This document shows positions 1 to 60,222 of a stretch of DNA of 60,222 nt, piece after piece. How positions within the stretch are numbered: the stretch's first letter is position 1; each line of letters begins with the position of its first letter. The stretch covers positions 1 to 60,222 of the forward strand of contig JAAYQE010000076.1 of the NCBI GenBank assembly GCA_012519455.1, written 5' to 3'. A program made the position numbers and the translations under genes. This stretch comes from Syntrophomonadaceae bacterium (GTDB taxonomy: Bacteria; Bacillota; Ch66; Ch109). The notes beneath the pieces are model-generated. The model was not told where the DNA came from. It was given only the letters and a program-made list of their open reading frames with translations, and did not search any database.

Positions 1-2
1 AC

Positions 3-920
3 ATTCCTTCGGTTAAGGCGGTGGCTCCTTCGGCTTATGAGTTTGCGGAGGTAGAAACCCGAAAAATAACGGTGCAGACGATGGTAGTAGGTACTACGGC
101 CGATTATACAGAAATACGCGCCTTGCCTTTGAAATCCGGACGCTTTTTCAATGAACAAGATACCCGATCCGCGCGGCGTTTGGCGGTAATTGACGAGCGA
201 CTGGCGGAAACCTTATTCGGTCGGAGCGAAGCGGCTATGGGGAAAAAGGTAATGTTGAAGAAAGTTCCGGTGGTTGTGGTGGGTATTATTAAAGAACAGC
301 AAAGTATGTTTGGGGGTGGAGGCAGCCAGATTTATATTCCGATTAGTTTCTGGCAGAACCTTTTCAATACTAATCGGGTCGATCAATTGGAAGCCAGTGC
401 AATCAGCAAGGATCAGGTCGAAGAAAGTATCGATAAGACCCTAAAACTACTGCACCGCCGGCATAAAAATACCGATCGGTACCGGGCTTTTAACATGGAA
501 AAAGAAATGGAAGCAGCTAATAAGGCAATGGGAATTATGACCACGATAATTAGTGCGATTGCCGGTATTTCACTGGTGGTTGGAGGGATCGGGGTGATGA
601 ATATTATGCTGGTTTCCGTAACTGAACGAACCCGAGAGATTGGGGTACGAATGGCGCTGGGGGCGCGCCGAAAAGATGTTTTAATTCAGTTTTTAATTGA
701 GGCGATTGTAATAAGTACCGTCGGAGGCATTATTGGGATGATTTTAGGTTTGGGTGGCTCTCTGCTTATGGCTTTAGCCTTGAAAATACCCCCCTTCTTC
801 TCCTGGACGCCGGTAATCTTAGCTTTTACCTTTTCCGCTGTAATCGGCATCTTTTTCGGGATTTATCCAGCGAATAAAGCAGCCCGTTTAGATCCCATTG
901 AAGCCCTGCGGTATGAGTAA
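3..920 (+). CDS. MacB/FtsX-type ABC transporter permease (5' end outside window)
   Basis: The reading frame is open to the left edge, so the N-terminus and first membrane helix lie outside. What remains is about 170 residues of an extracytoplasmic MacB-type domain, then three hydrophobic segments. The stretch after the first of these contains ERTREIGVRMALGA, the conserved cytoplasmic loop of FtsX-domain permeases, and the protein ends RLDPIEALRYE, typical for the family. Such permeases pair with a LolD/MacB-like ATPase and export peptides or lipoproteins or act mechanically. The ATPase gene is presumably upstream, beyond the window. Substrate cannot be inferred. Confidence 0.88.
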   Translation: MPSVKAVAPSAYEFAEVETRKITVQTMVVGTTADYTEIRALPLKSGRFFNEQDTRSARRLAVIDERLAETLFGRSEAAMGKKVMLKKVPVVVVGIIKEQQSMFGGGGSQIYIPISFWQNLFNTNRVDQLEASAISKDQVEESIDKTLKLLHRRHKNTDRYRAFNMEKEMEAANKAMGIMTTIISAIAGISLVVGGIGVMNIMLVSVTERTREIGVRMALGARRKDVLIQFLIEAIVISTVGGIIGMILGLGGSLLMALALKIPPFFSWTPVILAFTFSAVIGIFFGIYPANKAARLDPIEALRYE

Positions 921-941
921 AAAGGCCAGGAGGAAGATAAA

Positions 942-1622
942 TTGTTCAGGACACAAGATCGGTTATTAACTATCTATAATCACCTTTATGCGTTTTTTGG
1001 ACCGCGCGGATGGTGGCCGGCTAACAGTCCCTGGGAAGTAATGGTAGGGGCCATCCTCACCCAGAATGTAGCTTGGCGTAATGTGGAACAAGCGATCTTA
1101 AACTTAAAAAAGGCGAATCTTTTAGAGTTTCCGGAAATGTATCAAGCGGAGGAAAAAGAGCTTGCGGAATTGATTGTACCTACGCGTTATTATAATACCA
1201 AAGCACGCAAGCTTAAAGGATTGGTTAATTACCTGATCGATCATTATCAGGGGAATCTAGCTGAGTTTTTATGTCAACCTATGGATAAACTGCGTTCAGA
1301 GCTTTTACAACTTTGGGGGTTGGGTCCTGAAACGGTAGATTCTATTCTGCTGTATGCGGCAAACCAGCCAATTTTTGTGGTGGACGCCTATACCCGGAGG
1401 ATTTTTCATCGCTTAGGGATTTTTCCGGAGAAGATTTCCTACACGGAGATGCAACAATTTTTTATGCAAAACCTACCGGTACGCGTTTCTCTATTTAATG
1501 AATATCATGCCCTAATCGTTGCCCTGGGTCATCAAATTTGCTGGAATCGTTCGCCTAAATGTAAGACCTGTCCTTTGCAAGAAAGCCAGTCTTGTCCTTT
1601 TTCTGTAGACCGGGAGATTTAA
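942..1622 (+). CDS. Endonuclease III-like DNA glycosylase with 4Fe-4S cluster (MagIII-type)
   Basis: HhH-GPD superfamily base-excision repair enzyme, 226 residues, starting at TTG behind an AGGAGGAAG ribosome site. The helix-hairpin-helix reads LWGLGPETVDSILLYA and the catalytic aspartate lies in VVDAYTRRIFHRLG. The C-terminus has four cysteines spaced C-x6-C-x2-C-x7-C, as in the endonuclease III iron-sulfur loop. In bifunctional Nth a lysine follows the hairpin glycines; here the position is Glu (GPET). I infer a monofunctional glycosylase of the kind that removes 3-methyladenine rather than an AP-lyase. It lies 21 bp after the permease, probably by chance. Confidence 0.85.
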   Translation: MFRTQDRLLTIYNHLYAFFGPRGWWPANSPWEVMVGAILTQNVAWRNVEQAILNLKKANLLEFPEMYQAEEKELAELIVPTRYYNTKARKLKGLVNYLIDHYQGNLAEFLCQPMDKLRSELLQLWGLGPETVDSILLYAANQPIFVVDAYTRRIFHRLGIFPEKISYTEMQQFFMQNLPVRVSLFNEYHALIVALGHQICWNRSPKCKTCPLQESQSCPFSVDREI

Positions 1623-1669
1623 TGTTATAATTAGTTTGATTATCTTGGAAGAAGGCGGAGTAAGGGGGC

Positions 1670-3196
1670 TTGAATATGGAACGTTATGCCGAGATAGATA
1701 AACATAAACAGGCCGTACTGGAAGCGGTAGCTCGACTGGCGTTACAAGGAAAACTTAAAGCGGAGATTGATGGACTGCCTTATATCCTGGTGGATCGTGA
1801 TGGACCGGTTTATCGGTGTTGTATATACCATGAGCGTGCCATATTGGCGGAAAGAATTCGGCTGGCTATGGGTTTGGATCGGCGAAAAAAGCCGGAACAA
1901 GAACTAGAACGTTTGTCAGACGTGGTAGAATCAGCCTTAGCTTTGGAACGGATAGAAGATCCCGTTGTCGTAGTAATTGATTCTGCTTGTGAAGCCTGTC
2001 CAATTGATCGTTTTATGGTAACTGATGCTTGTCGTAACTGTACAGCTCAAGCTTGTCAGAGTGCTTGTCCCCGGCAGGCGATTGTTATTGCCCGACAGCG
2101 AGCCTATATTGATCAAGATCGTTGTATTGAATGTGGTAAGTGTGCCCAGGTTTGTCCCTTTCATGCGATTGTAGAGGTTACGCGTCCTTGTATGCGGGCG
2201 TGTGGAGTTGGGGCTATTCAAGTATCGCGAGATCACAAGGCTATTATTGATTATCGTAAATGTGTTAGTTGCGGACACTGTATTCGGGCTTGTCCTTTTG
2301 GTGCCGTAGCCGAGAAATCAGGCATTGTACAGCTTATTTCGATGTTAAAAAAAGACCAACCGGTTTACGCGATTGTGGCCCCATCATTTATCGGGCAATT
2401 TGGGCGGGGAGTTACCCCAGAGGCATTACGGACGGCCTTTAAAACCTTGGGATTTACAGATATGATTGAGGTTGCCCAGGGAGCGGACCTAGTAGCTTAT
2501 GAAGAATCCCGGGAGTTTATTGAGCAGGTACCGGCCACTAAACCGTTTGTAATGAATACCTGCTGTCCGGCCTTTCGGACGCTGGTCGAAAAACAGCATC
2601 CCAAGCTTATTCCAAATCTATTCGATTCATTATCTCCAATGGTCGTTACCGGACAGATCATTAAATCTGAGCACCCAGAGGCCCGGGTCGTCTTTATCGG
2701 TCCCTGTGTAGCTAAAAAAATGGAGGCACTGCAGGGAGAGGGCCGGGAAATGATTGAAGGAGTGCTTACCTTTGAGGAAATGATGGCTGTTTTTCGCGCT
2801 GCAGATATTGATGTTACTCAGGTGAAGGAAAGTAAGACCGAAATGTTCGCTTCGCGAACGGGACGTCTTTTTGCTCGGGCTGGTGGGGTAACCGAGGCCC
2901 TGATCAGTACGATGAAAAAGATGCAACCGGAAATAAAAGTAGAACCGGTACGGGCCGAAGGATTAAGTAATTGTGAAAAATTATTACGGACTGCGCAAGC
3001 GGGGCGATTACAGGGTAATTTGATCGAAGGTATGGCCTGCCCCGGCGGATGTGTAGGTGGCCCCGGAGCCCTGATAAAAAATGTAGTAGGGGCTAAGCTA
3101 GTAAATGACTATAGTCAAAAATCACCCCATTTTTATACTCTAGATAACCCGTGTTTGAAGGAATGGGACGAAAAATTAAATCGACCAAGCTCGTAA
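1670..3196 (+). CDS. [FeFe] hydrogenase, group B-like, with 4Fe-4S domains
   Basis: Iron-only hydrogenase of 508 residues. After an N-terminal region of about 100 residues come cysteine-rich ferredoxin motifs, CIECGKCAQVCP and CVSCGHCIRACP (residues about 155-210), which wire electrons to the active site. The H-cluster domain follows with its three cysteine motifs: NTCCPAF (about residue 296), PCVAKKMEA (about 345) and MACPGGCVGGPG (about 455). NTCCPAF instead of TSCCPxW suggests group B rather than the prototypical group A enzymes. It catalyses reversible proton reduction, probably in the cytoplasm since no signal peptide is visible. Start is TTG 1670 or ATG 1676. The HydEFG maturases are not in the window. 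Confidence 0.9.
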   Translation: MNMERYAEIDKHKQAVLEAVARLALQGKLKAEIDGLPYILVDRDGPVYRCCIYHERAILAERIRLAMGLDRRKKPEQELERLSDVVESALALERIEDPVVVVIDSACEACPIDRFMVTDACRNCTAQACQSACPRQAIVIARQRAYIDQDRCIECGKCAQVCPFHAIVEVTRPCMRACGVGAIQVSRDHKAIIDYRKCVSCGHCIRACPFGAVAEKSGIVQLISMLKKDQPVYAIVAPSFIGQFGRGVTPEALRTAFKTLGFTDMIEVAQGADLVAYEESREFIEQVPATKPFVMNTCCPAFRTLVEKQHPKLIPNLFDSLSPMVVTGQIIKSEHPEARVVFIGPCVAKKMEALQGEGREMIEGVLTFEEMMAVFRAADIDVTQVKESKTEMFASRTGRLFARAGGVTEALISTMKKMQPEIKVEPVRAEGLSNCEKLLRTAQAGRLQGNLIEGMACPGGCVGGPGALIKNVVGAKLVNDYSQKSPHFYTLDNPCLKEWDEKLNRPSS

Positions 3197-3298
3197 TTTT
3201 ACTTTTTTCGACGGGGATAACCGTTGGAGATTTTTGTTTTTTGTAGTAACATTTAATTAAACCTAAAAATCGGTTATAAATTAATGGGGGTGAAAGAT

Positions 3299-3730
3299 GT
3301 GGTGGTTAAACAGATTTCTATCTTCCTGGAAAATAAATTTGGGCGTTTAGCGGCCGTTACCAAGGTACTGGGAGATGCTGGCATTAATATTCGGGCCCTT
3401 TCCATAGCGGACACCGCTGAGTTTGGTATTTTACGTTTAATTGTGGATCAACCGGATCGGTCCTACGAAATTTTGAAAAAGGCCCGTTTTACGGTTAGTG
3501 AAACTGAGGTGTTAGCGGTTGAAGTAAGAGATGTTCCTGGAGGGTTAGCCGCGGTTTTACAGGTTATGGCCGAAGCCCAAATCAATATAGAATATATGTA
3601 TGGATTTTTAGCTAGAGCTTCGGAAGATGCCTTGATTGTATTTCGCGTGGAACAACCTTTAGCAGCGATTAGGCTGCTTCAGGAAAGAGGGATTAAATTA
3701 TTAGAAGGCGATAAGGTTTATAAGATTTAA
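3299..3730 (+). CDS. Tandem ACT-domain protein
   Basis: About 143 residues made of two ACT domains in a row. The first begins VKQISIFLENKFGRLAAVT and the second around residue 70 with VEVRDVPGGLAAVLQVM; both have the glycine-turn signature used to bind amino acids. Nothing else is attached, so it is likely a small-molecule sensor whose partner is unknown. An ATG at 3284 overlaps the only good ribosome site (GGGGGTGA, 3286-3293), so I place the start at GTG 3299 or 3302, giving the usual family N-terminus. A strong terminator follows, closing this unit before the dcw cluster. Confidence 0.8.
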   Translation: MVVKQISIFLENKFGRLAAVTKVLGDAGINIRALSIADTAEFGILRLIVDQPDRSYEILKKARFTVSETEVLAVEVRDVPGGLAAVLQVMAEAQINIEYMYGFLARASEDALIVFRVEQPLAAIRLLQERGIKLLEGDKVYKI

Positions 3731-3776
3731 AGGATGACCAATCGGAAGAAAAATCTATAGAGTTTTTTAAGCTCTT

Positions 3777-3820
3777 ATAAAAAGGGACTGTCCTAAAAAC
3801 ATAGGGATAGTCCCTTTTTC
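3777..3820 (+). terminator. Rho-independent terminator after the ACT gene
   Basis: AAAAAGGGACTGTCC pairs with GGATAGTCCCTTTTT (one G-U pair) around a short A-rich loop and ends in a T-run. The flanking A and T runs would let it work in both directions. It separates the hydrogenase/ACT genes from mraZ. Confidence 0.85.
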
Positions 3821-3955
3821 TGATGTGACTAAAAGCTCAAAGCTATATGCGGGTATCCCGGGACATAAGTACTGATTTAATCCATAGTTAACTAAAACTG
3901 TTAATTAGAACGCATGGTCGAGAGGATAAAAAGATGCAACATCGAATAATAATTG

Positions 3956-4011
3956 TGGAGTGAAGTGGAGTGAAGTGGCGCGAAAGGACGGGCTTGTGGG
4001 GTGCATTGGGT
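3956..4011 (+). promoter_or_regulatory. Probable MraZ operator: 10-bp-phased TGGNN repeats before mraZ
   Basis: TGGAG at 3956, TGGAG at 3966 and TGGCG at 3976 lie exactly 10 bp apart, separated by TGAAG. Then TGGGG at 3997 and TGGGT at 4007 are again 10 bp apart with a 5-nt spacer, right against the mraZ start. Direct repeats of TGGGN with 5-nt spacers are the known MraZ binding sites in enterobacteria. I infer autoregulation of the cluster by MraZ. The exact promoter was not identified. Confidence 0.6.
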
Positions 4012-4449
4012 ATGTTTATAGGAGAATACCAGCATTCTATAGATACCAAAGGACGCTTGATTATTCCGGCCCGTTTTCGCGAAGGCTTAGGGGAAAAATT
4101 TGTGGCAACTAAAGGCCTGGACCATTGTTTGTTTTTTTATCCCTTAGGCGAGTGGGAAAGAATCGAACAAAAAGTAAAAAATCTTCCTTTTACCCGGGCC
4201 GATGTAAGAGCTTTCGTCCGGTTGTTTTTTTCGGGTGCTACGGAATGCGAAACGGACCGACAGGGAAGAATTCTTTTACCGGGCAACTTACGGGAATTTG
4301 CGCTTATTGAACGGGACGTAGTGGTTATTGGGGTTTCTTCCCGGGTGGAGGTTTGGTCGAAAGAAGAATGGAAGCGTTATAACGAACAGGCGGAAGAAGC
4401 CTACGAAAGTATTGCTGAAAGTATTGTTGGTCTGGATTTAGGATTATAA
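4012..4449 (+). CDS. mraZ: Transcriptional regulator MraZ
   Basis: First gene of the division and cell wall cluster. It encodes about 145 residues with two AbrB-like SpoVT/MraZ halves, beginning [20 protein letters not shown], with a second swapped-hairpin motif [15 protein letters not shown] near residue 75. MraZ forms ring-shaped oligomers that bind TGGGN repeats in front of its own gene and repress the cluster. The frame extends upstream to 3970, but ATG 4012 gives the conserved family N-terminus. Matching repeats lie just upstream. rsmH follows after 32 bp, as in most bacteria. Confidence 0.95.
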
Positions 4450-4481
4450 GGAAATATAGTTATGAGGTTGGTCAAGAGATA

Positions 4482-5411
4482 ATGGGGCATATACCCGTAT
4501 TACTTCAAGAAGTTATTGCTTTATTGAATATTCAGGATGACGGCACTTATGTAGACTGTACGCTGGGAGGCGGAGGACATACGCGGACGATTTTAGAGCA
4601 TTTAGGACCCCGCGGACGGGTAATTGCGCTTGAGCAGGACCCTAGAACTTTAGCCGCTACGCAGCTACAGTTAAAGGATTTTGGCGATAAAATTGAGTAT
4701 ATTCAAGGGAATTTTCGTAATCTACAGCAGTATTTAGGATCGCTAGGTGTACTGTCGGTTAATGGCCTATTATTTGATTTGGGAGTTTCTTCTTTTCAAC
4801 TGGATGAAAAAGAACGGGGATTTAGTTTTCATCAGGAAGCAGTACTAGATATGCGGATGGATCCAGGACTTAAGATTTCGGCTAAAGAATTGGTAAATCA
4901 GAGCTCAGAGATAGAACTTACCCGTATTATTCGCGACTATGGTGAAGAACGGTGGGCGCGTCGGATTGCCCGCTTTATTGTGGACCATAGAAACCGCAAA
5001 CCAATTGTAACGACCACCGAATTGGTAGAAATTATTAAAGCGGCAATTCCAGCTTCTGCCCGACGAAGCGGGCCGCATCCGGCGCGACGTACTTTTCAAG
5101 CCTTGCGGATCGCAGTTAATGATGAATTAGGGGCGCTTCGAGACGCTTTAATTCAGGCAATTTCATGTTTATCTATTGGCGGTAGAATAATAGTAATCTC
5201 CTTTCATTCGTTGGAAGATCGGGTGGTTAAAGAGGTGCTGCGGCAGGGTGTTTCGCCCTGTGAATGTCCGGTAGACTTTCCAGAATGTCGTTGTGGAAGG
5301 CAACCATATTTACGTCTGTTAAACCGTAAACCCATTCAACCAGGATTAGAAGAATTAAAGGTCAATCCCCGATCGCGTAGTGCCCGGTTACGCGGGGCAG
5401 AAAAAATTTAA
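4482..5411 (+). CDS. rsmH: 16S rRNA m4C1402 methyltransferase RsmH (MraW)
   Basis: SAM-dependent methyltransferase of 309 residues that N4-methylates C1402 in the decoding centre of 16S rRNA. It starts MGHIPVLLQEVIALL; the SAM motif is VDCTLGGGGHTRTIL (residues about 25-38). LLFDLGVSSFQLD and the C-terminal VISFHSLEDRVVK are diagnostic of the family. Length is normal (about 310). It sits second in the cluster, as in Bacillus and E. coli. Confidence 0.97.
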   Translation: MGHIPVLLQEVIALLNIQDDGTYVDCTLGGGGHTRTILEHLGPRGRVIALEQDPRTLAATQLQLKDFGDKIEYIQGNFRNLQQYLGSLGVLSVNGLLFDLGVSSFQLDEKERGFSFHQEAVLDMRMDPGLKISAKELVNQSSEIELTRIIRDYGEERWARRIARFIVDHRNRKPIVTTTELVEIIKAAIPASARRSGPHPARRTFQALRIAVNDELGALRDALIQAISCLSIGGRIIVISFHSLEDRVVKEVLRQGVSPCECPVDFPECRCGRQPYLRLLNRKPIQPGLEELKVNPRSRSARLRGAEKI

Positions 5412-5466
5412 TTTGGTAGATAGAAGCAGAGACGTGAGTTCTAAAGGAAAGCGAGGTTGAATAAGT

Positions 5467-5973
5467 TTGGTACTGGCTCAGGAAAGATATAATTTGGCCG
5501 AGCAGTCACTTCCTGAAGAAGGATTAGCTCCGAAGCATCCCCCTTCCCGTCCGAGAATTCGCCAGAAGCGACGAACGGCAAAAATGAAATTTTCTTCTAA
5601 AGTAGCTGTAACTTCCGTATTGGCTGTAGGATTTTTTCTGATTGGAATCGGCCTAACCTTATATTATATTTATCCGACCCGATTGGGATATCAAGTAGTG
5701 AAACTGGAACAAGAAGTAGCAGAATTAGAGCGGCAAAAAGAATATTTAGAACTAGAAGTAGCCCGAGCTACTTCGTTAGAAAGAATTGAAAATTTAGCTA
5801 CGAACGAGTTAGCCATGTTACCTTCATCGGAGAATGGGGCATATATCGTACGTAATCAAAATCCGCTTCCAGTTAGCCAAATAGCATCCTCCCCTAATGA
5901 AAATCAAAACCAAGTTATTCAAACTATAACTCGAGTAGTAACCGGTGAACTAACGGTAGCTTCTGGATATTAA
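5467..5973 (+). CDS. ftsL: Cell division protein FtsL-like
   Basis: Small bitopic membrane protein of 168 residues. The N-terminus is basic and cytoplasmic (residues 1-43), one membrane helix spans about residues 45-68 (VAVTSVLAVGFFLIGIGLT), and a coiled coil follows (LEQEVAELERQKEYLELEV), then a Ser/Asn-rich tail. Sequence similarity in this family is low. The call rests on topology, the coiled coil and the position between rsmH and a class B PBP gene. FtsL forms the divisome subcomplex with FtsB/DivIC and FtsQ/DivIB. Start is TTG 5467 behind GCGAGG. The tail after the coiled coil is longer than usual. Confidence 0.82.
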   Translation: MVLAQERYNLAEQSLPEEGLAPKHPPSRPRIRQKRRTAKMKFSSKVAVTSVLAVGFFLIGIGLTLYYIYPTRLGYQVVKLEQEVAELERQKEYLELEVARATSLERIENLATNELAMLPSSENGAYIVRNQNPLPVSQIASSPNENQNQVIQTITRVVTGELTVASGY

Positions 5974-6077
5974 AAAATTAAAATTATTACTTTCTTTTTG
6001 GTCTAAAAATAATATAGTAGGATTGTTTTTTCATCTAATCTTACCGCGCATGCGGTTCTTGGTTTGAGGTGGTGCGA

Positions 6078-7850
6078 TTGAATCCTACCGCGATAGGTGT
6101 GCGTCGGAGAATTTATTATCTCTTTATCTTTTTGGCCGTCATTCTATTTTTATTAATTTTACGTCTTGGTTGGGTACACCTCGTACAGGGTGAAGAACTT
6201 TATCAGATGGCCCTAGATAACCGTATGCGGGATGTACCGGTAGAAGCGAAGCGAGGAACCCTTTATGATCGCCATCATAAAGAACTAGCTTTAAGTATTA
6301 GCTCCGATGCCCTTTATGCTATTCCTCCTGAAGTACGACAGTCCGGAAAAGAGCAGCAGATTGCGCAGGAATTAGCCCGGATTTTAGGCATGGAGGAGGC
6401 TGTCGTTCTAGAAAAAATTACCCGTAATTCTCGGCATGAGTGGATTAAATTAAAAGTACCTCCGGAGCAAGTCGAAGAAATTAAACGGCTTCGATTTAAA
6501 GGGATTGATTTTGCAGAAAAGAGTCAACGGTTTTATCCCAAAGATAATTTAGCCGCACATGTCCTGGGGATTTCCGGGATAGATAATACTGGTTTGGAAG
6601 GGATTGACAAGAGTTATGATTCGGAGTTAAGTGGAACCCCTGGCCGGATTGTAATTGAATATGATGCCGGAGGCCGGGAAATACCTCAGGCGATGCATAT
6701 GTACATCCCTCCGAAGGACGGACACAGCCTGGTTCTAACGATTGATGAAACTATCCAATATATTGTAGAGCGGGAATTGGAAAAACTGTATCAAGCCCGT
6801 CAGCCGAAAGCCGCGACGATTATCGTCATGGATCCTAGTACCGGGGAAATTTTGGCCCTGGCCTGCCGTCCAGATTTCAATCCTAATGATTATAACCATT
6901 ATCCAGCCGTGAATCGCCGGAATGTAGCAATTAGTAATGCCTATGAACCGGGATCGGTTTTTAAGATAATAACCGCAGCTGCCGGTCTAGAGGAAGGTGT
7001 AGTTAGACCAGATACGCCATTCTACTGTTCCGGAGGCTTACCGGTCGGTAAGCATACGATTCATTGCGCTAATTATCGGGCCCACGGGAGTCAGCGTTTT
7101 GCGGATGTAGTAGCTAACTCTTGTAATGTTGGCTTTTCCAGTTTGGGCTTAAATATGGGCGTAAATTCCTTTTATAAATACGTACGGGCTTTTGGTTTTG
7201 GCCAGAAAAGTAATATCCCCCTTCCTGGGGAGGCACTCGGAATTTTAGTTCCCCAGAGTCAGGCTCGAGACATTCATTTAGCAACCATGGCCATGGGGCA
7301 AGCGAATGCGGTTACCCCGATTCAGATGTTGACCGCTGTCTGTGCGGTAGCCAATGGGGGGAACTTAATGCAACCTCAATTGGTTAGAACGGTTTTGAAT
7401 GTGCATGGGGAGGTAATCCAGGAGTCTTCTCCGCAGGTGGTCCGAAGAGTTATTGCCCAAAAAACTTCTGAGGAGTTACGGCTTTTACTAGAAGAAGTAG
7501 TGGCTAATGGTACGGGGAAAAATGCCCAGGTAGAGGGTTATCGGGTAGCTGGTAAAACCGGAACCGCGCAGAAACCGGCTCCGGGTGGAGGATATTTGAC
7601 CGATGAATTTGTTGCTTCCTTTGTAGGCTTTGCACCAGCAGAACAACCGCAGATTGCCGTTCTGGTATTGATCGATGCGCCACAAGGCTATCCTTATTAC
7701 GGGGGCTTGGTAGCGGCCCCGGTTTTTAGTGCGGTAGTGAAAGACACCTTGCGTTATCTAGGAGTCCCGTATGAGTTGCCCGTTCAGAACTCTTCGGTGG
7801 AGGTGCCGGCCGGAGAAAAATCTATAGAGAAGAAGATTACAGTTCCCTAG
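6078..7850 (+). CDS. spoVD: SpoVD-type class B penicillin-binding protein, cut short by an in-frame TAG
   Basis: Peptidoglycan transpeptidase. One N-terminal membrane anchor (residues about 12-35) is followed by the PBP dimerisation region and a transpeptidase domain with Ser293 in SVFK, an SCN motif near residue 350, and KTG at 493-495. The ribosome site GAGGTGG (6066-6072) favours TTG 6078 over the GTG at 6069. The frame stops at TAG 7848-7850, directly after ITVP, where SpoVD and other PASTA-bearing PBPs continue VPDxxGM. The same frame resumes at once with two PASTA domains (7854-8216). The transpeptidase domain is complete, so the short product should be active. SpoVD makes the spore cortex with SpoVE. 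Here it occupies the only class B PBP slot of the cluster, so an FtsI-like role is also possible. Confidence 0.9.
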   Translation: MNPTAIGVRRRIYYLFIFLAVILFLLILRLGWVHLVQGEELYQMALDNRMRDVPVEAKRGTLYDRHHKELALSISSDALYAIPPEVRQSGKEQQIAQELARILGMEEAVVLEKITRNSRHEWIKLKVPPEQVEEIKRLRFKGIDFAEKSQRFYPKDNLAAHVLGISGIDNTGLEGIDKSYDSELSGTPGRIVIEYDAGGREIPQAMHMYIPPKDGHSLVLTIDETIQYIVERELEKLYQARQPKAATIIVMDPSTGEILALACRPDFNPNDYNHYPAVNRRNVAISNAYEPGSVFKIITAAAGLEEGVVRPDTPFYCSGGLPVGKHTIHCANYRAHGSQRFADVVANSCNVGFSSLGLNMGVNSFYKYVRAFGFGQKSNIPLPGEALGILVPQSQARDIHLATMAMGQANAVTPIQMLTAVCAVANGGNLMQPQLVRTVLNVHGEVIQESSPQVVRRVIAQKTSEELRLLLEEVVANGTGKNAQVEGYRVAGKTGTAQKPAPGGGYLTDEFVASFVGFAPAEQPQIAVLVLIDAPQGYPYYGGLVAAPVFSAVVKDTLRYLGVPYELPVQNSSVEVPAGEKSIEKKITVP

Positions 7851-7853
7851 GTA

Positions 7854-8216
7854 GTGGAAATGGCCGTGCCGGAGGCGGAAAAGATTATTACTAAGGCCGG
7901 TTTAACGCCGGTTGTAGTAGGCGAGGGAGAAAAAGTATGGGGGCAAACCCCGCAGGGGTCAGCCTTAGTTAATCCGAAAACGCGAGTATTGCTTTATTCT
8001 GGGCCCCAGGAGGCACGGAATGAAGACAAACAAGAGGTTACTGTACCGGATTTAACCGGTAAAACAATGCGGGAAGCCGGTCAAATTCTAGGGGGATTGG
8101 GATTGCGTTTAACGGCAGTGGGTAGTGGAATAGCTATTAATCAGAGCATAACGCCGGGTACGGTAGTAAAGTCCGGAACTATCCTTACTGTTGAATTTGA
8201 CACAAAGGCTCCATAA
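7854..8216 (+). CDS. Detached PASTA-domain tail of SpoVD (same frame, beyond the TAG)
   Basis: About 120 residues holding two PASTA domains, starting VVEMAVPEAEKIITKAGL and, around residue 62, TVPDLTGKTMREAGQILGG. The frame is the same as spoVD, separated by a single TAG. Reading through TAG rebuilds one ordinary protein of about 712 residues, so this was clearly part of spoVD. Possible states are a nonsense mutation, an assembly error, stop readthrough, or separate translation from GTG 7854 or ATG 7860, for which there is only a weak ribosome site. No signal or anchor is present, so as a separate cytoplasmic protein it would have no evident PASTA role. Confidence 0.7.
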   Translation: MEMAVPEAEKIITKAGLTPVVVGEGEKVWGQTPQGSALVNPKTRVLLYSGPQEARNEDKQEVTVPDLTGKTMREAGQILGGLGLRLTAVGSGIAINQSITPGTVVKSGTILTVEFDTKAP

Positions 8217-8264
8217 TCCCTTGACGCCTGATGGTTATATTAAAATTTGATAAAAGAAAATTAC

Positions 8265-8292
8265 TTGACATAAGGGCCAGTAATTTTATACT
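8265..8292 (+). promoter_or_regulatory. Sigma-A promoter in front of murE
   Basis: TTGACA (8265-8270), a 16-bp spacer and TATACT (8287-8292), a near-consensus vegetative promoter in the 208-bp gap between the spoVD tail and murE. It would give a leader of about 125 nt. A second TATAAT lies at about 8374 with a poor -35. murE and later genes can therefore be transcribed independently of mraZ. Confidence 0.75.
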
Positions 8293-8424
8293 GAAACGTG
8301 GAAAACAACATCATAATCATTGGCATCAGAAAAAAAGAGAGGGAAGTAAATGACTTTATTCGGAATAGGTGGGTTATAATAGAAATAGTATATACTAGGC
8401 GTTACCTTGAGGAGGGAAGTTTAA

Positions 8425-9906
8425 GTGGCACTACTGGCACAGTTACTGACTGGCCTGGATATAATAGAAGTAAAAGGGAATCCGGAATTAGAAATTTTAG
8501 GAATACAATATGACTCGCGGCAGGTTGCCCCGGGTTTCCTTTTTGTTGCCATACCGGGGTTTAAAACCGATGGTCACCAGTATATCCCGGCGGCAGTAAC
8601 CCAGGGGGCCGTTGCCCTAGTCGTTGAAAAGCCCGTGGTTACCACCCCGGAGATGGTGGTAATCCAGGTCCCAGATGCACGGCAAGCTTTAGCCCGTCTG
8701 GCGGCGGCTTTTTGCGGATTTCCTTCAACTCAGTTACGGGTTATTGGGGTAACGGGTACCAATGGAAAAACAACCACGACTTATTTACTTGAAGCGATCT
8801 TCCAACGAGCCGGTTATCAAGTAGGTCTTTTGGGGACCATTGGTAATCGAATTGCCAAAAAGATGCTGCCGGTAGCGCACACGACGCCAGAATCTCTAGA
8901 CTTACAAATCCTTTTAAAACAAATGGTGGATGTAAACAGCGATTATGCAGTAATGGAGGTATCTTCGCATGCCCTAGCCTTAAATCGGGTTGAGGGGTGT
9001 GAGTTTGATGTGGCGGTTTTTACGAATCTTAGTCAAGATCATCTAGACTTTCATTGTTCTATGGAAGAATATCAAGAGGCAAAACTTCGCTTATTTGAAA
9101 GATTGGGGTCGGGTCAGAAGACCGGTCCCCGTTACGCCGTAGTGAATATTGACGATGCAGCCGGGGGTCAATTTATCCAGGCCACGAAGGCAGAAGTAGT
9201 AACTTTTGGTATTGACCAACCAGCCCAAGTTCAAGCACGTAATTTAAAGATTACGAGCCGTGGGACTACTTTTCAGGCTGTTTTACCCGAGGCCGAGATC
9301 CAGATTGATTTAGCTTTTACCGGCCGTTTTAGCGTTTACAATGCTTTGGCTGCTTTGGCCGTTGGATGGAAGGAAGGTATAAAACTGAGTGATATCCAGG
9401 CGGCTCTGGCTGCCGTTCGAGGAGTACCGGGAAGGTTCGAGCGGGTTGATTGTAGGCAAGATTTTACGGTCATCGTCGATTATGCCCATACTCCGGATGG
9501 CCTGAAAAATGTCTTGAGTACAGCACGGGAGGTTACGCGGGGTCGGATCATAACCGTTTTCGGTTGCGGCGGGGACCGAGATCGAACTAAACGCCCTTTA
9601 ATGGGCGAAGCCGTAGCTCGCTTAAGCGACTATACGGTAGTTACTTCTGATAACCCCCGAACCGAAGATCCCGTTAAAATAGTTGAGGATATTCTACCCG
9701 GGATGTGGATGGCGGATAAAGAAAGCTTTACGGTGATTCTGGATCGCCGGCAAGCGATTCAGCATGCGTTGCAGGTGGCCCAGCCGGAAGACATCGTTAT
9801 TATTGCGGGTAAGGGTCATGAAAATTGTCAGCTAATCGGCGATAAAGCCCTTCCTTTTAATGATCGCGAGGTAGCTCGAGAACTATTAAGTGAATTAGCC
9901 GAATAA
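8425..9906 (+). CDS. murE: UDP-MurNAc-Ala-Glu:meso-diaminopimelate ligase MurE
   Basis: Mur ligase of 493 residues that adds the third residue of the peptidoglycan stem peptide. The ATP site is GVTGTNGKTTTTYLLEA (about residues 108-124), and the central domain has the usual His/Glu ligands. The C-terminal motif SDNPRTEDP (about 410) is the signature of DAP specificity, so the wall is DAP-type. Start is GTG 8425 behind GAGGAGGG. murF follows after 18 bp. Confidence 0.97.
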   Translation: MALLAQLLTGLDIIEVKGNPELEILGIQYDSRQVAPGFLFVAIPGFKTDGHQYIPAAVTQGAVALVVEKPVVTTPEMVVIQVPDARQALARLAAAFCGFPSTQLRVIGVTGTNGKTTTTYLLEAIFQRAGYQVGLLGTIGNRIAKKMLPVAHTTPESLDLQILLKQMVDVNSDYAVMEVSSHALALNRVEGCEFDVAVFTNLSQDHLDFHCSMEEYQEAKLRLFERLGSGQKTGPRYAVVNIDDAAGGQFIQATKAEVVTFGIDQPAQVQARNLKITSRGTTFQAVLPEAEIQIDLAFTGRFSVYNALAALAVGWKEGIKLSDIQAALAAVRGVPGRFERVDCRQDFTVIVDYAHTPDGLKNVLSTAREVTRGRIITVFGCGGDRDRTKRPLMGEAVARLSDYTVVTSDNPRTEDPVKIVEDILPGMWMADKESFTVILDRRQAIQHALQVAQPEDIVIIAGKGHENCQLIGDKALPFNDREVARELLSELAE

Positions 9907-9924
9907 ACAGGGTGGATTTAGATT

Positions 9925-11370
9925 ATGAAAAAAAATTATTTAGAACAGATCATTAAAGTAATCAGAGGAAAACTATTAGCCGGACAAATTTATTCTGAGG
10001 ATTGGATAAGTGGAATCAGTTTGGATAGTCGTAAGGTACAGGCCGGAGAATTGTTTTTTGCGCTTCCCGGGGAGCGCGTAGATGGCCATGCCTATGTAGC
10101 GGCTGCCTTAGCTGCCGGTGCCGCAGGGGCGGTAGTCTGTCGTTGGCCGGAGGAAGGATTTTCTCTGAGTGGAAACGAACCAGTAGTCAATACGAAAAGA
10201 ATCCCGCTTATTCAGGTAGATAATGTTTTAGGGGCCTTGCAGGAATTAGCTGCCTGGTATCGAAATCAATTCACGTTACCAGCAATCGGGGTCACGGGTA
10301 GTACCGGTAAAACTACCACTAAAGATCTAATTGCCGCAGCCTTAAGTAAACGGCGGAACGTACTTAAAACAGCGGGTAATTACAACAATGAGATTGGCGT
10401 ACCTTTGACCTTACTACAATTAACCGATTTTCATGAAGTGGCGGTAGTTGAAATGGCAATGCGAGGGCCGGGGCAGATTACGGATCTTTGCCGCCTAGTT
10501 TCTCCGGAAATTGGGGTGATCACCAATATTGGCCATACGCACCAAGAACTGCTAGGTACGCAAGCGAACATTGCTTGGGCTAAAGGCGAACTTTTGGAAA
10601 ACTTGCCACCGTACGGTTGGGCGGTGTTGAATGCAGATGATCCCTGGCAGCAATTACTGGCTAGCAAGATCGGGGTGCAGACCCTTTTTTATGGTTTACA
10701 CCACCCAACCGCCGCAGTGTATGCCCGTGATATTCAGTTGCTGGGGGCTGCCGGCAGTAGTTTTCGGGTGCATTTACCGGGTATGGAGGGAGAGATTAAC
10801 CTTCCGGTACCCGGAATACATAATGTTTATAATGCTCTAGCCGCTATTGGGGTAGGTACGTTACTAGGGGTCCCCTTTGAGGAAATAGCTGAAGGCTTAA
10901 AGTCGGCTCGTATTACCGGGATGCGGTTGGATTTAAGGCCCGGTTATCGGGGGATAACTTTGGTTAATGATTGTTATAACGCCAATCCTGATTCCATGCT
11001 GGCTGCTTTACAGGTCTTAATGAACCTTCAGGGAAAACGGACCATAGCTGTTTTAGGAGAAATGTATGAACTGGGTGATTTTACCGAAGAGGGACATCGC
11101 TTAGTAGGCAAGGAGGCAGCTCGTCTGGGGATAACGCAGTTGATTGCGGTTGGTAAGTTGGCAGTAGATATTGCCCGGGGAGCACGGGAAGCAAGCATGC
11201 CCGCAGAAAGGGTAATTACAGTTCCCGATAACCTAGGGGCCTTACAATGGATTCGCGCCTATACCGAACCAGGGGATGTCGTGCTGGTAAAAGGGTCCCG
11301 GGGTATGAAAATGGAAGAAATAGTAGATGCTTTAGAATTTACAGAACAGAATGAGGGAGAGGTAATTTAA
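9925..11370 (+). CDS. murF: UDP-MurNAc-tripeptide:D-Ala-D-Ala ligase MurF
   Basis: Mur ligase of 481 residues that adds D-Ala-D-Ala to complete the pentapeptide precursor. The ATP site is [15 protein letters not shown] (about residues 119-133), followed by [14 protein letters not shown], the conserved MurF segment. The C-terminal domain has [13 protein letters not shown] and [10 protein letters not shown]. Length is normal (about 450-480). mraY begins one base after the stop, so the two are translationally coupled. Confidence 0.97.
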
Positions 11371-11371
11371 G

Positions 11372-12340
11372 GTGGGGTTTGATCAACCACTGGTTAAAGC
11401 AGGGTTGACGCTGGGTACGTCCTTGGTAATTTGCCTAGTTTTGGGGCCGGTTTTAATCCCTTTATTACGCAGACTGAAATTTGGTCAATGGGTACGTGAT
11501 GATGGGCCACAACGTCATCTGGCCAAGGCCGGTACGCCTACAATGGGGGGATTGATATTTTTAATCGGGATCCTGGTCGCAGTATTGGTCTGGGCGCCGC
11601 GTAATACGGAATTATTTACTGCCCTGGCCGTTACTCTAGGCTTTGGCTTAATTGGTTTTTTAGACGATTTTATTAAGGTAGTAATGCGTCGGCCATTGGG
11701 ACTTAGAGCCAGAGAGAAACTTCTGGGACAGATTTTTCTAGGTTTACTGCTAGGGGGAGCGGCGATTTGGAGTTTAGGCCGGGGCACTGAGGTTATTGTA
11801 CCCGGCACTAGTATGACCCTAGAGCTGGGTTATGGATATATTTTATTTGCCATGTTAGTTTTGGTGGGAGCGGGTAATGCGGTTAATTTAACGGATGGTT
11901 TAGATGGACTGGCTGCAGGAACCGTTTTTATCGCTGCGTTAGCCTATACTTATATTGCATGGGTAAGGGACAAGGTAAGCCTGGCTTATTTTGCGCTAGC
12001 CGTAGCCGGGGGTTGTTTGGGATTTTTGGTTTTTAATCGATATCCGGCGCGGATTTTTATGGGAGATACCGGTTCGTTGGCTCTAGGAGGGGCACTGGCT
12101 AGTCTGGCGATTTTGACGCAGACGGAGTTACTTTTGTTTATAATCGGTGGGGTTTTTGTCCTGGAGACTTTGTCGGTGATCATTCAAGTAATTTCTTTTC
12201 AAACTTCAGGCCGTAGAGTATTTTTAATGAGCCCCTTGCATCATCATTTTGAATTAGCCGGATGGTCTGAAGTTAAGGTAGTTAGAGTTTTTTGGGGTGT
12301 CGCTTTGGGGCTGGCTTTATTAGGTATTTTTTGTCTTTAA
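11372..12340 (+). CDS. mraY: Phospho-MurNAc-pentapeptide transferase MraY
   Basis: Polytopic membrane enzyme of 322 residues with about ten helices. It transfers phospho-MurNAc-pentapeptide to undecaprenyl phosphate to make lipid I. Visible active-site motifs are [13 protein letters not shown] (Asp-Asp near residue 95), [15 protein letters not shown] (about 167-181), [12 protein letters not shown] and [12 protein letters not shown] (about 286-297). Start is GTG 11372. It follows murF with no gap, so it belongs to the same transcript. Confidence 0.97.
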
Positions 12341-12398
12341 TTTCATTGAATAATAAAATTTTATAAGCATTGACATTATTGGGGGGTGGAGGTTAATA

Positions 12399-13775
12399 AT
12401 GGATTTAAGTGGAGATACTTTTATGGATTTATATGGAAAAAAGGTGCTAGTGATTGGACTGGGAAAAAGTGGTCTGGCCGCTTCTCGAGTTTTGAGAGAA
12501 AAAGGAGCTTCGGTTACCGCGTGTGATATTCGTACGGCGGAGGAATTGGGGTCCGTAGTTAAAAGAATGGGCAATCGGGGGATTGAGGTAGTGGCTGGGG
12601 GATATCCGCCCGTAAAAAAGGACAATACCGATTTGGTGGTAACCAGTCCAGGCATTCCTCGAACCGTACTTCCTTTGGTTGAAGCGGAGCAACAAGGTAT
12701 CCCGGTTTGGGGTGAACTGGAACTAGCTTATCGGTTTTCCCCGGCTCCTTTTATCGGGATAACCGGTACTAACGGGAAAACGACGACTACAGCCTTGGTC
12801 GGTGAGATTTTAAAATATGCCCGATTTCCTAGTATTGTTGGTGGAAATATTGGGTTACCGTTAGTCGAAGAAGTGGTTCGCTTAAATGCTGATTATGTCG
12901 TGGTAGCGGAAGTAAGTAGTTTTCAATTAGAGAGTATCGATAAGTTTCGAACGCGTATAGCCGCGGTTTTAAATATTACTCCAGATCATCTGGATCGACA
13001 TTATTCAATGGAAAGGTATGTGGACGCCAAAGCCCGGATTTTAGAAAACCAGCAACCTGAGGATTATGTGATCCTTAACTATGACGATATGTTAACGCGC
13101 ATGCTGGCTACCCAGGCTAAAGCACAGGTGATTTATTTTAGTCGGCAACAGCAATTAAATAAAGGGGTATACGTTAAGAATGGCGAAGTGATTGTAAATT
13201 TAGCTAATCAAGAGATTCCGATTATCCCGGTGGCAGATATACTTATTCCGGGGGCGCATAATTTAGAAAACGTCTTGGCCGCAGTTGCGTGTGCCTGGGT
13301 TTTAGGCGTATGTCCGGAGTATATAGCTCGGGTTTTACGGGAATTTCCCGGGGTGCCGCATCGTCTGGAATTTGTACGCGAATTGGAAGGAGTGCAGTAT
13401 ATAAATGATTCTAAAGGTACGAATCCAGATGCAGCGATAAAGGCCTTAGATGCTTATCCTAATCCGTTGATTTTAATTGCTGGCGGGAAGAATAAAGGTA
13501 GTGATTTTACCGAATTTGCCGCTAAAATAAAGGAGCGAGTACGTTGTCTGATCCTGGTCGGGCAGGCAGCAACGGATATCCGGGAAGCGGTTGAAAACAC
13601 AGGTTTTAGGGAGATATGCCAGACCATTACTTTTAAAGAAGCCGTTTTAACCGCCCATCGTTTAGCGCGGCCAGGAGATGTAGTCTTATTATCACCAGCT
13701 TGTGCCAGTTGGGATATGTTTAATAGTTATGAAGAGAGAGGGGACCTTTTTAAAAAGCTGGTTCATTCACTGTAA
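12399..13775 (+). CDS. murD: UDP-MurNAc-L-Ala:D-Glu ligase MurD
   Basis: Mur ligase of 458 residues that adds D-glutamate. The N-terminal Rossmann motif KVLVIGLGKSGLAASRVL (about 15-32) binds the UDP substrate, FIGITGTNGKTTTTALVG binds ATP (about 120), and NDSKGTNPDA near residue 345 is the family's C-terminal signature. A strong ribosome site (GGGGGGTGGAGG) precedes ATG 12399. The conserved N-terminus starts at the second ATG (12423, MDLYGKKVLV), so the first eight residues may be non-native. Confidence 0.96.
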   Translation: MDLSGDTFMDLYGKKVLVIGLGKSGLAASRVLREKGASVTACDIRTAEELGSVVKRMGNRGIEVVAGGYPPVKKDNTDLVVTSPGIPRTVLPLVEAEQQGIPVWGELELAYRFSPAPFIGITGTNGKTTTTALVGEILKYARFPSIVGGNIGLPLVEEVVRLNADYVVVAEVSSFQLESIDKFRTRIAAVLNITPDHLDRHYSMERYVDAKARILENQQPEDYVILNYDDMLTRMLATQAKAQVIYFSRQQQLNKGVYVKNGEVIVNLANQEIPIIPVADILIPGAHNLENVLAAVACAWVLGVCPEYIARVLREFPGVPHRLEFVRELEGVQYINDSKGTNPDAAIKALDAYPNPLILIAGGKNKGSDFTEFAAKIKERVRCLILVGQAATDIREAVENTGFREICQTITFKEAVLTAHRLARPGDVVLLSPACASWDMFNSYEERGDLFKKLVHSL

Positions 13776-13840
13776 TTTCCACCATGAATTTTCCTTAAGA
13801 TTAAGATCCCACAACCACCAGGTTTCGGGGAGGTGAAACC

Positions 13841-14944
13841 TTGCGGTTAAAGAAGCGGTCACCTGATTTTTTGCTTTTTCTGACCACCATGCTACTGCTA
13901 GTGATCGGCATCGTGATGGTCTTTAGTGCTAGTGCGGTAGTTGCAGAACAAAAGTTTGGCAATGCTTATTATTTTCTGAAACTACAGTTGGGCTGGGCGG
14001 CAATTAGCCTCTTTGCGATGGTAATGGTAATGATGATTGATTATTACCGGATTAAAAAATTGGCTTGGTCGTTTTTGATTATGGGATTGGTTTTTTTGGT
14101 AGCGGTTCTAATCCCCGACATCGGTAAAGAGATAAAAGGGGCCCAAAGATGGATCGACCTGGGACCGATCTCTTTTTCTCCAGCCGAGTTAATCAAGCTT
14201 TGTATGGTATTTTTCATGGCCGCAAGCCTCAGCCAAACCGGCGAAAAAATAAAAACTCTACGCGGCTTGATTTTCCCTCATTTAGGGATTCTAGGTTTGG
14301 TAGTCGTATTAGTTTTATTACAACCGGACCTGGGTACCGCTGTGGTGCTAGGGGGCACGATTTATTTAATGCTGATAGCCGCCGGAGCACGCTGGGCGCA
14401 TCTTTTTGGCTTAGCGGTAACCGGGGTAATCGGGGTAATCGCGATAATTATCTCCGAACCTTACCGGATGCGGCGTTTAACGGCTTTCTGGGATCCTTGG
14501 CAATCACCTTTAGACGCTGGTTTTCAGACTATTCAGTCTTTATATGCCTTGGGATCCGGAGGGCTGTTTGGGTTAGGTCTAGGCCGGAGCCGACAGAAAA
14601 TGTTTTATTTGCCAGAGCAACACACCGACTTTATTTTTTCTATTCTCGGTGAGGAATTAGGCTATTTAGGCGTGCTGGTAGTAATTTTGTTATTTTTTCT
14701 ATTTATCTGGAGGGGGTTGCGAATAGCCGTTACCTGTCCCGATGCTTTTGGTAGTTTATTGGCCGTGGGAATAACCTGCATGATTGGTTTTCAGGCCATT
14801 ATTAATATTGCCGTCGCTTCCGGTAGTATGCCGGTTACCGGCATAACCTTACCCTTTTTAAGCTACGGTGGTTCTTCTTTACTATTTACCCTGCTTGGGG
14901 TAGGGATATTACTAAATATATCCAAATTTAGTACATCCCGATAA
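13841..14944 (+). CDS. ftsW: SEDS peptidoglycan glycosyltransferase FtsW/SpoVE
   Basis: Polytopic membrane protein of 367 residues, about ten helices, start TTG 13841 behind GGGGAGGTGA. Family motifs are WIDLGPISFSPAEL (about 104), the loop QSLYALGSGGLFGLGLGRS, then LPEQHTDFIFSILGEELG (about 255), and LPFLSYGGSS near the C-terminus. SEDS proteins polymerise glycan strands from lipid II together with a class B PBP, here most likely the SpoVD-like protein. Position between murD and murG matches both ftsW of general bacteria and spoVE of Bacillus. Sequence alone does not separate the two roles. Confidence 0.95.
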   Translation: MRLKKRSPDFLLFLTTMLLLVIGIVMVFSASAVVAEQKFGNAYYFLKLQLGWAAISLFAMVMVMMIDYYRIKKLAWSFLIMGLVFLVAVLIPDIGKEIKGAQRWIDLGPISFSPAELIKLCMVFFMAASLSQTGEKIKTLRGLIFPHLGILGLVVVLVLLQPDLGTAVVLGGTIYLMLIAAGARWAHLFGLAVTGVIGVIAIIISEPYRMRRLTAFWDPWQSPLDAGFQTIQSLYALGSGGLFGLGLGRSRQKMFYLPEQHTDFIFSILGEELGYLGVLVVILLFFLFIWRGLRIAVTCPDAFGSLLAVGITCMIGFQAIINIAVASGSMPVTGITLPFLSYGGSSLLFTLLGVGILLNISKFSTSR

Positions 14945-15016
14945 GGGTAACCGGATCTGAGTTAGAGTATCTATGCTTGTTTTTTAAGGTGGTGAAAGCC
15001 TGCAAAGGCACAAAGG

Positions 15017-16132
15017 GTGCGAATTGTATTAACTGGTGGGGGTACTGGGGGGCATTTATACCCGGCCCTAGCTATCGCGCGGTTTTTACAAGAGAATTAT
15101 CCGGCAACCCAAATTCTTTTTGTAGGTACCACTAGCGGTTTGGAGGCGAAGATTGTACCTCGAGCAGGCTTTGCTTTTGCAACCGTTCGTTCGCAGGGCT
15201 TAGAAAGAAAGATAAGTTGGTCCAATATACAGACTACGTTTAAAGTAATATGTGGCTTGAAAGAAGCGAAGCGTATATTGAAAAACTTTGCTCCCGATCT
15301 GGTAGTGGGCACCGGGGGCTATGTTTGTGGTCCGGTAATGCTCATGGCTGTTTTAATGGGAATACCCACGGCCATTCACGAACAAAATGCTTTTCCGGGA
15401 ATCACTAATCGTTTATTAGCCCGCTTTGCCCATTTGGTGATGGTTAATTTTCCGGAAGCCGTAACTTTTTTCCGTTCGGCCCGTCGGGTGGAGGTAACTG
15501 GTCTTCCTGTTCGTCCGGAGATTTTACGGGTAGATCGGGAAAGTGGAGCCCGACGATTGGGATTAGATCCCCGGTGTTTAACCCTCCTCGCGGTCGGTGG
15601 CAGTCGGGGGGCTCGGAGCATTAACCAGGCAATGGTAAAGGTTATCCAATACTATCAGCAAGAGCAAAAAAATATTCAGATTGTTCACATAGCAGGTAAT
15701 TCTGGTTTTGAAGAAATGACGAAATCTTTACAAGAACAAGGTTTATTTTTGGGGGAAAATGGGAACATTAGAGTTGTTCCTTATATCTATGATATGGAAA
15801 ATGTTTTAGCGGTAGCTGATTTAACTATTTGTCGGGCCGGAGCAGCTACTTTGGCCGAAATTGCTGCGAAAGGCATTCCCGCGATCCTGATCCCTTATCC
15901 TTATGCAGCAGAAAATCATCAGGAATACAATGCTCGAGCTTTGGAAAGGCAAGGGGCTGCCGTGGTAATTCGCGACCAGGATCTAAATGGTAATGATCTG
16001 CTGCAAACGGTGCAACAATTATTATTGAACCCTGGGCAATTAGCTTCTATGGCGATAGCGGCTCGGTCTCTGGGTTCCCCTCAGGCCGTGGAGAAGATCG
16101 TTTCTCTCCTTAAATTACTCGCTAACCGCTAA
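15017..16132 (+). CDS. murG: Lipid II synthase MurG
   Basis: GT28 glycosyltransferase of 371 residues that adds GlcNAc to lipid I on the cytoplasmic membrane face. It begins MRIVLTGGGTGGHLYPALA, the family glycine loop. Other landmarks are VGTGGYVCGPVMLM and HEQNAFPGITNRLL (about 95-130), GGSRGARSIN, and the UDP-GlcNAc site CRAGAATLAEIAAKGIPAIL (about 274). Start is GTG 15017. In Bacillus murB follows; here a 188-bp gap and murC follow instead. Confidence 0.97.
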   Translation: MRIVLTGGGTGGHLYPALAIARFLQENYPATQILFVGTTSGLEAKIVPRAGFAFATVRSQGLERKISWSNIQTTFKVICGLKEAKRILKNFAPDLVVGTGGYVCGPVMLMAVLMGIPTAIHEQNAFPGITNRLLARFAHLVMVNFPEAVTFFRSARRVEVTGLPVRPEILRVDRESGARRLGLDPRCLTLLAVGGSRGARSINQAMVKVIQYYQQEQKNIQIVHIAGNSGFEEMTKSLQEQGLFLGENGNIRVVPYIYDMENVLAVADLTICRAGAATLAEIAAKGIPAILIPYPYAAENHQEYNARALERQGAAVVIRDQDLNGNDLLQTVQQLLLNPGQLASMAIAARSLGSPQAVEKIVSLLKLLANR

Positions 16133-16332
16133 CTAACGGTAAGATTTTGAAAAAAAGCTAGTGTCAACTATTACAAATAAAGCCGTAAATAGCTATAGTA
16201 ACAACTGAAGTTAACATTGCATAAGATGAAGTGCCTGGTAACAGGTTGTAGCTACTTAATAACTTTAGTATATATATTCTTAATTCTAGCCAAAGTTTAG
16301 AACAGTATGGGCCGGAAGGAGTGGCAATAGTT

Positions 16333-17796
16333 TTGATAACCTGGTTGAACCAGCATGATTACGACAAAATGGCCTGTATGGGGGCACCCATTATTTCTTT
16401 AGCGGAGAGAGAAGCATTCCATTTTATAGGTATAGGCGGAGTGGGAATGAGTGGTATTGCCCGGGTTTTACTGAGCCAGGGGTATAAGGTAACCGGTTCG
16501 GACTTGAATTCCAGTGAAATTACCTGTCAATTGGAACAGGAAGGTGCACTTATTTTTCCGGGACACTCGCCGCATAACCTTGGTACGGAAATAACCCGGA
16601 TCGTGGTTTCCTCGGCTATCTCCTCCACTAATCCGGAGGTTTTAGAAGCTCAACGTCGGGGTCTTTCGGTACTACATCGGGGTGATATGTTAGCTTTTCT
16701 CTTAAACCAGCGCAAGGGAATCGCTGTAGCCGGGGCGCATGGAAAAACAACCACTTCAGCGATGATCTCGCTGGTCTTAGAGCGTAATGGACTTGACCCT
16801 ACGATTTTGGTAGGAGGACACGTAAAGGAAATAAAGGGGAATGCCCGTCTCGGATCTAGTGAGTACCTAGTGGCAGAGGCAGATGAAAGCGACGGATCCT
16901 TTCTTCGCCTGGCTCCTTACTGTGCAGTGGTAACCAACGTAGAAAATGATCACCTTGATTATTACCAAAACCTAAACAATATTCGGGAGGCTTTTTTCCG
17001 TTTTTTAGAGCAAGTTAAACCAGAGGGATTTGCGGTGGTCTGTATGGAGGACCCTTTTTTACGCTCTTTAACCGTTCATAATTCCCGACCTTATGTAACC
17101 TACGGTTTTAGTCGGGAAGCTGTGTTTTATCTGGAAAATGTTGAGAGCAGAGGACTAGAAACCTGGGGAGATGTTTATTATCGGAAACGTAAATTAGGAC
17201 GTTTAACGCTTAGCGTGCCGGGTCAACATAATTTATTAAATGCCTTGGCGGCAATTGGGGTGGGCCATGAGTTAGGTTTAAACTTTCGCGCTATGACTGA
17301 ATCTTTAAGAGATTTTCGTGGGGTTCACCGGCGCTTTGAGGTTATAGGCGAAGTTAACGGGATTTTGGTAGTAGATGATTATGCCCATCATCCTACGGAA
17401 ATTAAAGCTACATTGAAAGCCGCGCAACAGGTCAAGGCACGTAGAGTTATTGCTGTTTTTCAGCCACATCGGTTTACGCGTACTCATTTTTTACGTGAAG
17501 AATTTGGCAATGCTTTTCGCGACGCGAATCTAATTATAATCAATGAGATATATCCGGCGGGTGAATCACCCATTGTCGGCGTTACAGCCCAGTTGTTAGT
17601 AGAAGAAATTAGAAAACAAACGGACCAACCAGTAGAGTATATCCCTACCCGGGAAGAAATAGTGGACTATTTGGCGCAAGTATTAGAGCCCGGTGATTTG
17701 GTGATCACGATGGGAGCTGGACACATTTGGACGGTGGGCCAGAGCCTAATTAATCGATTAAAAGATCTTCATGCATCATGCATTAATGAAGGTTAA
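16333..17796 (+). CDS. murC: UDP-MurNAc:L-alanine ligase MurC
   Basis: First Mur ligase of the pathway, about 487 residues. The Rossmann motif FHFIGIGGVGMSGIARVL, ATP loop GAHGKTTTSAMISL (about 135) and EADESDGSFL and DDYAHHPTEIKATL motifs are all present. AAGGAG at 16316-16321 points to TTG 16333. A GTG at 16321 overlaps that site, and ATG 16366 or 16378 would give the usual family N-terminus. The 188 bp before it hold no clear gene or convincing promoter. In Bacillus murC lies outside the dcw cluster, while many Clostridia keep it here. Confidence 0.95.
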   Translation: MITWLNQHDYDKMACMGAPIISLAEREAFHFIGIGGVGMSGIARVLLSQGYKVTGSDLNSSEITCQLEQEGALIFPGHSPHNLGTEITRIVVSSAISSTNPEVLEAQRRGLSVLHRGDMLAFLLNQRKGIAVAGAHGKTTTSAMISLVLERNGLDPTILVGGHVKEIKGNARLGSSEYLVAEADESDGSFLRLAPYCAVVTNVENDHLDYYQNLNNIREAFFRFLEQVKPEGFAVVCMEDPFLRSLTVHNSRPYVTYGFSREAVFYLENVESRGLETWGDVYYRKRKLGRLTLSVPGQHNLLNALAAIGVGHELGLNFRAMTESLRDFRGVHRRFEVIGEVNGILVVDDYAHHPTEIKATLKAAQQVKARRVIAVFQPHRFTRTHFLREEFGNAFRDANLIIINEIYPAGESPIVGVTAQLLVEEIRKQTDQPVEYIPTREEIVDYLAQVLEPGDLVITMGAGHIWTVGQSLINRLKDLHASCINEG

Positions 17797-17820
17797 AATT
17801 ATAATTATTATTATAATTTT
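17795..17820. repeat. AT-only perfect inverted repeat after murC
   Basis: AAAATTATAAT (17795-17805) and ATTATAATTTT (17810-17820) are exact inverted copies around a 4-nt loop. It begins just past the murC stop and ends in a short T-run. It may be a weak terminator or AT-rich attenuator between murC and murA. Confidence 0.55.
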
Positions 17821-17852
17821 TCAGGCAAAGGAGCTGAAAGTTGTAACAATAA

Positions 17853-17877
17853 GTGCCTCAGCTTTAGCCTGAGGTAC
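17853..17877 (+). promoter_or_regulatory. Hairpin in the murA leader
   Basis: GTGCCTCAG and CTGAGGTAC pair over 9 bp (one G-U) around a 7-nt loop, immediately before the CAGGGGG ribosome site of murA. No T-run follows, so it is not a terminator. A role in murA translation is only a guess. Confidence 0.4.
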
Positions 17878-17891
17878 AGGGGGTTGCAACC

Positions 17892-19154
17892 ATGTTTGGA
17901 ATTAAAATTATCGGCGGGAATCGCCTAAAAGGTGAGGTGCAGGTAAGCGGGGCGAAAAATGCTTCTCTTCCTATATTAGCTGCTTGTCTTTTAACCTCGG
18001 GCGAATGTGTGTTACACGGGGTTCCACGTTTACGGGACGTTGAGGTAATGGTGGAAGTATTACAGGCTTTAGGAGCCCGAGTTAACTGGGAGGGGGCTAC
18101 CTTGACGGTATGCACCAGGGAAGTTAAGACCACGGAAATTCCGGAAATTTTAATGCGAAAAATGCGGGCCTCTAATCTGGTTATGGGGGCTTTGCTGGGC
18201 CGTTGTGGAAGCTTTAAAGCTTCTACTCCCGGGGGGTGTGCGATTGGATCAAGACCAATGGATCTACATTTAAAAGGGTTTCGAAGTCTAGGCGCTCGAA
18301 TTGATCAGCAATATGGCTTTACCCTGGGAGAAGCTCGTAAAGTAAAAGGAACCTTTATTCATCTGGATTTTCCTTCGGTTGGGGCAACTGAAAATTTGAT
18401 GATGGCTGCCGCTCTGGCAGAAGGGCTTACAATAATTCGTAATGCCGCCCGGGAACCAGAGATTGTGGATTTACAGAGTTTTCTTTGCCGATTGGGGGCC
18501 CGGATTTGCGGTGCCGGTACGCATGAAATCAGAATTGAAGGGGTATCGACGTTAGGCGCCGGGGAACATCTGATTATTCCGGATCGAATCGAAGCCAGTA
18601 CTTTTCTAGCTGCCGGCGTAATTAGCCAGGGCGAAGTTATGGTTTTTAATGCGGTAGCGGAACACGTAGAGCCAGTGTTGTCTAAATTACGGGAAATGGG
18701 GGCTCAGATCCGGGTAGAGGAAGAGGGAATTTGGGCTAACTCCAAAGGAAAATATCTGCAGTCTGTAGATGTAAAAACTCTACCGTATCCTGGTTTTCCC
18801 ACAGATATGCAACCCCAAATGGTGGCCCTGCTTACTCAGGCCCGCGGGACTAGTGTAGTTACCGAGACTATTTTTGAGAGTCGCTTTAAGCACGTCGATG
18901 AATTGCGTCGGATGGGAGCCCAGATTCGGGTGGAAGGAAGAGCGGCAATCATTTATGGAGTCTCACGTTTAACCGGCGCCGTGGTTGAAGCTAGTGATTT
19001 ACGGGCCGGGGCCGCTCTGGTTCTAGCCGGTTTAGTAGCTGAAGGGGAGACTTTAGTGGAAGGAGTACATCATCTAGATCGCGGATATCATAATATGGAA
19101 GAAAAATTACAATCTCTGGGGGCCCGGATCCATCGGGCAACGCTAAAGACTTAA
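17892..19154 (+). CDS. murA: UDP-GlcNAc enolpyruvyl transferase MurA
   Basis: Committed step of peptidoglycan synthesis, 420 residues, transferring enolpyruvate from PEP to UDP-GlcNAc. The EPSP-synthase-like fold is visible in GGNRLKGEVQVSGAKNASLP at the N-terminus. The catalytic loop STPGGCAIGSRPMDLHLKG has Cys116, the fosfomycin target, so no Cys-to-Asp resistance form. FPTDMQPQMVALLTQA and ESRFKHVDELRRMGA are present near 295-345. It is followed by a new promoter before ftsQ. murB, the next enzyme of the pathway, is not in the window. Confidence 0.97.
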   Translation: MFGIKIIGGNRLKGEVQVSGAKNASLPILAACLLTSGECVLHGVPRLRDVEVMVEVLQALGARVNWEGATLTVCTREVKTTEIPEILMRKMRASNLVMGALLGRCGSFKASTPGGCAIGSRPMDLHLKGFRSLGARIDQQYGFTLGEARKVKGTFIHLDFPSVGATENLMMAAALAEGLTIIRNAAREPEIVDLQSFLCRLGARICGAGTHEIRIEGVSTLGAGEHLIIPDRIEASTFLAAGVISQGEVMVFNAVAEHVEPVLSKLREMGAQIRVEEEGIWANSKGKYLQSVDVKTLPYPGFPTDMQPQMVALLTQARGTSVVTETIFESRFKHVDELRRMGAQIRVEGRAAIIYGVSRLTGAVVEASDLRAGAALVLAGLVAEGETLVEGVHHLDRGYHNMEEKLQSLGARIHRATLKT

Positions 19155-19275
19155 ACGGGGAAATAATCGGAAATAGGATTTTATTGGTCGGTCTGGGGAC
19201 GGAGAGAAATGCATAACGCCTGGAGGCGGTGTAGAGGGGCATTTACCGCAACTAGGGTGCTTTTTTCGGGATAAG

Positions 19276-19304
19276 TTGGACAGGTTCCTGGTTTTTGATA
19301 TAAT
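19276..19304 (+). promoter_or_regulatory. Sigma-A promoter for ftsQ
   Basis: TTGGAC (19276-19281), a 17-bp spacer and TATAAT (19299-19304) lie just before the ftsQ ribosome site. The -35 hexamer coincides with an upstream in-frame TTG, which shows that ATG 19327, not that TTG, is the ftsQ start. It gives ftsQ-DUF881-sbp and perhaps ftsAZ an own promoter. Confidence 0.7.
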
Positions 19305-19326
19305 AACGGTGTTGGAGGGGTGCCGG

Positions 19327-20094
19327 ATGACTATCCCGGCCGGATTGAGAAATAGCAGTCAACCATCGGTGCCCGGGAGATTAATCTCCGTTTTTGCCTT
19401 CTTATTATTGTGTGCTATGGCTTTATATTATTTTCTTCATTCCCCTGTTTTTGGGGTACGCGAAGTTATAATAGAAGGTAATGAATGTTTACGGTCTGAA
19501 GAAGTAGTTCAGTTAACCGGAGTCATTCTGGGTACTAATATTTTTTTGATCGATGAAGAACAAATTAAGCGTCGCCTGCAAATTCACCCTTTATTGGATA
19601 CCGCCACCATTGAACGGAGGTTGCCTGATAAACTATGGGTGCGGATTCAAGAACGGACTCCTTTTGCGCTTATCCCGGTACCTGAAGGCGGTTTTATGGC
19701 TATAGATCCCCAGGGTGTTTATTTGACGCGGGTCGGGAATATAGTCGAAATCAACCGTCCGGTAATCACCGGATGTGCGATTCCTTCAGATATCTTACCG
19801 GGACAACCCTTATCCGTGAGTATCTTAGCTCAATTTTTACCTATAATGGAACAAACGAGTCCTGCAGTACAACTAGCTATTTCAGAAATCAATTTAAGCC
19901 AACCCGAAAACATCTGTATTTATACCCTAAATGGTATAGAAATTCGGGTTGGTACATTAGAACATTTAAGTGAGTATCTGGGTGTTTTAGAGGAGATTTT
20001 AACGGTTCAAATAAATCGGTTTGAGTATCGAACGGTTGAATATATAGACATGAGTTTCCGTGGATCACCAGTAATTAAGTTTTATTCCGAATAA
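19327..20094 (+). CDS. ftsQ: Cell division protein FtsQ/DivIB
   Basis: Bitopic membrane protein of about 255 residues. The short cytoplasmic tail is followed by one helix (LISVFAFLLLCAMALYYFLH, about 19-38), then a POTRA domain beginning SPVFGVREVIIEGNECLRSE and the FtsQ domain (LLDTATIERRLPDKLWVRIQ). It links the divisome with FtsL and FtsB/DivIC. GGAGGGG at 19314-19320 fixes the start at ATG 19327. Sequence identity in the family is low, but domain order and position before ftsA/ftsZ are decisive. Confidence 0.92.
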   Translation: MTIPAGLRNSSQPSVPGRLISVFAFLLLCAMALYYFLHSPVFGVREVIIEGNECLRSEEVVQLTGVILGTNIFLIDEEQIKRRLQIHPLLDTATIERRLPDKLWVRIQERTPFALIPVPEGGFMAIDPQGVYLTRVGNIVEINRPVITGCAIPSDILPGQPLSVSILAQFLPIMEQTSPAVQLAISEINLSQPENICIYTLNGIEIRVGTLEHLSEYLGVLEEILTVQINRFEYRTVEYIDMSFRGSPVIKFYSE

Positions 20095-20109
20095 AGCGAG
20101 GTGAATAAG

Positions 20110-20820
20110 GTGAAAGTTAAAAGCGGGTATTTCACGATTGCCCTAGTAAGTATAATTTTAGGTCTAATGCTGGCCGTACAGTATAAAGTTACGGAGGGAA
20201 ACCCGAATGATTCTTCAGCTCGTCGGATGCAGGAATTAGTTGTCGAGTTAAAGCACACGAAAGAAGAAAGGGATAACTTAAAAAGTGAAGTCGATGAATT
20301 AAGACTAAGCTTAGATAAGGCGATCGTGGGACAGAGCCAAAGTAATGAAGCCTTGCTGACGGAATTAGATAAAGCGCGTCAAGCTGCCGGTTTAGAGGCC
20401 GTGAAGGGACCAGGGGTTATAGTCACCTTAAACGATAGTACCCGAACTCTTCAACCAGGCGAGGACCCCAATTTGTATTTGATTCACGATGAAGATATTT
20501 TAAAGGTAGTTAACGAACTTAAGGCAGCCGGGGCCGAGGCTATTGCAGTTAATGAGCAACGGATTTTAGCCACCAGTGAGATTCGGTGTGCGGGGCCAAC
20601 GATCCAGGTTAACGGGAATCGAATCGCTCCTCCTTTCACGATTACGGGTATTGGCGATCCGGTTTACCTGGAAAATTCTTTGAGGATTAAGGGCGGCGTC
20701 TTAGAGAACTTGAACTTTTGGGGTATACAGATAAAAGTTGAACAGGCTAATGAATTAACTATTCCCGGTTATCACGGAACCATCAGATTCAAATACGCGA
20801 GTACGGCTAAAGAGAGGTGA
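20110..20820 (+). CDS. DUF881 family protein (YlxW/YlxX-like)
   Basis: About 236 residues: one N-terminal membrane helix (FTIALVSIILGLMLAVQY), a coiled coil (about residues 38-85) and a compact DUF881 domain (GPGVIVTLNDS to the end). Bacillus has related genes ylxW and ylxX at the same place between divIB and sbp. Exact function is unknown; location suggests a division or wall role. GCGAGGTGA at 20096-20104 favours GTG 20110 over GTG 20101. Only one copy is present here. Confidence 0.85.
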   Translation: MKVKSGYFTIALVSIILGLMLAVQYKVTEGNPNDSSARRMQELVVELKHTKEERDNLKSEVDELRLSLDKAIVGQSQSNEALLTELDKARQAAGLEAVKGPGVIVTLNDSTRTLQPGEDPNLYLIHDEDILKVVNELKAAGAEAIAVNEQRILATSEIRCAGPTIQVNGNRIAPPFTITGIGDPVYLENSLRIKGGVLENLNFWGIQIKVEQANELTIPGYHGTIRFKYASTAKER

Positions 20821-20829
20821 TTTATATTT

Positions 20830-21162
20830 ATGTGGGTATACGCCTTATTAGGGGTATTGATTGGAGTAATAATTGGTTTAAAATCACCTCTGGTAATTCC
20901 TGCTATCTACGCAAAATATATGTCGGTGGCGATTCTGGCCGCCTTAGATTCCGTATTCGGTGGTTTACGGGGGGCCATGGAAGAAAGCTTTGACAATCAG
21001 GTCTTTATTACCGGTTTTTTTAGTAATGCGCTGCTGGCGGCGTTACTGGCTTATTTAGGGGACCGCTTAGGCGTGGAATTATATATGGCGGCTATCGTAG
21101 CTTTTGGGGTTAGGATTTTTCAAAATTTAGCAATTATTCGTCGATATTTATTGAAAAAATAA
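20830..21162 (+). CDS. sbp: Small basic protein family (Sbp, DUF1290)
   Basis: 110-residue membrane protein with about three hydrophobic segments (residues 2-20, 30-45 and 60-95). The sequence GLKSPLVIPAIYAKYMSVAI followed by ALDSVFGGLRGA is characteristic of DUF1290. It lies directly before ftsA, as in Bacillus and many Clostridia. Function is unknown. Start is ATG 20830 behind GAGAGGTG. Confidence 0.88.
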   Translation: MWVYALLGVLIGVIIGLKSPLVIPAIYAKYMSVAILAALDSVFGGLRGAMEESFDNQVFITGFFSNALLAALLAYLGDRLGVELYMAAIVAFGVRIFQNLAIIRRYLLKK

Positions 21163-21246
21163 GTTAAAATATGATTATCAAAAAAAGGGAATTATATTTT
21201 TATGTGGAAATAATGTTTTAGGGTATTAACGGGCGGGAGGTGCGCC

Positions 21247-22476
21247 GTGGCCAGGCGGAATGTGGTTGTCGGCTTAGATATTGGCACAACCAAAACAGTG
21301 GTTCTGGTAGGAGAAGTGGCACCTAACGGCCGGGTATACATAATTGGGGTCGGTGAGGCTCCGTCCAGGGGATTACGCAAAGGTGCAATCGTAGATATCG
21401 AAGATACCGTTCGTTCTATTGACCAGGCTGTAGAAAAGGCGGAACACATGAGTGGGGTCGAGGTGGACCGGGTAATGGTAGCGGTTAGCGGCTCCCATCT
21501 TAATTCCCTGAATAATCGGGGAGTAGTTGCGGTCGCCGGCCCCGGCCGCGAGATTACTTCAGTAGATGTAGAAAGAGTTTTGTACAATACCCGAATGATT
21601 GTGGTGCCTCCAGAGCGCCGTATTGTACATGTGTTACCACGGCAGTATATTGTAGATGGATACGATAGTATCCGGGATCCGGTAGGAATGATCGGAGTTC
21701 GCCTAGAGGTAGAAGCCCACATTATTACTGCGTCTAGCACTTATTTACAAAACTTGGTTAAGTGTGTAGAAAAGGCCGGCCTCCGTGTTGAAACGCTGGT
21801 GGTCAACCCTATGGCCGCTGCAGAAGCGTCGGTGTTACCAGAAGAAAAGGAATTAGGGGTCCTATTGGTAGATATTGGTGGGGGAACGACCGACATGGCT
21901 CTTTTTGAAAAAGGCAGTCTCTGGTTAACTTCAGGGTTACCCCTGGGAGGAGACCATATAACCAGTGATTTGGCGGTCGGATTGCGTACTACCCTGTTGG
22001 AGGCCGAAAGAGTGAAACGGGAGTATGGCTGTGTCTTAATGGAATTAATTTCAGGAAATGAATCTGTTATGATTACTAATGTAGGGAGTAGAGAGGTTAA
22101 TCAGATTACGCGTCGGAATATTGTGGAAGTTATTCAACCACGGGTGCAAGAAATTCTTATGTTGGTTCGTGAAGCAATTTTAAGGTCCGGATATCAAGGG
22201 GCACTTCCAGGAGGTTGTGTTTTAACCGGAGGAACTGCTTTATTGGCCGGAATGAAGGAATTAGCCCAAGATGAGTTACAGCTTCCAGTTCGTATTGGTT
22301 ATCCTGAGGGCCTGGGAGGACTGGTCGATGTAGCACATAGTCCGCAGTTTTCAACGGTGGCCGGATTGGTGCTTCAAGCGGCTAAGCAATTTCAAGTGGT
22401 GATAGTTGCTGAAGCAGATCCCTTATTGGGTGGAATTTGGGGTAAGCTAAAATCTTGGTGGAAAGAATTAGCTTGA
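21247..22476 (+). CDS. ftsA: Cell division actin-like protein FtsA
   Basis: 409 residues with the actin-type phosphate loop VVGLDIGTTKTVVLVGE at the N-terminus, the FtsA-specific 1C SHS2 subdomain, LLVDIGGGTTDMALF (about residue 200) and CVLTGGTALLAGM (about 322). The C-terminus IWGKLKSWWKELA is an amphipathic helix, the usual membrane tether. FtsA anchors FtsZ filaments. Start is GTG 21247 behind GGGAGGTG. ftsZ follows after 35 bp. Confidence 0.96.
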   Translation: MARRNVVVGLDIGTTKTVVLVGEVAPNGRVYIIGVGEAPSRGLRKGAIVDIEDTVRSIDQAVEKAEHMSGVEVDRVMVAVSGSHLNSLNNRGVVAVAGPGREITSVDVERVLYNTRMIVVPPERRIVHVLPRQYIVDGYDSIRDPVGMIGVRLEVEAHIITASSTYLQNLVKCVEKAGLRVETLVVNPMAAAEASVLPEEKELGVLLVDIGGGTTDMALFEKGSLWLTSGLPLGGDHITSDLAVGLRTTLLEAERVKREYGCVLMELISGNESVMITNVGSREVNQITRRNIVEVIQPRVQEILMLVREAILRSGYQGALPGGCVLTGGTALLAGMKELAQDELQLPVRIGYPEGLGGLVDVAHSPQFSTVAGLVLQAAKQFQVVIVAEADPLLGGIWGKLKSWWKELA

Positions 22477-22511
22477 TTACGTAGTGAGGCGGTAAGAGGA
22501 GGGTTTATAGG

Positions 22512-23567
22512 GTGCTGGATTTTGAAACAGAAGCAACCCCACTGGCAGCTATTAAAGTTATTGGGGTAGGTGGGGGTGGCAATAATGCGGTCAACCGGAT
22601 GATTGCCGCCGGTCTTAAAGGCGTTGAGTTTATTGCGGTTAATACGGATGCTCAAGCGCTCGGTTTGTCCCGAGCCGAAAATAAGATTCAAGTAGGGGGT
22701 AAATTGACTAAGGGGCTAGGAGCCGGAGCTAACCCGGAAATTGGACAAAAAGCCGCTGAAGAAAGCCGGGACGAATTATTACAAGCTCTACGCGGGGCGG
22801 ATATGGTATTTGTTACCGCAGGAATGGGTGGCGGTACCGGTACCGGGGGAGCCCCGGTAGTAGCCTCGGTGGCCAAGGAGATAGGGGCTTTAACCGTAGG
22901 CGTAGTAACCCGGCCTTTTATATTTGAAGGTAAGAAACGGGCCAATCAAGCGGAAAAAGGTATTCAGGAATTAAAAACCAAAGTCGATACTTTAATTACC
23001 ATACCTAATGATCGGTTGCTTCAGGTGGTCGATCGTAATACCTCCATAGCGGAAGCTTTTCGGATTGCTGACGACGTGTTACGGCAAGGCGTACAAGGAA
23101 TTTCCGATCTAATTGCCGTTCCCGGGTTAATTAACCTCGACTTTGCTGACGTAAAGACGATTATGACCGATACCGGTTCGGCCCTAATGGGGATTGGAAG
23201 TGGATGTGGAGAGAGTCGAGCGATGGAGGCTGCACGATTAGCCATCTCTAGTCCCTTATTGGAGACTTCAATTAAGGGGGCCCGAGGCGTTCTTTTAAAT
23301 ATAACGGGCGGGCCGGATCTAAGTCTATTTGAAGTTAACGAGGCAGCGGAAATAATTGCCCAAGAGGCAGATCCCGAGGCCAACATTATTTTTGGGGCCG
23401 TCATTGACGAAAGACTACAAGATGAAGTACGGGTTACGGTTATTGCTACTGGTTTTGACGCTAAAGCGACAGAGCAAAAAGAGGTGCTAGCTGATCTTGG
23501 GTCTCTACGCACTTTCTCTGGTGGGACCACTAATTTGGATATACCCGCCTTTTTACGTCGTAAATAG
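22512..23567 (+). CDS. ftsZ: Tubulin-like division GTPase FtsZ
   Basis: 351 residues. The GTP-binding core shows [13 protein letters not shown] near the N-terminus and the tubulin signature [18 protein letters not shown] (about 105-122). The T7 loop [11 protein letters not shown] is intact. The linker is short and ends in the conserved peptide [12 protein letters not shown] that binds FtsA and SepF. Start is GTG 22512 behind GAGGAGGG, stop is TAG. A strong terminator follows, ending the dcw transcript. Confidence 0.98.
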
Positions 23568-23620
23568 ATTAATGGATCATTAATTACTTAGCAAAACAAA
23601 AAATTTTTTGCAACATATAG

Positions 23621-23657
23621 CCAGCGAGGTTATTGTATAATCTCGGCTGGTTTTTTT
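23621..23657 (+). terminator. Rho-independent terminator after ftsZ
   Basis: CCAGCGAGGTTAT pairs with ATAATCTCGGCTGG (one bulge, one G-U) and is followed by TTTTTTT. It ends the dcw unit. The remaining 157 bp to spoIIGA must hold that operon's promoter, which I could not pin down. Confidence 0.88.
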
Positions 23658-23814
23658 GTAGAGAAATCGGTGGTTAGGCAAACGTATAATGACAAATTTT
23701 GTAAGGAAGGTGATCTATAATAATAATGGTGACTGAGCTAGTACTGATCCTGGAAAGAACTCCATATACATAATAAAGATACGGAAGTCCCTAGGTTGGT
23801 AGGAGAGGGTTAGA

Positions 23815-24741
23815 ATGGGGCAGCCTTATATCTATTTGGACGTGGTGTTTCTAATAAATTTAATTATGGATTACGCAATCCTATGGGCCACGGCACGCTT
23901 GGGGCATATCCCAGCCAGTCAAAAACGTCTATTAGCTGGGGCTTTCGTAGGGGCTTTTTACTGTATAGCTTTGCTTATTCCCGGCTTAAACTTTCTTTAC
24001 AGTCTGCTGTTTCGCTTTCTTTTATCGCTGGTAATCGTAGGTGTGGCCTTTGCCCCGCTTACGCCTTTAAAGTTTTTGCAGGCTTGTGGTTACTTTTACC
24101 TTGTCGCTTTTACTATGGGGGGGGCTATGTTAGGAGGAATTTATCTCCTTTCAACCAATCCGGAATTCTTTGGAACCTTAAACCGTTTGGGGCTGCGCTT
24201 GATCAATATTTCCTCTGCTTGGTTACTTGTTGCCCTGGCAGCTGCCGTCGTACTAGGGAAATGGGGCATGCTTTTAGTAAAGCGAGTATTAGCCAGAAAC
24301 TTTTTTCAGGTTCCCCTTACTATTTGCCTGGGAGGACGGGATTTAACGATTTCTGCTTTACTAGATACTGGCAATCAGCTTAAAGATCCATTAACGCAGG
24401 CTCCGGTGATTATCGCGGAGTATACTGCGGTTGAACCTTTTTTACCGGATGACTTAAAAAGCCTCTTTCAGCATTCCCAGGAGATCGATTTAAAACAAAT
24501 AGCGGAGGAGATATCTAATTCGGTGTGGTCGAGCCGTTTTCGACTCATACCCTTTTCGTCGATCGGTAAGAACCATGGAATGTTGCTTGGTCTACGGCCG
24601 GACGAGATAAGTTTTGAGGTGAATGATCAAAGGGTAACGACGCGGAATGTAGTACTGGGCATCTATCATAAACCACTTTGCCCTAAAGGCTCCTATCAAG
24701 CTTTATTGCATCCTGATTTGTTACAGTCGGCAATCGCTTAA
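23815..24741 (+). CDS. spoIIGA: Sigma-E processing aspartic protease SpoIIGA
   Basis: 308 residues: five to six N-terminal membrane helices (to about residue 150), then a cytoplasmic pepsin-like domain. The catalytic Asp184 is in ALLDTGNQLKDPLTQAPV, the DTGN motif of the family. SpoIIGA sits in the septal membrane on the mother-cell side and cleaves pro-sigma-E when SpoIIR signals from the forespore. Its substrate sigE lies 30 bp downstream and spoIIR two genes further, so enzyme, substrate, signal and the sigma-G gene are together. Confidence 0.95.
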   Translation: MGQPYIYLDVVFLINLIMDYAILWATARLGHIPASQKRLLAGAFVGAFYCIALLIPGLNFLYSLLFRFLLSLVIVGVAFAPLTPLKFLQACGYFYLVAFTMGGAMLGGIYLLSTNPEFFGTLNRLGLRLINISSAWLLVALAAAVVLGKWGMLLVKRVLARNFFQVPLTICLGGRDLTISALLDTGNQLKDPLTQAPVIIAEYTAVEPFLPDDLKSLFQHSQEIDLKQIAEEISNSVWSSRFRLIPFSSIGKNHGMLLGLRPDEISFEVNDQRVTTRNVVLGIYHKPLCPKGSYQALLHPDLLQSAIA

Positions 24742-24771
24742 TCAAGAAATAAGCCGGGGGAGGGACCAGAA

Positions 24772-25536
24772 ATGGCCGATAACCAGCGTGATCCGGTTAT
24801 CGTCAAATGGAATAATTGGTGGATTAAGTTACGCTGGACCTTCAAATTGACCTTATTAAGGTTATTACAGCGGCTAGGAATTTGGGCTGAAATATATTAT
24901 GTTGGCAGTAGTGAGGCTTTACCGCCACCTTTAAGTTCTGACGAAGAGGTTTTTTTATTGGCCCGGTTAGAAACCGGCGATCAGGCGGTAAAAAGTGTGC
25001 TGATTGAAAGAAATCTACGGCTCGTCGTATATATTGCCCGAAAATTCGAAAATACCGGCATTGGCATTGAAGACCTAGTATCTATTGGAACTATAGGATT
25101 GATTAAAGCGGTAAATACTTTTGATGTATCAAAACGGATTAAACTGGCTACTTACGCCTCCCGCTGCATTGAAAATGAAATATTAATGTATCTTCGCCGT
25201 AATAGTCGCAACCGGATTGAAGTGTCTTTTGATGAACCACTCAATGTAGATTGGGATGGCAATGAACTGCTCTTATCGGATGTATTGGGGACCGAGAACG
25301 ATATTATCTACAAAACCCTGGAAGACGAAGTCGATCGAAAATTACTACAGACCGCCATGCTTAAACTCAGCCCTCGGGAAAAAAAGATTATGGAGTTGCG
25401 GTTTGGTCTACATGGAGGCAAGGAAAAAACTCAGAAAGAAGTAGCTGATTTGCTGGGTATCTCTCAGTCTTACATTTCTCGTTTAGAGAAACGGATTATT
25501 AAAAGGCTGCGTAAAGAAATAGCTCGCATGGAATAG
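24772..25536 (+). CDS. sigE: RNA polymerase sporulation sigma factor SigE (pro-sigma-E)
   Basis: Early mother-cell sigma factor of 254 residues. Region 2 contains [16 protein letters not shown] and [16 protein letters not shown]; region 4 has KMELRFG-like and [17 protein letters not shown] helix-turn-helix sequences. The processed form should begin near Tyr42 in [12 protein letters not shown], by comparison with the Bacillus site before YYIGGSEALPPP. The pro-region here is about 41 residues, longer than the roughly 27 in Bacillus, and has an amphipathic stretch for membrane binding. Start ATG 24772 has a strong GGGGGAGGG site, so the long pro-region appears real. Confidence 0.96.
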
Positions 25537-25841
25537 AGTTTAACCAAATCGGCGAGAAGTTCCTTTTCTCAAGGCCCGTAGGTGTAGGAAGGCGATGAAT
25601 ATCCCATTTTTTCCATTTTCCAGAAATCTCTTAACCAAGTACATCTGGTATATATTAGCCAGGTGTTTTATTTTTTCTAGTTGTACACAGGGACCCGAAG
25701 TACAGAGCCGGTCCTCTAATTCAGTAGACAAGAATTTCGTATAAAAAAGAAGCGGCAGGGGATAATTAGACTGAACACCTTAATCAGACCATTAAATAAC
25801 CTTCTTATACAATCTAGTTGAACGGTTCTGGAGGGTTCAGT
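25537..25841. other. Intergenic region between sigE and sigG
   Basis: 305 bp without a convincing gene. It holds a weak hairpin (GAGAA/TTCTC, 25554-25570, no T-run) and a sigma-F-like promoter at 25739-25767. The rest shows no coding signal or clear repeat. Confidence 0.6.
25739..25767 (+). promoter_or_regulatory. Sigma-F-type promoter for sigG-spoIIR
   Basis: GTATA (25739-25743), a 14-bp spacer and GGGGATAATT (25758-25767) match the forespore sigma-F consensus GywTA / GGnnAnAnTw at every defined base, with a spacer one base short of the usual 15. In Bacillus both spoIIIG (sigG) and spoIIR are sigma-F dependent, so location and motif agree. Confidence 0.65.
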
Positions 25842-26615
25842 ATGATTATCAATAAAGTCGAGATATGTGGGGTAAATACTTCTAAGCTTCCGGTATTAAA
25901 AAATAGTGAAATGCGAGTGTTGTTCAAGGAAGTACAAAGTGGCGATCGTCAAGCGCGAGAAAAGTTGGTAAACGGGAATTTGCGGTTGGTACTTAGTGTA
26001 ATTCAGCGTTTTACCAATCGAGGGGAATATGTAGATGCTTTGTTTCAGGTAGGTTGCATTGGCTTAATTAAAGCGATTGACAATTTTGATTTGGAACAAA
26101 ACGTTAAGTTTTCTACCTATGCCGTACCCATGATTATTGGAGAGATCAGACGGTATCTACGGGACAACAACCCGATTCGGGTAAGTCGATCCCTACGTGA
26201 TGTAGCTTATAAAGCGCTCCAAACCCGGGATATGTTGGTCAGCAAAAACTCCCGTGAACCTTCAATAATGGAAATCGCCAAGGAATTAGGTTTGCCGAGT
26301 GAAGAAGTTGTGTTTGCTTTAGATGCAATACAAGAACCAATATCTCTTTTTGAACCGATCTACCATGATGGCGGTGATCCTATTTATGTTATGGATCAGA
26401 TCGGGGATGAGCGTAATCATGATTTTCATTGGTTAGAAGAAATTGCGGTTCAGGAGGCGCTGCATAAACTTAGTGATCGGGAGAAGTTAATTTTAAGTTT
26501 ACGCTTTTTTGAAGGAAAAACCCAAATGGAGGTAGCAGAAGAGATTGGTATCTCTCAGGCCCAAGTTTCCCGCTTAGAGAAAGCAGCTTTATATCATATG
26601 CGCAAATACGTCTAG
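25842..26615 (+). CDS. sigG: RNA polymerase sporulation sigma factor SigG
   Basis: Late forespore sigma factor, 257 residues from ATG 25842 (site GGAGGG at 25829-25834; the frame opens earlier at 25818). The N-terminus INKVEICGVNTSKLPVLKN is almost the Bacillus sigma-G signature. Region 2 contains DALFQVGCIGLIKAIDNFDL and region 4 SQAQVSRLEKAALYHMRKYV. A sigma-F-like promoter precedes it, and spoIIR follows 22 bp later. Confidence 0.97.
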   Translation: MIINKVEICGVNTSKLPVLKNSEMRVLFKEVQSGDRQAREKLVNGNLRLVLSVIQRFTNRGEYVDALFQVGCIGLIKAIDNFDLEQNVKFSTYAVPMIIGEIRRYLRDNNPIRVSRSLRDVAYKALQTRDMLVSKNSREPSIMEIAKELGLPSEEVVFALDAIQEPISLFEPIYHDGGDPIYVMDQIGDERNHDFHWLEEIAVQEALHKLSDREKLILSLRFFEGKTQMEVAEEIGISQAQVSRLEKAALYHMRKYV

Positions 26616-26637
26616 CACGGGAAGGAGTAAATGGGCA

Positions 26638-27327
26638 TTGACGAATAAACAACGCAGCTGTAAACTCATACCGTTAGGGATGAGTTTACTTTTAATCCTA
26701 ACGCTTAGCTTTTTAGTCTTTAGATCACATATACCTCCAGCCCAGACCGCTTTTGTTTATGATCAGTGGATCCGTTTTCATGTGGTAGCTAACAGTGATT
26801 TAAGGTTGGACCAGGCCGTAAAGTTGCAGGTGCGTGATAAGGTTTTAGGCGAATTACAGCCTATGCTCGCTCAAACTACGGGACCCGAAGCAGCCAAAGG
26901 AATTATTCTCCAGAACCTAGACCGCATTCAAGCGGTCGCGCAGGAGGAAGTCACTCGTGCCGGCCAACCATATTCGGTTAGGTGTGAGTTTGGTGTATTC
27001 GCATTTCCCTTGCGAGCGTATGGAGAAACAGTACTTCCAGCCGGTTCCTACCAAGCTTTACGCATTTTACTGGGGCAGGGAGCCGGTCGAAATTGGTGGT
27101 GTGTGTTGTTTCCTCCTTTATGTTTTGTACAAGGTTCTGGAACGCCTATTTTAGAAAAAGGTTATGTGATTGAGGGAACGGAAGAAGCGGATACCACTAG
27201 TCCGGTAATGGCCCCCACGCCCCCAAATCCTTGGGAGGAGGAAAAATTAAATAATCCTTCTCCGCTGTCCGTTCGTTTTAAGGTTTGGGATTGGTACACT
27301 TTAAATGGTAAAGTAGGGACAGAGTAG
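26638..27327 (+). CDS. spoIIR: Stage II sporulation protein R (SpoIIR)
   Basis: Secreted signalling protein of 229 residues that crosses from forespore to septum and triggers SpoIIGA to cleave pro-sigma-E. The N-terminal helix (residues 11-28) is a signal or anchor. The core has IRFHVVANSDLRLDQAVKLQ followed by VRDKVL, and GRNWWCVLFPPLCFV near residue 155, both diagnostic. The C-terminus VRFKVWDWY is also typical. Start is TTG 26638; an upstream ATG at 26631 runs into a stop after five codons. Placement directly after sigG lets one sigma-F promoter drive both. Confidence 0.93.
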   Translation: MTNKQRSCKLIPLGMSLLLILTLSFLVFRSHIPPAQTAFVYDQWIRFHVVANSDLRLDQAVKLQVRDKVLGELQPMLAQTTGPEAAKGIILQNLDRIQAVAQEEVTRAGQPYSVRCEFGVFAFPLRAYGETVLPAGSYQALRILLGQGAGRNWWCVLFPPLCFVQGSGTPILEKGYVIEGTEEADTTSPVMAPTPPNPWEEEKLNNPSPLSVRFKVWDWYTLNGKVGTE

Positions 27328-27386
27328 ACACATAATGCCCGGCTGCCTCATATATTTAGATAAGGGGGTCGGGAGGTGAAGTAAAT

Positions 27387-27677
27387 ATGGTCCGGGTTTC
27401 AGATTTACGGATGCGTGATGTGGTTAATGTGGTTGATGGTCGTCGCCTGGGAATGATAAAGGACTTTGATCTGGACGTAGAACTCGGTCGCATTAAATCT
27501 ATTGTCCTTCCCGGCACTGGTAAAATTCTCGGTTTTTTTGGCCGCAATGAGGATCTCGAAATTTCCTGGGAACGTATAATTAAAATTGGGGTCGATGTTA
27601 TCCTGGTTGATCTCCCAGGATTTACCGAAGTACGTCATCGTAATGAGAAAGAGGATGATTGGTCAGGCTCTTCATGA
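27387..27677 (+). CDS. ylmC: YlmC/YmxH family PRC-barrel sporulation protein
   Basis: 96 residues forming a single PRC-barrel-like domain: VRVSDLRMRDVVNVVDGRRL, then GMIKDFDLDVELGRIKSIVL and ISWERIIKIGVDVILVDL. The family is found in spore formers next to sigG or the ylm genes, but its biochemical role is unknown. Ribosome site GGGAGGTGA precedes ATG 27387. A perfect terminator follows, so the spo block ends here. Confidence 0.88.
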   Translation: MVRVSDLRMRDVVNVVDGRRLGMIKDFDLDVELGRIKSIVLPGTGKILGFFGRNEDLEISWERIIKIGVDVILVDLPGFTEVRHRNEKEDDWSGSS

Positions 27678-27727
27678 ATAATCGTTGATCACGCGTGCTA
27701 TTTAGATGCCTAATAGATGTCTTTAGG

Positions 27728-27753
27728 CCAGGCTGTATCAGCCTGGTTTTTTT
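27728..27753 (+). terminator. Rho-independent terminator after ylmC
   Basis: CCAGGCTG and CAGCCTGG form a perfect 8-bp stem with a 3-nt loop, followed by seven T. It marks the end of the spoIIGA-to-ylmC block. Confidence 0.92.
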
Positions 27754-27892
27754 ATAATACAATAAAGCAGTGCGTGACTATTTTCCTGTTTTTTGTGGGA
27801 CCAGAGCTATCAGGAGCAGGAATTAGATTGAAAATATAGAAGAAGTTATAAATGGCGCGAGGAAAAATTAAGGGGATGTAGGGGTTACTATT

Positions 27893-28756
27893 ATGAAGCT
27901 AGAATTAGGAATGGGCTGGGCCTGGCGCCAGCGCGAGGGAATAGACTATCTGGTTATAGAAGCGTTTGAACGTAGTGGTATAGTACAACACGGTTTTAGT
28001 ACCCGTAAAGGGGGAGTTAGTCAGGGCCCCTACGAGAGTCTGAATATCGGTCTCCATGTTGGCGATGATAGCGATCGGGTACGGATAAATCGGCAAAGAT
28101 TAGCAACCGCCTTAGCCGTATCGAGCGAGAGAATGGTCGTGCCCGCTCAGGTACATGGTAATCAGGTCAAAGTGGTTACTGGGAGGCATGCCGGCGCTGG
28201 AGTACAGGATCTAAGCAGTGCTCTTCCCGGGGTGGATGCCCTGGTAACACAGGAAACCGATCTAGCTTTATGTACGGTTTATGCAGATTGTGTACCAGTT
28301 TATATTCTGGATCCGGTACACCAGGCCATTGGCTTGGCCCATGCCGGCTGGAAGGGGACCACGGCCCAAATTGGAGCACAAACCTTGCAGCAGATATCGG
28401 CTTCTTTTGGGACAAAGGCCAGGGACTGCCTGATTGGAATAGGTCCCTCAGTTGGTCCTTGTTGTTATGAAGTTGACCGGTCGGTCTGGCGCCAGTTTAC
28501 CGCTGCCTTTAGCCTTAAGGATAGGGCCCGGATCAGCCAGGTCGGAACGATTAGTAATCGGTTTTATTTGAATTTATGGGAGGCCAACCGATTAACTTTA
28601 ATGGCAGGGGGAGTACTTGCTGCCAACATTTGGATAGCGGGGATTTGTACGCGTTGTCACCAAGATTGGTTTTACTCATACCGTGCCGCTGAAGGACAGG
28701 AGACAGGCCGTATGGCTGCGGTCCTTGCTTTAAGGATTGACAGGCTTTCGGCCTGA
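27893..28756 (+). CDS. pgeF: Peptidoglycan editing factor PgeF (YlmD, DUF152)
   Basis: 287-residue multicopper-oxidase-like fold protein of the YfiH family. Motifs are HGFSTRKGGVSQGPYESLN at the N-terminus, CTVYADCVPVYILDP (about 123), IGLAHAGWKGTTAQ and IGPSVGPCCYEV (about 182). These histidines and cysteines hold the metal or nucleophile. E. coli YfiH removes wrongly incorporated L-Ser from UDP-MurNAc precursors, and relatives have purine-nucleoside phosphorylase activity. It heads the ylm group, as ylmD does in Bacillus. Confidence 0.92.
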   Translation: MKLELGMGWAWRQREGIDYLVIEAFERSGIVQHGFSTRKGGVSQGPYESLNIGLHVGDDSDRVRINRQRLATALAVSSERMVVPAQVHGNQVKVVTGRHAGAGVQDLSSALPGVDALVTQETDLALCTVYADCVPVYILDPVHQAIGLAHAGWKGTTAQIGAQTLQQISASFGTKARDCLIGIGPSVGPCCYEVDRSVWRQFTAAFSLKDRARISQVGTISNRFYLNLWEANRLTLMAGGVLAANIWIAGICTRCHQDWFYSYRAAEGQETGRMAAVLALRIDRLSA

Positions 28757-28763
28757 GGTTAAT

Positions 28764-29777
28764 ATGGGAATAGACTGGAGAGAGACGATGGGATATATTT
28801 CTCCGCGTGCGCGGAGACAACGAACCGTTCGACGTCGGGCCTTCCGGCGGATCTCACTTTTATTATTGGTAGTCCTGATTGTGGGGCTAATGGTATGGGG
28901 AGGAGTACGCTGGAGTCGATCGCTGCTTATTACGAAATTAGCGCAAACTACCGTGGTTAATACCGGCGTATTACAGGCTACGCTACCGGTAGAAGCCATG
29001 GTACTTTGTAATGAGGCCTTAATAACGTCGAGTATCGGCGGTGTTTTTTATCCGGGAGTTAATGAGGGCCAGCGGGTACGAAAAGGCGAAATTTTGGGTA
29101 AAATGAGCAGTTCCGTGGTGACCTTGCCGCGGACCGAATCCTATATAGTATCTCCGTATACCGGTTTAGTTTGTTATCATTTAGATGGATGGGAAGGGCT
29201 TTTAACGGAGGAAAAATATTTTAGTTTCGATTGGGAGCGCTTAGACCAATTAGATACCGGCACTAGGACGCATACGGGTAAATGGGTAGAACCAGGTGTG
29301 ACTTTAGCGCGAGTAGTAAATAATTTAACGAATACGACTTTAGGAATAGAAGTCTTAACTTCGGAATTATCTCCTGATCAGATCAACGAGGCACAAAAAG
29401 TTGGTAAGGTTTTAAGTATTCGTCTTTCTAACGCACCGGAGGCGGTAAAGTTAAAGATAAAAGCGATCCAAAAGGACGCGGAGCGAATAAGAATAATAGC
29501 GGAGTTTGCTGATTTTAGAGAGGATTTACTGCATCAAAGGAAAGTGTCCGGCGATTTAATACTGCAAAGTTGGACCGGATTTGTCATTCCGCATCAGTTC
29601 CTAGTGTATCGGGAGGAAGTTCCTGGTCTCTTTATATTACGCAAAGGTTGGATCGAGTGGAAACCAGTAGAAGTGGTTGGGGCGATGGAGAAACAAATGG
29701 TAGTTAAAGGGCTTAAAGAGGGTGAAGTTATTGTTACTAACCCTCGCTTGGTGGAGGAAGGAATACGGCTATATTAG
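28764..29777 (+). CDS. HlyD-like membrane-anchored protein of the ylm cluster
   Basis: About 337 residues. A very basic N-terminus (RARRQRTVRRRAFRR) leads into one membrane helix (LLLLVVLIVGLMVWGG, about 30-47) and then an extracytoplasmic part with a lipoyl/HlyD-like module (GGVFYPGVNEGQRVRKGEILGK, about 95-115) and beta-rich C-terminal segments like membrane fusion proteins. No partner transporter is nearby. Members of this family sit at the same place in related Clostridia, so it may serve in division or the envelope rather than efflux; that is inference. Start ATG 28764 (or 28788), just past the pgeF stop. Confidence 0.75.
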   Translation: MGIDWRETMGYISPRARRQRTVRRRAFRRISLLLLVVLIVGLMVWGGVRWSRSLLITKLAQTTVVNTGVLQATLPVEAMVLCNEALITSSIGGVFYPGVNEGQRVRKGEILGKMSSSVVTLPRTESYIVSPYTGLVCYHLDGWEGLLTEEKYFSFDWERLDQLDTGTRTHTGKWVEPGVTLARVVNNLTNTTLGIEVLTSELSPDQINEAQKVGKVLSIRLSNAPEAVKLKIKAIQKDAERIRIIAEFADFREDLLHQRKVSGDLILQSWTGFVIPHQFLVYREEVPGLFILRKGWIEWKPVEVVGAMEKQMVVKGLKEGEVIVTNPRLVEEGIRLY

Positions 29778-29811
29778 TTGCATTAGTATAAGATTAAGGT
29801 GAAACAGAGAT

Positions 29812-30504
29812 ATGCTAAAAAGTGAGGTAATTTCCTTACAGGTAGACGAGATAAAAAAACGAATTAATGAAGCAGCCGAACGATCAGGACAAGATTCAGA
29901 CCGGGTACAGATTATAGCGGTCACTAAGTTTGTCGGCCCGGAACGGATTGGTGAGGCGGTGGGAGCGGGCATTAATATCCTGGGAGAAAATCGGGTACAA
30001 GAATTTATCAAGAAATATCCTCTGGTAGAGGGTCCAGTGCAATGGCATTTAATCGGATCTTTACAGACCAATAAGGTTAAGTCGGTGATTGATAAAGTCG
30101 AATTAATTCATTCTTTAGATCGGGATTCTTTAGCCCTGGAGATTTCGCGTCAAGCACAACGTTTCGGCCGCCCAGTAAAGGCTTTGGTGCAGGTTAATGT
30201 TTCTGGTGAATCGACCAAAAGAGGTTTGGCGACAGATGAACTCTTTCCCTTTATTAAAAAGGTGACCCAGTTGGATGGTTTATTAATTAAGGGTTTGATG
30301 ACCATTGCCCCTCTGGGTGACCCAGAAAGTATTCGGCCGGTTTTTCGCACGTTACGTCATTTATATGAAAATCTGGCTGAAAAGGATCTTCCCGGAGTAC
30401 AAATGGAGTATCTGTCTATGGGTATGACCAATGATTTTGAAATCGCGGTTGAAGAAGGGGCAAATTTAATTCGAATTGGCACCGGTATCTTTGGGGGTCG
30501 TTGA
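29812..30504 (+). CDS. ylmE: PLP homeostasis protein YggS/YlmE
   Basis: 230 residues, alanine-racemase-like TIM barrel that binds pyridoxal phosphate. Visible family motifs are IAVTKFVGPERIGEAVGAGI with the PLP lysine in TK (about residue 38), LGENRVQEFIKKY, WHLIGSLQTNKVK and MGMTNDFEIAVEEGANLIRI, which binds the phosphate. It is PLP carrier or homeostasis protein, without known catalysis. It lies 15 bp before sepF, as ylmE lies before ylmF in Bacillus. Confidence 0.95.
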   Translation: MLKSEVISLQVDEIKKRINEAAERSGQDSDRVQIIAVTKFVGPERIGEAVGAGINILGENRVQEFIKKYPLVEGPVQWHLIGSLQTNKVKSVIDKVELIHSLDRDSLALEISRQAQRFGRPVKALVQVNVSGESTKRGLATDELFPFIKKVTQLDGLLIKGLMTIAPLGDPESIRPVFRTLRHLYENLAEKDLPGVQMEYLSMGMTNDFEIAVEEGANLIRIGTGIFGGR

Positions 30505-30519
30505 GAGGAGGATTAACCT

Positions 30520-30990
30520 ATGAGTAAATTAGTAGATCGAGTAATGGATTTTCTCGGGGTAGGTGAACCCTATGATGAGGAAACGGAAGCGGTGTATGAG
30601 GAAAAAACCGTATCGGAAAAAAGCAACAAGCCGGAAGAAACTTTATATTCCCGTAAGGGAAACGTGGTAAGTTTACATACAGCTAAACAGCTGCGGGTAG
30701 TAATTACGGAACCGTTGAGTTTCGAAGAATCGCAAGCTATTGCCGATCATCTTAAGAACCGCCGGCAGGTAGTAATTAATCTGGAAACGTCGGATAATGA
30801 GGTGGCCCAGAGGATAATTGATTTCATTAGTGGGGCATGTTATGCTCTGGACGGACATGTACAAAAGATTGGTGAAGGGGTCTTTTTATTTGTACCGTAT
30901 AACGTGGAAATTATGAATGAGACCAAAAAACCAGGGTGGTATCAATCGCCGCTGCCCTGGTTGGGTTTAGGAAGGGATAAACAGGCCTAG
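30520..30990 (+). CDS. sepF: Cell division protein SepF
   Basis: 156 residues. The N-terminal amphipathic helix SKLVDRVMDFLGVGEP binds membrane, a variable acidic linker follows to about residue 45, and the SepF/DUF552 domain (VVITEPLSFEESQAIADHLK, then RQVVINLETSDNEVAQRIID) occupies the rest. SepF forms rings that align FtsZ filaments and anchors them in parallel with FtsA. Start is ATG 30520 behind GAGAGGAGG. Confidence 0.95.
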   Translation: MSKLVDRVMDFLGVGEPYDEETEAVYEEKTVSEKSNKPEETLYSRKGNVVSLHTAKQLRVVITEPLSFEESQAIADHLKNRRQVVINLETSDNEVAQRIIDFISGACYALDGHVQKIGEGVFLFVPYNVEIMNETKKPGWYQSPLPWLGLGRDKQA

Positions 30991-31001
30991 GAGGGAATAG
31001 C

Positions 31002-31823
31002 GTGACAGGGATGAAGCTGAAAGTAGGTTTTATCGGGGCCGGGGCAATGGCTGGGGCTTTGATCCGTGGGCTATTAAAAGCCGGCGCCGATCCAGGTGAT
31101 TTATTAGCTAGTGATATTAATCTGGAGCGCTTGTCCGTGGTACACAATCAATTTGGGATTCAGGTTAGTGAGGTTAATCGCTGGGTATTTGAAAACTCGG
31201 AAATAGTTATTCTAGCGGTTAAGCCTCAAAATCTTGAAGAGGTTTTACGCGGGTTAGAGCTCCATAACTTCGAGGCCGGAACATTTCCTCTGGTAGTATC
31301 GATCGCAGCCGGGGTTTCGGTGGATTTTATCGAAGGGTTACTTCCGTCGCGTATGCCGGTAATCCGCGCAATGCCCAATACACCGGGGATGATTGGATAC
31401 GGGGCAACGGCCTTAGCGCTTGGAAATTGTACCCGGATGGAGCATGAAGCGCAGGCACGATCTATTTTCGAGGCAATTGGCGTAGTATTTACGGTGCCGG
31501 AAAGCCAGATGGATGCCGTTACTGGTTTAAGTGGAAGTGGTCCGGCTTATGGTTATTTAATCATCGAGGCCCTAGCTGATGCCGGGGTTTGCGTTGGTTT
31601 ACCCCGTCCAATTGCCCTCGGTTTGGCGGCCCAGACTATAGCTGGAGCTGCGCATATGGTAAAAGAGACCGGATTACATCCCGGCGTTTTAAAAGATCAA
31701 GTTACTTCTCCAGGGGGAACGACGATTGCCGGATTACATACCTTAGAGGTAGGTGGTTTACGCGGTACCTTGATTAATGCGGTCATGGCTGCTACAGCCC
31801 GTTCTCGGGAGTTACGCGGTTAA
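31002..31823 (+). CDS. proC: Pyrroline-5-carboxylate reductase ProC
   Basis: Last step of proline synthesis, 273 residues. NAD(P)H Rossmann motif KVGFIGAGAMAGALIRGLL is at the N-terminus, AVKPQNLEEVL follows near 70, and the dimerisation domain contains SGSGPAYGYLIIEALADAGV and the signature VTSPGGTTIAGLHTLE (about 235). GTG 31002 behind AGGAGGG or ATG 31011 is the start. proC between sepF and yggT is a common arrangement in Firmicutes and has no clear division role. Confidence 0.96.
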   Translation: MTGMKLKVGFIGAGAMAGALIRGLLKAGADPGDLLASDINLERLSVVHNQFGIQVSEVNRWVFENSEIVILAVKPQNLEEVLRGLELHNFEAGTFPLVVSIAAGVSVDFIEGLLPSRMPVIRAMPNTPGMIGYGATALALGNCTRMEHEAQARSIFEAIGVVFTVPESQMDAVTGLSGSGPAYGYLIIEALADAGVCVGLPRPIALGLAAQTIAGAAHMVKETGLHPGVLKDQVTSPGGTTIAGLHTLEVGGLRGTLINAVMAATARSRELRG

Positions 31824-31850
31824 AAGAGAGATTTTGGATAAGGAGATATT

Positions 31851-32114
31851 ATGGGTCTAATCAGTCTGGTTAATCTAGCGTTTGAATTATTAAGCTGGCT
31901 AATTATTGCTCGTTGTATACTATCATTTGTACGGCATAACCCTTATCAACCAGTAATTAAAGTAATTTACGACATAACTGAGCCCATTTTAGGTTTCTTT
32001 CGGCGATTAATGCCCTCAACCGGCATGATTGATTTTTCGCCTTTAGTGGCGTTATTAGCAATCATACTAGCCAAGAGTATTGTTATTCGTCTATTGGTAT
32101 TAGTGATGTATTAG
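31851..32114 (+). CDS. ylmG: YggT/YlmG family membrane protein
   Basis: 87 residues with two membrane helices (about 4-25 and 63-85) joined by the conserved loop RHNPYQPVIKVIYDITEPIL and GFFRRLMPS. YggT-family proteins affect nucleoid or osmotic behaviour and cell shape in some bacteria; the mechanism is unknown. It stands in the ylm order between proC and divIVA. Start ATG 31851 has an AAGGAG site. Confidence 0.9.
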   Translation: MGLISLVNLAFELLSWLIIARCILSFVRHNPYQPVIKVIYDITEPILGFFRRLMPSTGMIDFSPLVALLAIILAKSIVIRLLVLVMY

Positions 32115-32223
32115 TTACTGAGGATTGGTTGAGTATATAGGGTAAGTAAGCTTAATAATTTAGCGGTAGACCTAATCGTTTCGCAGTAGCCTCAAGTTTA
32201 AATATAGGACAGGAGTAGTCATT

Positions 32224-34188
32224 GTGGTTTTACAAAAAGTGAGTGGCCAAACGGAGTGGGTCCCCCGGCAAAAACCTGAGGTTCTGGCTCCAGTTGGTCG
32301 TTGGGAGGCTCTGGAAGCGGTAGTCGCGGCCGGGGCCAATGCTGTTTATCTAGGCGGCAAGAAATTAAATATGCGTATGTGGCGTTCTGAGTTTAATTTC
32401 ACCGATGCCGAATTACAAAATGCGGTTGAGTATACACATCAGTACGGCGTTCGTCTTTATGTTACTTTAAACAATTTGTACTATGAGGAAGATTTAGACG
32501 AACTACGTGAATTCCTGGAGTTTTTAGAAAAAATACAGGTGGATGCGCTAATTGTCCAGGACCTAGCCGTGGTGAATTTGGTCCAGCAGATGGGGTTAAC
32601 GCGTCCCCTTCATGCTAGTGTACAAGCTAACATCCATAACCTTGAAAGTTTATGGCAATTGAAGGAAATGGGCTTCAAACGGGTAATTGTATCGAAGGAT
32701 CTAAGTCTAGAAGAGGTGTACTGGTTAGGCCGTGAAAGTGGGATGGAATTAGAGAGTTTTGTTCACGGTGATCTTTGTGTAGCTCATACCGGGCAATGCC
32801 TGACCAGTTCTTTAATCTTTGGTGAAAGTAGTAATCAGGGCCGGTGTCTTAAGCCTTGTCGTTGGCAATATCAAGCCCTTAATTTATTGGATAACCAGAC
32901 CCTAACGATTCCCGGGCCTTATGTCCTGGCTATGAAAGATTTATGTCTTTATCCCTATCTACCACATTTGATACAGGCCGGGATTGTTTCCTTTAAGATT
33001 GAAGGACGGATGCGAGAAGGCACTTATTTAGCTCCACTGGTACGGGCTTATCGTGAAGCGGTAGATCGCTATTGGGAAGACCCACAGAGTTATCGGATGG
33101 ACCCGGCGGTGTGGGAGGAAATGTTACAGTATCGTGTCCGTGATTATACTCCAGGTCAGGCTCTTGATCGGACTAGTGCAGCGGTGTTTAGCTATACCGG
33201 AGAGCGAGAGCCACATTTTCCGGGACGCCCTATTCCCATCCCTAATTTAACGGAAATAGAGGTTTGCCAGAATAAACCAAATTTCAATCTTGAGGCCAAA
33301 GCGATTAACGCTTCTCCGGATGCAGTTCCTTCCCCCCGACTGGCGGTGCGGGTCGGTTCTCTGGGCGCTTTAAGGGCAGCCTTAGAAGCGGGAGCTGATG
33401 CCGTATATGTAGGTGGTGAGGTTACAACAGCCGGGGCTCATTTATGGGGACGTCGGGAAGTTCAGGTGGCCCAGGAGGAAACGAAGGCGGCCGGAGCCCG
33501 GTTGGTCCTTATTACGCCTAAGATCACCAAGCGGCGTGAAATGGGAGAGCTACGTCGTTGGTTTGGGGAACTGGGGCAGTTGTCCCTGGATGGTTTGATG
33601 GTCAGTAATTGGGGGGTGGCTCGGTTGGCCCGTCAATTAACTGATTTACCCCTTTACGGGGACTATTCTTTAAATTTAGCTAATAGCCTAGCCATGGAAC
33701 AGGCGGCAGCTTTGGGCTTAATCCAGGGCACGGTGTCGTTAGAAGTATCGTCGTCCTCCTTGGAAAAATTATTGCAGCACACCCGTTTTTCAACCGAAAT
33801 AATTACCCATGGGGTTCTAACCGGGATGGTTTTAGATTTTGACCTGCTGCAAACCCTTCAAGTCCGGGGTCCGAGGGTGGACTTAAAAGATGAAGTAGGC
33901 CATCACTACCCGGTAGAAGTAGATCAGTTTGGGCGTTCCCATATTTATTTTCCTTATCAACTGTGCCTCCTTTCTCTTTTACCTTGGTTAGTTAATATTG
34001 GTCTAGCTAGTTTTCGCCTAGAAATTCAGTCTTATGCCGAAAAAAACGTGGCCCAGATTGTGCGTTTATATAGGAAGTATCTGGATCTGGCGGTGAGGGA
34101 AACGCAAATGTATACCGTAAATCCTGATGATTGGGCTTCTATACAAAGATTGCATCCGGCCGGTTATACGCTAGGTGCTTTATCCTAA
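32224..34188 (+). CDS. U32-family protein with two barrel domains (RlhA-like length)
   Basis: 654 residues. The N-terminal U32 domain begins PEVLAPVGRWEALEAVVAAG and holds the family signature ESFVHGDLCVAHTGQCL followed by GRCLKPCRW, whose four cysteines in U32 proteins bind a 4Fe-4S cluster. From about residue 375 a second barrel repeats the pattern (VRVGSLGALRAALEAGADAVY, then YVGGEVTTAG) without the cysteine motif. Characterised U32 proteins are rRNA or tRNA hydroxylation and ubiquinone enzymes (RlhA, TrhP, UbiU/V) rather than true peptidases; RlhA has nearly this length. Start GTG 32224. Which RNA it modifies cannot be told. Confidence 0.82.
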   Translation: MVLQKVSGQTEWVPRQKPEVLAPVGRWEALEAVVAAGANAVYLGGKKLNMRMWRSEFNFTDAELQNAVEYTHQYGVRLYVTLNNLYYEEDLDELREFLEFLEKIQVDALIVQDLAVVNLVQQMGLTRPLHASVQANIHNLESLWQLKEMGFKRVIVSKDLSLEEVYWLGRESGMELESFVHGDLCVAHTGQCLTSSLIFGESSNQGRCLKPCRWQYQALNLLDNQTLTIPGPYVLAMKDLCLYPYLPHLIQAGIVSFKIEGRMREGTYLAPLVRAYREAVDRYWEDPQSYRMDPAVWEEMLQYRVRDYTPGQALDRTSAAVFSYTGEREPHFPGRPIPIPNLTEIEVCQNKPNFNLEAKAINASPDAVPSPRLAVRVGSLGALRAALEAGADAVYVGGEVTTAGAHLWGRREVQVAQEETKAAGARLVLITPKITKRREMGELRRWFGELGQLSLDGLMVSNWGVARLARQLTDLPLYGDYSLNLANSLAMEQAAALGLIQGTVSLEVSSSSLEKLLQHTRFSTEIITHGVLTGMVLDFDLLQTLQVRGPRVDLKDEVGHHYPVEVDQFGRSHIYFPYQLCLLSLLPWLVNIGLASFRLEIQSYAEKNVAQIVRLYRKYLDLAVRETQMYTVNPDDWASIQRLHPAGYTLGALS

Positions 34189-34214
34189 CTATGTTGATAA
34201 GGGGTGAAATTACT

Positions 34215-34673
34215 ATGTTAACCCCGGTGGATATTAATAAAAAAGAATTTCGTAGGGCCATGCGTGGTTATAATGAACATGAAGTAGATAGTTTTCTTGA
34301 TCAGGTGGCGCGGGATTATGAAACCATATTACGACAAAAATTGGAATTAGAGGATGTTTTACAACGGAAAGAGGATCAGATTCAGCAATACCGTAACCTG
34401 GAGGAGACTTTAAATAGTACGTTAGTAATGGCGCAAAAAACGGCGGAGGAGTTAAAGCAGAACGCAGCCAGGGAAGCAGAGTTATTGTTACGTGAAGCCC
34501 GGGCCGAGGCGGAAAATATTATACGTCAGGCGGCAAGCAAAAAAGAGGCTATCGAACAAGAGCAATCTGAATTAAGACAGTCTTTAGCCGGATTTCGTGC
34601 CCAGATGCGCGCTTTTCTTAAGGCCCAACTTGAAATGGTGGAGAATCTTCCTGTAGATGATTCGTCAGAATAA
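34215..34673 (+). CDS. divIVA: DivIVA-domain cell division/polarity protein
   Basis: 152 residues. N-terminal membrane-binding part LTPVDINKKEFRRAMRGYNE, then HEVDSFLDQVARDYETIL, and long coiled coils for the remainder (about residues 30-135). DivIVA recognises negatively curved membrane at septa and poles and recruits Min or sporulation proteins. The frame is open earlier, but GGGGTGA at 34201-34207 and the conserved N-terminus fix ATG 34215. Confidence 0.94.
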   Translation: MLTPVDINKKEFRRAMRGYNEHEVDSFLDQVARDYETILRQKLELEDVLQRKEDQIQQYRNLEETLNSTLVMAQKTAEELKQNAAREAELLLREARAEAENIIRQAASKKEAIEQEQSELRQSLAGFRAQMRAFLKAQLEMVENLPVDDSSE

Positions 34674-34710
34674 TTAATTTGGTATAATATATTAGGAGTG
34701 AGTAGCTCAA

Positions 34711-34998
34711 TTGACCCGAATCAAAGAAAACGCCGGTGGTGTACAGATAAAGGTTCGAGTGCAACCTCGGGCCTCACGAAATCAAGTAGTAGGATGGATG
34801 GAGGAGTCGCTTAAAGTTCGTTTGACCGCGCCTCCGGTAGAAGGAGAGGCCAATGCCGCTTTAGTACGTTTTTTAGCCGAATATTTTAGGCTCCCACGTT
34901 CTGCGGTCTCTCTTATTACTGGTTCTACTTCGCGCCAGAAGATTGTCCAATTAGTTGGAATATCCGCGGCAGAAGTGCTTCGGCGTGTCAATTCTTGA
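34711..34998 (+). CDS. YggU/DUF167 family protein
   Basis: 95 residues matching DUF167 (UPF0235): GVQIKVRVQPRASRNQVVGW near the N-terminus, then VRLTAPPVEGEANAALVRFL and LITGSTSRQKIVQLVG. Function is unknown despite solved structures for relatives. Start is TTG 34711 with AGGAG about 14 nt upstream. The stop codon overlaps the -35 box of the ileS promoter. Confidence 0.88.
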   Translation: MTRIKENAGGVQIKVRVQPRASRNQVVGWMEESLKVRLTAPPVEGEANAALVRFLAEYFRLPRSAVSLITGSTSRQKIVQLVGISAAEVLRRVNS

Positions 34999-35024
34999 CA
35001 TCCCGCTGGATTTTGCCGTATAAT
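34995..35024 (+). promoter_or_regulatory. Strong sigma-A promoter for ileS
   Basis: Perfect TTGACA (34995-35000), 18-bp spacer and perfect TATAAT (35019-35024). The -35 covers the stop codon of the DUF167 gene. Predicted start of transcription is near 35031, about 115 nt before the ileS codon. Confidence 0.85.
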
Positions 35025-35036
35025 GAAGAACAATTA

Positions 35037-35083
35037 GGGGAGAACGCCTCCCATCGGCGTTAGAAGCGGATGGGAGGTTTTTT
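35037..35083 (+). promoter_or_regulatory. Attenuator-like leader with terminator upstream of ileS
   Basis: CCTCCCATC (35047-35055) pairs with GATGGGAGG (35069-35077) and is followed by six T, an intrinsic terminator only about 50 nt after the promoter. Two shorter hairpins use the same bases: GGGAG with CTCCC just upstream, and ACGCC with GGCGT inside the terminator. These could be mutually exclusive antiterminators. No T-box motifs (AGGGTGGNACCGCG, specifier loop) are present, and the space is too short for one. Alternatively the promoter-terminator pair makes a small RNA of about 50 nt. Confidence 0.65.
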
Positions 35084-35144
35084 ACATAAAACCCAACCAT
35101 AGCCTTTGCCAACAGGCAGGCATTTAACCAAAAGAGGTGAAATT

Positions 35145-37940
35145 ATGGATTATGACCGAACCTTAAATCTACCCCAGACTAAATTTCCTATGCGTGCCAA
35201 TCTGCCGAAACGAGAGCCAGAGATCTTACAATTTTGGGAGAAGATAGATATTTATCACCGGGTGCAGGAAATTAATCAAGGCCGGCCCCGGTTTGTTTTA
35301 CATGATGGCCCTCCTTATGCTAACGGGCATATTCATCTAGGAACTTCTTTAAACAAAGTATTAAAGGATATTATCGTTAAATACTATTCGCATCGGGGCT
35401 ATGATTGCCCTTATGTTCCTGGTTGGGATACGCATGGTCTGCCAATTGAACAACAAGCCATTAAAGATTTGGGCCTAGATCGCAAGGAGACCGACGTGGC
35501 GGTATTTCGCCGGCACTGTCATGATTATGCCTTGAGATTCGTTGATATTCAGCGGGAGGAGTTTAAACGACTGGGAGTAAGAGGCGACTGGAATCGGCCT
35601 TATCTAACCTTAGATCCCCATTTTGAGGCAGAACAAATTAAAGTTTTCGGGGAAATGGCTAAAAAAGACTATATTTATAAAGGGTTAAAACCAGTTTATT
35701 GGTGTGCCGATTGTGAAACCGCTCTAGCTGAAGCAGAGATTGAGTATCAGGATAAGCGTTCTCCTTCTATATACGTAAAGTTTCCGGTTAAGGATGCCAA
35801 AGGTTTATTTGCGGAAGAGAATGCTTTTGTGGTTATTTGGACGACCACACCTTGGACGCTACCGGCGAATCTAGGAATTTCTTTACACCCTGAATTTCGT
35901 TATGTTCTGGTACAGGTAGGCGTAGAGAAATACGTGATAGCTGAAGAACGATTAAAATCCGTGATGGAAGAAGCAGGAATAGAAGATTATCAGGTGCTCC
36001 AATCTTTTATAGGCCAGGAATTAGAAAAAGTAGTTTGCCGGCATCCGTTTATGTCTAGAGATTCCCTGGTTATTTTAGGGGAACACGTAACCCTGGAACA
36101 GGGTACCGGGTGTGTGCATACGGCTCCAGGTCATGGTCAAGAAGACTTTCTGGTCGGTAAAGTTTACGATTTGGGGGTTGTGTCACCCGTCAATGACCAG
36201 GGACACTTTACCGAAGAAGGTGGTCCTTACGTAGGTCTGTTTTACGAGAAGGCTAACCGAGCTATCGTAGCCGACCTGGTAGAAGCCGGGAAGATGTTGC
36301 AGCAGGGCACGGTGGAGCACCAGTACCCTTATTGTTGGCGCTGTAAAAAACCGGTGATCTACCGGGCCACGGAGCAATGGTTTGCTTCAATTGATGGATT
36401 CCGACAAGCGACCTTAGCTCAAATTGATCAGGTGCGGTGGATTCCGGCCTGGGGACGTGACCGTATTTATAATATGGTGGCTGACCGGGGTGACTGGTGT
36501 ATTTCACGCCAGCGGACCTGGGGGGTGCCGATTCCGATTTTTTATTGTCAGTCATGCGACCATGTGGTTATTAATGATGAAACGATTACGCATTTACAGG
36601 AAATTTTCCGGCAGGAAGGGTCTGACGCCTGGTTTATCCGGAAAGCAGTTGATTTACTGCCCCCTGGTTATCAGTGTCCTGAATGTGGACACTCGGAGTT
36701 CCGGAAAGAAAAGGATATCATGGATGTCTGGTTTGATTCGGGTAGTAGTCATTTCAGTGTACTAGAACAGCGCCCGGATCTATCCTGGCCGGCAGATTTG
36801 TATCTAGAAGGAAGCGATCAACATCGGGGCTGGTTTAATTCTTCTTTGTCTACGTCAGTAGCGGTACGAGGATTGGCCCCGTATCGAGCGGTTTTAACGC
36901 ATGGCTATGTGGTCGATGAAAAAGGACGGAAAATGTCCAAGTCGTTGGGTAACGTAATCAGTCCTCTAGATGTAATTAAGGAAATGGGCGCAGATATTTT
37001 ACGACTCTGGGTGTCTTCCTCTGATTATAAGAATGATATTGCGGTTTCCCAGAGTATTCTAAAGCAGATGACGGAAGCGTACCGGAAAATACGTAATACT
37101 TGTCGGTATATCCTGGGTAATTTGTATGATTTTGATCCCGCCCGGGATCGAGTGGCCGTTGAACAGATGAATGAGTTAGACCGGTGGGCTTTACTCAAAC
37201 TACACAAACTTATACGCCGGGTTACGGACGCTTACGATAACTATGAATTTCATTTGGTTTACCATAGTATTCATAATTTCTGTGCCGTAGAAATGAGCGC
37301 CCTGTATATGGATATTATTAAAGATCGTCTTTATACCTCCCTGCCGGAGGACCGTGGACGCCGAGCCGCACAGACGGTACTTTATGAGGTAATCCAGGTG
37401 CTAGTACGATTACTGGCACCGATATTGGCCTTTACGACCGAAGAGATTTGGCGGTTTTTACCGGATGAACCGGGTAAGCCGGAATCGGTACAAATGACCG
37501 GATGGCCGGAAGTGAAGGAAAGTTATCTAGATGTAGAATTGGAGCGGCGCTGGGATCGGTTGCTGGAGGTACGAGAGGTAGTTTCCAAGGCTTTAGAATT
37601 GGCCCGGCAGCAAAAGGCCATCGGGCATTCGTTAGGAGCAGCGGTAACCCTTTATCCTGACCGTCCGCTGTATGGCTTCTTGCTTTCATTTTTACCAGAT
37701 TTAGCGGATATTTTTATCGTTTCGCAAGCCAATTTACAAAAACCAGGGGTGGAAGCACCAGCAGAGGCCTATACATCCGAGGAATTACCAGGACTGAAAG
37801 TAGGGGTGCAACCGGCAGCGGGGATGAAATGTGTTCGATGTTGGAAGTTTAATGAAAACACGGAAAAATTAGAATCACAGGTCCACCTCTGTCCGCGATG
37901 TATTGAGGTATTGCAGGAATTGGGAACCAAGGACGAGTAG
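35145..37940 (+). CDS. ileS: Isoleucyl-tRNA synthetase IleS
   Basis: Class I aminoacyl-tRNA synthetase of 931 residues from ATG 35145 (site AGAGGTGA; the frame opens at 35106). The HIGH box lies in DGPPYANGHIHLGTSLNK, followed by VPGWDTHGLPIE. The CP1 editing domain has WTTTPWTLPANLGIS and the editing GTGCVHTAPGHGQED. The KMSKS loop is GRKMSKSLGNVISP (about 595), and a C-terminal zinc site CVRCW...CPRC closes the protein. That zinc finger marks the bacterial mupirocin-sensitive type. Confidence 0.98.
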   Translation: MDYDRTLNLPQTKFPMRANLPKREPEILQFWEKIDIYHRVQEINQGRPRFVLHDGPPYANGHIHLGTSLNKVLKDIIVKYYSHRGYDCPYVPGWDTHGLPIEQQAIKDLGLDRKETDVAVFRRHCHDYALRFVDIQREEFKRLGVRGDWNRPYLTLDPHFEAEQIKVFGEMAKKDYIYKGLKPVYWCADCETALAEAEIEYQDKRSPSIYVKFPVKDAKGLFAEENAFVVIWTTTPWTLPANLGISLHPEFRYVLVQVGVEKYVIAEERLKSVMEEAGIEDYQVLQSFIGQELEKVVCRHPFMSRDSLVILGEHVTLEQGTGCVHTAPGHGQEDFLVGKVYDLGVVSPVNDQGHFTEEGGPYVGLFYEKANRAIVADLVEAGKMLQQGTVEHQYPYCWRCKKPVIYRATEQWFASIDGFRQATLAQIDQVRWIPAWGRDRIYNMVADRGDWCISRQRTWGVPIPIFYCQSCDHVVINDETITHLQEIFRQEGSDAWFIRKAVDLLPPGYQCPECGHSEFRKEKDIMDVWFDSGSSHFSVLEQRPDLSWPADLYLEGSDQHRGWFNSSLSTSVAVRGLAPYRAVLTHGYVVDEKGRKMSKSLGNVISPLDVIKEMGADILRLWVSSSDYKNDIAVSQSILKQMTEAYRKIRNTCRYILGNLYDFDPARDRVAVEQMNELDRWALLKLHKLIRRVTDAYDNYEFHLVYHSIHNFCAVEMSALYMDIIKDRLYTSLPEDRGRRAAQTVLYEVIQVLVRLLAPILAFTTEEIWRFLPDEPGKPESVQMTGWPEVKESYLDVELERRWDRLLEVREVVSKALELARQQKAIGHSLGAAVTLYPDRPLYGFLLSFLPDLADIFIVSQANLQKPGVEAPAEAYTSEELPGLKVGVQPAAGMKCVRCWKFNENTEKLESQVHLCPRCIEVLQELGTKDE

Positions 37941-38103
37941 CTTAGTAGTATAAGGCAATTAATGGATAAAATAGATAATTGTATAGTATTTATAAGGCGG
38001 CGGAGGAGAGGGCATTCCTGGTAAAAGCCTGGAGGAAGTTATATTTGCCTGTCCAAAGCTGCCTTGTTTTAATTTGCGATTTAGGTTAGGAAGGTGAAAG
38101 CTA

Positions 38104-38439
38104 ATGTTTGACGCAAACGGAGGGAATGTTCAGTTTACCCCTAAGATTGGTCAACCGACTATAGATGGAAACCGAGTCATTGTTACGGTACTAGGTCAGG
38201 ATCGTGTGGGGCTTATTGCCGGGATCAGTACCATACTGGCGGAGGCTAACGTTAATATTTTAGATATTAGTCAGACAATTTTGCAGGAATTTTTTGCTAT
38301 GTTTATGGTCGTAGATCTGGCGCAGGCGAGGGTTGATCTGGCAGAATTACAGCAACGCCTGGAGGCTAAAGGAAAGGAATTAGGGGTTAAGGTAACGGCG
38401 CAACATGAAGATATTTTTCGGTTTATGCACCGTATTTAA
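38104..38439 (+). CDS. ACT-domain protein, UPF0237-like
   Basis: 111 residues: a short N-terminal extension, then a single ACT domain (VIVTVLGQDRVGLIAGISTI, LAEANVNILDISQTILQEFF). UPF0237 members are almost always followed by a DUF711/UPF0210 gene, as here, 45 bp downstream. The pair probably works together, the ACT domain sensing an amino acid, but no function is proven. Ribosome site GGAAGGTGA precedes ATG 38104. The 163 bp after ileS show no clear terminator. Confidence 0.88.
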   Translation: MFDANGGNVQFTPKIGQPTIDGNRVIVTVLGQDRVGLIAGISTILAEANVNILDISQTILQEFFAMFMVVDLAQARVDLAELQQRLEAKGKELGVKVTAQHEDIFRFMHRI

Positions 38440-38484
38440 CCGGGAGAATATGCTTGGAAAATTAGGGACAAGGGGAGATGATTA

Positions 38485-39852
38485 GTGCCAGTTTCGTTGA
38501 GTCCAGAAGAAATATTAGAGACGATTCGCATGGTAGATGCGCAGAATCTGGATATTCGGACGATAACGATGGGGATTAGTTTACGGGATTGCGTTGATTC
38601 GGATCTTGACCGCTTGGGTCAGCGGATTTACCAGAAGATTGTTCGGTTAGCTCGAAATCTGGTAACGGTTGGGGAGGAATTGTCAAGAGATTATGGAATA
38701 CCTATAATAAATAAAAGAATTTCCGTAACCCCGATTTCGTTAATCGCTGAAGGATGCGGGGCCGAGGATTATGTGGCTTTGGCCCATACTCTGGAAAGAG
38801 CCGCTCAAGAAGTAGGCGTGAACTTCATCGGTGGTTTTTCGGCCTTGGTGCACAAAGGTTGTACCCGCGGGGACTTGACTTTAATTAATAGTATCCCCCG
38901 GGCTCTAGCTAATACGGAAAGGGTATGTTCCTCAGTTAATGTAGCCAGTACCCGTGCGGGAATTAATATGGATGCAGTAATGAAAATGGGCGAAATTATC
39001 AAGGAAACTGCCGAATTAACGGCAGAGCGTGATGGTCTAGGTTGCGCCAAATTGGTGGTGTTTTGTAATGTACCGGAAGATAACCCTTTTATGGCGGGGG
39101 CTTTTCACGGCGTAGGTGAACCGGAATGTGCGATTAATATCGGGGTAAGTGGCCCGGGGGTGGTTTTGGATGCGGTTCGTCGGTATGGCGAGGCAGATTT
39201 TGGCACTCTGGCCAGCGCGATAAAACAAACTGCTTTTAAGGTTACCCGTATGGGAGAATTAATTGGGCGTAGGGCTTCCGAACGATTGGGGGTACCTTTT
39301 GGGATCGTAGATTTATCGTTAGCTCCAACCCCGGCCATTGGCGATAGTGTGGCGGATATCCTAGAAGCCATGGGGCTGGAGAAATGTGGCACGCACGGGA
39401 CAACTGCGGCTCTGGCCCTGCTTAATGATGCGGTTAAGAAAGGTGGGGCCATGGCTTCTTCTTACGTTGGAGGGCTCAGTGGGGCGTTTATCCCGGTCAG
39501 TGAGGACGCAGGGATGGTCAGTGCCCTAGAAGTGGGAGCCTTAACTTTTGATAAACTAGAGGCCATGACCTGTGTCTGTTCGGTAGGTCTAGACATGATT
39601 GCGGTACCCGGAGTTACTACGGCTGAAACGATCGCGGCAATTATTGCCGATGAGGCCGCCTTGGGAATGATTAACCGTAAAACTACTGCTGTGCGGATTA
39701 TTCCCGCCCCCGGGAAAAAGGTAGGGGACCGGGTTGAGTTTGGCGGTTTATTAGGAAGTAGTCCAATAATGGCACTGCATACTTTTGAGTCTAAAAAATT
39801 TGCACGGCGGGGAGGTCGGATTCCAGCCCCGATTCAGTCTTTGACTAATTAA
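38485..39852 (+). CDS. DUF711 (UPF0210) family protein
   Basis: 455 residues matching the DUF711/PFL-like family. Segments such as [44 protein letters not shown] and the C-terminal [15 protein letters not shown] are characteristic. Relatives have a glycyl-radical-enzyme-like barrel but no demonstrated activity. It forms a conserved couple with the ACT gene upstream. GTG 38485 is preceded by GGGGAGATG. Confidence 0.9.
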
Positions 39853-39891
39853 CTACTTCTTGTCCGCATAAGGAATAATGGTAAAGGAACG

Positions 39892-40647
39892 GTGGAGCTT
39901 GTGCTTCGAATTGAAACGTATGACGATGTGATCCAGTTTAGTTTACAGAGAAAATTTCTCCATTACCTTGTAGCCCAGGTAAACGCCTTCTTGGTCGATG
40001 GTTTACTGGTGGATACCGGACCCGCGTTTCTGGGTAAAGAAATGCTCAGTGCTTGTCAAAAATATCATCTGCAGCAGATTGTTAATACGCACCATCATGA
40101 GGATCACATTGGCAATAACGCTTTGTTACAAAGGGAATTTAGCTTACCTATCCGGGCCCATCGGGAAGCGCTGCCTGTTATTCGACAACCGCGGGAGAAT
40201 CTCGATATGAGTTTGCAACGGCGGTTACTTTGGGGGCAACCGGTAATGGCTAAAGCCCGAAGGATTGGGAATGTACTGCGTACTCCCCGTTACCTTTTTC
40301 GCGTTTTGCCCACCCCCGGACACAGCCCGGACCATATCTGTCTGTATGAGGAAAAAAAAGGCTGGCTCTTTGTCGGGGATTTAATGGTTGAGGGACACGC
40401 TAAACTATTTTTCCCGGTGGCGAATCAACAACTTCTTTTGGAGTCGCTAAAAAAAGTGGCCTTATTGACGCCATCAGTGATTTTTTGTGCATCTAACGGA
40501 GTAATACTAGATGGGTATCGCTTTCTACAAAAGAAAATTGAGTTCTGGGAAAGAAAGCTGGCTGCAAGCTCTATCTGGGAAAAAAAAGAAGCTATGGAGC
40601 TTAATTACGCTCAGGAACATAACAAGCGAAGAACTATTTCCCTCTAG
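39892..40647 (+). CDS. Metallo-beta-lactamase-fold hydrolase
   Basis: About 250 residues. The zinc-binding motif THHHEDHIGNN (about residue 63) has H-x-H-x-D-H, and LPTPGHSPDHICLYEEKKGW and LFVGDLMVEGHAKLFF supply the further His and Asp ligands. This is a glyoxalase II/RNase Z-like fold, and the substrate is not evident. No signal peptide. Start is GTG 39892 or 39901 behind AAAGGAACGG. Confidence 0.85.
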   Translation: MELVLRIETYDDVIQFSLQRKFLHYLVAQVNAFLVDGLLVDTGPAFLGKEMLSACQKYHLQQIVNTHHHEDHIGNNALLQREFSLPIRAHREALPVIRQPRENLDMSLQRRLLWGQPVMAKARRIGNVLRTPRYLFRVLPTPGHSPDHICLYEEKKGWLFVGDLMVEGHAKLFFPVANQQLLLESLKKVALLTPSVIFCASNGVILDGYRFLQKKIEFWERKLAASSIWEKKEAMELNYAQEHNKRRTISL

Positions 40648-40710
40648 AATAGGAGAAGTCTTAGATATAAATTAGACTTTCAGGGTAACCTAGATAGAGA
40701 GGGAAGGTGT

Positions 40711-41109
40711 GTGGCCTTGGGGATACAGATGCCGGGTGAGGTAGAGAAAAAAGAGCGGTCTCCAGTTTGGGAAGGGTCTACTACGATGGTTTATGCTCAG
40801 TCAGGCGAGGAATTGTCCGCCCTAGTTCGTCGGCTGTACCTAAAGGTGGAAGAACTAGTGGGGGCAATGGAAAAGATGAATTTGGCGGAATATATCCATT
40901 TGCTGAATCGTCCCGGTCGTCTTTTGTATATTAATTTTATCGCGGGAGTAGCACGTGGTTTGGGTATCGCAGTAGGCTTTACTTTACTCGGCGCGATTGG
41001 GCTTTATTTCTTACAAAAGTTGGTGTTACTCAATCTACCATTAATCGGAAACTTTATCGCAACTATAGTGGAGATGGTACAGGCTCGGATTCAATCACCA
41101 GGGTATTAA
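40711..41109 (+). CDS. DUF5665 membrane protein
   Basis: 132 residues. The N-terminal half is hydrophilic, then NLAEYIHLLNRPGRLLYINF leads into one long or two short membrane segments (about residues 75-115). This pattern matches the DUF5665 family of Firmicutes, of unknown function. Start is GTG 40711 behind GGAAGG. It lies between the hydrolase and the zinc-finger gene without overlap. Confidence 0.7.
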   Translation: MALGIQMPGEVEKKERSPVWEGSTTMVYAQSGEELSALVRRLYLKVEELVGAMEKMNLAEYIHLLNRPGRLLYINFIAGVARGLGIAVGFTLLGAIGLYFLQKLVLLNLPLIGNFIATIVEMVQARIQSPGY

Positions 41110-41179
41110 CGCAAAATCGGGATATTCCTCTGCTGGGCTGTTGGCCGGCATGGGTCTACCTGGAAGGAGTTTAAGCTAT

Positions 41180-41827
41180 TTGAAGTTAAATCTTCAGGAG
41201 CAAAAGGAAAGATTATTATTAAGAAAACAGGAACTGGAGGAAAGACTAAAAAATTTAGGTGAAATTGAAGAACGAGAGACCATGGCTTCCTCCATAGGGG
41301 AACTATCCAGTTATGATAATCATCCAGCTGATCTAGGTAGTGAAATGTTTGAACGGAGTAAAGATTTAGCCTTACGGGACAATGTTCAGCTTCTTTTAAC
41401 GGAGGTACAGGAAGCTTTACAAAAAATAGAAGACGGTACTTATGGTAACTGTAGTCAATGCGGACGAGCTATCCCGCGAGAACGAATAAAAGCTTTACCC
41501 GCCGTGTATTTATGTCTTAGATGTCAATCTCAGGTCGAGCAATCCGAATATCAAACTCGGCCTATTGAAGAAAAAGTGATTGCTCCTCCTTTCGGCGGGC
41601 AGTATTCCAATTTAGAAGAGCAGAACCAGTCAAGGGGAACCGGAGTAGATGGCGAGGATATCTGGCAGGAAGTGGCCCGTTTTGGGGAACATGCCCCCGG
41701 ATCTGGGTCAGGGGCTTATTACGGTGATCTAGATTTAGATGAAACCCGGGGCTCAGTGGAGGTGGTAGAAGAAATCCCTTTCTATAAAGGCTCGGATGGC
41801 ATATTTTACGAAGATAACCGCGGATAA
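41180..41827 (+). CDS. TraR/DksA-type zinc finger protein (YteA-like)
   Basis: 215 residues from TTG 41180, which has GGAAGGAG 11 nt upstream; an earlier in-frame TTG at 41141 has none. N-terminal coiled coil (about 1-40), then DNHPADLGSEMFERSKDLAL typical of YteA, and a C4 zinc finger CSQCGRAIPRERIKALP with CLRC (about 98-120). The acidic C-terminal region (to 215) is specific to sporulating Firmicutes. DksA relatives bind in the RNA polymerase secondary channel; whether this one does is unknown. Confidence 0.85.
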   Translation: MKLNLQEQKERLLLRKQELEERLKNLGEIEERETMASSIGELSSYDNHPADLGSEMFERSKDLALRDNVQLLLTEVQEALQKIEDGTYGNCSQCGRAIPRERIKALPAVYLCLRCQSQVEQSEYQTRPIEEKVIAPPFGGQYSNLEEQNQSRGTGVDGEDIWQEVARFGEHAPGSGSGAYYGDLDLDETRGSVEVVEEIPFYKGSDGIFYEDNRG

Positions 41828-41868
41828 GTTTAACTTCCGATTACACGAACTTCAAGGAGTGAGTTTGG

Positions 41869-43035
41869 TTGAAAATCGGGGTTTTTTCAGATAGCTATAA
41901 ACCTTATGTAAGTGGGGTTGTTAATTCGATTGATGATTTTACACGGGAGTTACGTACTTTAGGCCATGAAGTTTATATTTTTGCTCCCCGTTATCCGGGA
42001 TACCAGGAAGAAGAACCCGGAGTTTTCCGTTTTCATTCTTTCCGGGCCCCTACCAATCCAGATTATACCTTGGCCATACCTTTTACGCTAAATTTTAATT
42101 CCCTTATTAAGCGGTTAAATCTGGATTTAATTCATGTGCATACTCCCTTTATTATGGGACGGGTAGGGGCGGTTCAGGCTCGTCGTTTAAATGTTCCTTT
42201 GATTTTTACTTATCATACCCTTTATGAACAATACGTTCATTATGTACCTTTTAATCAGAATTTGACCCGTAAGTTTACGGTTCATTTCAGCCGTTATTTT
42301 TGTAATCAGTGTGATTTGGTAATTACCCCTACGAGTAAAATAAGGGAGCTATTACTGGATTATGGAGTAAAAACACCGGTAGAGATAATTCCTTCTGGAA
42401 TTGATATCGAACGATTTAGCCATGGAGATCCTAGTTGCTTGCGTCAAAAGTTGGGTATTAGCCCTAACGAAAGGATTTTATTGTTTGTTGGGCGTCTAAC
42501 CAAGGAAAAGAATGTAGACTTTTTAATTCGTGCCTTTGCCTTAGTCCAGCAGCAGCATCCTCAAACGGTCCTGGTTATTGTGGCGCAGGGTCCAGAGGAG
42601 GAACATCTACGCCATTTAATCAAAGAATTAGGCCTTGTGGAGCGGGTTTTTTTTACCGGTCGCCTGGGAGGGCAAGAGTTAGTCAATTGCTATCATGGTG
42701 CCGATCTTTTTGTTTTTTCTTCGGTTACGGAAACGCAGGGTTTGGTGGTCGTAGAGGCAATGGCTGCCGGCCTTCCAACGGTAGCTGTGGATGCTTACGG
42801 TGTTTCTGACATGGTCAATTCTGGAATCGATGGCTTACTTACCCCTTATTCTTTAGAAGCGTTTGCAGCCGGAATCAATCAGTTGCTCGGTGACCCTAAG
42901 CAGTTAGATTCAATGGCGGTGGCGGCGCGGGCTAGGGCCCAAGAGTTATCTTCGACGCGGCTAGCCCAGCGCATGCTGTTGGAATACCAAGAGGTACTAA
43001 GACGGCGAAAGCGTGTGCCATTGTTCATCGGGTAA
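41869..43035 (+). CDS. GT4-family glycosyltransferase
   Basis: 388 residues with a GT-B fold. The N-terminus KIGVFSDSYKPYVSGVVNSI resembles diacylglycerol glucosyltransferases and PimB-type mannosyltransferases. The C-terminal nucleotide-sugar site shows LFVGRLTKEKNVDFLIRAF (about 205) and ETQGLVVVEAMAAGLPT, the E-x7-E motif (about 295). A likely job is glycolipid synthesis in the membrane, but sugar and acceptor cannot be read. Start is TTG 41869 behind AAGGAGTGAG. A copy of the 120-bp repeat follows. Confidence 0.87.
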   Translation: MKIGVFSDSYKPYVSGVVNSIDDFTRELRTLGHEVYIFAPRYPGYQEEEPGVFRFHSFRAPTNPDYTLAIPFTLNFNSLIKRLNLDLIHVHTPFIMGRVGAVQARRLNVPLIFTYHTLYEQYVHYVPFNQNLTRKFTVHFSRYFCNQCDLVITPTSKIRELLLDYGVKTPVEIIPSGIDIERFSHGDPSCLRQKLGISPNERILLFVGRLTKEKNVDFLIRAFALVQQQHPQTVLVIVAQGPEEEHLRHLIKELGLVERVFFTGRLGGQELVNCYHGADLFVFSSVTETQGLVVVEAMAAGLPTVAVDAYGVSDMVNSGIDGLLTPYSLEAFAAGINQLLGDPKQLDSMAVAARARAQELSSTRLAQRMLLEYQEVLRRRKRVPLFIG

Positions 43036-43059
43036 CCGTAACGCATGGTCAAGGGTCTA

Positions 43060-43185
43060 TTATCCGAGTGAACTCGTCCAGCTTCGCTGAACATCGAGGC
43101 TTCAGATGGAGACTCTACTCCACCTGAAGTTAAAATAATGTAACCCCCACTTATAGAAGTGGGAGTCTTTAAAACTCGGATAAAT
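43060..43185 (+). repeat. 120-bp repeat, copy 1, with terminal inverted repeat
   Basis: Positions 43066-43185 are identical to 44876-44995. Inside are an imperfect 11-bp palindrome TTCAGATGGAG/CTCCACCTGAA, a perfect hairpin CCCACTT-ATAG-AAGTGGG followed by TCTTT, and an outer CTCG/CGAG pairing around CAGC/GCTG. Only this copy also has TTATCCGAGT (43060-43069) as exact inverse of ACTCGGATAA (43174-43183) at the ends. Structure and ends suggest a non-coding mobile-element derivative, probably of the IS200/IS605 right-end/omega-RNA type. It fills the gap between the glycosyltransferase and thioesterase genes. Confidence 0.85.
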
Positions 43186-43221
43186 GTTCCGATATCTAGG
43201 GGGTAGGGAGAGCGATATTTT

Positions 43222-43629
43222 ATGGAACAGTTATTCCAAGAATTCAAAAAAGATGCTTTAGCCGAGCTTTTAGGGGTTAAAATTTTAGAGATTCATCCCG
43301 GTTATGCTAAAACTAGTTTAGAAGTAAATCCGGGTTTGGTTAATTCCCTTGGTATGACCCACGGAGCCGCTATCTTTGCTCTGGTAGATATGGCCTTAGC
43401 TGCAGCGAGTAATTCTCGAGGAAAGGTGGCGGTGGCCTTAAATGTAAGCATTAATTATCTAAAGGCCACCCAGCCGGGGGATAATTTATGGGCCATTGCC
43501 CAGGAAGAAAAATTAACCCGGCGCACCGGAGTTTATCGTATCGTAGTGGAAAAGGAATCGGGCGAAAAAGTAGCAGTGGCTACGGGCACAGCCTTTCGAA
43601 CGGACCGAACATTTACCGGTGAATATTAG
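43222..43629 (+). CDS. PaaI-family hotdog thioesterase
   Basis: 135 residues, single hotdog domain. The active-site helix is NSLGMTHGAAIFALVDMALA (about 46-65), with the HGG-like HGA motif of PaaI/YdiI thioesterases. VALNVSINYLKATQPGDNLW is the central strand pair. These enzymes hydrolyse aryl- or acyl-CoA thioesters. The substrate is unclear. Start is ATG 43222. Confidence 0.88.
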   Translation: MEQLFQEFKKDALAELLGVKILEIHPGYAKTSLEVNPGLVNSLGMTHGAAIFALVDMALAAASNSRGKVAVALNVSINYLKATQPGDNLWAIAQEEKLTRRTGVYRIVVEKESGEKVAVATGTAFRTDRTFTGEY

Positions 43630-43655
43630 TAGACAAAAAATAGGAGGAGTCATTT

Positions 43656-44414
43656 GTGGGGAGTTTCGGTGGAGTTACCTTAACCGATTTATCAACGCCC
43701 GTATTCTGGTTCGGAGTTGTATCGATTATTTTAATCGATCTAGTACTTAGCGGCGACAATGCCGTGTTGATCGCCATGGCCTGTCGTAATTTACCCAAGG
43801 AACTACAGGCCAAGGGGATTTTGTTTGGAACCCTTGGAGCTATTGGTTTAAGGGTTATCTTTGCTACTCTTGCGGTAACCTTGTTGAATATTCCTTTTTT
43901 AAAAGCTATTGGTGGTTTAATCTTGGTATGGATCGCGATTAAGTTAATGAGCGAAGTAGATTCGGAACAAGAAGATATTGCTGCTCCCGATCGATTATGG
44001 GCTGCAGTTAAGACTATTATTGTAGCGGATGCGGTGATGTCTTTAGATAATATTATTGCGATAGCCGGAGCCGCGCAGGGAAAAGTAGCCTTGCTTTGGT
44101 TCGGACTACTAGTTAGCATCCCTCTAGTGGTATTTGGTAGCCGCATTTTAGTTGTACTAATGAATAAGTTTTCTTGGATTATTGCTCTGGGCGCGGGAAT
44201 ATTAGGTTGGACCGCCGGGCACATGTTGATTACGGATATTAAAATCCTTCAGTATTTTGGTAACTTTCTCAAGCTACCTTTTATGCTGAATGGACAACTT
44301 ATCTCGCTATTTTTAGCGGCAGCAGTGATTGTGGCGGGGATCTTCATTAAAAAGGAAAGAATGAGAATTAAGGTAGTACGAACGAAAAAGGACATAGCGA
44401 CTAAACGATGCTGA
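43656..44414 (+). CDS. TerC-family integral membrane protein
   Basis: 252 residues with about seven helices. The two inverted halves carry LVLSGDNAVLIAMACRNLP (about 29-47) and DAVMSLDNIIAIAGAAQG (about 124-141); the paired Asp-Asn motifs are the TerC metal site. TerC proteins of Firmicutes export manganese and help metalate secreted enzymes. Start is GTG 43656 behind AGGAGGAG. The last bases overlap an upstream in-frame ATG of lspA. Confidence 0.9.
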   Translation: MGSFGGVTLTDLSTPVFWFGVVSIILIDLVLSGDNAVLIAMACRNLPKELQAKGILFGTLGAIGLRVIFATLAVTLLNIPFLKAIGGLILVWIAIKLMSEVDSEQEDIAAPDRLWAAVKTIIVADAVMSLDNIIAIAGAAQGKVALLWFGLLVSIPLVVFGSRILVVLMNKFSWIIALGAGILGWTAGHMLITDIKILQYFGNFLKLPFMLNGQLISLFLAAAVIVAGIFIKKERMRIKVVRTKKDIATKRC

Positions 44415-44437
44415 CCGTATTTTTTCGAGGTGTAACC

Positions 44438-44881
44438 ATGTTATTTTGGGGACTAATTGTATTGGTTCTATTTCTAGACCAGTTCAGTAAATACTTAGTG
44501 ATCCTTTATCTTGCGCCCTGGGAGTCGATTGCTATCTTACCCGGGGTACTCTATTTGACCCATGTACGAAATCCGGGAGCGGCTTTTGGGATATTGGCCA
44601 ATTGGACCGGATTGTTTATCTTAGTTTCTTTACTACTCATTGGCGCGATACTTTTATTTTGGCGTCGGATTTTAACTTTAAGTCGTAGTTTTCAGCTGGC
44701 TTTGGCTTTAGAGGTAGGGGGAGCCGTAGGCAACTTAATTGACCGGCTACGCTTTGGTCAGGTTATTGACTTTATTGATTTTCGCGTTTGGCCCGTATTT
44801 AATGTGGCGGATATGGCGATCGTTATAGGGGCTTTATTAATAGGCTATAATTTATTAGGGATTAAGCGTCCTTTGGAGTGA
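44438..44881 (+). CDS. lspA: Lipoprotein signal peptidase LspA; stop codon supplied by repeat
   Basis: Membrane aspartic protease of 147 residues that cleaves prolipoprotein signal peptides. Four helices; DQFSKYLV near the start, VRNPGAAFGIL (about 46), catalytic aspartates in NLIDRLRFG and FNVADMAIV. GAGGTG at 44427-44432 fixes ATG 44438 over ATG 44408. The last codon and the TGA stop (44876-44881) are the first six bases of the 120-bp repeat, so the original C-terminus was replaced or trimmed. All catalytic motifs lie before this point. Confidence 0.95.
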   Translation: MLFWGLIVLVLFLDQFSKYLVILYLAPWESIAILPGVLYLTHVRNPGAAFGILANWTGLFILVSLLLIGAILLFWRRILTLSRSFQLALALEVGGAVGNLIDRLRFGQVIDFIDFRVWPVFNVADMAIVIGALLIGYNLLGIKRPLE

Positions 44882-44995
44882 ACTCGTCCAGCTTCGCTGA
44901 ACATCGAGGCTTCAGATGGAGACTCTACTCCACCTGAAGTTAAAATAATGTAACCCCCACTTATAGAAGTGGGAGTCTTTAAAACTCGGATAAAT
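44876..44995 (+). repeat. 120-bp repeat, copy 2, between lspA and rluD
   Basis: Identical base for base to 43066-43185 and in the same orientation, 1810 bp away. It lacks the TTATC half of the left terminal inverted repeat found in copy 1. It starts inside lspA and stops 12 bp before the rluD ATG, just ahead of the GGTGG ribosome site, so it separates two genes that are often cotranscribed. Its CCCACTT/AAGTGGG hairpin with TCTTT could reduce readthrough. Confidence 0.88.
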
Positions 44996-45006
44996 TGGTG
45001 GTTGAA

Positions 45007-45954
45007 ATGATGAATAGTAAAAAATCTAGTTGGTATACCCGGAGTATTGCAGTCGAGGATGTAGGTAAAAGAATTGATGCGTGGATGGTCTTTCAGTTTC
45101 CTGAATTTTCTCGGACTTATATACAGAAATTAATTAAGGGGGGTCAGATTCAGGTTAACGGGCAGTCCGTTCGACCCAACTACCGGTTATCAAGGGCAGA
45201 TTTTCTGGAAATAGAAATACCTCCTCCGGTAGATCTATCGGTTAAAGCAGAGGAGATCCCCTTGGAAGTGGTATATGAGGACCAGGATGTGCTGGTATTG
45301 AATAAACCGGTGGGGATGGTGGTACATCCAGCTCAGGGTAATTACTCTGGGACCTTGGTTAATGCATTATTGGCGCATTGTCCCGATCTAGCGGGCATTG
45401 GTGGGGTTAATCGCCCCGGGATTGTACATCGTTTGGATAAAGATACTTCAGGTCTTCTAATGGTAGCCAAAAACGATCAGGCCCATAAAAGTTTATCCCA
45501 TCAAATCAAGGAACGGCAGGTAACCCGTCGGTATATAGCCCTGGTGCATGGTCGGATTAAAGAAAGTGGTGGACGGGTAGAAGCGCCGATTGGTCGGCAT
45601 CCGCAGGAACGAAAAAAAATGGCGGTGGTCATCCGTAACGGCAAACCGGCCATTACTTATTATCAAGTACTGGAACCTTTAGGCGAATATACTTTGGTAG
45701 AGGCCCGCTTAGAAACCGGTCGGACCCATCAGATTCGGGTACATCTAGCTTATTTGGGTCACCCAGTGGTGGGGGATCCCGTGTATGGGCCGCGGCGACC
45801 GCATTTGGGCTTGAAGGGTCAGGCTTTACATGCCGGGGTTTTAGGCTTTAAACATCCCCGTTTCGGGGCTTATCTTGAATTTTCAGTTCCTCCCCCGGAT
45901 TACTTTTTGGAAATTATAGAAGAACTTAGATCATCACAGCTACTAAACGTATAA
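45007..45954 (+). CDS. rluD: RluD-family 23S rRNA pseudouridine synthase
   Basis: About 315 residues. An N-terminal S4 domain (RTYIQKLIKGGQIQVNGQSV, about 35-60) is followed by the RluA-type catalytic domain with the aspartate in GIVHRLDKDTSGLLMVAK (about 140), ARLETGRTHQIRVHLAYLGH and GDPVYG. RluD makes pseudouridines in helix 69; paralogues modify other sites, so the exact target is inferred. Start is ATG 45007 or 45010 behind GGTGGTTGA, immediately after the repeat. Confidence 0.92.
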   Translation: MMNSKKSSWYTRSIAVEDVGKRIDAWMVFQFPEFSRTYIQKLIKGGQIQVNGQSVRPNYRLSRADFLEIEIPPPVDLSVKAEEIPLEVVYEDQDVLVLNKPVGMVVHPAQGNYSGTLVNALLAHCPDLAGIGGVNRPGIVHRLDKDTSGLLMVAKNDQAHKSLSHQIKERQVTRRYIALVHGRIKESGGRVEAPIGRHPQERKKMAVVIRNGKPAITYYQVLEPLGEYTLVEARLETGRTHQIRVHLAYLGHPVVGDPVYGPRRPHLGLKGQALHAGVLGFKHPRFGAYLEFSVPPPDYFLEIIEELRSSQLLNV

Positions 45955-46015
45955 ATATACTATTGATCTCAGATAATTAGCATAGCCACCACCGGTAAAA
46001 AATAAAAAAGGTGTA

Positions 46016-46044
46016 TTGACAAAGAGCAAACAATATCCTAGTAT
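46016..46044 (+). promoter_or_regulatory. Sigma-A promoter of the pyr operon
   Basis: TTGACA (46016-46021), 17-bp spacer, TAGTAT (46039-46044). Transcription would start near 46051, just before the PyrR-binding leader. Confidence 0.8.
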
Positions 46045-46070
46045 GTTTTTAGGCAAAAAGCAACCTTTAA

Positions 46071-46166
46071 TGCAGTCCCGTGAGACTGGCAAGGGGCATA
46101 TATACTGTTACCGTGGTGATATTTGAGTTATGTTGTGCCTGCTTGCCCGAAAGGAAGCAGGTTTTT
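46071..46166 (+). promoter_or_regulatory. pyrR leader: PyrR attenuator upstream of pyrR
   Basis: AGTCCCGTGAGACTGGCAAGG (46074-46094) matches the PyrR anti-antiterminator loop consensus ARUCCNGNGAGGYU. The terminator CCTGCTT (46138-46144) pairs with AAGCAGG (46155-46161) and is followed by TTTTT. When UMP is high, PyrR bound to the first loop should favour the terminator. Confidence 0.88.
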
Positions 46167-46168
46167 AG

Positions 46169-46777
<609 letters not shown>

Positions 46778-46808
46778 CCGAATAGGGATATGCTTTAAGG
46801 CCAAACCT

Positions 46809-46913
46809 TTAAACCGGTCCCGTGAGGCTGGTAAGGAAAATAAGGGCGATCCGGGCCTCTTGCTGGAGTTTGTTCTTCTCCTTATCAGTTTGCCGACTGG
46901 TAAGGAGTTTTTT
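46809..46913 (+). promoter_or_regulatory. pyrB leader: Second PyrR attenuator, before pyrB
   Basis: GGTCCCGTGAGGCTGGTAAG (46816-46835) again fits the PyrR site. The terminator is CTCCTTATCAGT (46878-46889) against ACTGGTAAGGAG (46896-46907) with six T. It lies in the 242-bp gap between pyrR and pyrB, so pyrB and pyrC are attenuated twice. Confidence 0.9.
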
Positions 46914-47019
46914 ATTGAGATTCTAGAATAGTCAGTCAAGTCAGGAGAGGGTTGACGTATTAGATGGTGGATTAAGTTGTAGATTTTAGGCATGAATTTA
47001 AAGAAAGGAAGGACAAAAG

Positions 47020-47961
47020 ATGGGTCTTAACCGTAAGGATCTTCTGGGTTTACAGGATTTATCGGCCGAAGAAATCGAACTTATTTTGGATACCGCCGTG
47101 CCGATGAAAGATATCCTGGGTCGCGAGATTAAGAAGGTACCTACGTTACGCGGTAAGGTAGTAGCCACCCTTTTTTATGAACCCAGTACCCGGACCCGAA
47201 CCTCTTTTGAACTGGCGGCTAAGTATATGGGGGCTGACACGATGAGTTTGGCGGTCTCCACCAGTAGTGTACAAAAGGGAGAAAGTTTTCGGGATACAGC
47301 GGAAACGATTGAGGTTATGGGTGTAGATACGATTATCCTGCGTCATTCGGCTTCGGGCTCTGCCCAGTATCTAGCTAATATTGTTAAAGCCTCCGTTATA
47401 AATGGGGGTGATGGTACCCATGAACATCCTACGCAGGCGTTATTAGATATGTTTACGATCAGAGAAAAAAGAGGTGGCTTTAAAGGTTTAAAAGTCGTTA
47501 TCCTAGGCGATATTTTGCATAGTCGGGTAGCTAGGTCAAATATCTGGGGATTAGCTAAAATGGGAGCGGAGGTATGCGTAGTAGGCCCCCCTACCTTAAT
47601 GCCTCCGGACATTGAAAAAATGGGGGTAAAAGTTTTTTATCAAGTTGAAGAGGCGCTTAAGGATGCAGATGTGATTAACGTATTGCGCTTACAATTAGAG
47701 CGCCAGCAAAAGGGTCTTTTTCCTACGGTACGGGAATACCACCAACTTTATGGGCTAACGCCGGAAAGATTGAAATTGGCCAGTCGAGACGTCTTGATTT
47801 TACATCCCGGTCCGATGAACCGGGGCGTGGAAATAGATCCCGAGGTAGCTGACGGGCCGCAGGCATCAATTGTCGATCAAGTAGCGAATGGAGTGGCAGT
47901 GCGAATGGCGTTGTTGTACTTGTTGATGGAGGGAGGGGCATTCAGTGCGGTGGTTAGTTAA
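47020..47961 (+). CDS. pyrB: Aspartate carbamoyltransferase catalytic chain PyrB
   Basis: 313 residues. The carbamoyl-phosphate site is [19 protein letters not shown] (about 49-67), [15 protein letters not shown] lies near residue 135, and [12 protein letters not shown] binds aspartate (about 263). No regulatory chain gene (pyrI) is present, consistent with the Bacillus-type unregulated enzyme. It overlaps pyrC by 17 bp, so the two are coupled. Confidence 0.97.
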
Positions 47962-49279
47962 GGGAGGAAGAGTGGTTGATCCGGCCAGTGGGATAGATCA
48001 AGCAGCGGATATCTTAATCGAGGAAGGTAAGATTGCAGCCTTGATTCCGGTGCTTAAAGACGGTTCAAAAGACCATTCAGAGCCAATGACGGAAGAAATT
48101 AACCCGGAAAACACCGTCGCTATATTAAAAGCGAAGGGAAAACTAGTAGTCCCCGGTTTAATTGACATGCATGTTCATTTGCGAGAACCCGGTTTTGAAC
48201 GTAAAGAGACCATTGCTACCGGTACCCGAGCCGCCGCTAGAGGAGGGTTTACTTCCGTGGCCTGCATGCCTAATACCAAACCGGTAGCGGATAATCGCTC
48301 GGTATTGGAATTTATCCAACGCCAAGCCCAACTAACGGCCAAAGTCCATGTATACCCGATTGCGGCCATTACTAAAGGTTCTCGGGGTGAAGAATTGTCG
48401 GAAATGGGGGATTTGATAGCAGGAGGAGCTGTGGCTTTTAGCGATGATGGTCGGCCGGTAATGAATACCCGGGTAATGCGGCTAGCTTTGGAATATGCAC
48501 GAATCGGGGATTGGCCAATTATCTCCCATTGCGAGGATTTGAATCTAGCGGCGGAGGGGCAGATGAACGAAGGCTACTGGTCCATGCTGTTAGGTCTTCA
48601 GGGTATCCCGAATACTGCAGAGGAAACAATGGTGGCCCGGGATATAATGCTAGCGGAAATGACCGGGGCTCGGCTGCATATTGCCCACGTAAGTACCGCA
48701 GGATCGGTCCAGTTAATTCGCGAGGCTAAAAGCAGAGGCGTACGCGTTAGTGCCGAGGTTACTCCGCATCATCTCGTATTAACCGACGAAGCCGTAGTTG
48801 GTTACAGTACTTTTACCAAGGTTAATCCACCTTTACGGGCGGAAAAAGATCGTCAGGCCCTGCTCGAAGGGCTGGTAGACGGTACTATAGAGGTCATTGC
48901 CACGGACCATGCCCCGCATACTTTAGAAGAGAAAGACTGTGAATATGGGTATGCTCCCTTTGGGATTTCAGGGCTGGAAACAGCATTGCCTTTGGTGTGG
49001 TCGGAATTAGTAGAAAAAAAGGTTTTGAGCCTAGAAAAGTTGATTACCTGTATGACGGTAAACCCGGCGCGAATTCTTGGCTTGAATCGAGGTAGCTTGA
49101 TGGTAGGAGCAGCGGCCGATATAACCGTAATTGATCCTGATTTAGAGCAAGTAGTTAAGGTGGCTGACTTTGTATCCCGAGGGAAGAATTCTCCTTTTGA
49201 GGGTAAAAAGTTAAAGGGATGGCCAGTAGCGACGATGGTGGCCGGCCAGCTAGTAATGCAGGATGGACAAATTATCTAA
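47945..49279 (+). CDS. pyrC: Dihydroorotase PyrC (type I)
   Basis: Amidohydrolase of 444 residues. Metal ligands lie in [19 protein letters not shown] (His-x-His, about 61), [29 protein letters not shown] and [13 protein letters not shown] (about 318). The HxH-REPG motif marks class I dihydroorotase. Ribosome site GGAGGGAGGGG lies inside pyrB, start GTG 47945. A short linker region near residues 35-50 is longer than usual. Confidence 0.97.
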
Positions 49280-49337
49280 GGGGCCGAGCCAGGTGGGAAG
49301 GATTGGCCTCGATCCATATTATTGAGGCGTAGCAACT

Positions 49338-49787
49338 TCACCGTTCATCGCTTAAGCGAATTGTTTCGATGCGATAAGTAAACAAACCGCCAGGGGCCTT
49401 AACTTCAATTATATCGCCGATTTTTTTTAGCAGCAAGGCGCGGCCCACCGGAGAGAAACAGGATACGTCCTGGCTTTCCACATTATACTGAAAGGGAGGA
49501 ACAATGCGAAAACTAAATATTTCATCGTATTCTAGATCATATACATCTACTTCACAACCGACGATAACAAAAGGAAGTTGGTCGTAGCTAGGGGTCGAGT
49601 CATGTTGACATTCTTTAAGAAAAAGTTCCAGCTGGTGAATATAATCATCCAGGAATTCAATGAATTCATTGCGTTCCCGAGTAGGTTCCGGGAAAAAATC
49701 TTCAACTAGTTTTTCCCGTTGATCCTCCAGATCGACCAAATGCTTTATTATGTTTTCATAATTATATACGGATATATTATAGGACAT
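49338..49787 (-). CDS. GreA/GreB C-terminal domain protein, acidic tip motif missing
   Basis: 149 residues from ATG 49787 (minus strand), preceded by AGGGGGATAAA. The C-terminal half has FSPVGRALLLKKIGDIIEVK and APGGLFTYRIETI, the FKBP-like domain of Gre factors. The N-terminal half is predicted helical hairpin, but the tip reads EDFFPEPTRERNEF rather than GDLSENAEYH, so the two acidic residues that help RNA polymerase cleave RNA are not recognisable. It may be a Gre-like inhibitor or factor such as Gfh1 or Rnk. It interrupts the pyr operon in opposite orientation. Confidence 0.8.
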   Translation of the reverse strand: MSYNISVYNYENIIKHLVDLEDQREKLVEDFFPEPTRERNEFIEFLDDYIHQLELFLKECQHDSTPSYDQLPFVIVGCEVDVYDLEYDEIFSFRIVPPFQYNVESQDVSCFSPVGRALLLKKIGDIIEVKAPGGLFTYRIETIRLSDER

Positions 49788-49830
49788 TTTTATCCCCCTG
49801 TTAACCATTAAATGTAATTAATTAAAAAAC

Positions 49831-49869
49831 AAGGCAGACATTTCGCGCAGAATAGCGAAATGCCTTTGT
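49831..49869 (-). promoter_or_regulatory. Hairpin in the gre-like leader
   Basis: CATTTCGC (49839-49846) and GCGAAATG (49855-49862) pair perfectly around an 8-nt loop, with outer pairing of ACAAGGCA to TGCCTTTGT through a bulge. On the minus strand it falls at the 5' end of the gre-like transcript. It may be an operator, leader structure or terminator. Confidence 0.55.
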
Positions 49870-49873
49870 ATAT

Positions 49874-49902
49874 AATTTATCAATAAAGGTAACGATTGTC
49901 AA
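49874..49902 (-). promoter_or_regulatory. Promoter for the gre-like gene (minus strand)
   Basis: On the minus strand TTGACA (49902-49897), 17-bp spacer, TAAATT (49879-49874). The -35 is perfect, the -10 matches at four of six. The rest of this 277-bp gap (to 50064) is AT-rich and must also hold the pyrK promoter, for which TATAAT at about 50012 is the only candidate. Confidence 0.55.
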
Positions 49903-50064
49903 TAACGTATTATATTGCCAATTTATAGTAACGATATAATTTAATGGTTATTAATTCTCTTTACGTCACGGTTTTGCGTTCTTACTATATTAAGTTATGA
50001 GCATTTATTTTATAATAAAACCAAATTCTAATGAAAAGTAAATAAATTAGGTGAGGTAGGATTT

Positions 50065-50952
50065 ATGTTTTCATGTTCCGCTCTGATATTAAAGCAGGAG
50101 AAGCTAACCAACGACCACTATCTTCTTACTTATTTGGCGCCGGAGATGTCGCAACGGGCCCGCCCCGGTCAATTTGTCCATGTACGTTGTGGCGATACTT
50201 GGGATCCTTTACTACGTCGGCCGCTCAGTTTACATGGGATTGATCCCGAAGCGGGTACTTTGAGCCTGCTTTACCGGGTTGTTGGCCGGGGAACGGAGAG
50301 ACTTAGTCGCTTATCAGAAGGTGAATGCCTGGAGGTTATGGGACCATTAGGACGGGGATTTCAACTGATAGGTAGAGAAGCCATCGTCATTGGAGGAGGA
50401 ATAGGGGTCGCTCCTCTGTTACCGTTGGTCCAAGTTTTAATCAGACAGGGAATCCAGGTAACCGTACTATTAGGGGCCCGTTCTCAAGAAGGTCTTCTAG
50501 CCCAGGAAGCTTTTCAAAAGACCGAGGCTCGGGTGGAAATAGCTACTGATGACGGGACCTTCGGGGTAAGGGGAACAGTAGTAGATCTGCTACAAAAACG
50601 CTTGGAGTCGTATTCGTCGGTTAATCCCGGGGAGGAGGCTAAGCGTGATATTTGCGTTTATGCTTGCGGCCCGGTCCCCATGCTTAGCGCTATTTGGCAA
50701 ATATGTCAGTCCGGTCAGATCCCGCTCCAGTTATCCTTGGAGGAGCGTATGGGATGCGGGGTGGGGGCTTGCCTAGCTTGTGTTTGCCGGGTTAAAGTCG
50801 TATCTAATGGGGAAAATCAGAAAAAACAACCCGCTCAATTCGGGGTTGATGCAGCATTAACCAGCCAGGACTGGAAATATGCCCGGGTATGTGTAGAAGG
50901 ACCAGTTTTTTGGGGAAAAGAGGTGATCCTGGATGCGACCAGGCCTGAATAA
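50065..50952 (+). CDS. pyrK: Dihydroorotate dehydrogenase electron transfer subunit PyrK
   Basis: 295 residues. FAD-binding domain with [21 protein letters not shown] (about 32-52), NAD-binding [19 protein letters not shown] (about 108-126), and a 2Fe-2S cluster site [11 protein letters not shown] plus a later Cys (about 231-278). PyrK passes electrons from PyrD to NAD. It overlaps pyrD by 20 bp. It is about 30 residues longer than Bacillus PyrK, mainly in the linker before residue 205 and after the cluster motif. Confidence 0.95.
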
Positions 50953-51952
50953 TTTGGTAGAATACACTAAGGCGGCTAGATTTGAGAAGGCCGGGGATAA
51001 AGAGCGCTTGGGGGCCCAGTCGATTTCGGAGGCGGAGCGGGTTAACTTAGCAGTAACGATTGGTGGTATCCGTATGGCTAACCCGGTAACTACCGGTTCG
51101 GGAACCTTTGGTTTTGGACCCGAATACGCTCCTTATGTTGATTTAAAGCGATTAGGGGCCATAACCGTAAAAGGGACTACCCTGGAACCGCGTCTAGGAA
51201 ACCCGGTGCCACGGATTGTAGAAACTCCGGCCGGAATGCTGAATGCTATTGGGCTTCAGAATCCGGGAGTAGAGGCTTTTGTTCAAGACCATTTACCCTA
51301 TTTACGCGAAATAGGCACCCCAGTGATCGTCAACATCGCAGGTAACACGGTTGAAGAGTATGCAGCCGTAGCAGGTCGTTTATCCGAGGTGGGGGGAGTT
51401 GCCGGACTAGAAGTGAATATTTCTTGCCCCAATGTAAAACAGGGAGGCATTCAATTTGGTACCGATCCGGTAATGGCAGCGGAGGTTATTGGGGCTGTAC
51501 GGGCCTCCACCCAACTACCGGTTATTGCCAAGCTTTCGCCTAATGTAACGGATATTGTAGCTATGGCTGAGGGGGTGGCGCAGGCTGGGGCCGATGCTTT
51601 GTCTTTGATTAATACTTTGCTGGGGATGGCCATTGATGTACAAACACGTAAACCGGTACTAGCTAATATTATGGGTGGCCTATCGGGGCCGGCTATAAAG
51701 CCAGTAGCGGTGCGTATGGTCTGGCAGGTAGCCCAAGCTGTGGATCTACCGATTATCGGTATGGGGGGGATTGCTACGCCAGAAGATGCCCTGGAGTTTA
51801 TTCTGGCGGGAGCAACCGGGGTAGCCGTAGGTACCGCTAATTTTGTTAATCCCCGGGCGACCGTGGAAGTAATTGAGGGGATCACTACTTACTGTGTAAA
51901 AAATGGTATTAAGGATATCAACCATTTGATTGGTTGGGCCTGGAAACGTTAA
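50933..51952 (+). CDS. pyrD: Dihydroorotate dehydrogenase PyrD, class 1B
   Basis: 339 residues with an FMN barrel: [17 protein letters not shown] (about 55), [15 protein letters not shown] with the catalytic Cys of class 1 enzymes (about 164), [15 protein letters not shown] and [20 protein letters not shown]. The presence of pyrK makes it class 1B, NAD-linked. The protein carries about 40 extra N-terminal residues; GAGGTGATCC places the start at ATG 50933, and no in-frame start lies close to the domain, so the extension seems real. Confidence 0.95.
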
Positions 51953-51998
51953 AGTCGTTGTATGGAAGAAAATAGGTATACAGGAGGTAAAAAAGCAG

Positions 51999-52736
51999 TT
52001 GTTTCTTTCACCTAAAGATAGACTTATCGTGGCTTTAGATGTAAATACGCGTGACGAAGCAGAAAGGCTAGTCGACCAATTACAGCCCTTCGTTGGGGCT
52101 TTTAAAGTAGGGATGCAGTTGTATAATAGTGAAGGTCCGCCAATCGTTCGTTCGCTAAATGAACGGGGCGGGAAAGTTTTTGTCGATCTAAAGTTCCATG
52201 ATATTCCTAATACCGTAGCGCAGGCTGGAAGGGTTATGACACGTCTAGGGGCGTTCATGTATAATCTACATGTGGCCGGGGGACGAGAGATGATGCGCTG
52301 CGCAGTAGAAGCTACCCGTAAAGAAGCCGAAATCAGGGGAGGGCAGTCCCCTTTAATTCTAGGAGTGACGGTTTTAACTAGTATTACCTCGCAGCAATTA
52401 CGTGAGGAAATCGGGATTGAACGGGATCTTACCGAACAGGTTGTAGAGTGGGCAAAAATGGCAAAGGAAGCCGGGCTGGATGGGGTAGTAGCTTCGCCGC
52501 AGGAAATTACCGCTTTGCGTAAAGCTTGTGGGCCTGAGTTTTTAATTGTTACCCCTGGAGTCCGTCCCGCCGGGGCGCAACGTAATGATCAGCAGCGGGT
52601 AATGACGCCCGGTGAAGCGATTAAAGCCGGGGCCTCCTACTTAGTAGTAGGGAGACCGATTACCGCCGCAAGTAATCCAGCTGCAGCGGCTCAAGCGATC
52701 GTAGAAGAGATGGAAAATGCGGTAGTGCTAAAATAG
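51999..52736 (+). CDS. pyrF: Orotidine 5'-phosphate decarboxylase PyrF
   Basis: 245 residues, TIM barrel. The N-terminus is DRLIVALDVNTRDEAERLV, the catalytic Lys-Asp pair lies in VFVDLKFHDIPNTVAQA (about 60-76), and VTPGVRPAGAQRNDQQRVMT closes the phosphate site. AGGAGGT at 51982 places the start at TTG 51999; the frame opens earlier at 51930 inside pyrD. It catalyses UMP formation. Confidence 0.95.
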   Translation: MFLSPKDRLIVALDVNTRDEAERLVDQLQPFVGAFKVGMQLYNSEGPPIVRSLNERGGKVFVDLKFHDIPNTVAQAGRVMTRLGAFMYNLHVAGGREMMRCAVEATRKEAEIRGGQSPLILGVTVLTSITSQQLREEIGIERDLTEQVVEWAKMAKEAGLDGVVASPQEITALRKACGPEFLIVTPGVRPAGAQRNDQQRVMTPGEAIKAGASYLVVGRPITAASNPAAAAQAIVEEMENAVVLK

Positions 52737-52803
52737 TAAATGATGATAACGGGAAGGGAGAGAATGGCACACCTTAGTAGGCGTCAGCACACCAGGTGGG
52801 CCG

Positions 52804-53466
52804 GTGAATATGAGTACACAGGATAGATCAGAGAAAGATATTACGTTAATCAATCAAGTGCCACCGGAAAACAGATTAATTGAGCCTCTACCTGAGGAAA
52901 AGGCCTTGGCCATGTTTCGGCAATCGCAGGCTCTATTAGAAGGACATTTTCGTTTGACTTCCGGTCGTCATAGCAACCAGTACATGCAATGTGCCCAGGT
53001 GTTACAATATCCGGCTTATGCCAGCCGACTCGGCCAGGAACTAGCACGGAGGTTTCAGAAGGAGGATGTACAGGTCGTAATTGGCCCGGCGATGGGGGGC
53101 GTGGTGTTGGCCCAAGAGGTAGCTAGGGCCCTAGGTGGTTCGGTACGGAGTCTTTTTGCCGAAAGAGAAAACGGCCGTATGGCTCTGCGTCGTGGGTTTT
53201 GGCTCCAACCCGGAGAAAAGGTGCTGATCGTAGAAGACGTAATTACTACCGGGGGTTCGGTGCAAGAAGTGCTGGAACTGGTAGGGCAGCTAGGCGGAAA
53301 GCCGGTCGGGGTTGGGGTTTTAGTGGATCGGAGCGGGGGAAAGGTACAGTTTCCGGTACGCAAAGAAGCGGTATTGACCTTAGATATTATTGCTTATACC
53401 GAGGAAACATGTCCCTATTGTGCCCAGGGCTTACCGATCGTAAAACCGGGTAGTCGCCCGGTTTAG
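52804..53466 (+). CDS. pyrE: Orotate phosphoribosyltransferase PyrE
   Basis: 220 residues. The PRPP motif is KVLIVEDVITTGGSVQEVLE (about 139-158), and FRLTSGRHSNQYMQCAQVLQ and VIGPAMGGVVLAQEVARAL are family segments. About 30 residues before the domain are extra, from GTG 52804 or ATG 52810. The C-terminal Cys-rich end (EETCPYCAQGLP) is typical of the long PyrE type. Last gene of the pyr block, followed by a terminator. Confidence 0.96.
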   Translation: MNMSTQDRSEKDITLINQVPPENRLIEPLPEEKALAMFRQSQALLEGHFRLTSGRHSNQYMQCAQVLQYPAYASRLGQELARRFQKEDVQVVIGPAMGGVVLAQEVARALGGSVRSLFAERENGRMALRRGFWLQPGEKVLIVEDVITTGGSVQEVLELVGQLGGKPVGVGVLVDRSGGKVQFPVRKEAVLTLDIIAYTEETCPYCAQGLPIVKPGSRPV

Positions 53467-53498
53467 AAAAGTTAGAAAAAACAAAGAGTTTTTGATTA

Positions 53499-53546
53499 CG
53501 ACCCGGACCTTACTCTAAAAGTGAGTGAGGGGGGTCGTTTTTTTTT
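53499..53546 (+). terminator. Rho-independent terminator after pyrE
   Basis: CGACCC (53499-53504) pairs with GGGTCG (53532-53537), with ACTC/GAGT pairing inside, then nine T. It lies between the pyr block and the convergent HD-GYP gene and touches its last base. Confidence 0.88.
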
Positions 53547-54639
53547 AAGCATAGTTGCGTAATTCTTGGCTTCGTTCGTTTTCCGAAAGTACTTCTTCAA
53601 TTTTTATGGTCACCGCCTGACTGAGATCGAGTTCGGGGAAGTCGGACTGAATTTCGCCATAACAATTGGTTATCACTTTTACGGTTGGTCGGGTAGGATG
53701 ATTTTTATTAGTTTGGAGGACTACCGCTAGTTCACCGGTGCTCAAACGCAAGGTACAACCGATCGGGTAAGGGGATATTTGCCGCGCAAAAGCTAGGGCA
53801 ATCTCCGGATCAAAAGCCCGGCCTCTTTCGAGTAGAATCATTTCTAGGGCTTTAGCTGGAAAGGCACCTTTACCCTGAGGAGGAGATACTAATTGGTCAA
53901 AGGTATTAACAATGGCGGTAATCGCCGCATAAGGATGGATTTCGGTGTGATTAATACCCCGGGGATAACCTTTTCCATCATAACGTTCGTGATGCTGAAA
54001 AGGCACGTGCGCGGAGAGGATACTGATTGCCGGAATTTTCCGTAAAATTTCAAAACCTAGCATGGAGTGAGATTGTATAACCTTTTCTTCCGCTGGAGTA
54101 AAAGGCGTCGATTTGTTGAGCAAGGTTGACTCTAGGGTGCTCTTCCCTATGTCATGCAGCAGGGCACCAATGCCTAACTGATGCAGTTTGATTTGATCGA
54201 AACCGAGTGCAATTCCGGTTAATAGAGATAAGGTGCAAACAGAAATGGAGTGAGATAAAAGATAACTGTCTTTCAGGCGGATGTCAACCAACGATACCAT
54301 CAGGTTCGAAAAGGAAAGCACTTCGTCTAAAATATTGTTTACTAGCTTCGTAACCGTACTTATTTCGATATCAGGTCCAGCTTTGGCCTTTTCAAAACAC
54401 TTACGTACGGTGATAAAAGATTGCGCTTTAAGTTTGTCAGTAAGGATATCCTGGACCTCAATTTGGCCAATAAATTCGTCTTTAACATAAATGTAGTATA
54501 GTCCTAGTTCTTTCAGTCGTTGGATTAAAGCCGGAGTTAAGGAAACTCCCATGTTTAAGAGTAAGCGAAAGTCGTTACCATAGATATTACGGCCGACGAT
54601 CATTCCAGGTTTTAGTTCAGATACAGGAACGAGTCGCAT
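53545..54639 (-). CDS. HD-GYP domain cyclic-di-GMP phosphodiesterase-like protein
   Basis: 364 residues. The N-terminal part (to about 120) reads LVPVSELKPGMIVGRNIYG and is a common N-terminal module of Clostridial HD-GYP proteins. The HD-GYP domain has GALLHDIGKSTLES (about 162-175), HSMLGFEILRK (about 191), and QHHERYDGKGYPRG (about 213), so the catalytic HD and GYP signatures are intact. No membrane helix or receiver domain. It probably hydrolyses cyclic di-GMP. Start ATG 54639 has AAGGAGGACA. Confidence 0.9.
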   Translation of the reverse strand: MRLVPVSELKPGMIVGRNIYGNDFRLLLNMGVSLTPALIQRLKELGLYYIYVKDEFIGQIEVQDILTDKLKAQSFITVRKCFEKAKAGPDIEISTVTKLVNNILDEVLSFSNLMVSLVDIRLKDSYLLSHSISVCTLSLLTGIALGFDQIKLHQLGIGALLHDIGKSTLESTLLNKSTPFTPAEEKVIQSHSMLGFEILRKIPAISILSAHVPFQHHERYDGKGYPRGINHTEIHPYAAITAIVNTFDQLVSPPQGKGAFPAKALEMILLERGRAFDPEIALAFARQISPYPIGCTLRLSTGELAVVLQTNKNHPTRPTVKVITNCYGEIQSDFPELDLSQAVTIKIEEVLSENERSQELRNYA

Positions 54640-54774
54640 TAAATGTCCTCCTTGATATATAATTTTTGCTTAAATTACAATATTCGATTGCATTTTTTGT
54701 ATATAGTATCTCTTTTGTCGGATAAATTCAAGAACTTTCCTTTATTACCAGTGACTAAATCATGACTAATAGCC

Positions 54775-55767
54775 TTAACCGGCGGCTAATTTAGGGCCAG
54801 ATTCAACTTGCTTAACCGTAGTTTGCCACTTGCCACAGCGGTCTCCCCAATGCGCGAGGACCTGGTTGTTAAGTTTAAGCGTGACTACTTCACACAGATT
54901 GGGGCACCCATTACATTCGCGAGTAGAGGAGGTGAAGGTTTGCTCCGCAATATCAAACCCGCGGAATTTAGAGGCTGAAGCCGTTTGCATTTCCTCCTGG
55001 GCCATTAGACCGGCTCCAATGGCGCCCATTACCTCATAATGCGGGGGTATGATTATTTCTAATTGAAGAGCTTTTTCAAAAGCCCGCCGCATGGCTTGAT
55101 TAGCTGCTACGCCACCTTGAAAAACTACGGGCGGAAGAATTTCTTTGCCTTTTCCTACGTTATTTAAATAATTACGTACCAAGGCTTCACACAGGCCGGA
55201 AAGCAGATCCGGCAGACTACAGCCAATCTGCTGTTTATGAATAAGATCGGATTCGGCAAATACGGCGCAACGACCGGCAATGCGTACCGGATTTTTTGCT
55301 TGTAGTGCAGTAGGGCCAAAGGCTTCTATAGGTAGATTTAGCCGGGCCGCCTGGTGATCGAGAAAGGAACCGGTACCTGCCGCACAGACCGTATTCATGG
55401 CAAAGTCTGTAACAATTCCTTGGCGAAGAATGATGATTTTAGAATCTTGACCACCGATTTCCAGAATGGTTTTTACTTCTGGGATTAGGGTGCTAGCTGC
55501 TACTGCATGTGCGGTTATCTCGTTTTTCACTACATCCGCCCCGCAAACCGCACCGGCCAACAGGCGACCGCTACCGGTAGTACCTACCCCTGCGATTTGT
55601 AAGGCAGGATCTAGTCGTTCTTGGAGCATTTTTAAACCTTTTTGGACGATCGCCGTTGGTTGCCCTTGGGTCCTTAAATAAAGTGAATCAAGTAAGTTTT
55701 GTTTATCATCCATCAATACCATTTTAGTCGTAACGGATCCAACATCAATACCTAAAAAAGCACGCAA
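54775..55767 (-). CDS. Acyl-CoA dehydratase activase (HgdC/BcrAD-like ATPase)
   Basis: 330 residues, ASKHA fold. ATP-binding motifs are FLGIDVGSVTTKMVLMD at the N-terminus and ILEIGGQDSKIIIL (about 100), then NTVCAAGTGSFLDHQAARL (about 125) with the 4Fe-4S cluster cysteine and a second Cys in IAGRCAVFAESD. The C-terminus has further cysteines (CNGCPNLC). These activases inject electrons into 2-hydroxyacyl-CoA or benzoyl-CoA-type dehydratases at the cost of ATP. No dehydratase gene is in the window, so its partner is unknown. Start TTG 55767 behind AAAGGAG. Confidence 0.9.
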   Translation of the reverse strand: MRAFLGIDVGSVTTKMVLMDDKQNLLDSLYLRTQGQPTAIVQKGLKMLQERLDPALQIAGVGTTGSGRLLAGAVCGADVVKNEITAHAVAASTLIPEVKTILEIGGQDSKIIILRQGIVTDFAMNTVCAAGTGSFLDHQAARLNLPIEAFGPTALQAKNPVRIAGRCAVFAESDLIHKQQIGCSLPDLLSGLCEALVRNYLNNVGKGKEILPPVVFQGGVAANQAMRRAFEKALQLEIIIPPHYEVMGAIGAGLMAQEEMQTASASKFRGFDIAEQTFTSSTRECNGCPNLCEVVTLKLNNQVLAHWGDRCGKWQTTVKQVESGPKLAAG

Positions 55768-55861
55768 TTTTTCCTACTCCTTTTATCGGGATCATTTAGA
55801 TAATGGGGGAAAAAACAACTATTAATTAGTATGGAGAATTTTGGATCCGAATATACATAGT

Positions 55862-56329
55862 TCAATTCCGTGCGGAATGCGTATTGGGGGGTGACTTTGT
55901 AGATCTAGTCGGAAGGACGTCAGCCATTATTTCTTTTACCAAGCCGGGGAAAAAACAAATGCCACTTCTACAGGTAAGTTCAATAGCGGCCACCAGATCG
56001 GCCGGTAGAATTGGGGTCTGTAAATAACCATCTACTCCCGCTGCTATAGACGCTAATATATGGGACTTATCAATAAAATCCGAAAAAACAATTAGTATCG
56101 TACAGGGGCAAACTTCTTTCAAGTTAACTATATTGGAAATACTTTTTTCGTCCCAACCGTTTAATCCATAGAGGATTACATCCGGCTGAATACGCTGTAA
56201 ATAATCAATATCCGTTACCGAATCCATTTCGTCTATTACGCTAAACCCCTTTTGGGTGATAAAGATAGATACAATGCCTTGCCGGACCCTCTGGTTAAAG
56301 TTGATTATCAAAAGTCTGAGCTTTTGCAT
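55862..56329 (-). CDS. Receiver-like protein lacking the phosphoacceptor Asp
   Basis: 155 residues with the fold pattern of a CheY-like receiver and a short C-terminal tail, no output domain. The first strand is LRLLIINFNQRV (Asn in place of acidic pair), the phosphorylation strand is DVILYGLNGWDE where family members have ILLDL, and the conserved Lys strand reads DGYLQTPI. So acidic pocket, phosphoacceptor and Lys are all changed, and phosphorylation is unlikely. It may be a pseudo-receiver binding a partner. It lies opposite to the two-component genes 0.4 kb away. Start ATG 56329. Confidence 0.7.
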   Translation of the reverse strand: MQKLRLLIINFNQRVRQGIVSIFITQKGFSVIDEMDSVTDIDYLQRIQPDVILYGLNGWDEKSISNIVNLKEVCPCTILIVFSDFIDKSHILASIAAGVDGYLQTPILPADLVAAIELTCRSGICFFPGLVKEIMADVLPTRSTKSPPNTHSARN

Positions 56330-56748
56330 GAAGCTTTCCCACCATATGTATATTTTTTAATTTTAATTTGTCCCAACCGTTTAATCATTGAAGAAAGCGA
56401 AAAGTATTCGCTTTTTTTATTTTATTAAATATGGAATAAATTTACATCAGACCTGAGCATGATATATTTTTCAACCCGATAATTCATACTTCAGCTGGAT
56501 GTTAATTATCCCCTGGTTGATCTGCCGTTTTTTATAATTCAATAGAACCAATCCCAGCAACTTAATTACAGCTTAAATTTGTAAAGAGTGATTTGTTATG
56601 ACCGGTATTAGTACTAGGCCATTTTTCAACCTTACGGTGGATGGAAGATTAGGATTTAAAAGTTTATCTTAAATTAGGTAATTACAAAAAACCTGATTTA
56701 TTTTCCGGCATAGATTTGATTCTACCGGAATATGAGGAGGTTCTAAGC
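56330..56748. other. 419-bp divergent intergenic region with hairpin
   Basis: Holds the promoters of the pseudo-receiver (minus) and the kinase (plus), none obvious. A terminator-like hairpin AAGCGAA/TTCGCTT (56395-56413) followed by T-run lies on the plus strand although no plus gene precedes it. A 17-mer GTCCCAACCGTTTAATC at 56370-56386 repeats one inside the pseudo-receiver gene (56150-56166). No coding sequence seen. Confidence 0.6.
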
Positions 56749-58608
56749 ATGTCAATACTTGTTGCCAAAAGAAAAATTGTAATAATACTAAAAAAATGGA
56801 AAATGCTTAACCGGCTGAGATTCAATCTGCCAGGCGATAAACCTAATAATATAAATCCTGAGAACTATATCCGCCATTCCCTCCTTATTACTCGTTATCT
56901 TCTATTTATTTTAACATCCGTCTTTTACCTGGCAGGTCCGCCGTTCTCACTTATAACGGTAAAAATAATGGTTGTTTTATCCTTTTTAGTAGCTACTATT
57001 CTTGCTCAAAATCTTTATGATAGTTGGGACATTAAGACGCTCTATCAAAATATTATACAGGAATCTTTAGAATCAAATAATAAATATACCCCAAAAGAAA
57101 ATATGATTCCCCTGAAACTAATTATTATAGAGACAATATGTGTAGCTTTTTTAATACTGCCTACTGGTGGGTTGGATAGCCATTTTGTTTGGTATGCTTT
57201 AAACCCGATTATTGCCGCAGCAGTATATCTTCCTGGTTTATTTTGCTGGGGTACCCTGGGATTATTTCTTTGTACAGCCCTTGGAGCCAGCATGGTATAT
57301 CCAGGCCCCGCAGCTTCTCCTATTCACTTCCTGTCCAGCCACATGAGCATACTACTAGTTTTTTTTGTAACGACTTCCTTGGCCCAGGTAGCTATTTCTC
57401 TGTGCAAACGTCTGGGAATAGCTTATTCCTTGCTGGCCATCGCTCATAAAGCCACTGAGCGATCCCTGGAGCATATTTCTTCTCTATATCAGGCGCTGGA
57501 GGCCTTTTCCACCCGGGAAGATAGCACCCAACTGGTGGATGTGCTAGCGACTTATTCTAGTAAACTCTGTGAAGCGTCTGCTGCTTGCTATCTAAAAAGG
57601 GGAATTGATTATGAGGGCCAAGGCGGTGGGAGTACCATCCTACGTATGGCGCATAATGATGGTTTGGGCAATGAGATAGATTGGGAAAAGGAAATATGCC
57701 GGATGTGGAACCGAATTAGGCCAGCTGAGGGAATAATTGTCCAACCCATTAACCAGGAAACTGGTCAGCTAATAGCAGTACCTATTATTTCTCAGGGGGA
57801 ATGTTTTGGACTCCTAGCCTATTGGCAATCGCCGGGAGCAGCAAAACATGATGAGGGAAAAAAACAAGCGCTTATTTTCCTGGCGGGGGTCGCCGGAATT
57901 ATTTTGGAAAGACTGAAAACGGATAAACTCTGGGAACGTCTTCTGGTTAGCGAGGAACAAAACCGTATCGCCAATGAAATTCATGATGGTGTTTCCCAGT
58001 ATCTTTTTAGCATGGTATGTGCCCTGGACTCCCTTTCCAAGGAACCAGCTAATCTACAGGATGAAAAAATTCAGGAGCAGTTAAAACTGGTTGAAGAAAC
58101 AGCCAATCGGGCGGCAAGAGAACTAAGGGCTTCAATATATAAATTAAGCCCCCACAAGCGGGGTGAAAGTATCTTTGTTGACAACCTGGCCTCTTATCTT
58201 GATGACCTGGGTCGGTTGAATGGTATTCAGGTAGACCTGCAGGCTGAAGGGAGTGAGGAAGTATTAAGCTCGGCTTTACGTAAAGCGTTGTATCGTATTG
58301 TCCGGGAGGCTAGCAGTAATGCAGTTCGGCATGGAAAATGCAGTTCCTTAAAGGTTTGCTTATCCATGTTACCTAATCGGACGGTGTTAGAAATTAAAGA
58401 TAATGGATGCGGTTATAAAGAGATAAATACTAATGCATCCGGTAACCGGAAGACCGGTCTAGGATACTGGAATATGTACCAGCTGGCACACTGTTTTAAT
58501 GGGGACCTGGAAATCCAGAGTGAACCGGGCCGGGGGACTCTGGTAAGGTTTAATATCCCGAAAAAATCTGAGATTGGAGATGGATTAAAGGAGGCGGTCA
58601 TTAAATGA
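56749..58608 (+). CDS. NarX/DesK-type sensor histidine kinase
   Basis: 619 residues from ATG 56749 (GAGGAGG at 56734). About six membrane helices (residues 45-225), a GAF-like region (about 235-390), then the HisKA_3 dimerisation helix NRIANEIHDGVSQYLFSMV with phospho-acceptor His412, and an HATPase with REASSNAVRHGKCSSLKV and DNGCGY and GTLVRFNI. The stimulus is not evident; a MASE-like membrane sensing module seems likely. The stop overlaps the response regulator start (ATGA), so both are translated together. Confidence 0.93.
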   Translation: MSILVAKRKIVIILKKWKMLNRLRFNLPGDKPNNINPENYIRHSLLITRYLLFILTSVFYLAGPPFSLITVKIMVVLSFLVATILAQNLYDSWDIKTLYQNIIQESLESNNKYTPKENMIPLKLIIIETICVAFLILPTGGLDSHFVWYALNPIIAAAVYLPGLFCWGTLGLFLCTALGASMVYPGPAASPIHFLSSHMSILLVFFVTTSLAQVAISLCKRLGIAYSLLAIAHKATERSLEHISSLYQALEAFSTREDSTQLVDVLATYSSKLCEASAACYLKRGIDYEGQGGGSTILRMAHNDGLGNEIDWEKEICRMWNRIRPAEGIIVQPINQETGQLIAVPIISQGECFGLLAYWQSPGAAKHDEGKKQALIFLAGVAGIILERLKTDKLWERLLVSEEQNRIANEIHDGVSQYLFSMVCALDSLSKEPANLQDEKIQEQLKLVEETANRAARELRASIYKLSPHKRGESIFVDNLASYLDDLGRLNGIQVDLQAEGSEEVLSSALRKALYRIVREASSNAVRHGKCSSLKVCLSMLPNRTVLEIKDNGCGYKEINTNASGNRKTGLGYWNMYQLAHCFNGDLEIQSEPGRGTLVRFNIPKKSEIGDGLKEAVIK

Positions 58609-59246
58609 GACTAGTGCTTATTGACGATCACCCCCTGGTATTACAGGGAATTGAAGTAGTTATTCAAGGCCAGAAGGACATGGAAGTCGTAGGAACAGCT
58701 AGCTGTGGGGAAGTGGGGATTAAAGTACTCCAAGACTTTCAGCCGGATATTGCTCTGGTTGATCTCAGACTGCCGGGTGAATACGGGCTGGACATTATAA
58801 AGAGGGCCAGAAAAATAGCCCCTCAATGTCGTTTTATTGTTCTGACTTCATACAGCGATAGGGCCGATATAAAACGGGCCATGTCCGAAAAGGTGGAAGG
58901 TTATATTTTGAAAGAGGCTATGCCCGAAGAAATCCTAAATGCTATTCGCCTGGTGGATAAGAACCGGACTTATATCGACCCGGTAATAATGCAGATTTTG
59001 CTTAATCAGGAAAAAGATGACCCTACGGAACAGCTTACACCACGAGAGATGGAAGTACTGGAATTTCTGGCTATGGGAATGTCCAACCGTAATATTGCGG
59101 AGGCACTTTTTGTTACTGAGTACACCATAAAAAAGCACGTTAGCCAGATACTGGAGAAATTAGACCTTGCCGATCGCACCCAGGCCGCCTTATATGCCTT
59201 TTCCAAAGGTCTGGGACCGCCAGGATCTGCTAGCATAGCTAATTAA
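58605..59246 (+). CDS. NarL/LuxR-family response regulator
   Basis: 213 residues. Receiver domain with LIDDHPLVLQGIEVVI, phosphoacceptor Asp53 in IALVDLRLPGEYG and Lys in YILKEAMPEEI; LuxR helix-turn-helix LTPREMEVLEFLAMGMSNRN and VTEYTIKKHVSQILEKLDL (about 148-195). It is the cognate regulator of the kinase, overlapping by 4 bp. The exported-protein locus is immediately downstream on the same strand, so it may be a target; that is inference. Confidence 0.95.
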   Translation: MRLVLIDDHPLVLQGIEVVIQGQKDMEVVGTASCGEVGIKVLQDFQPDIALVDLRLPGEYGLDIIKRARKIAPQCRFIVLTSYSDRADIKRAMSEKVEGYILKEAMPEEILNAIRLVDKNRTYIDPVIMQILLNQEKDDPTEQLTPREMEVLEFLAMGMSNRNIAEALFVTEYTIKKHVSQILEKLDLADRTQAALYAFSKGLGPPGSASIAN

Positions 59247-59332
59247 GCTAGTTATCATTTTAAAAGCATGCGGTACTAAAGTATACCAACCGAATTACCT
59301 TATTGGGGATATGAAACCTAGACTGCAGAGTA

Positions 59333-59399
59333 TGGGGCTTAATGCGGGATCGTATTATATTGTTTGTAGAGCCGCTACCGCAATTATGGTAAAGCCCCA
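59333..59399 (+). promoter_or_regulatory. Long inverted repeat upstream of the exported-protein gene
   Basis: TGGGGCTT (59333-59340) pairs with AAGCCCCA (59392-59399), and TGCGG (59343-59347) pairs with CCGCA (59378-59382) inside. This would fold as a two-tier stem in the 5' leader, about 15 bp before the GGAGGG ribosome site. I recognise no known riboswitch class. Not followed by a T-run. Confidence 0.5.
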
Positions 59400-59429
59400 A
59401 CAGACATTAAGAGAGGAGGGTGAGTAAAA

Positions 59430-60077
59430 ATTATAAGGTGCGGCAGGCGTAAGAGAAAAGGTGGCGCACGGTATTTTTTGCTGCTAGGGGTAGCCCTAAC
59501 GGTCGGAATCGGTTTAATCGGACCGGCGATGGCTATGTGGTCTGACGCAATCTTTATATGGGAGAAAGTAACTACCGGTAACCTAACCGGAAATGTCTTG
59601 TTTACCAAGGTTTATGCAGAAGATAATACCTTGCCCCATGGTGAGGGATGGGGAACTATTTCTACCAGGATCGATTACGAAGATGGGAAAAAAGACCATA
59701 AAATAACCATCGACATTGATCGGGAGAAAAACAAGACCAACTGGGTATTAAATTCCAAAATTGAGAACCAGGGATCCATACCGGTAAGATTCTTACTTCC
59801 AACAGTTATGGCAGATAATGTGCTTGATGTAGAGTATGATTTACCAAACAAGGTCATAGATCCGGGCAAAAAGGGCCTGGATCCCGGAGATGCAGTCGAA
59901 GGGCAAATTCGGATTAAGCTAAATAACGATGTACCTGGAACCTATCAATTTCAAATTGAGGTTAAGTGTATTCAGTGGAATGCCTACAACGATGATCCGT
60001 GGTGGTGGAAAGATACACTGCATATCTACGGTACCGTAGTCGTTGAAGAGCCGCCTGAGCTGCCAGAAGCTTCTTAA
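59430..60077 (+). CDS. Exported TasA/camelysin-like protein, non-standard start
   Basis: About 215 residues. The signal peptide needs residues upstream of the first in-frame TTG (59478): RCGRRKRKGGARYF gives the basic n-region, then LLLGVALTVGIGLIGPAMA and a mature start MWSDAIFIWEK. The mature part contains KVTTGNLTGNVLF and a beta-sandwich-like body with PVRFLLP and DAVEGQIRIKL, resembling SipW-dependent TasA or camelysin-like proteins, but weakly. The frame opens after a TGA at 59421 and has no ATG, GTG or TTG before the signal peptide. GGAGGG (59415-59420) sits 9 nt before ATT 59430, so ATT (or ATA 59433) may be the start. Family call is tentative. Confidence 0.6.
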   Translation: MIRCGRRKRKGGARYFLLLGVALTVGIGLIGPAMAMWSDAIFIWEKVTTGNLTGNVLFTKVYAEDNTLPHGEGWGTISTRIDYEDGKKDHKITIDIDREKNKTNWVLNSKIENQGSIPVRFLLPTVMADNVLDVEYDLPNKVIDPGKKGLDPGDAVEGQIRIKLNNDVPGTYQFQIEVKCIQWNAYNDDPWWWKDTLHIYGTVVVEEPPELPEAS

Positions 60078-60146
60078 CTCAGGCCATACGGACTGGTAGA
60101 AGTCCGATGGTAATAAAAATTTAACAAATAAGAGGAGGAAAAAGGG

Positions 60147-60222
60147 ATGAAAAAAATTAAAGTGTTGGCCCTGATTATGGTATTTGCCTTAACTGCTCTG
60201 GGTGGAGCATATGCCATGTGGT
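60147..60222 (+). CDS. Start of a second exported protein (3' end outside window)
   Basis: Only 25 codons are in the window: MKKIKVLALIMVFALTALGG followed by AYAMW, a complete signal peptide with cleavage likely after AYA. The ribosome site AGGAGGAAAAAGGG is strong. The end AYAMW matches the AMAMW of the preceding protein, so both may belong to one family and be a pair of secreted or surface proteins. Confidence 0.7.
   Translation, partial: MKKIKVLALIMVFALTALGGAYAMW

Follow-up and report, generated by a model that had tools for sequence, protein, structure and literature searches.

The spoVD locus and its in-frame stop

The DNA considered here, referred to as the window, is a stretch of 60,222 nucleotides from contig JAAYQE010000076.1 of a Syntrophomonadaceae bacterium (assembly GCA_012519455.1). 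The spoVD locus within it is a dcw cluster with the gene order rsmH, ftsL, spoVD, murE, murF; a SpoVE/FtsW gene, ftsZ and the genes for SpoIIGA, SigE and SigG are located 3' of the dcw genes. The models for SpoIIGA, SigE, SigG and SpoVE are satisfied in the window and spo0A scores above its cut-off elsewhere in the genome; since these genes are present, the host is predicted, on gene content only, to be a spore-former. The source assembly is a draft metagenome-assembled genome of 277 contigs, 97.6% complete and with 4.27% contamination. It encodes other transpeptidases, and no close second copy of spoVD was found in it at E <1e-100. One relative, G003, has a second spoVD-type gene with PASTA (G003:C1:206717-208780), 51% identical and on a contig separate from that of the dcw copy.

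Read as one frame, positions 6069-8216 comprise 715 codons, the 594th being TAG, and a closing TAA at 8214-8216 (Table 1). As the earlier note had claimed, the spoVD frame ends in TAG after the residues ITVP, giving a 593-residue product with the C-terminus K-I-T-V-P, and the same frame continues through two good PASTA domains, both of which match above the Pfam cut-off. The claim that the transpeptidase is complete without this tail also holds. The 593-residue form matches positions 2-177 of 180 in the dimerisation domain PF03717 and positions 2-298 of 299 in the transpeptidase domain PF00905, and its score of 688.2 bits against TIGR02214 (spoVD_pbp) passes the curated cut-off of 688 by a hair. 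The C-terminal PASTA domains, in frame but 3' of the TAG, are absent from the terminated protein. The placing of the TAG at the PASTA boundary needs some correction: the codon is near the start of the first PASTA domain, but the match begins at Ile590, four residues 5' of the TAG, which occupies approximately the fifth position inside the domain and does not fall between domains. The spoVD start is probably TTG 6078, and the annotation of GTG 6069 wrong; TTG is preferred because GAGGTGG lies directly upstream of it and relatives align from approximately residue 4-8. A promoter-like site (11/12 matches) is present at 8265-8292, between the PASTA tail and murE, although the number of such sites around the spoVD region is not above chance.

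Table 1. Features of the spoVD frame and of its continuation beyond the TAG codon.
Feature	Position	Strand	Remarks
spoVD-type class B penicillin-binding protein	6069..7850	+	593 aa to TAG; PF03717 and PF00905 complete
PBP dimer domain (residues 58-206), transpeptidase (residues 250-557)	within 6069..7850	+	
In-frame TAG, codon 594	7848..7850	+	near N-terminal edge of first PASTA; relatives have a sense codon
First PASTA domain	7836..7997	+	PF03793, 33 bits; TAG inside (n=1)
Second PASTA domain	8037..8201	+	PF03793, 48.1 bits; 3' of TAG
Open frame past TAG	7854..8216	+	GTG 7854 or ATG 7860; 118-120 aa

The TAG codon in relatives and in the genome

Three relatives, which belong to the same family or order and are 63-76% identical, have an open frame, and their codons opposite the TAG are GAA (Glu), AAG (Lys) and AAT (Asn); GAT is likewise found among relatives at this position. 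Across 48 homologues Asp is the commonest residue in this column (27 of the 48), with Ser, Asn, Glu, Pro, Lys and Gln also seen. The family pattern VPDxxGM proposed in the earlier note thus captures the prevailing Asp, but it is loose, as the three nearest relatives illustrate. A survey of the phylum covered 399 genomes, with matches listed down to about 46% identity, and among these roughly 150 matches none has a stop at the position of the TAG. Apparent stops in three genomes were rejected as shared with the window: in G317 a TGA precedes the start codon, and those in G027 and G033 are natural gene ends. A search at class level, the class holding only four genomes, added nothing further, and the same genus is not represented among the relatives searched. 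Within the reach of these comparisons, the TAG appears to be unique to the window's assembly. A sense codon in all the relatives, with the window's assembly as the sole exception, is one part of what the earlier note had named as telling against its own proposal. The number of PASTA domains seems to vary in the SpoVD family: the matches from G006, G010, G015, G025, G042 and G056 stop near query residue 645, which suggests that these homologues carry a single PASTA domain, not two.

The frame beyond the TAG is well preserved. It shares 68-70% identity with the nearest relative over 116-121 residues, and judged by this alignment its openness is more than chance. The dN/dS of the tail against the nearest relative is approximately 0.14, a rough value with dS near saturation. 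Counted at sites where two outgroups agree, unique changes in the tail (63 sites) number 4 in the window and 6 in the nearest relative, while in the body of the protein (366 sites) they number 24 and 14, respectively. The tail has therefore evolved no faster in the window lineage than in its closest relative. Had translation ended here long ago, the tail should have drifted, and the TAG is therefore taken not to be old; since the tail is undecayed, the codon is either recent, erroneous or read through. The frame itself is probably untranslated, or translated at background level only.

Elsewhere in the genome TAG behaves as a normal terminator. Eight conserved genes of the window end in TAG where their families are expected to end, among them ftsZ, sigE, sigG and ileS (the last named from its own sequence). 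Release factor RF1 (prfA) is encoded, in two halves at the ends of separate contigs (G000:C195:6-662 and G000:C184:3-530) which overlap by approximately 40 codons; the split looks like an assembly break and not a loss of the gene. No tRNA with the anticodon CTA was detected, either by a pattern search or by running ARAGORN on the 31 Rfam tRNA matches. The N-terminal domain of PylS has no match in the genome, an absence which is not absolute at 97.6% completeness, and PylSc yields class II synthetase matches below the cut-off only. Pyrrolysine recoding was accordingly rejected for lack of PylS. Together these genomic features indicate that TAG is an ordinary stop here, with neither reassignment nor a known suppressor.

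Mutation, error or readthrough

We favour, with moderate confidence, a recent and nearly neutral nonsense mutation yielding a working SpoVD that lacks PASTA domains. One recent substitution in the sequenced population, most likely GAG or AAG to TAG, either of which needs a single step, would have cut SpoVD after its transpeptidase domain. The product would be a membrane-anchored protein of 593 residues without PASTA, probably still functional, so that the change would be nearly neutral; the downstream PASTA sequence would then be a fresh relic, too young to have decayed. Both the authenticity of the base and the function of the truncated enzyme are inferred. Experimental work on other SpoVD proteins is consistent with the latter: in C. 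difficile, SpoVD without PASTA restores normal sporulation (PMC8417463), and the same paper reports that the PASTA domains of SpoVD are likewise dispensable for sporulation in B. subtilis. The suggestion that separating PASTA from the catalytic domain could alter cortex or septum targeting is thus unlikely to bear on sporulation. Localisation may nevertheless be affected to a small degree, since pneumococcal PBP2x needs its PASTA domains to localise at mid-cell, according to the title of the paper cited for it. The position of the TAG calls for no special explanation. Of the 275 single-step routes to a stop, 58 (about a fifth) fall in the tolerated tail, and codons 591-597 hold about 2 of those 58; its closeness to the domain edge is a mild coincidence, noticed post hoc.

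The main rival, a possible though less probable one, is a one-base consensus or assembly error in the metagenome-assembled genome, the real gene being intact. Such an error would give a picture identical to that of a recent mutation, and the TAG is known from one assembly only, a fragmented draft with some contamination. It would also explain why the codon is unique among the relatives listed while the tail looks fully maintained in the window lineage. Against this, a comparison with relatives' open reading frames over approximately 73 kb of conserved coding sequence from this genome, of which 41 kb lies in the window and 32 kb on other contigs, revealed no other nonsense codon or frameshift in a sense frame; the many 'stops' in antisense shadow frames were discarded. 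The assembly is therefore not error-rich, although a sample of this size is too small to tell against a single error. A real mutation is favoured over error because truncation without PASTA should be tolerated, and the choice between the two rests on priors. Of the four possibilities listed in the earlier note, it is these two, nonsense mutation and sequencing error, which fit.

Readthrough of the TAG, whether leaky or programmed, giving a short major SpoVD and a full-length minor form with PASTA, appears improbable. In its favour, the frame beyond the stop is intact and under constraint, and a study of bacterial genes describes conserved in-frame stops with low dN/dS, interpreting them as candidates for readthrough (PMC7918605). 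Readthrough would also leave the tail fully conserved, as a recent mutation does, but for the same reason constraint by itself fits a recent stop equally well. Programmed readthrough is recognised by a stop conserved across species together with a constrained frame, and in this case the constraint is present while the stop is shared with none of the relatives among the matches listed. The genome offers RF1 and normal use of TAG, and neither a suppressor tRNA nor pyrrolysine genes came to light in the searches described above. Nor is there a stimulatory RNA structure in the 100 bases 3' of the stop, which fold like shuffled sequences (z -0.16), and Rfam yields nothing but a chance match (E 0.31). 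The earlier proposal of two SpoVD forms therefore lacks positive evidence. That such readthrough should be regulated, with the PASTA-less SpoVD and the minor full-length form differing in their targeting to septum and cortex, is very unlikely.

Separate translation of the PASTA tail, by reinitiation at ATG 7860 or GTG 7854, is more doubtful still. Both codons lie no more than 10 bases past the TAG and an AGG is found approximately 8 bases 5' of ATG 7860, but the Shine-Dalgarno interaction at this ATG amounts to -3.9 kcal/mol, compared with -6 to -12 for murE, murF and mraY, so that the start is weak. The product would be a PASTA fragment without a membrane anchor, confined to the cytosol and away from the peptidoglycan, and no relative has a split gene. 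That TAG should encode an amino acid throughout the genome, as the one in-frame TAG inside a conserved gene might suggest, is scarcely conceivable; such a reassignment was rejected on the conserved TAG gene ends, RF1 and the missing CTA tRNA.

Comparison with known systems

Rather than a novel regulatory device, the TAG in spoVD seems to be a commonplace mutation of recent date or an assembly error at a single base. As it stands the finding matters little, since draft and natural genomes alike can be expected to contain isolated nonsense codons in C-terminal domains that are dispensable. It does counsel caution against automatically labelling a TAG-interrupted spoVD-like gene as a pseudogene.

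The gene agrees with SpoVD proteins of the TIGR02214 family in locus order and domains and still clears the family cut-off in its truncated form. It differs in being ended by TAG just as the first PASTA domain begins, whereas the listed homologues of similar length stay open through the tail. With the in-frame stops of conserved bacterial genes (PMC7918605) it shares a nonsense codon followed by sequence under purifying selection. That study, however, focused on stops common to at least two species, whilst the stop in the window is known from a single assembly; its argument for readthrough needs stops shared between species and does not carry over to this TAG.

Other parallels are found among proteins which lack PASTA domains. 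C. difficile PBP3 is a natural PASTA-less paralogue of SpoVD (PMC12713402); like the truncated product it combines a transpeptidase with a pedestal domain and has no PASTA tail, and it takes part in sporulation. PBP3 is, however, encoded by a separate gene with an end of its own, whereas the window has an interrupted frame. The engineered PASTA-less SpoVD (PMC8417463) has the same domain content as the truncated product, and by analogy a similar function would be expected, the difference being that in the window two PASTA domains have been lost, through a point mutation that is natural or only apparent. If real, the truncated gene would represent a natural counterpart of this laboratory protein, in agreement with the view that the tail is not needed.
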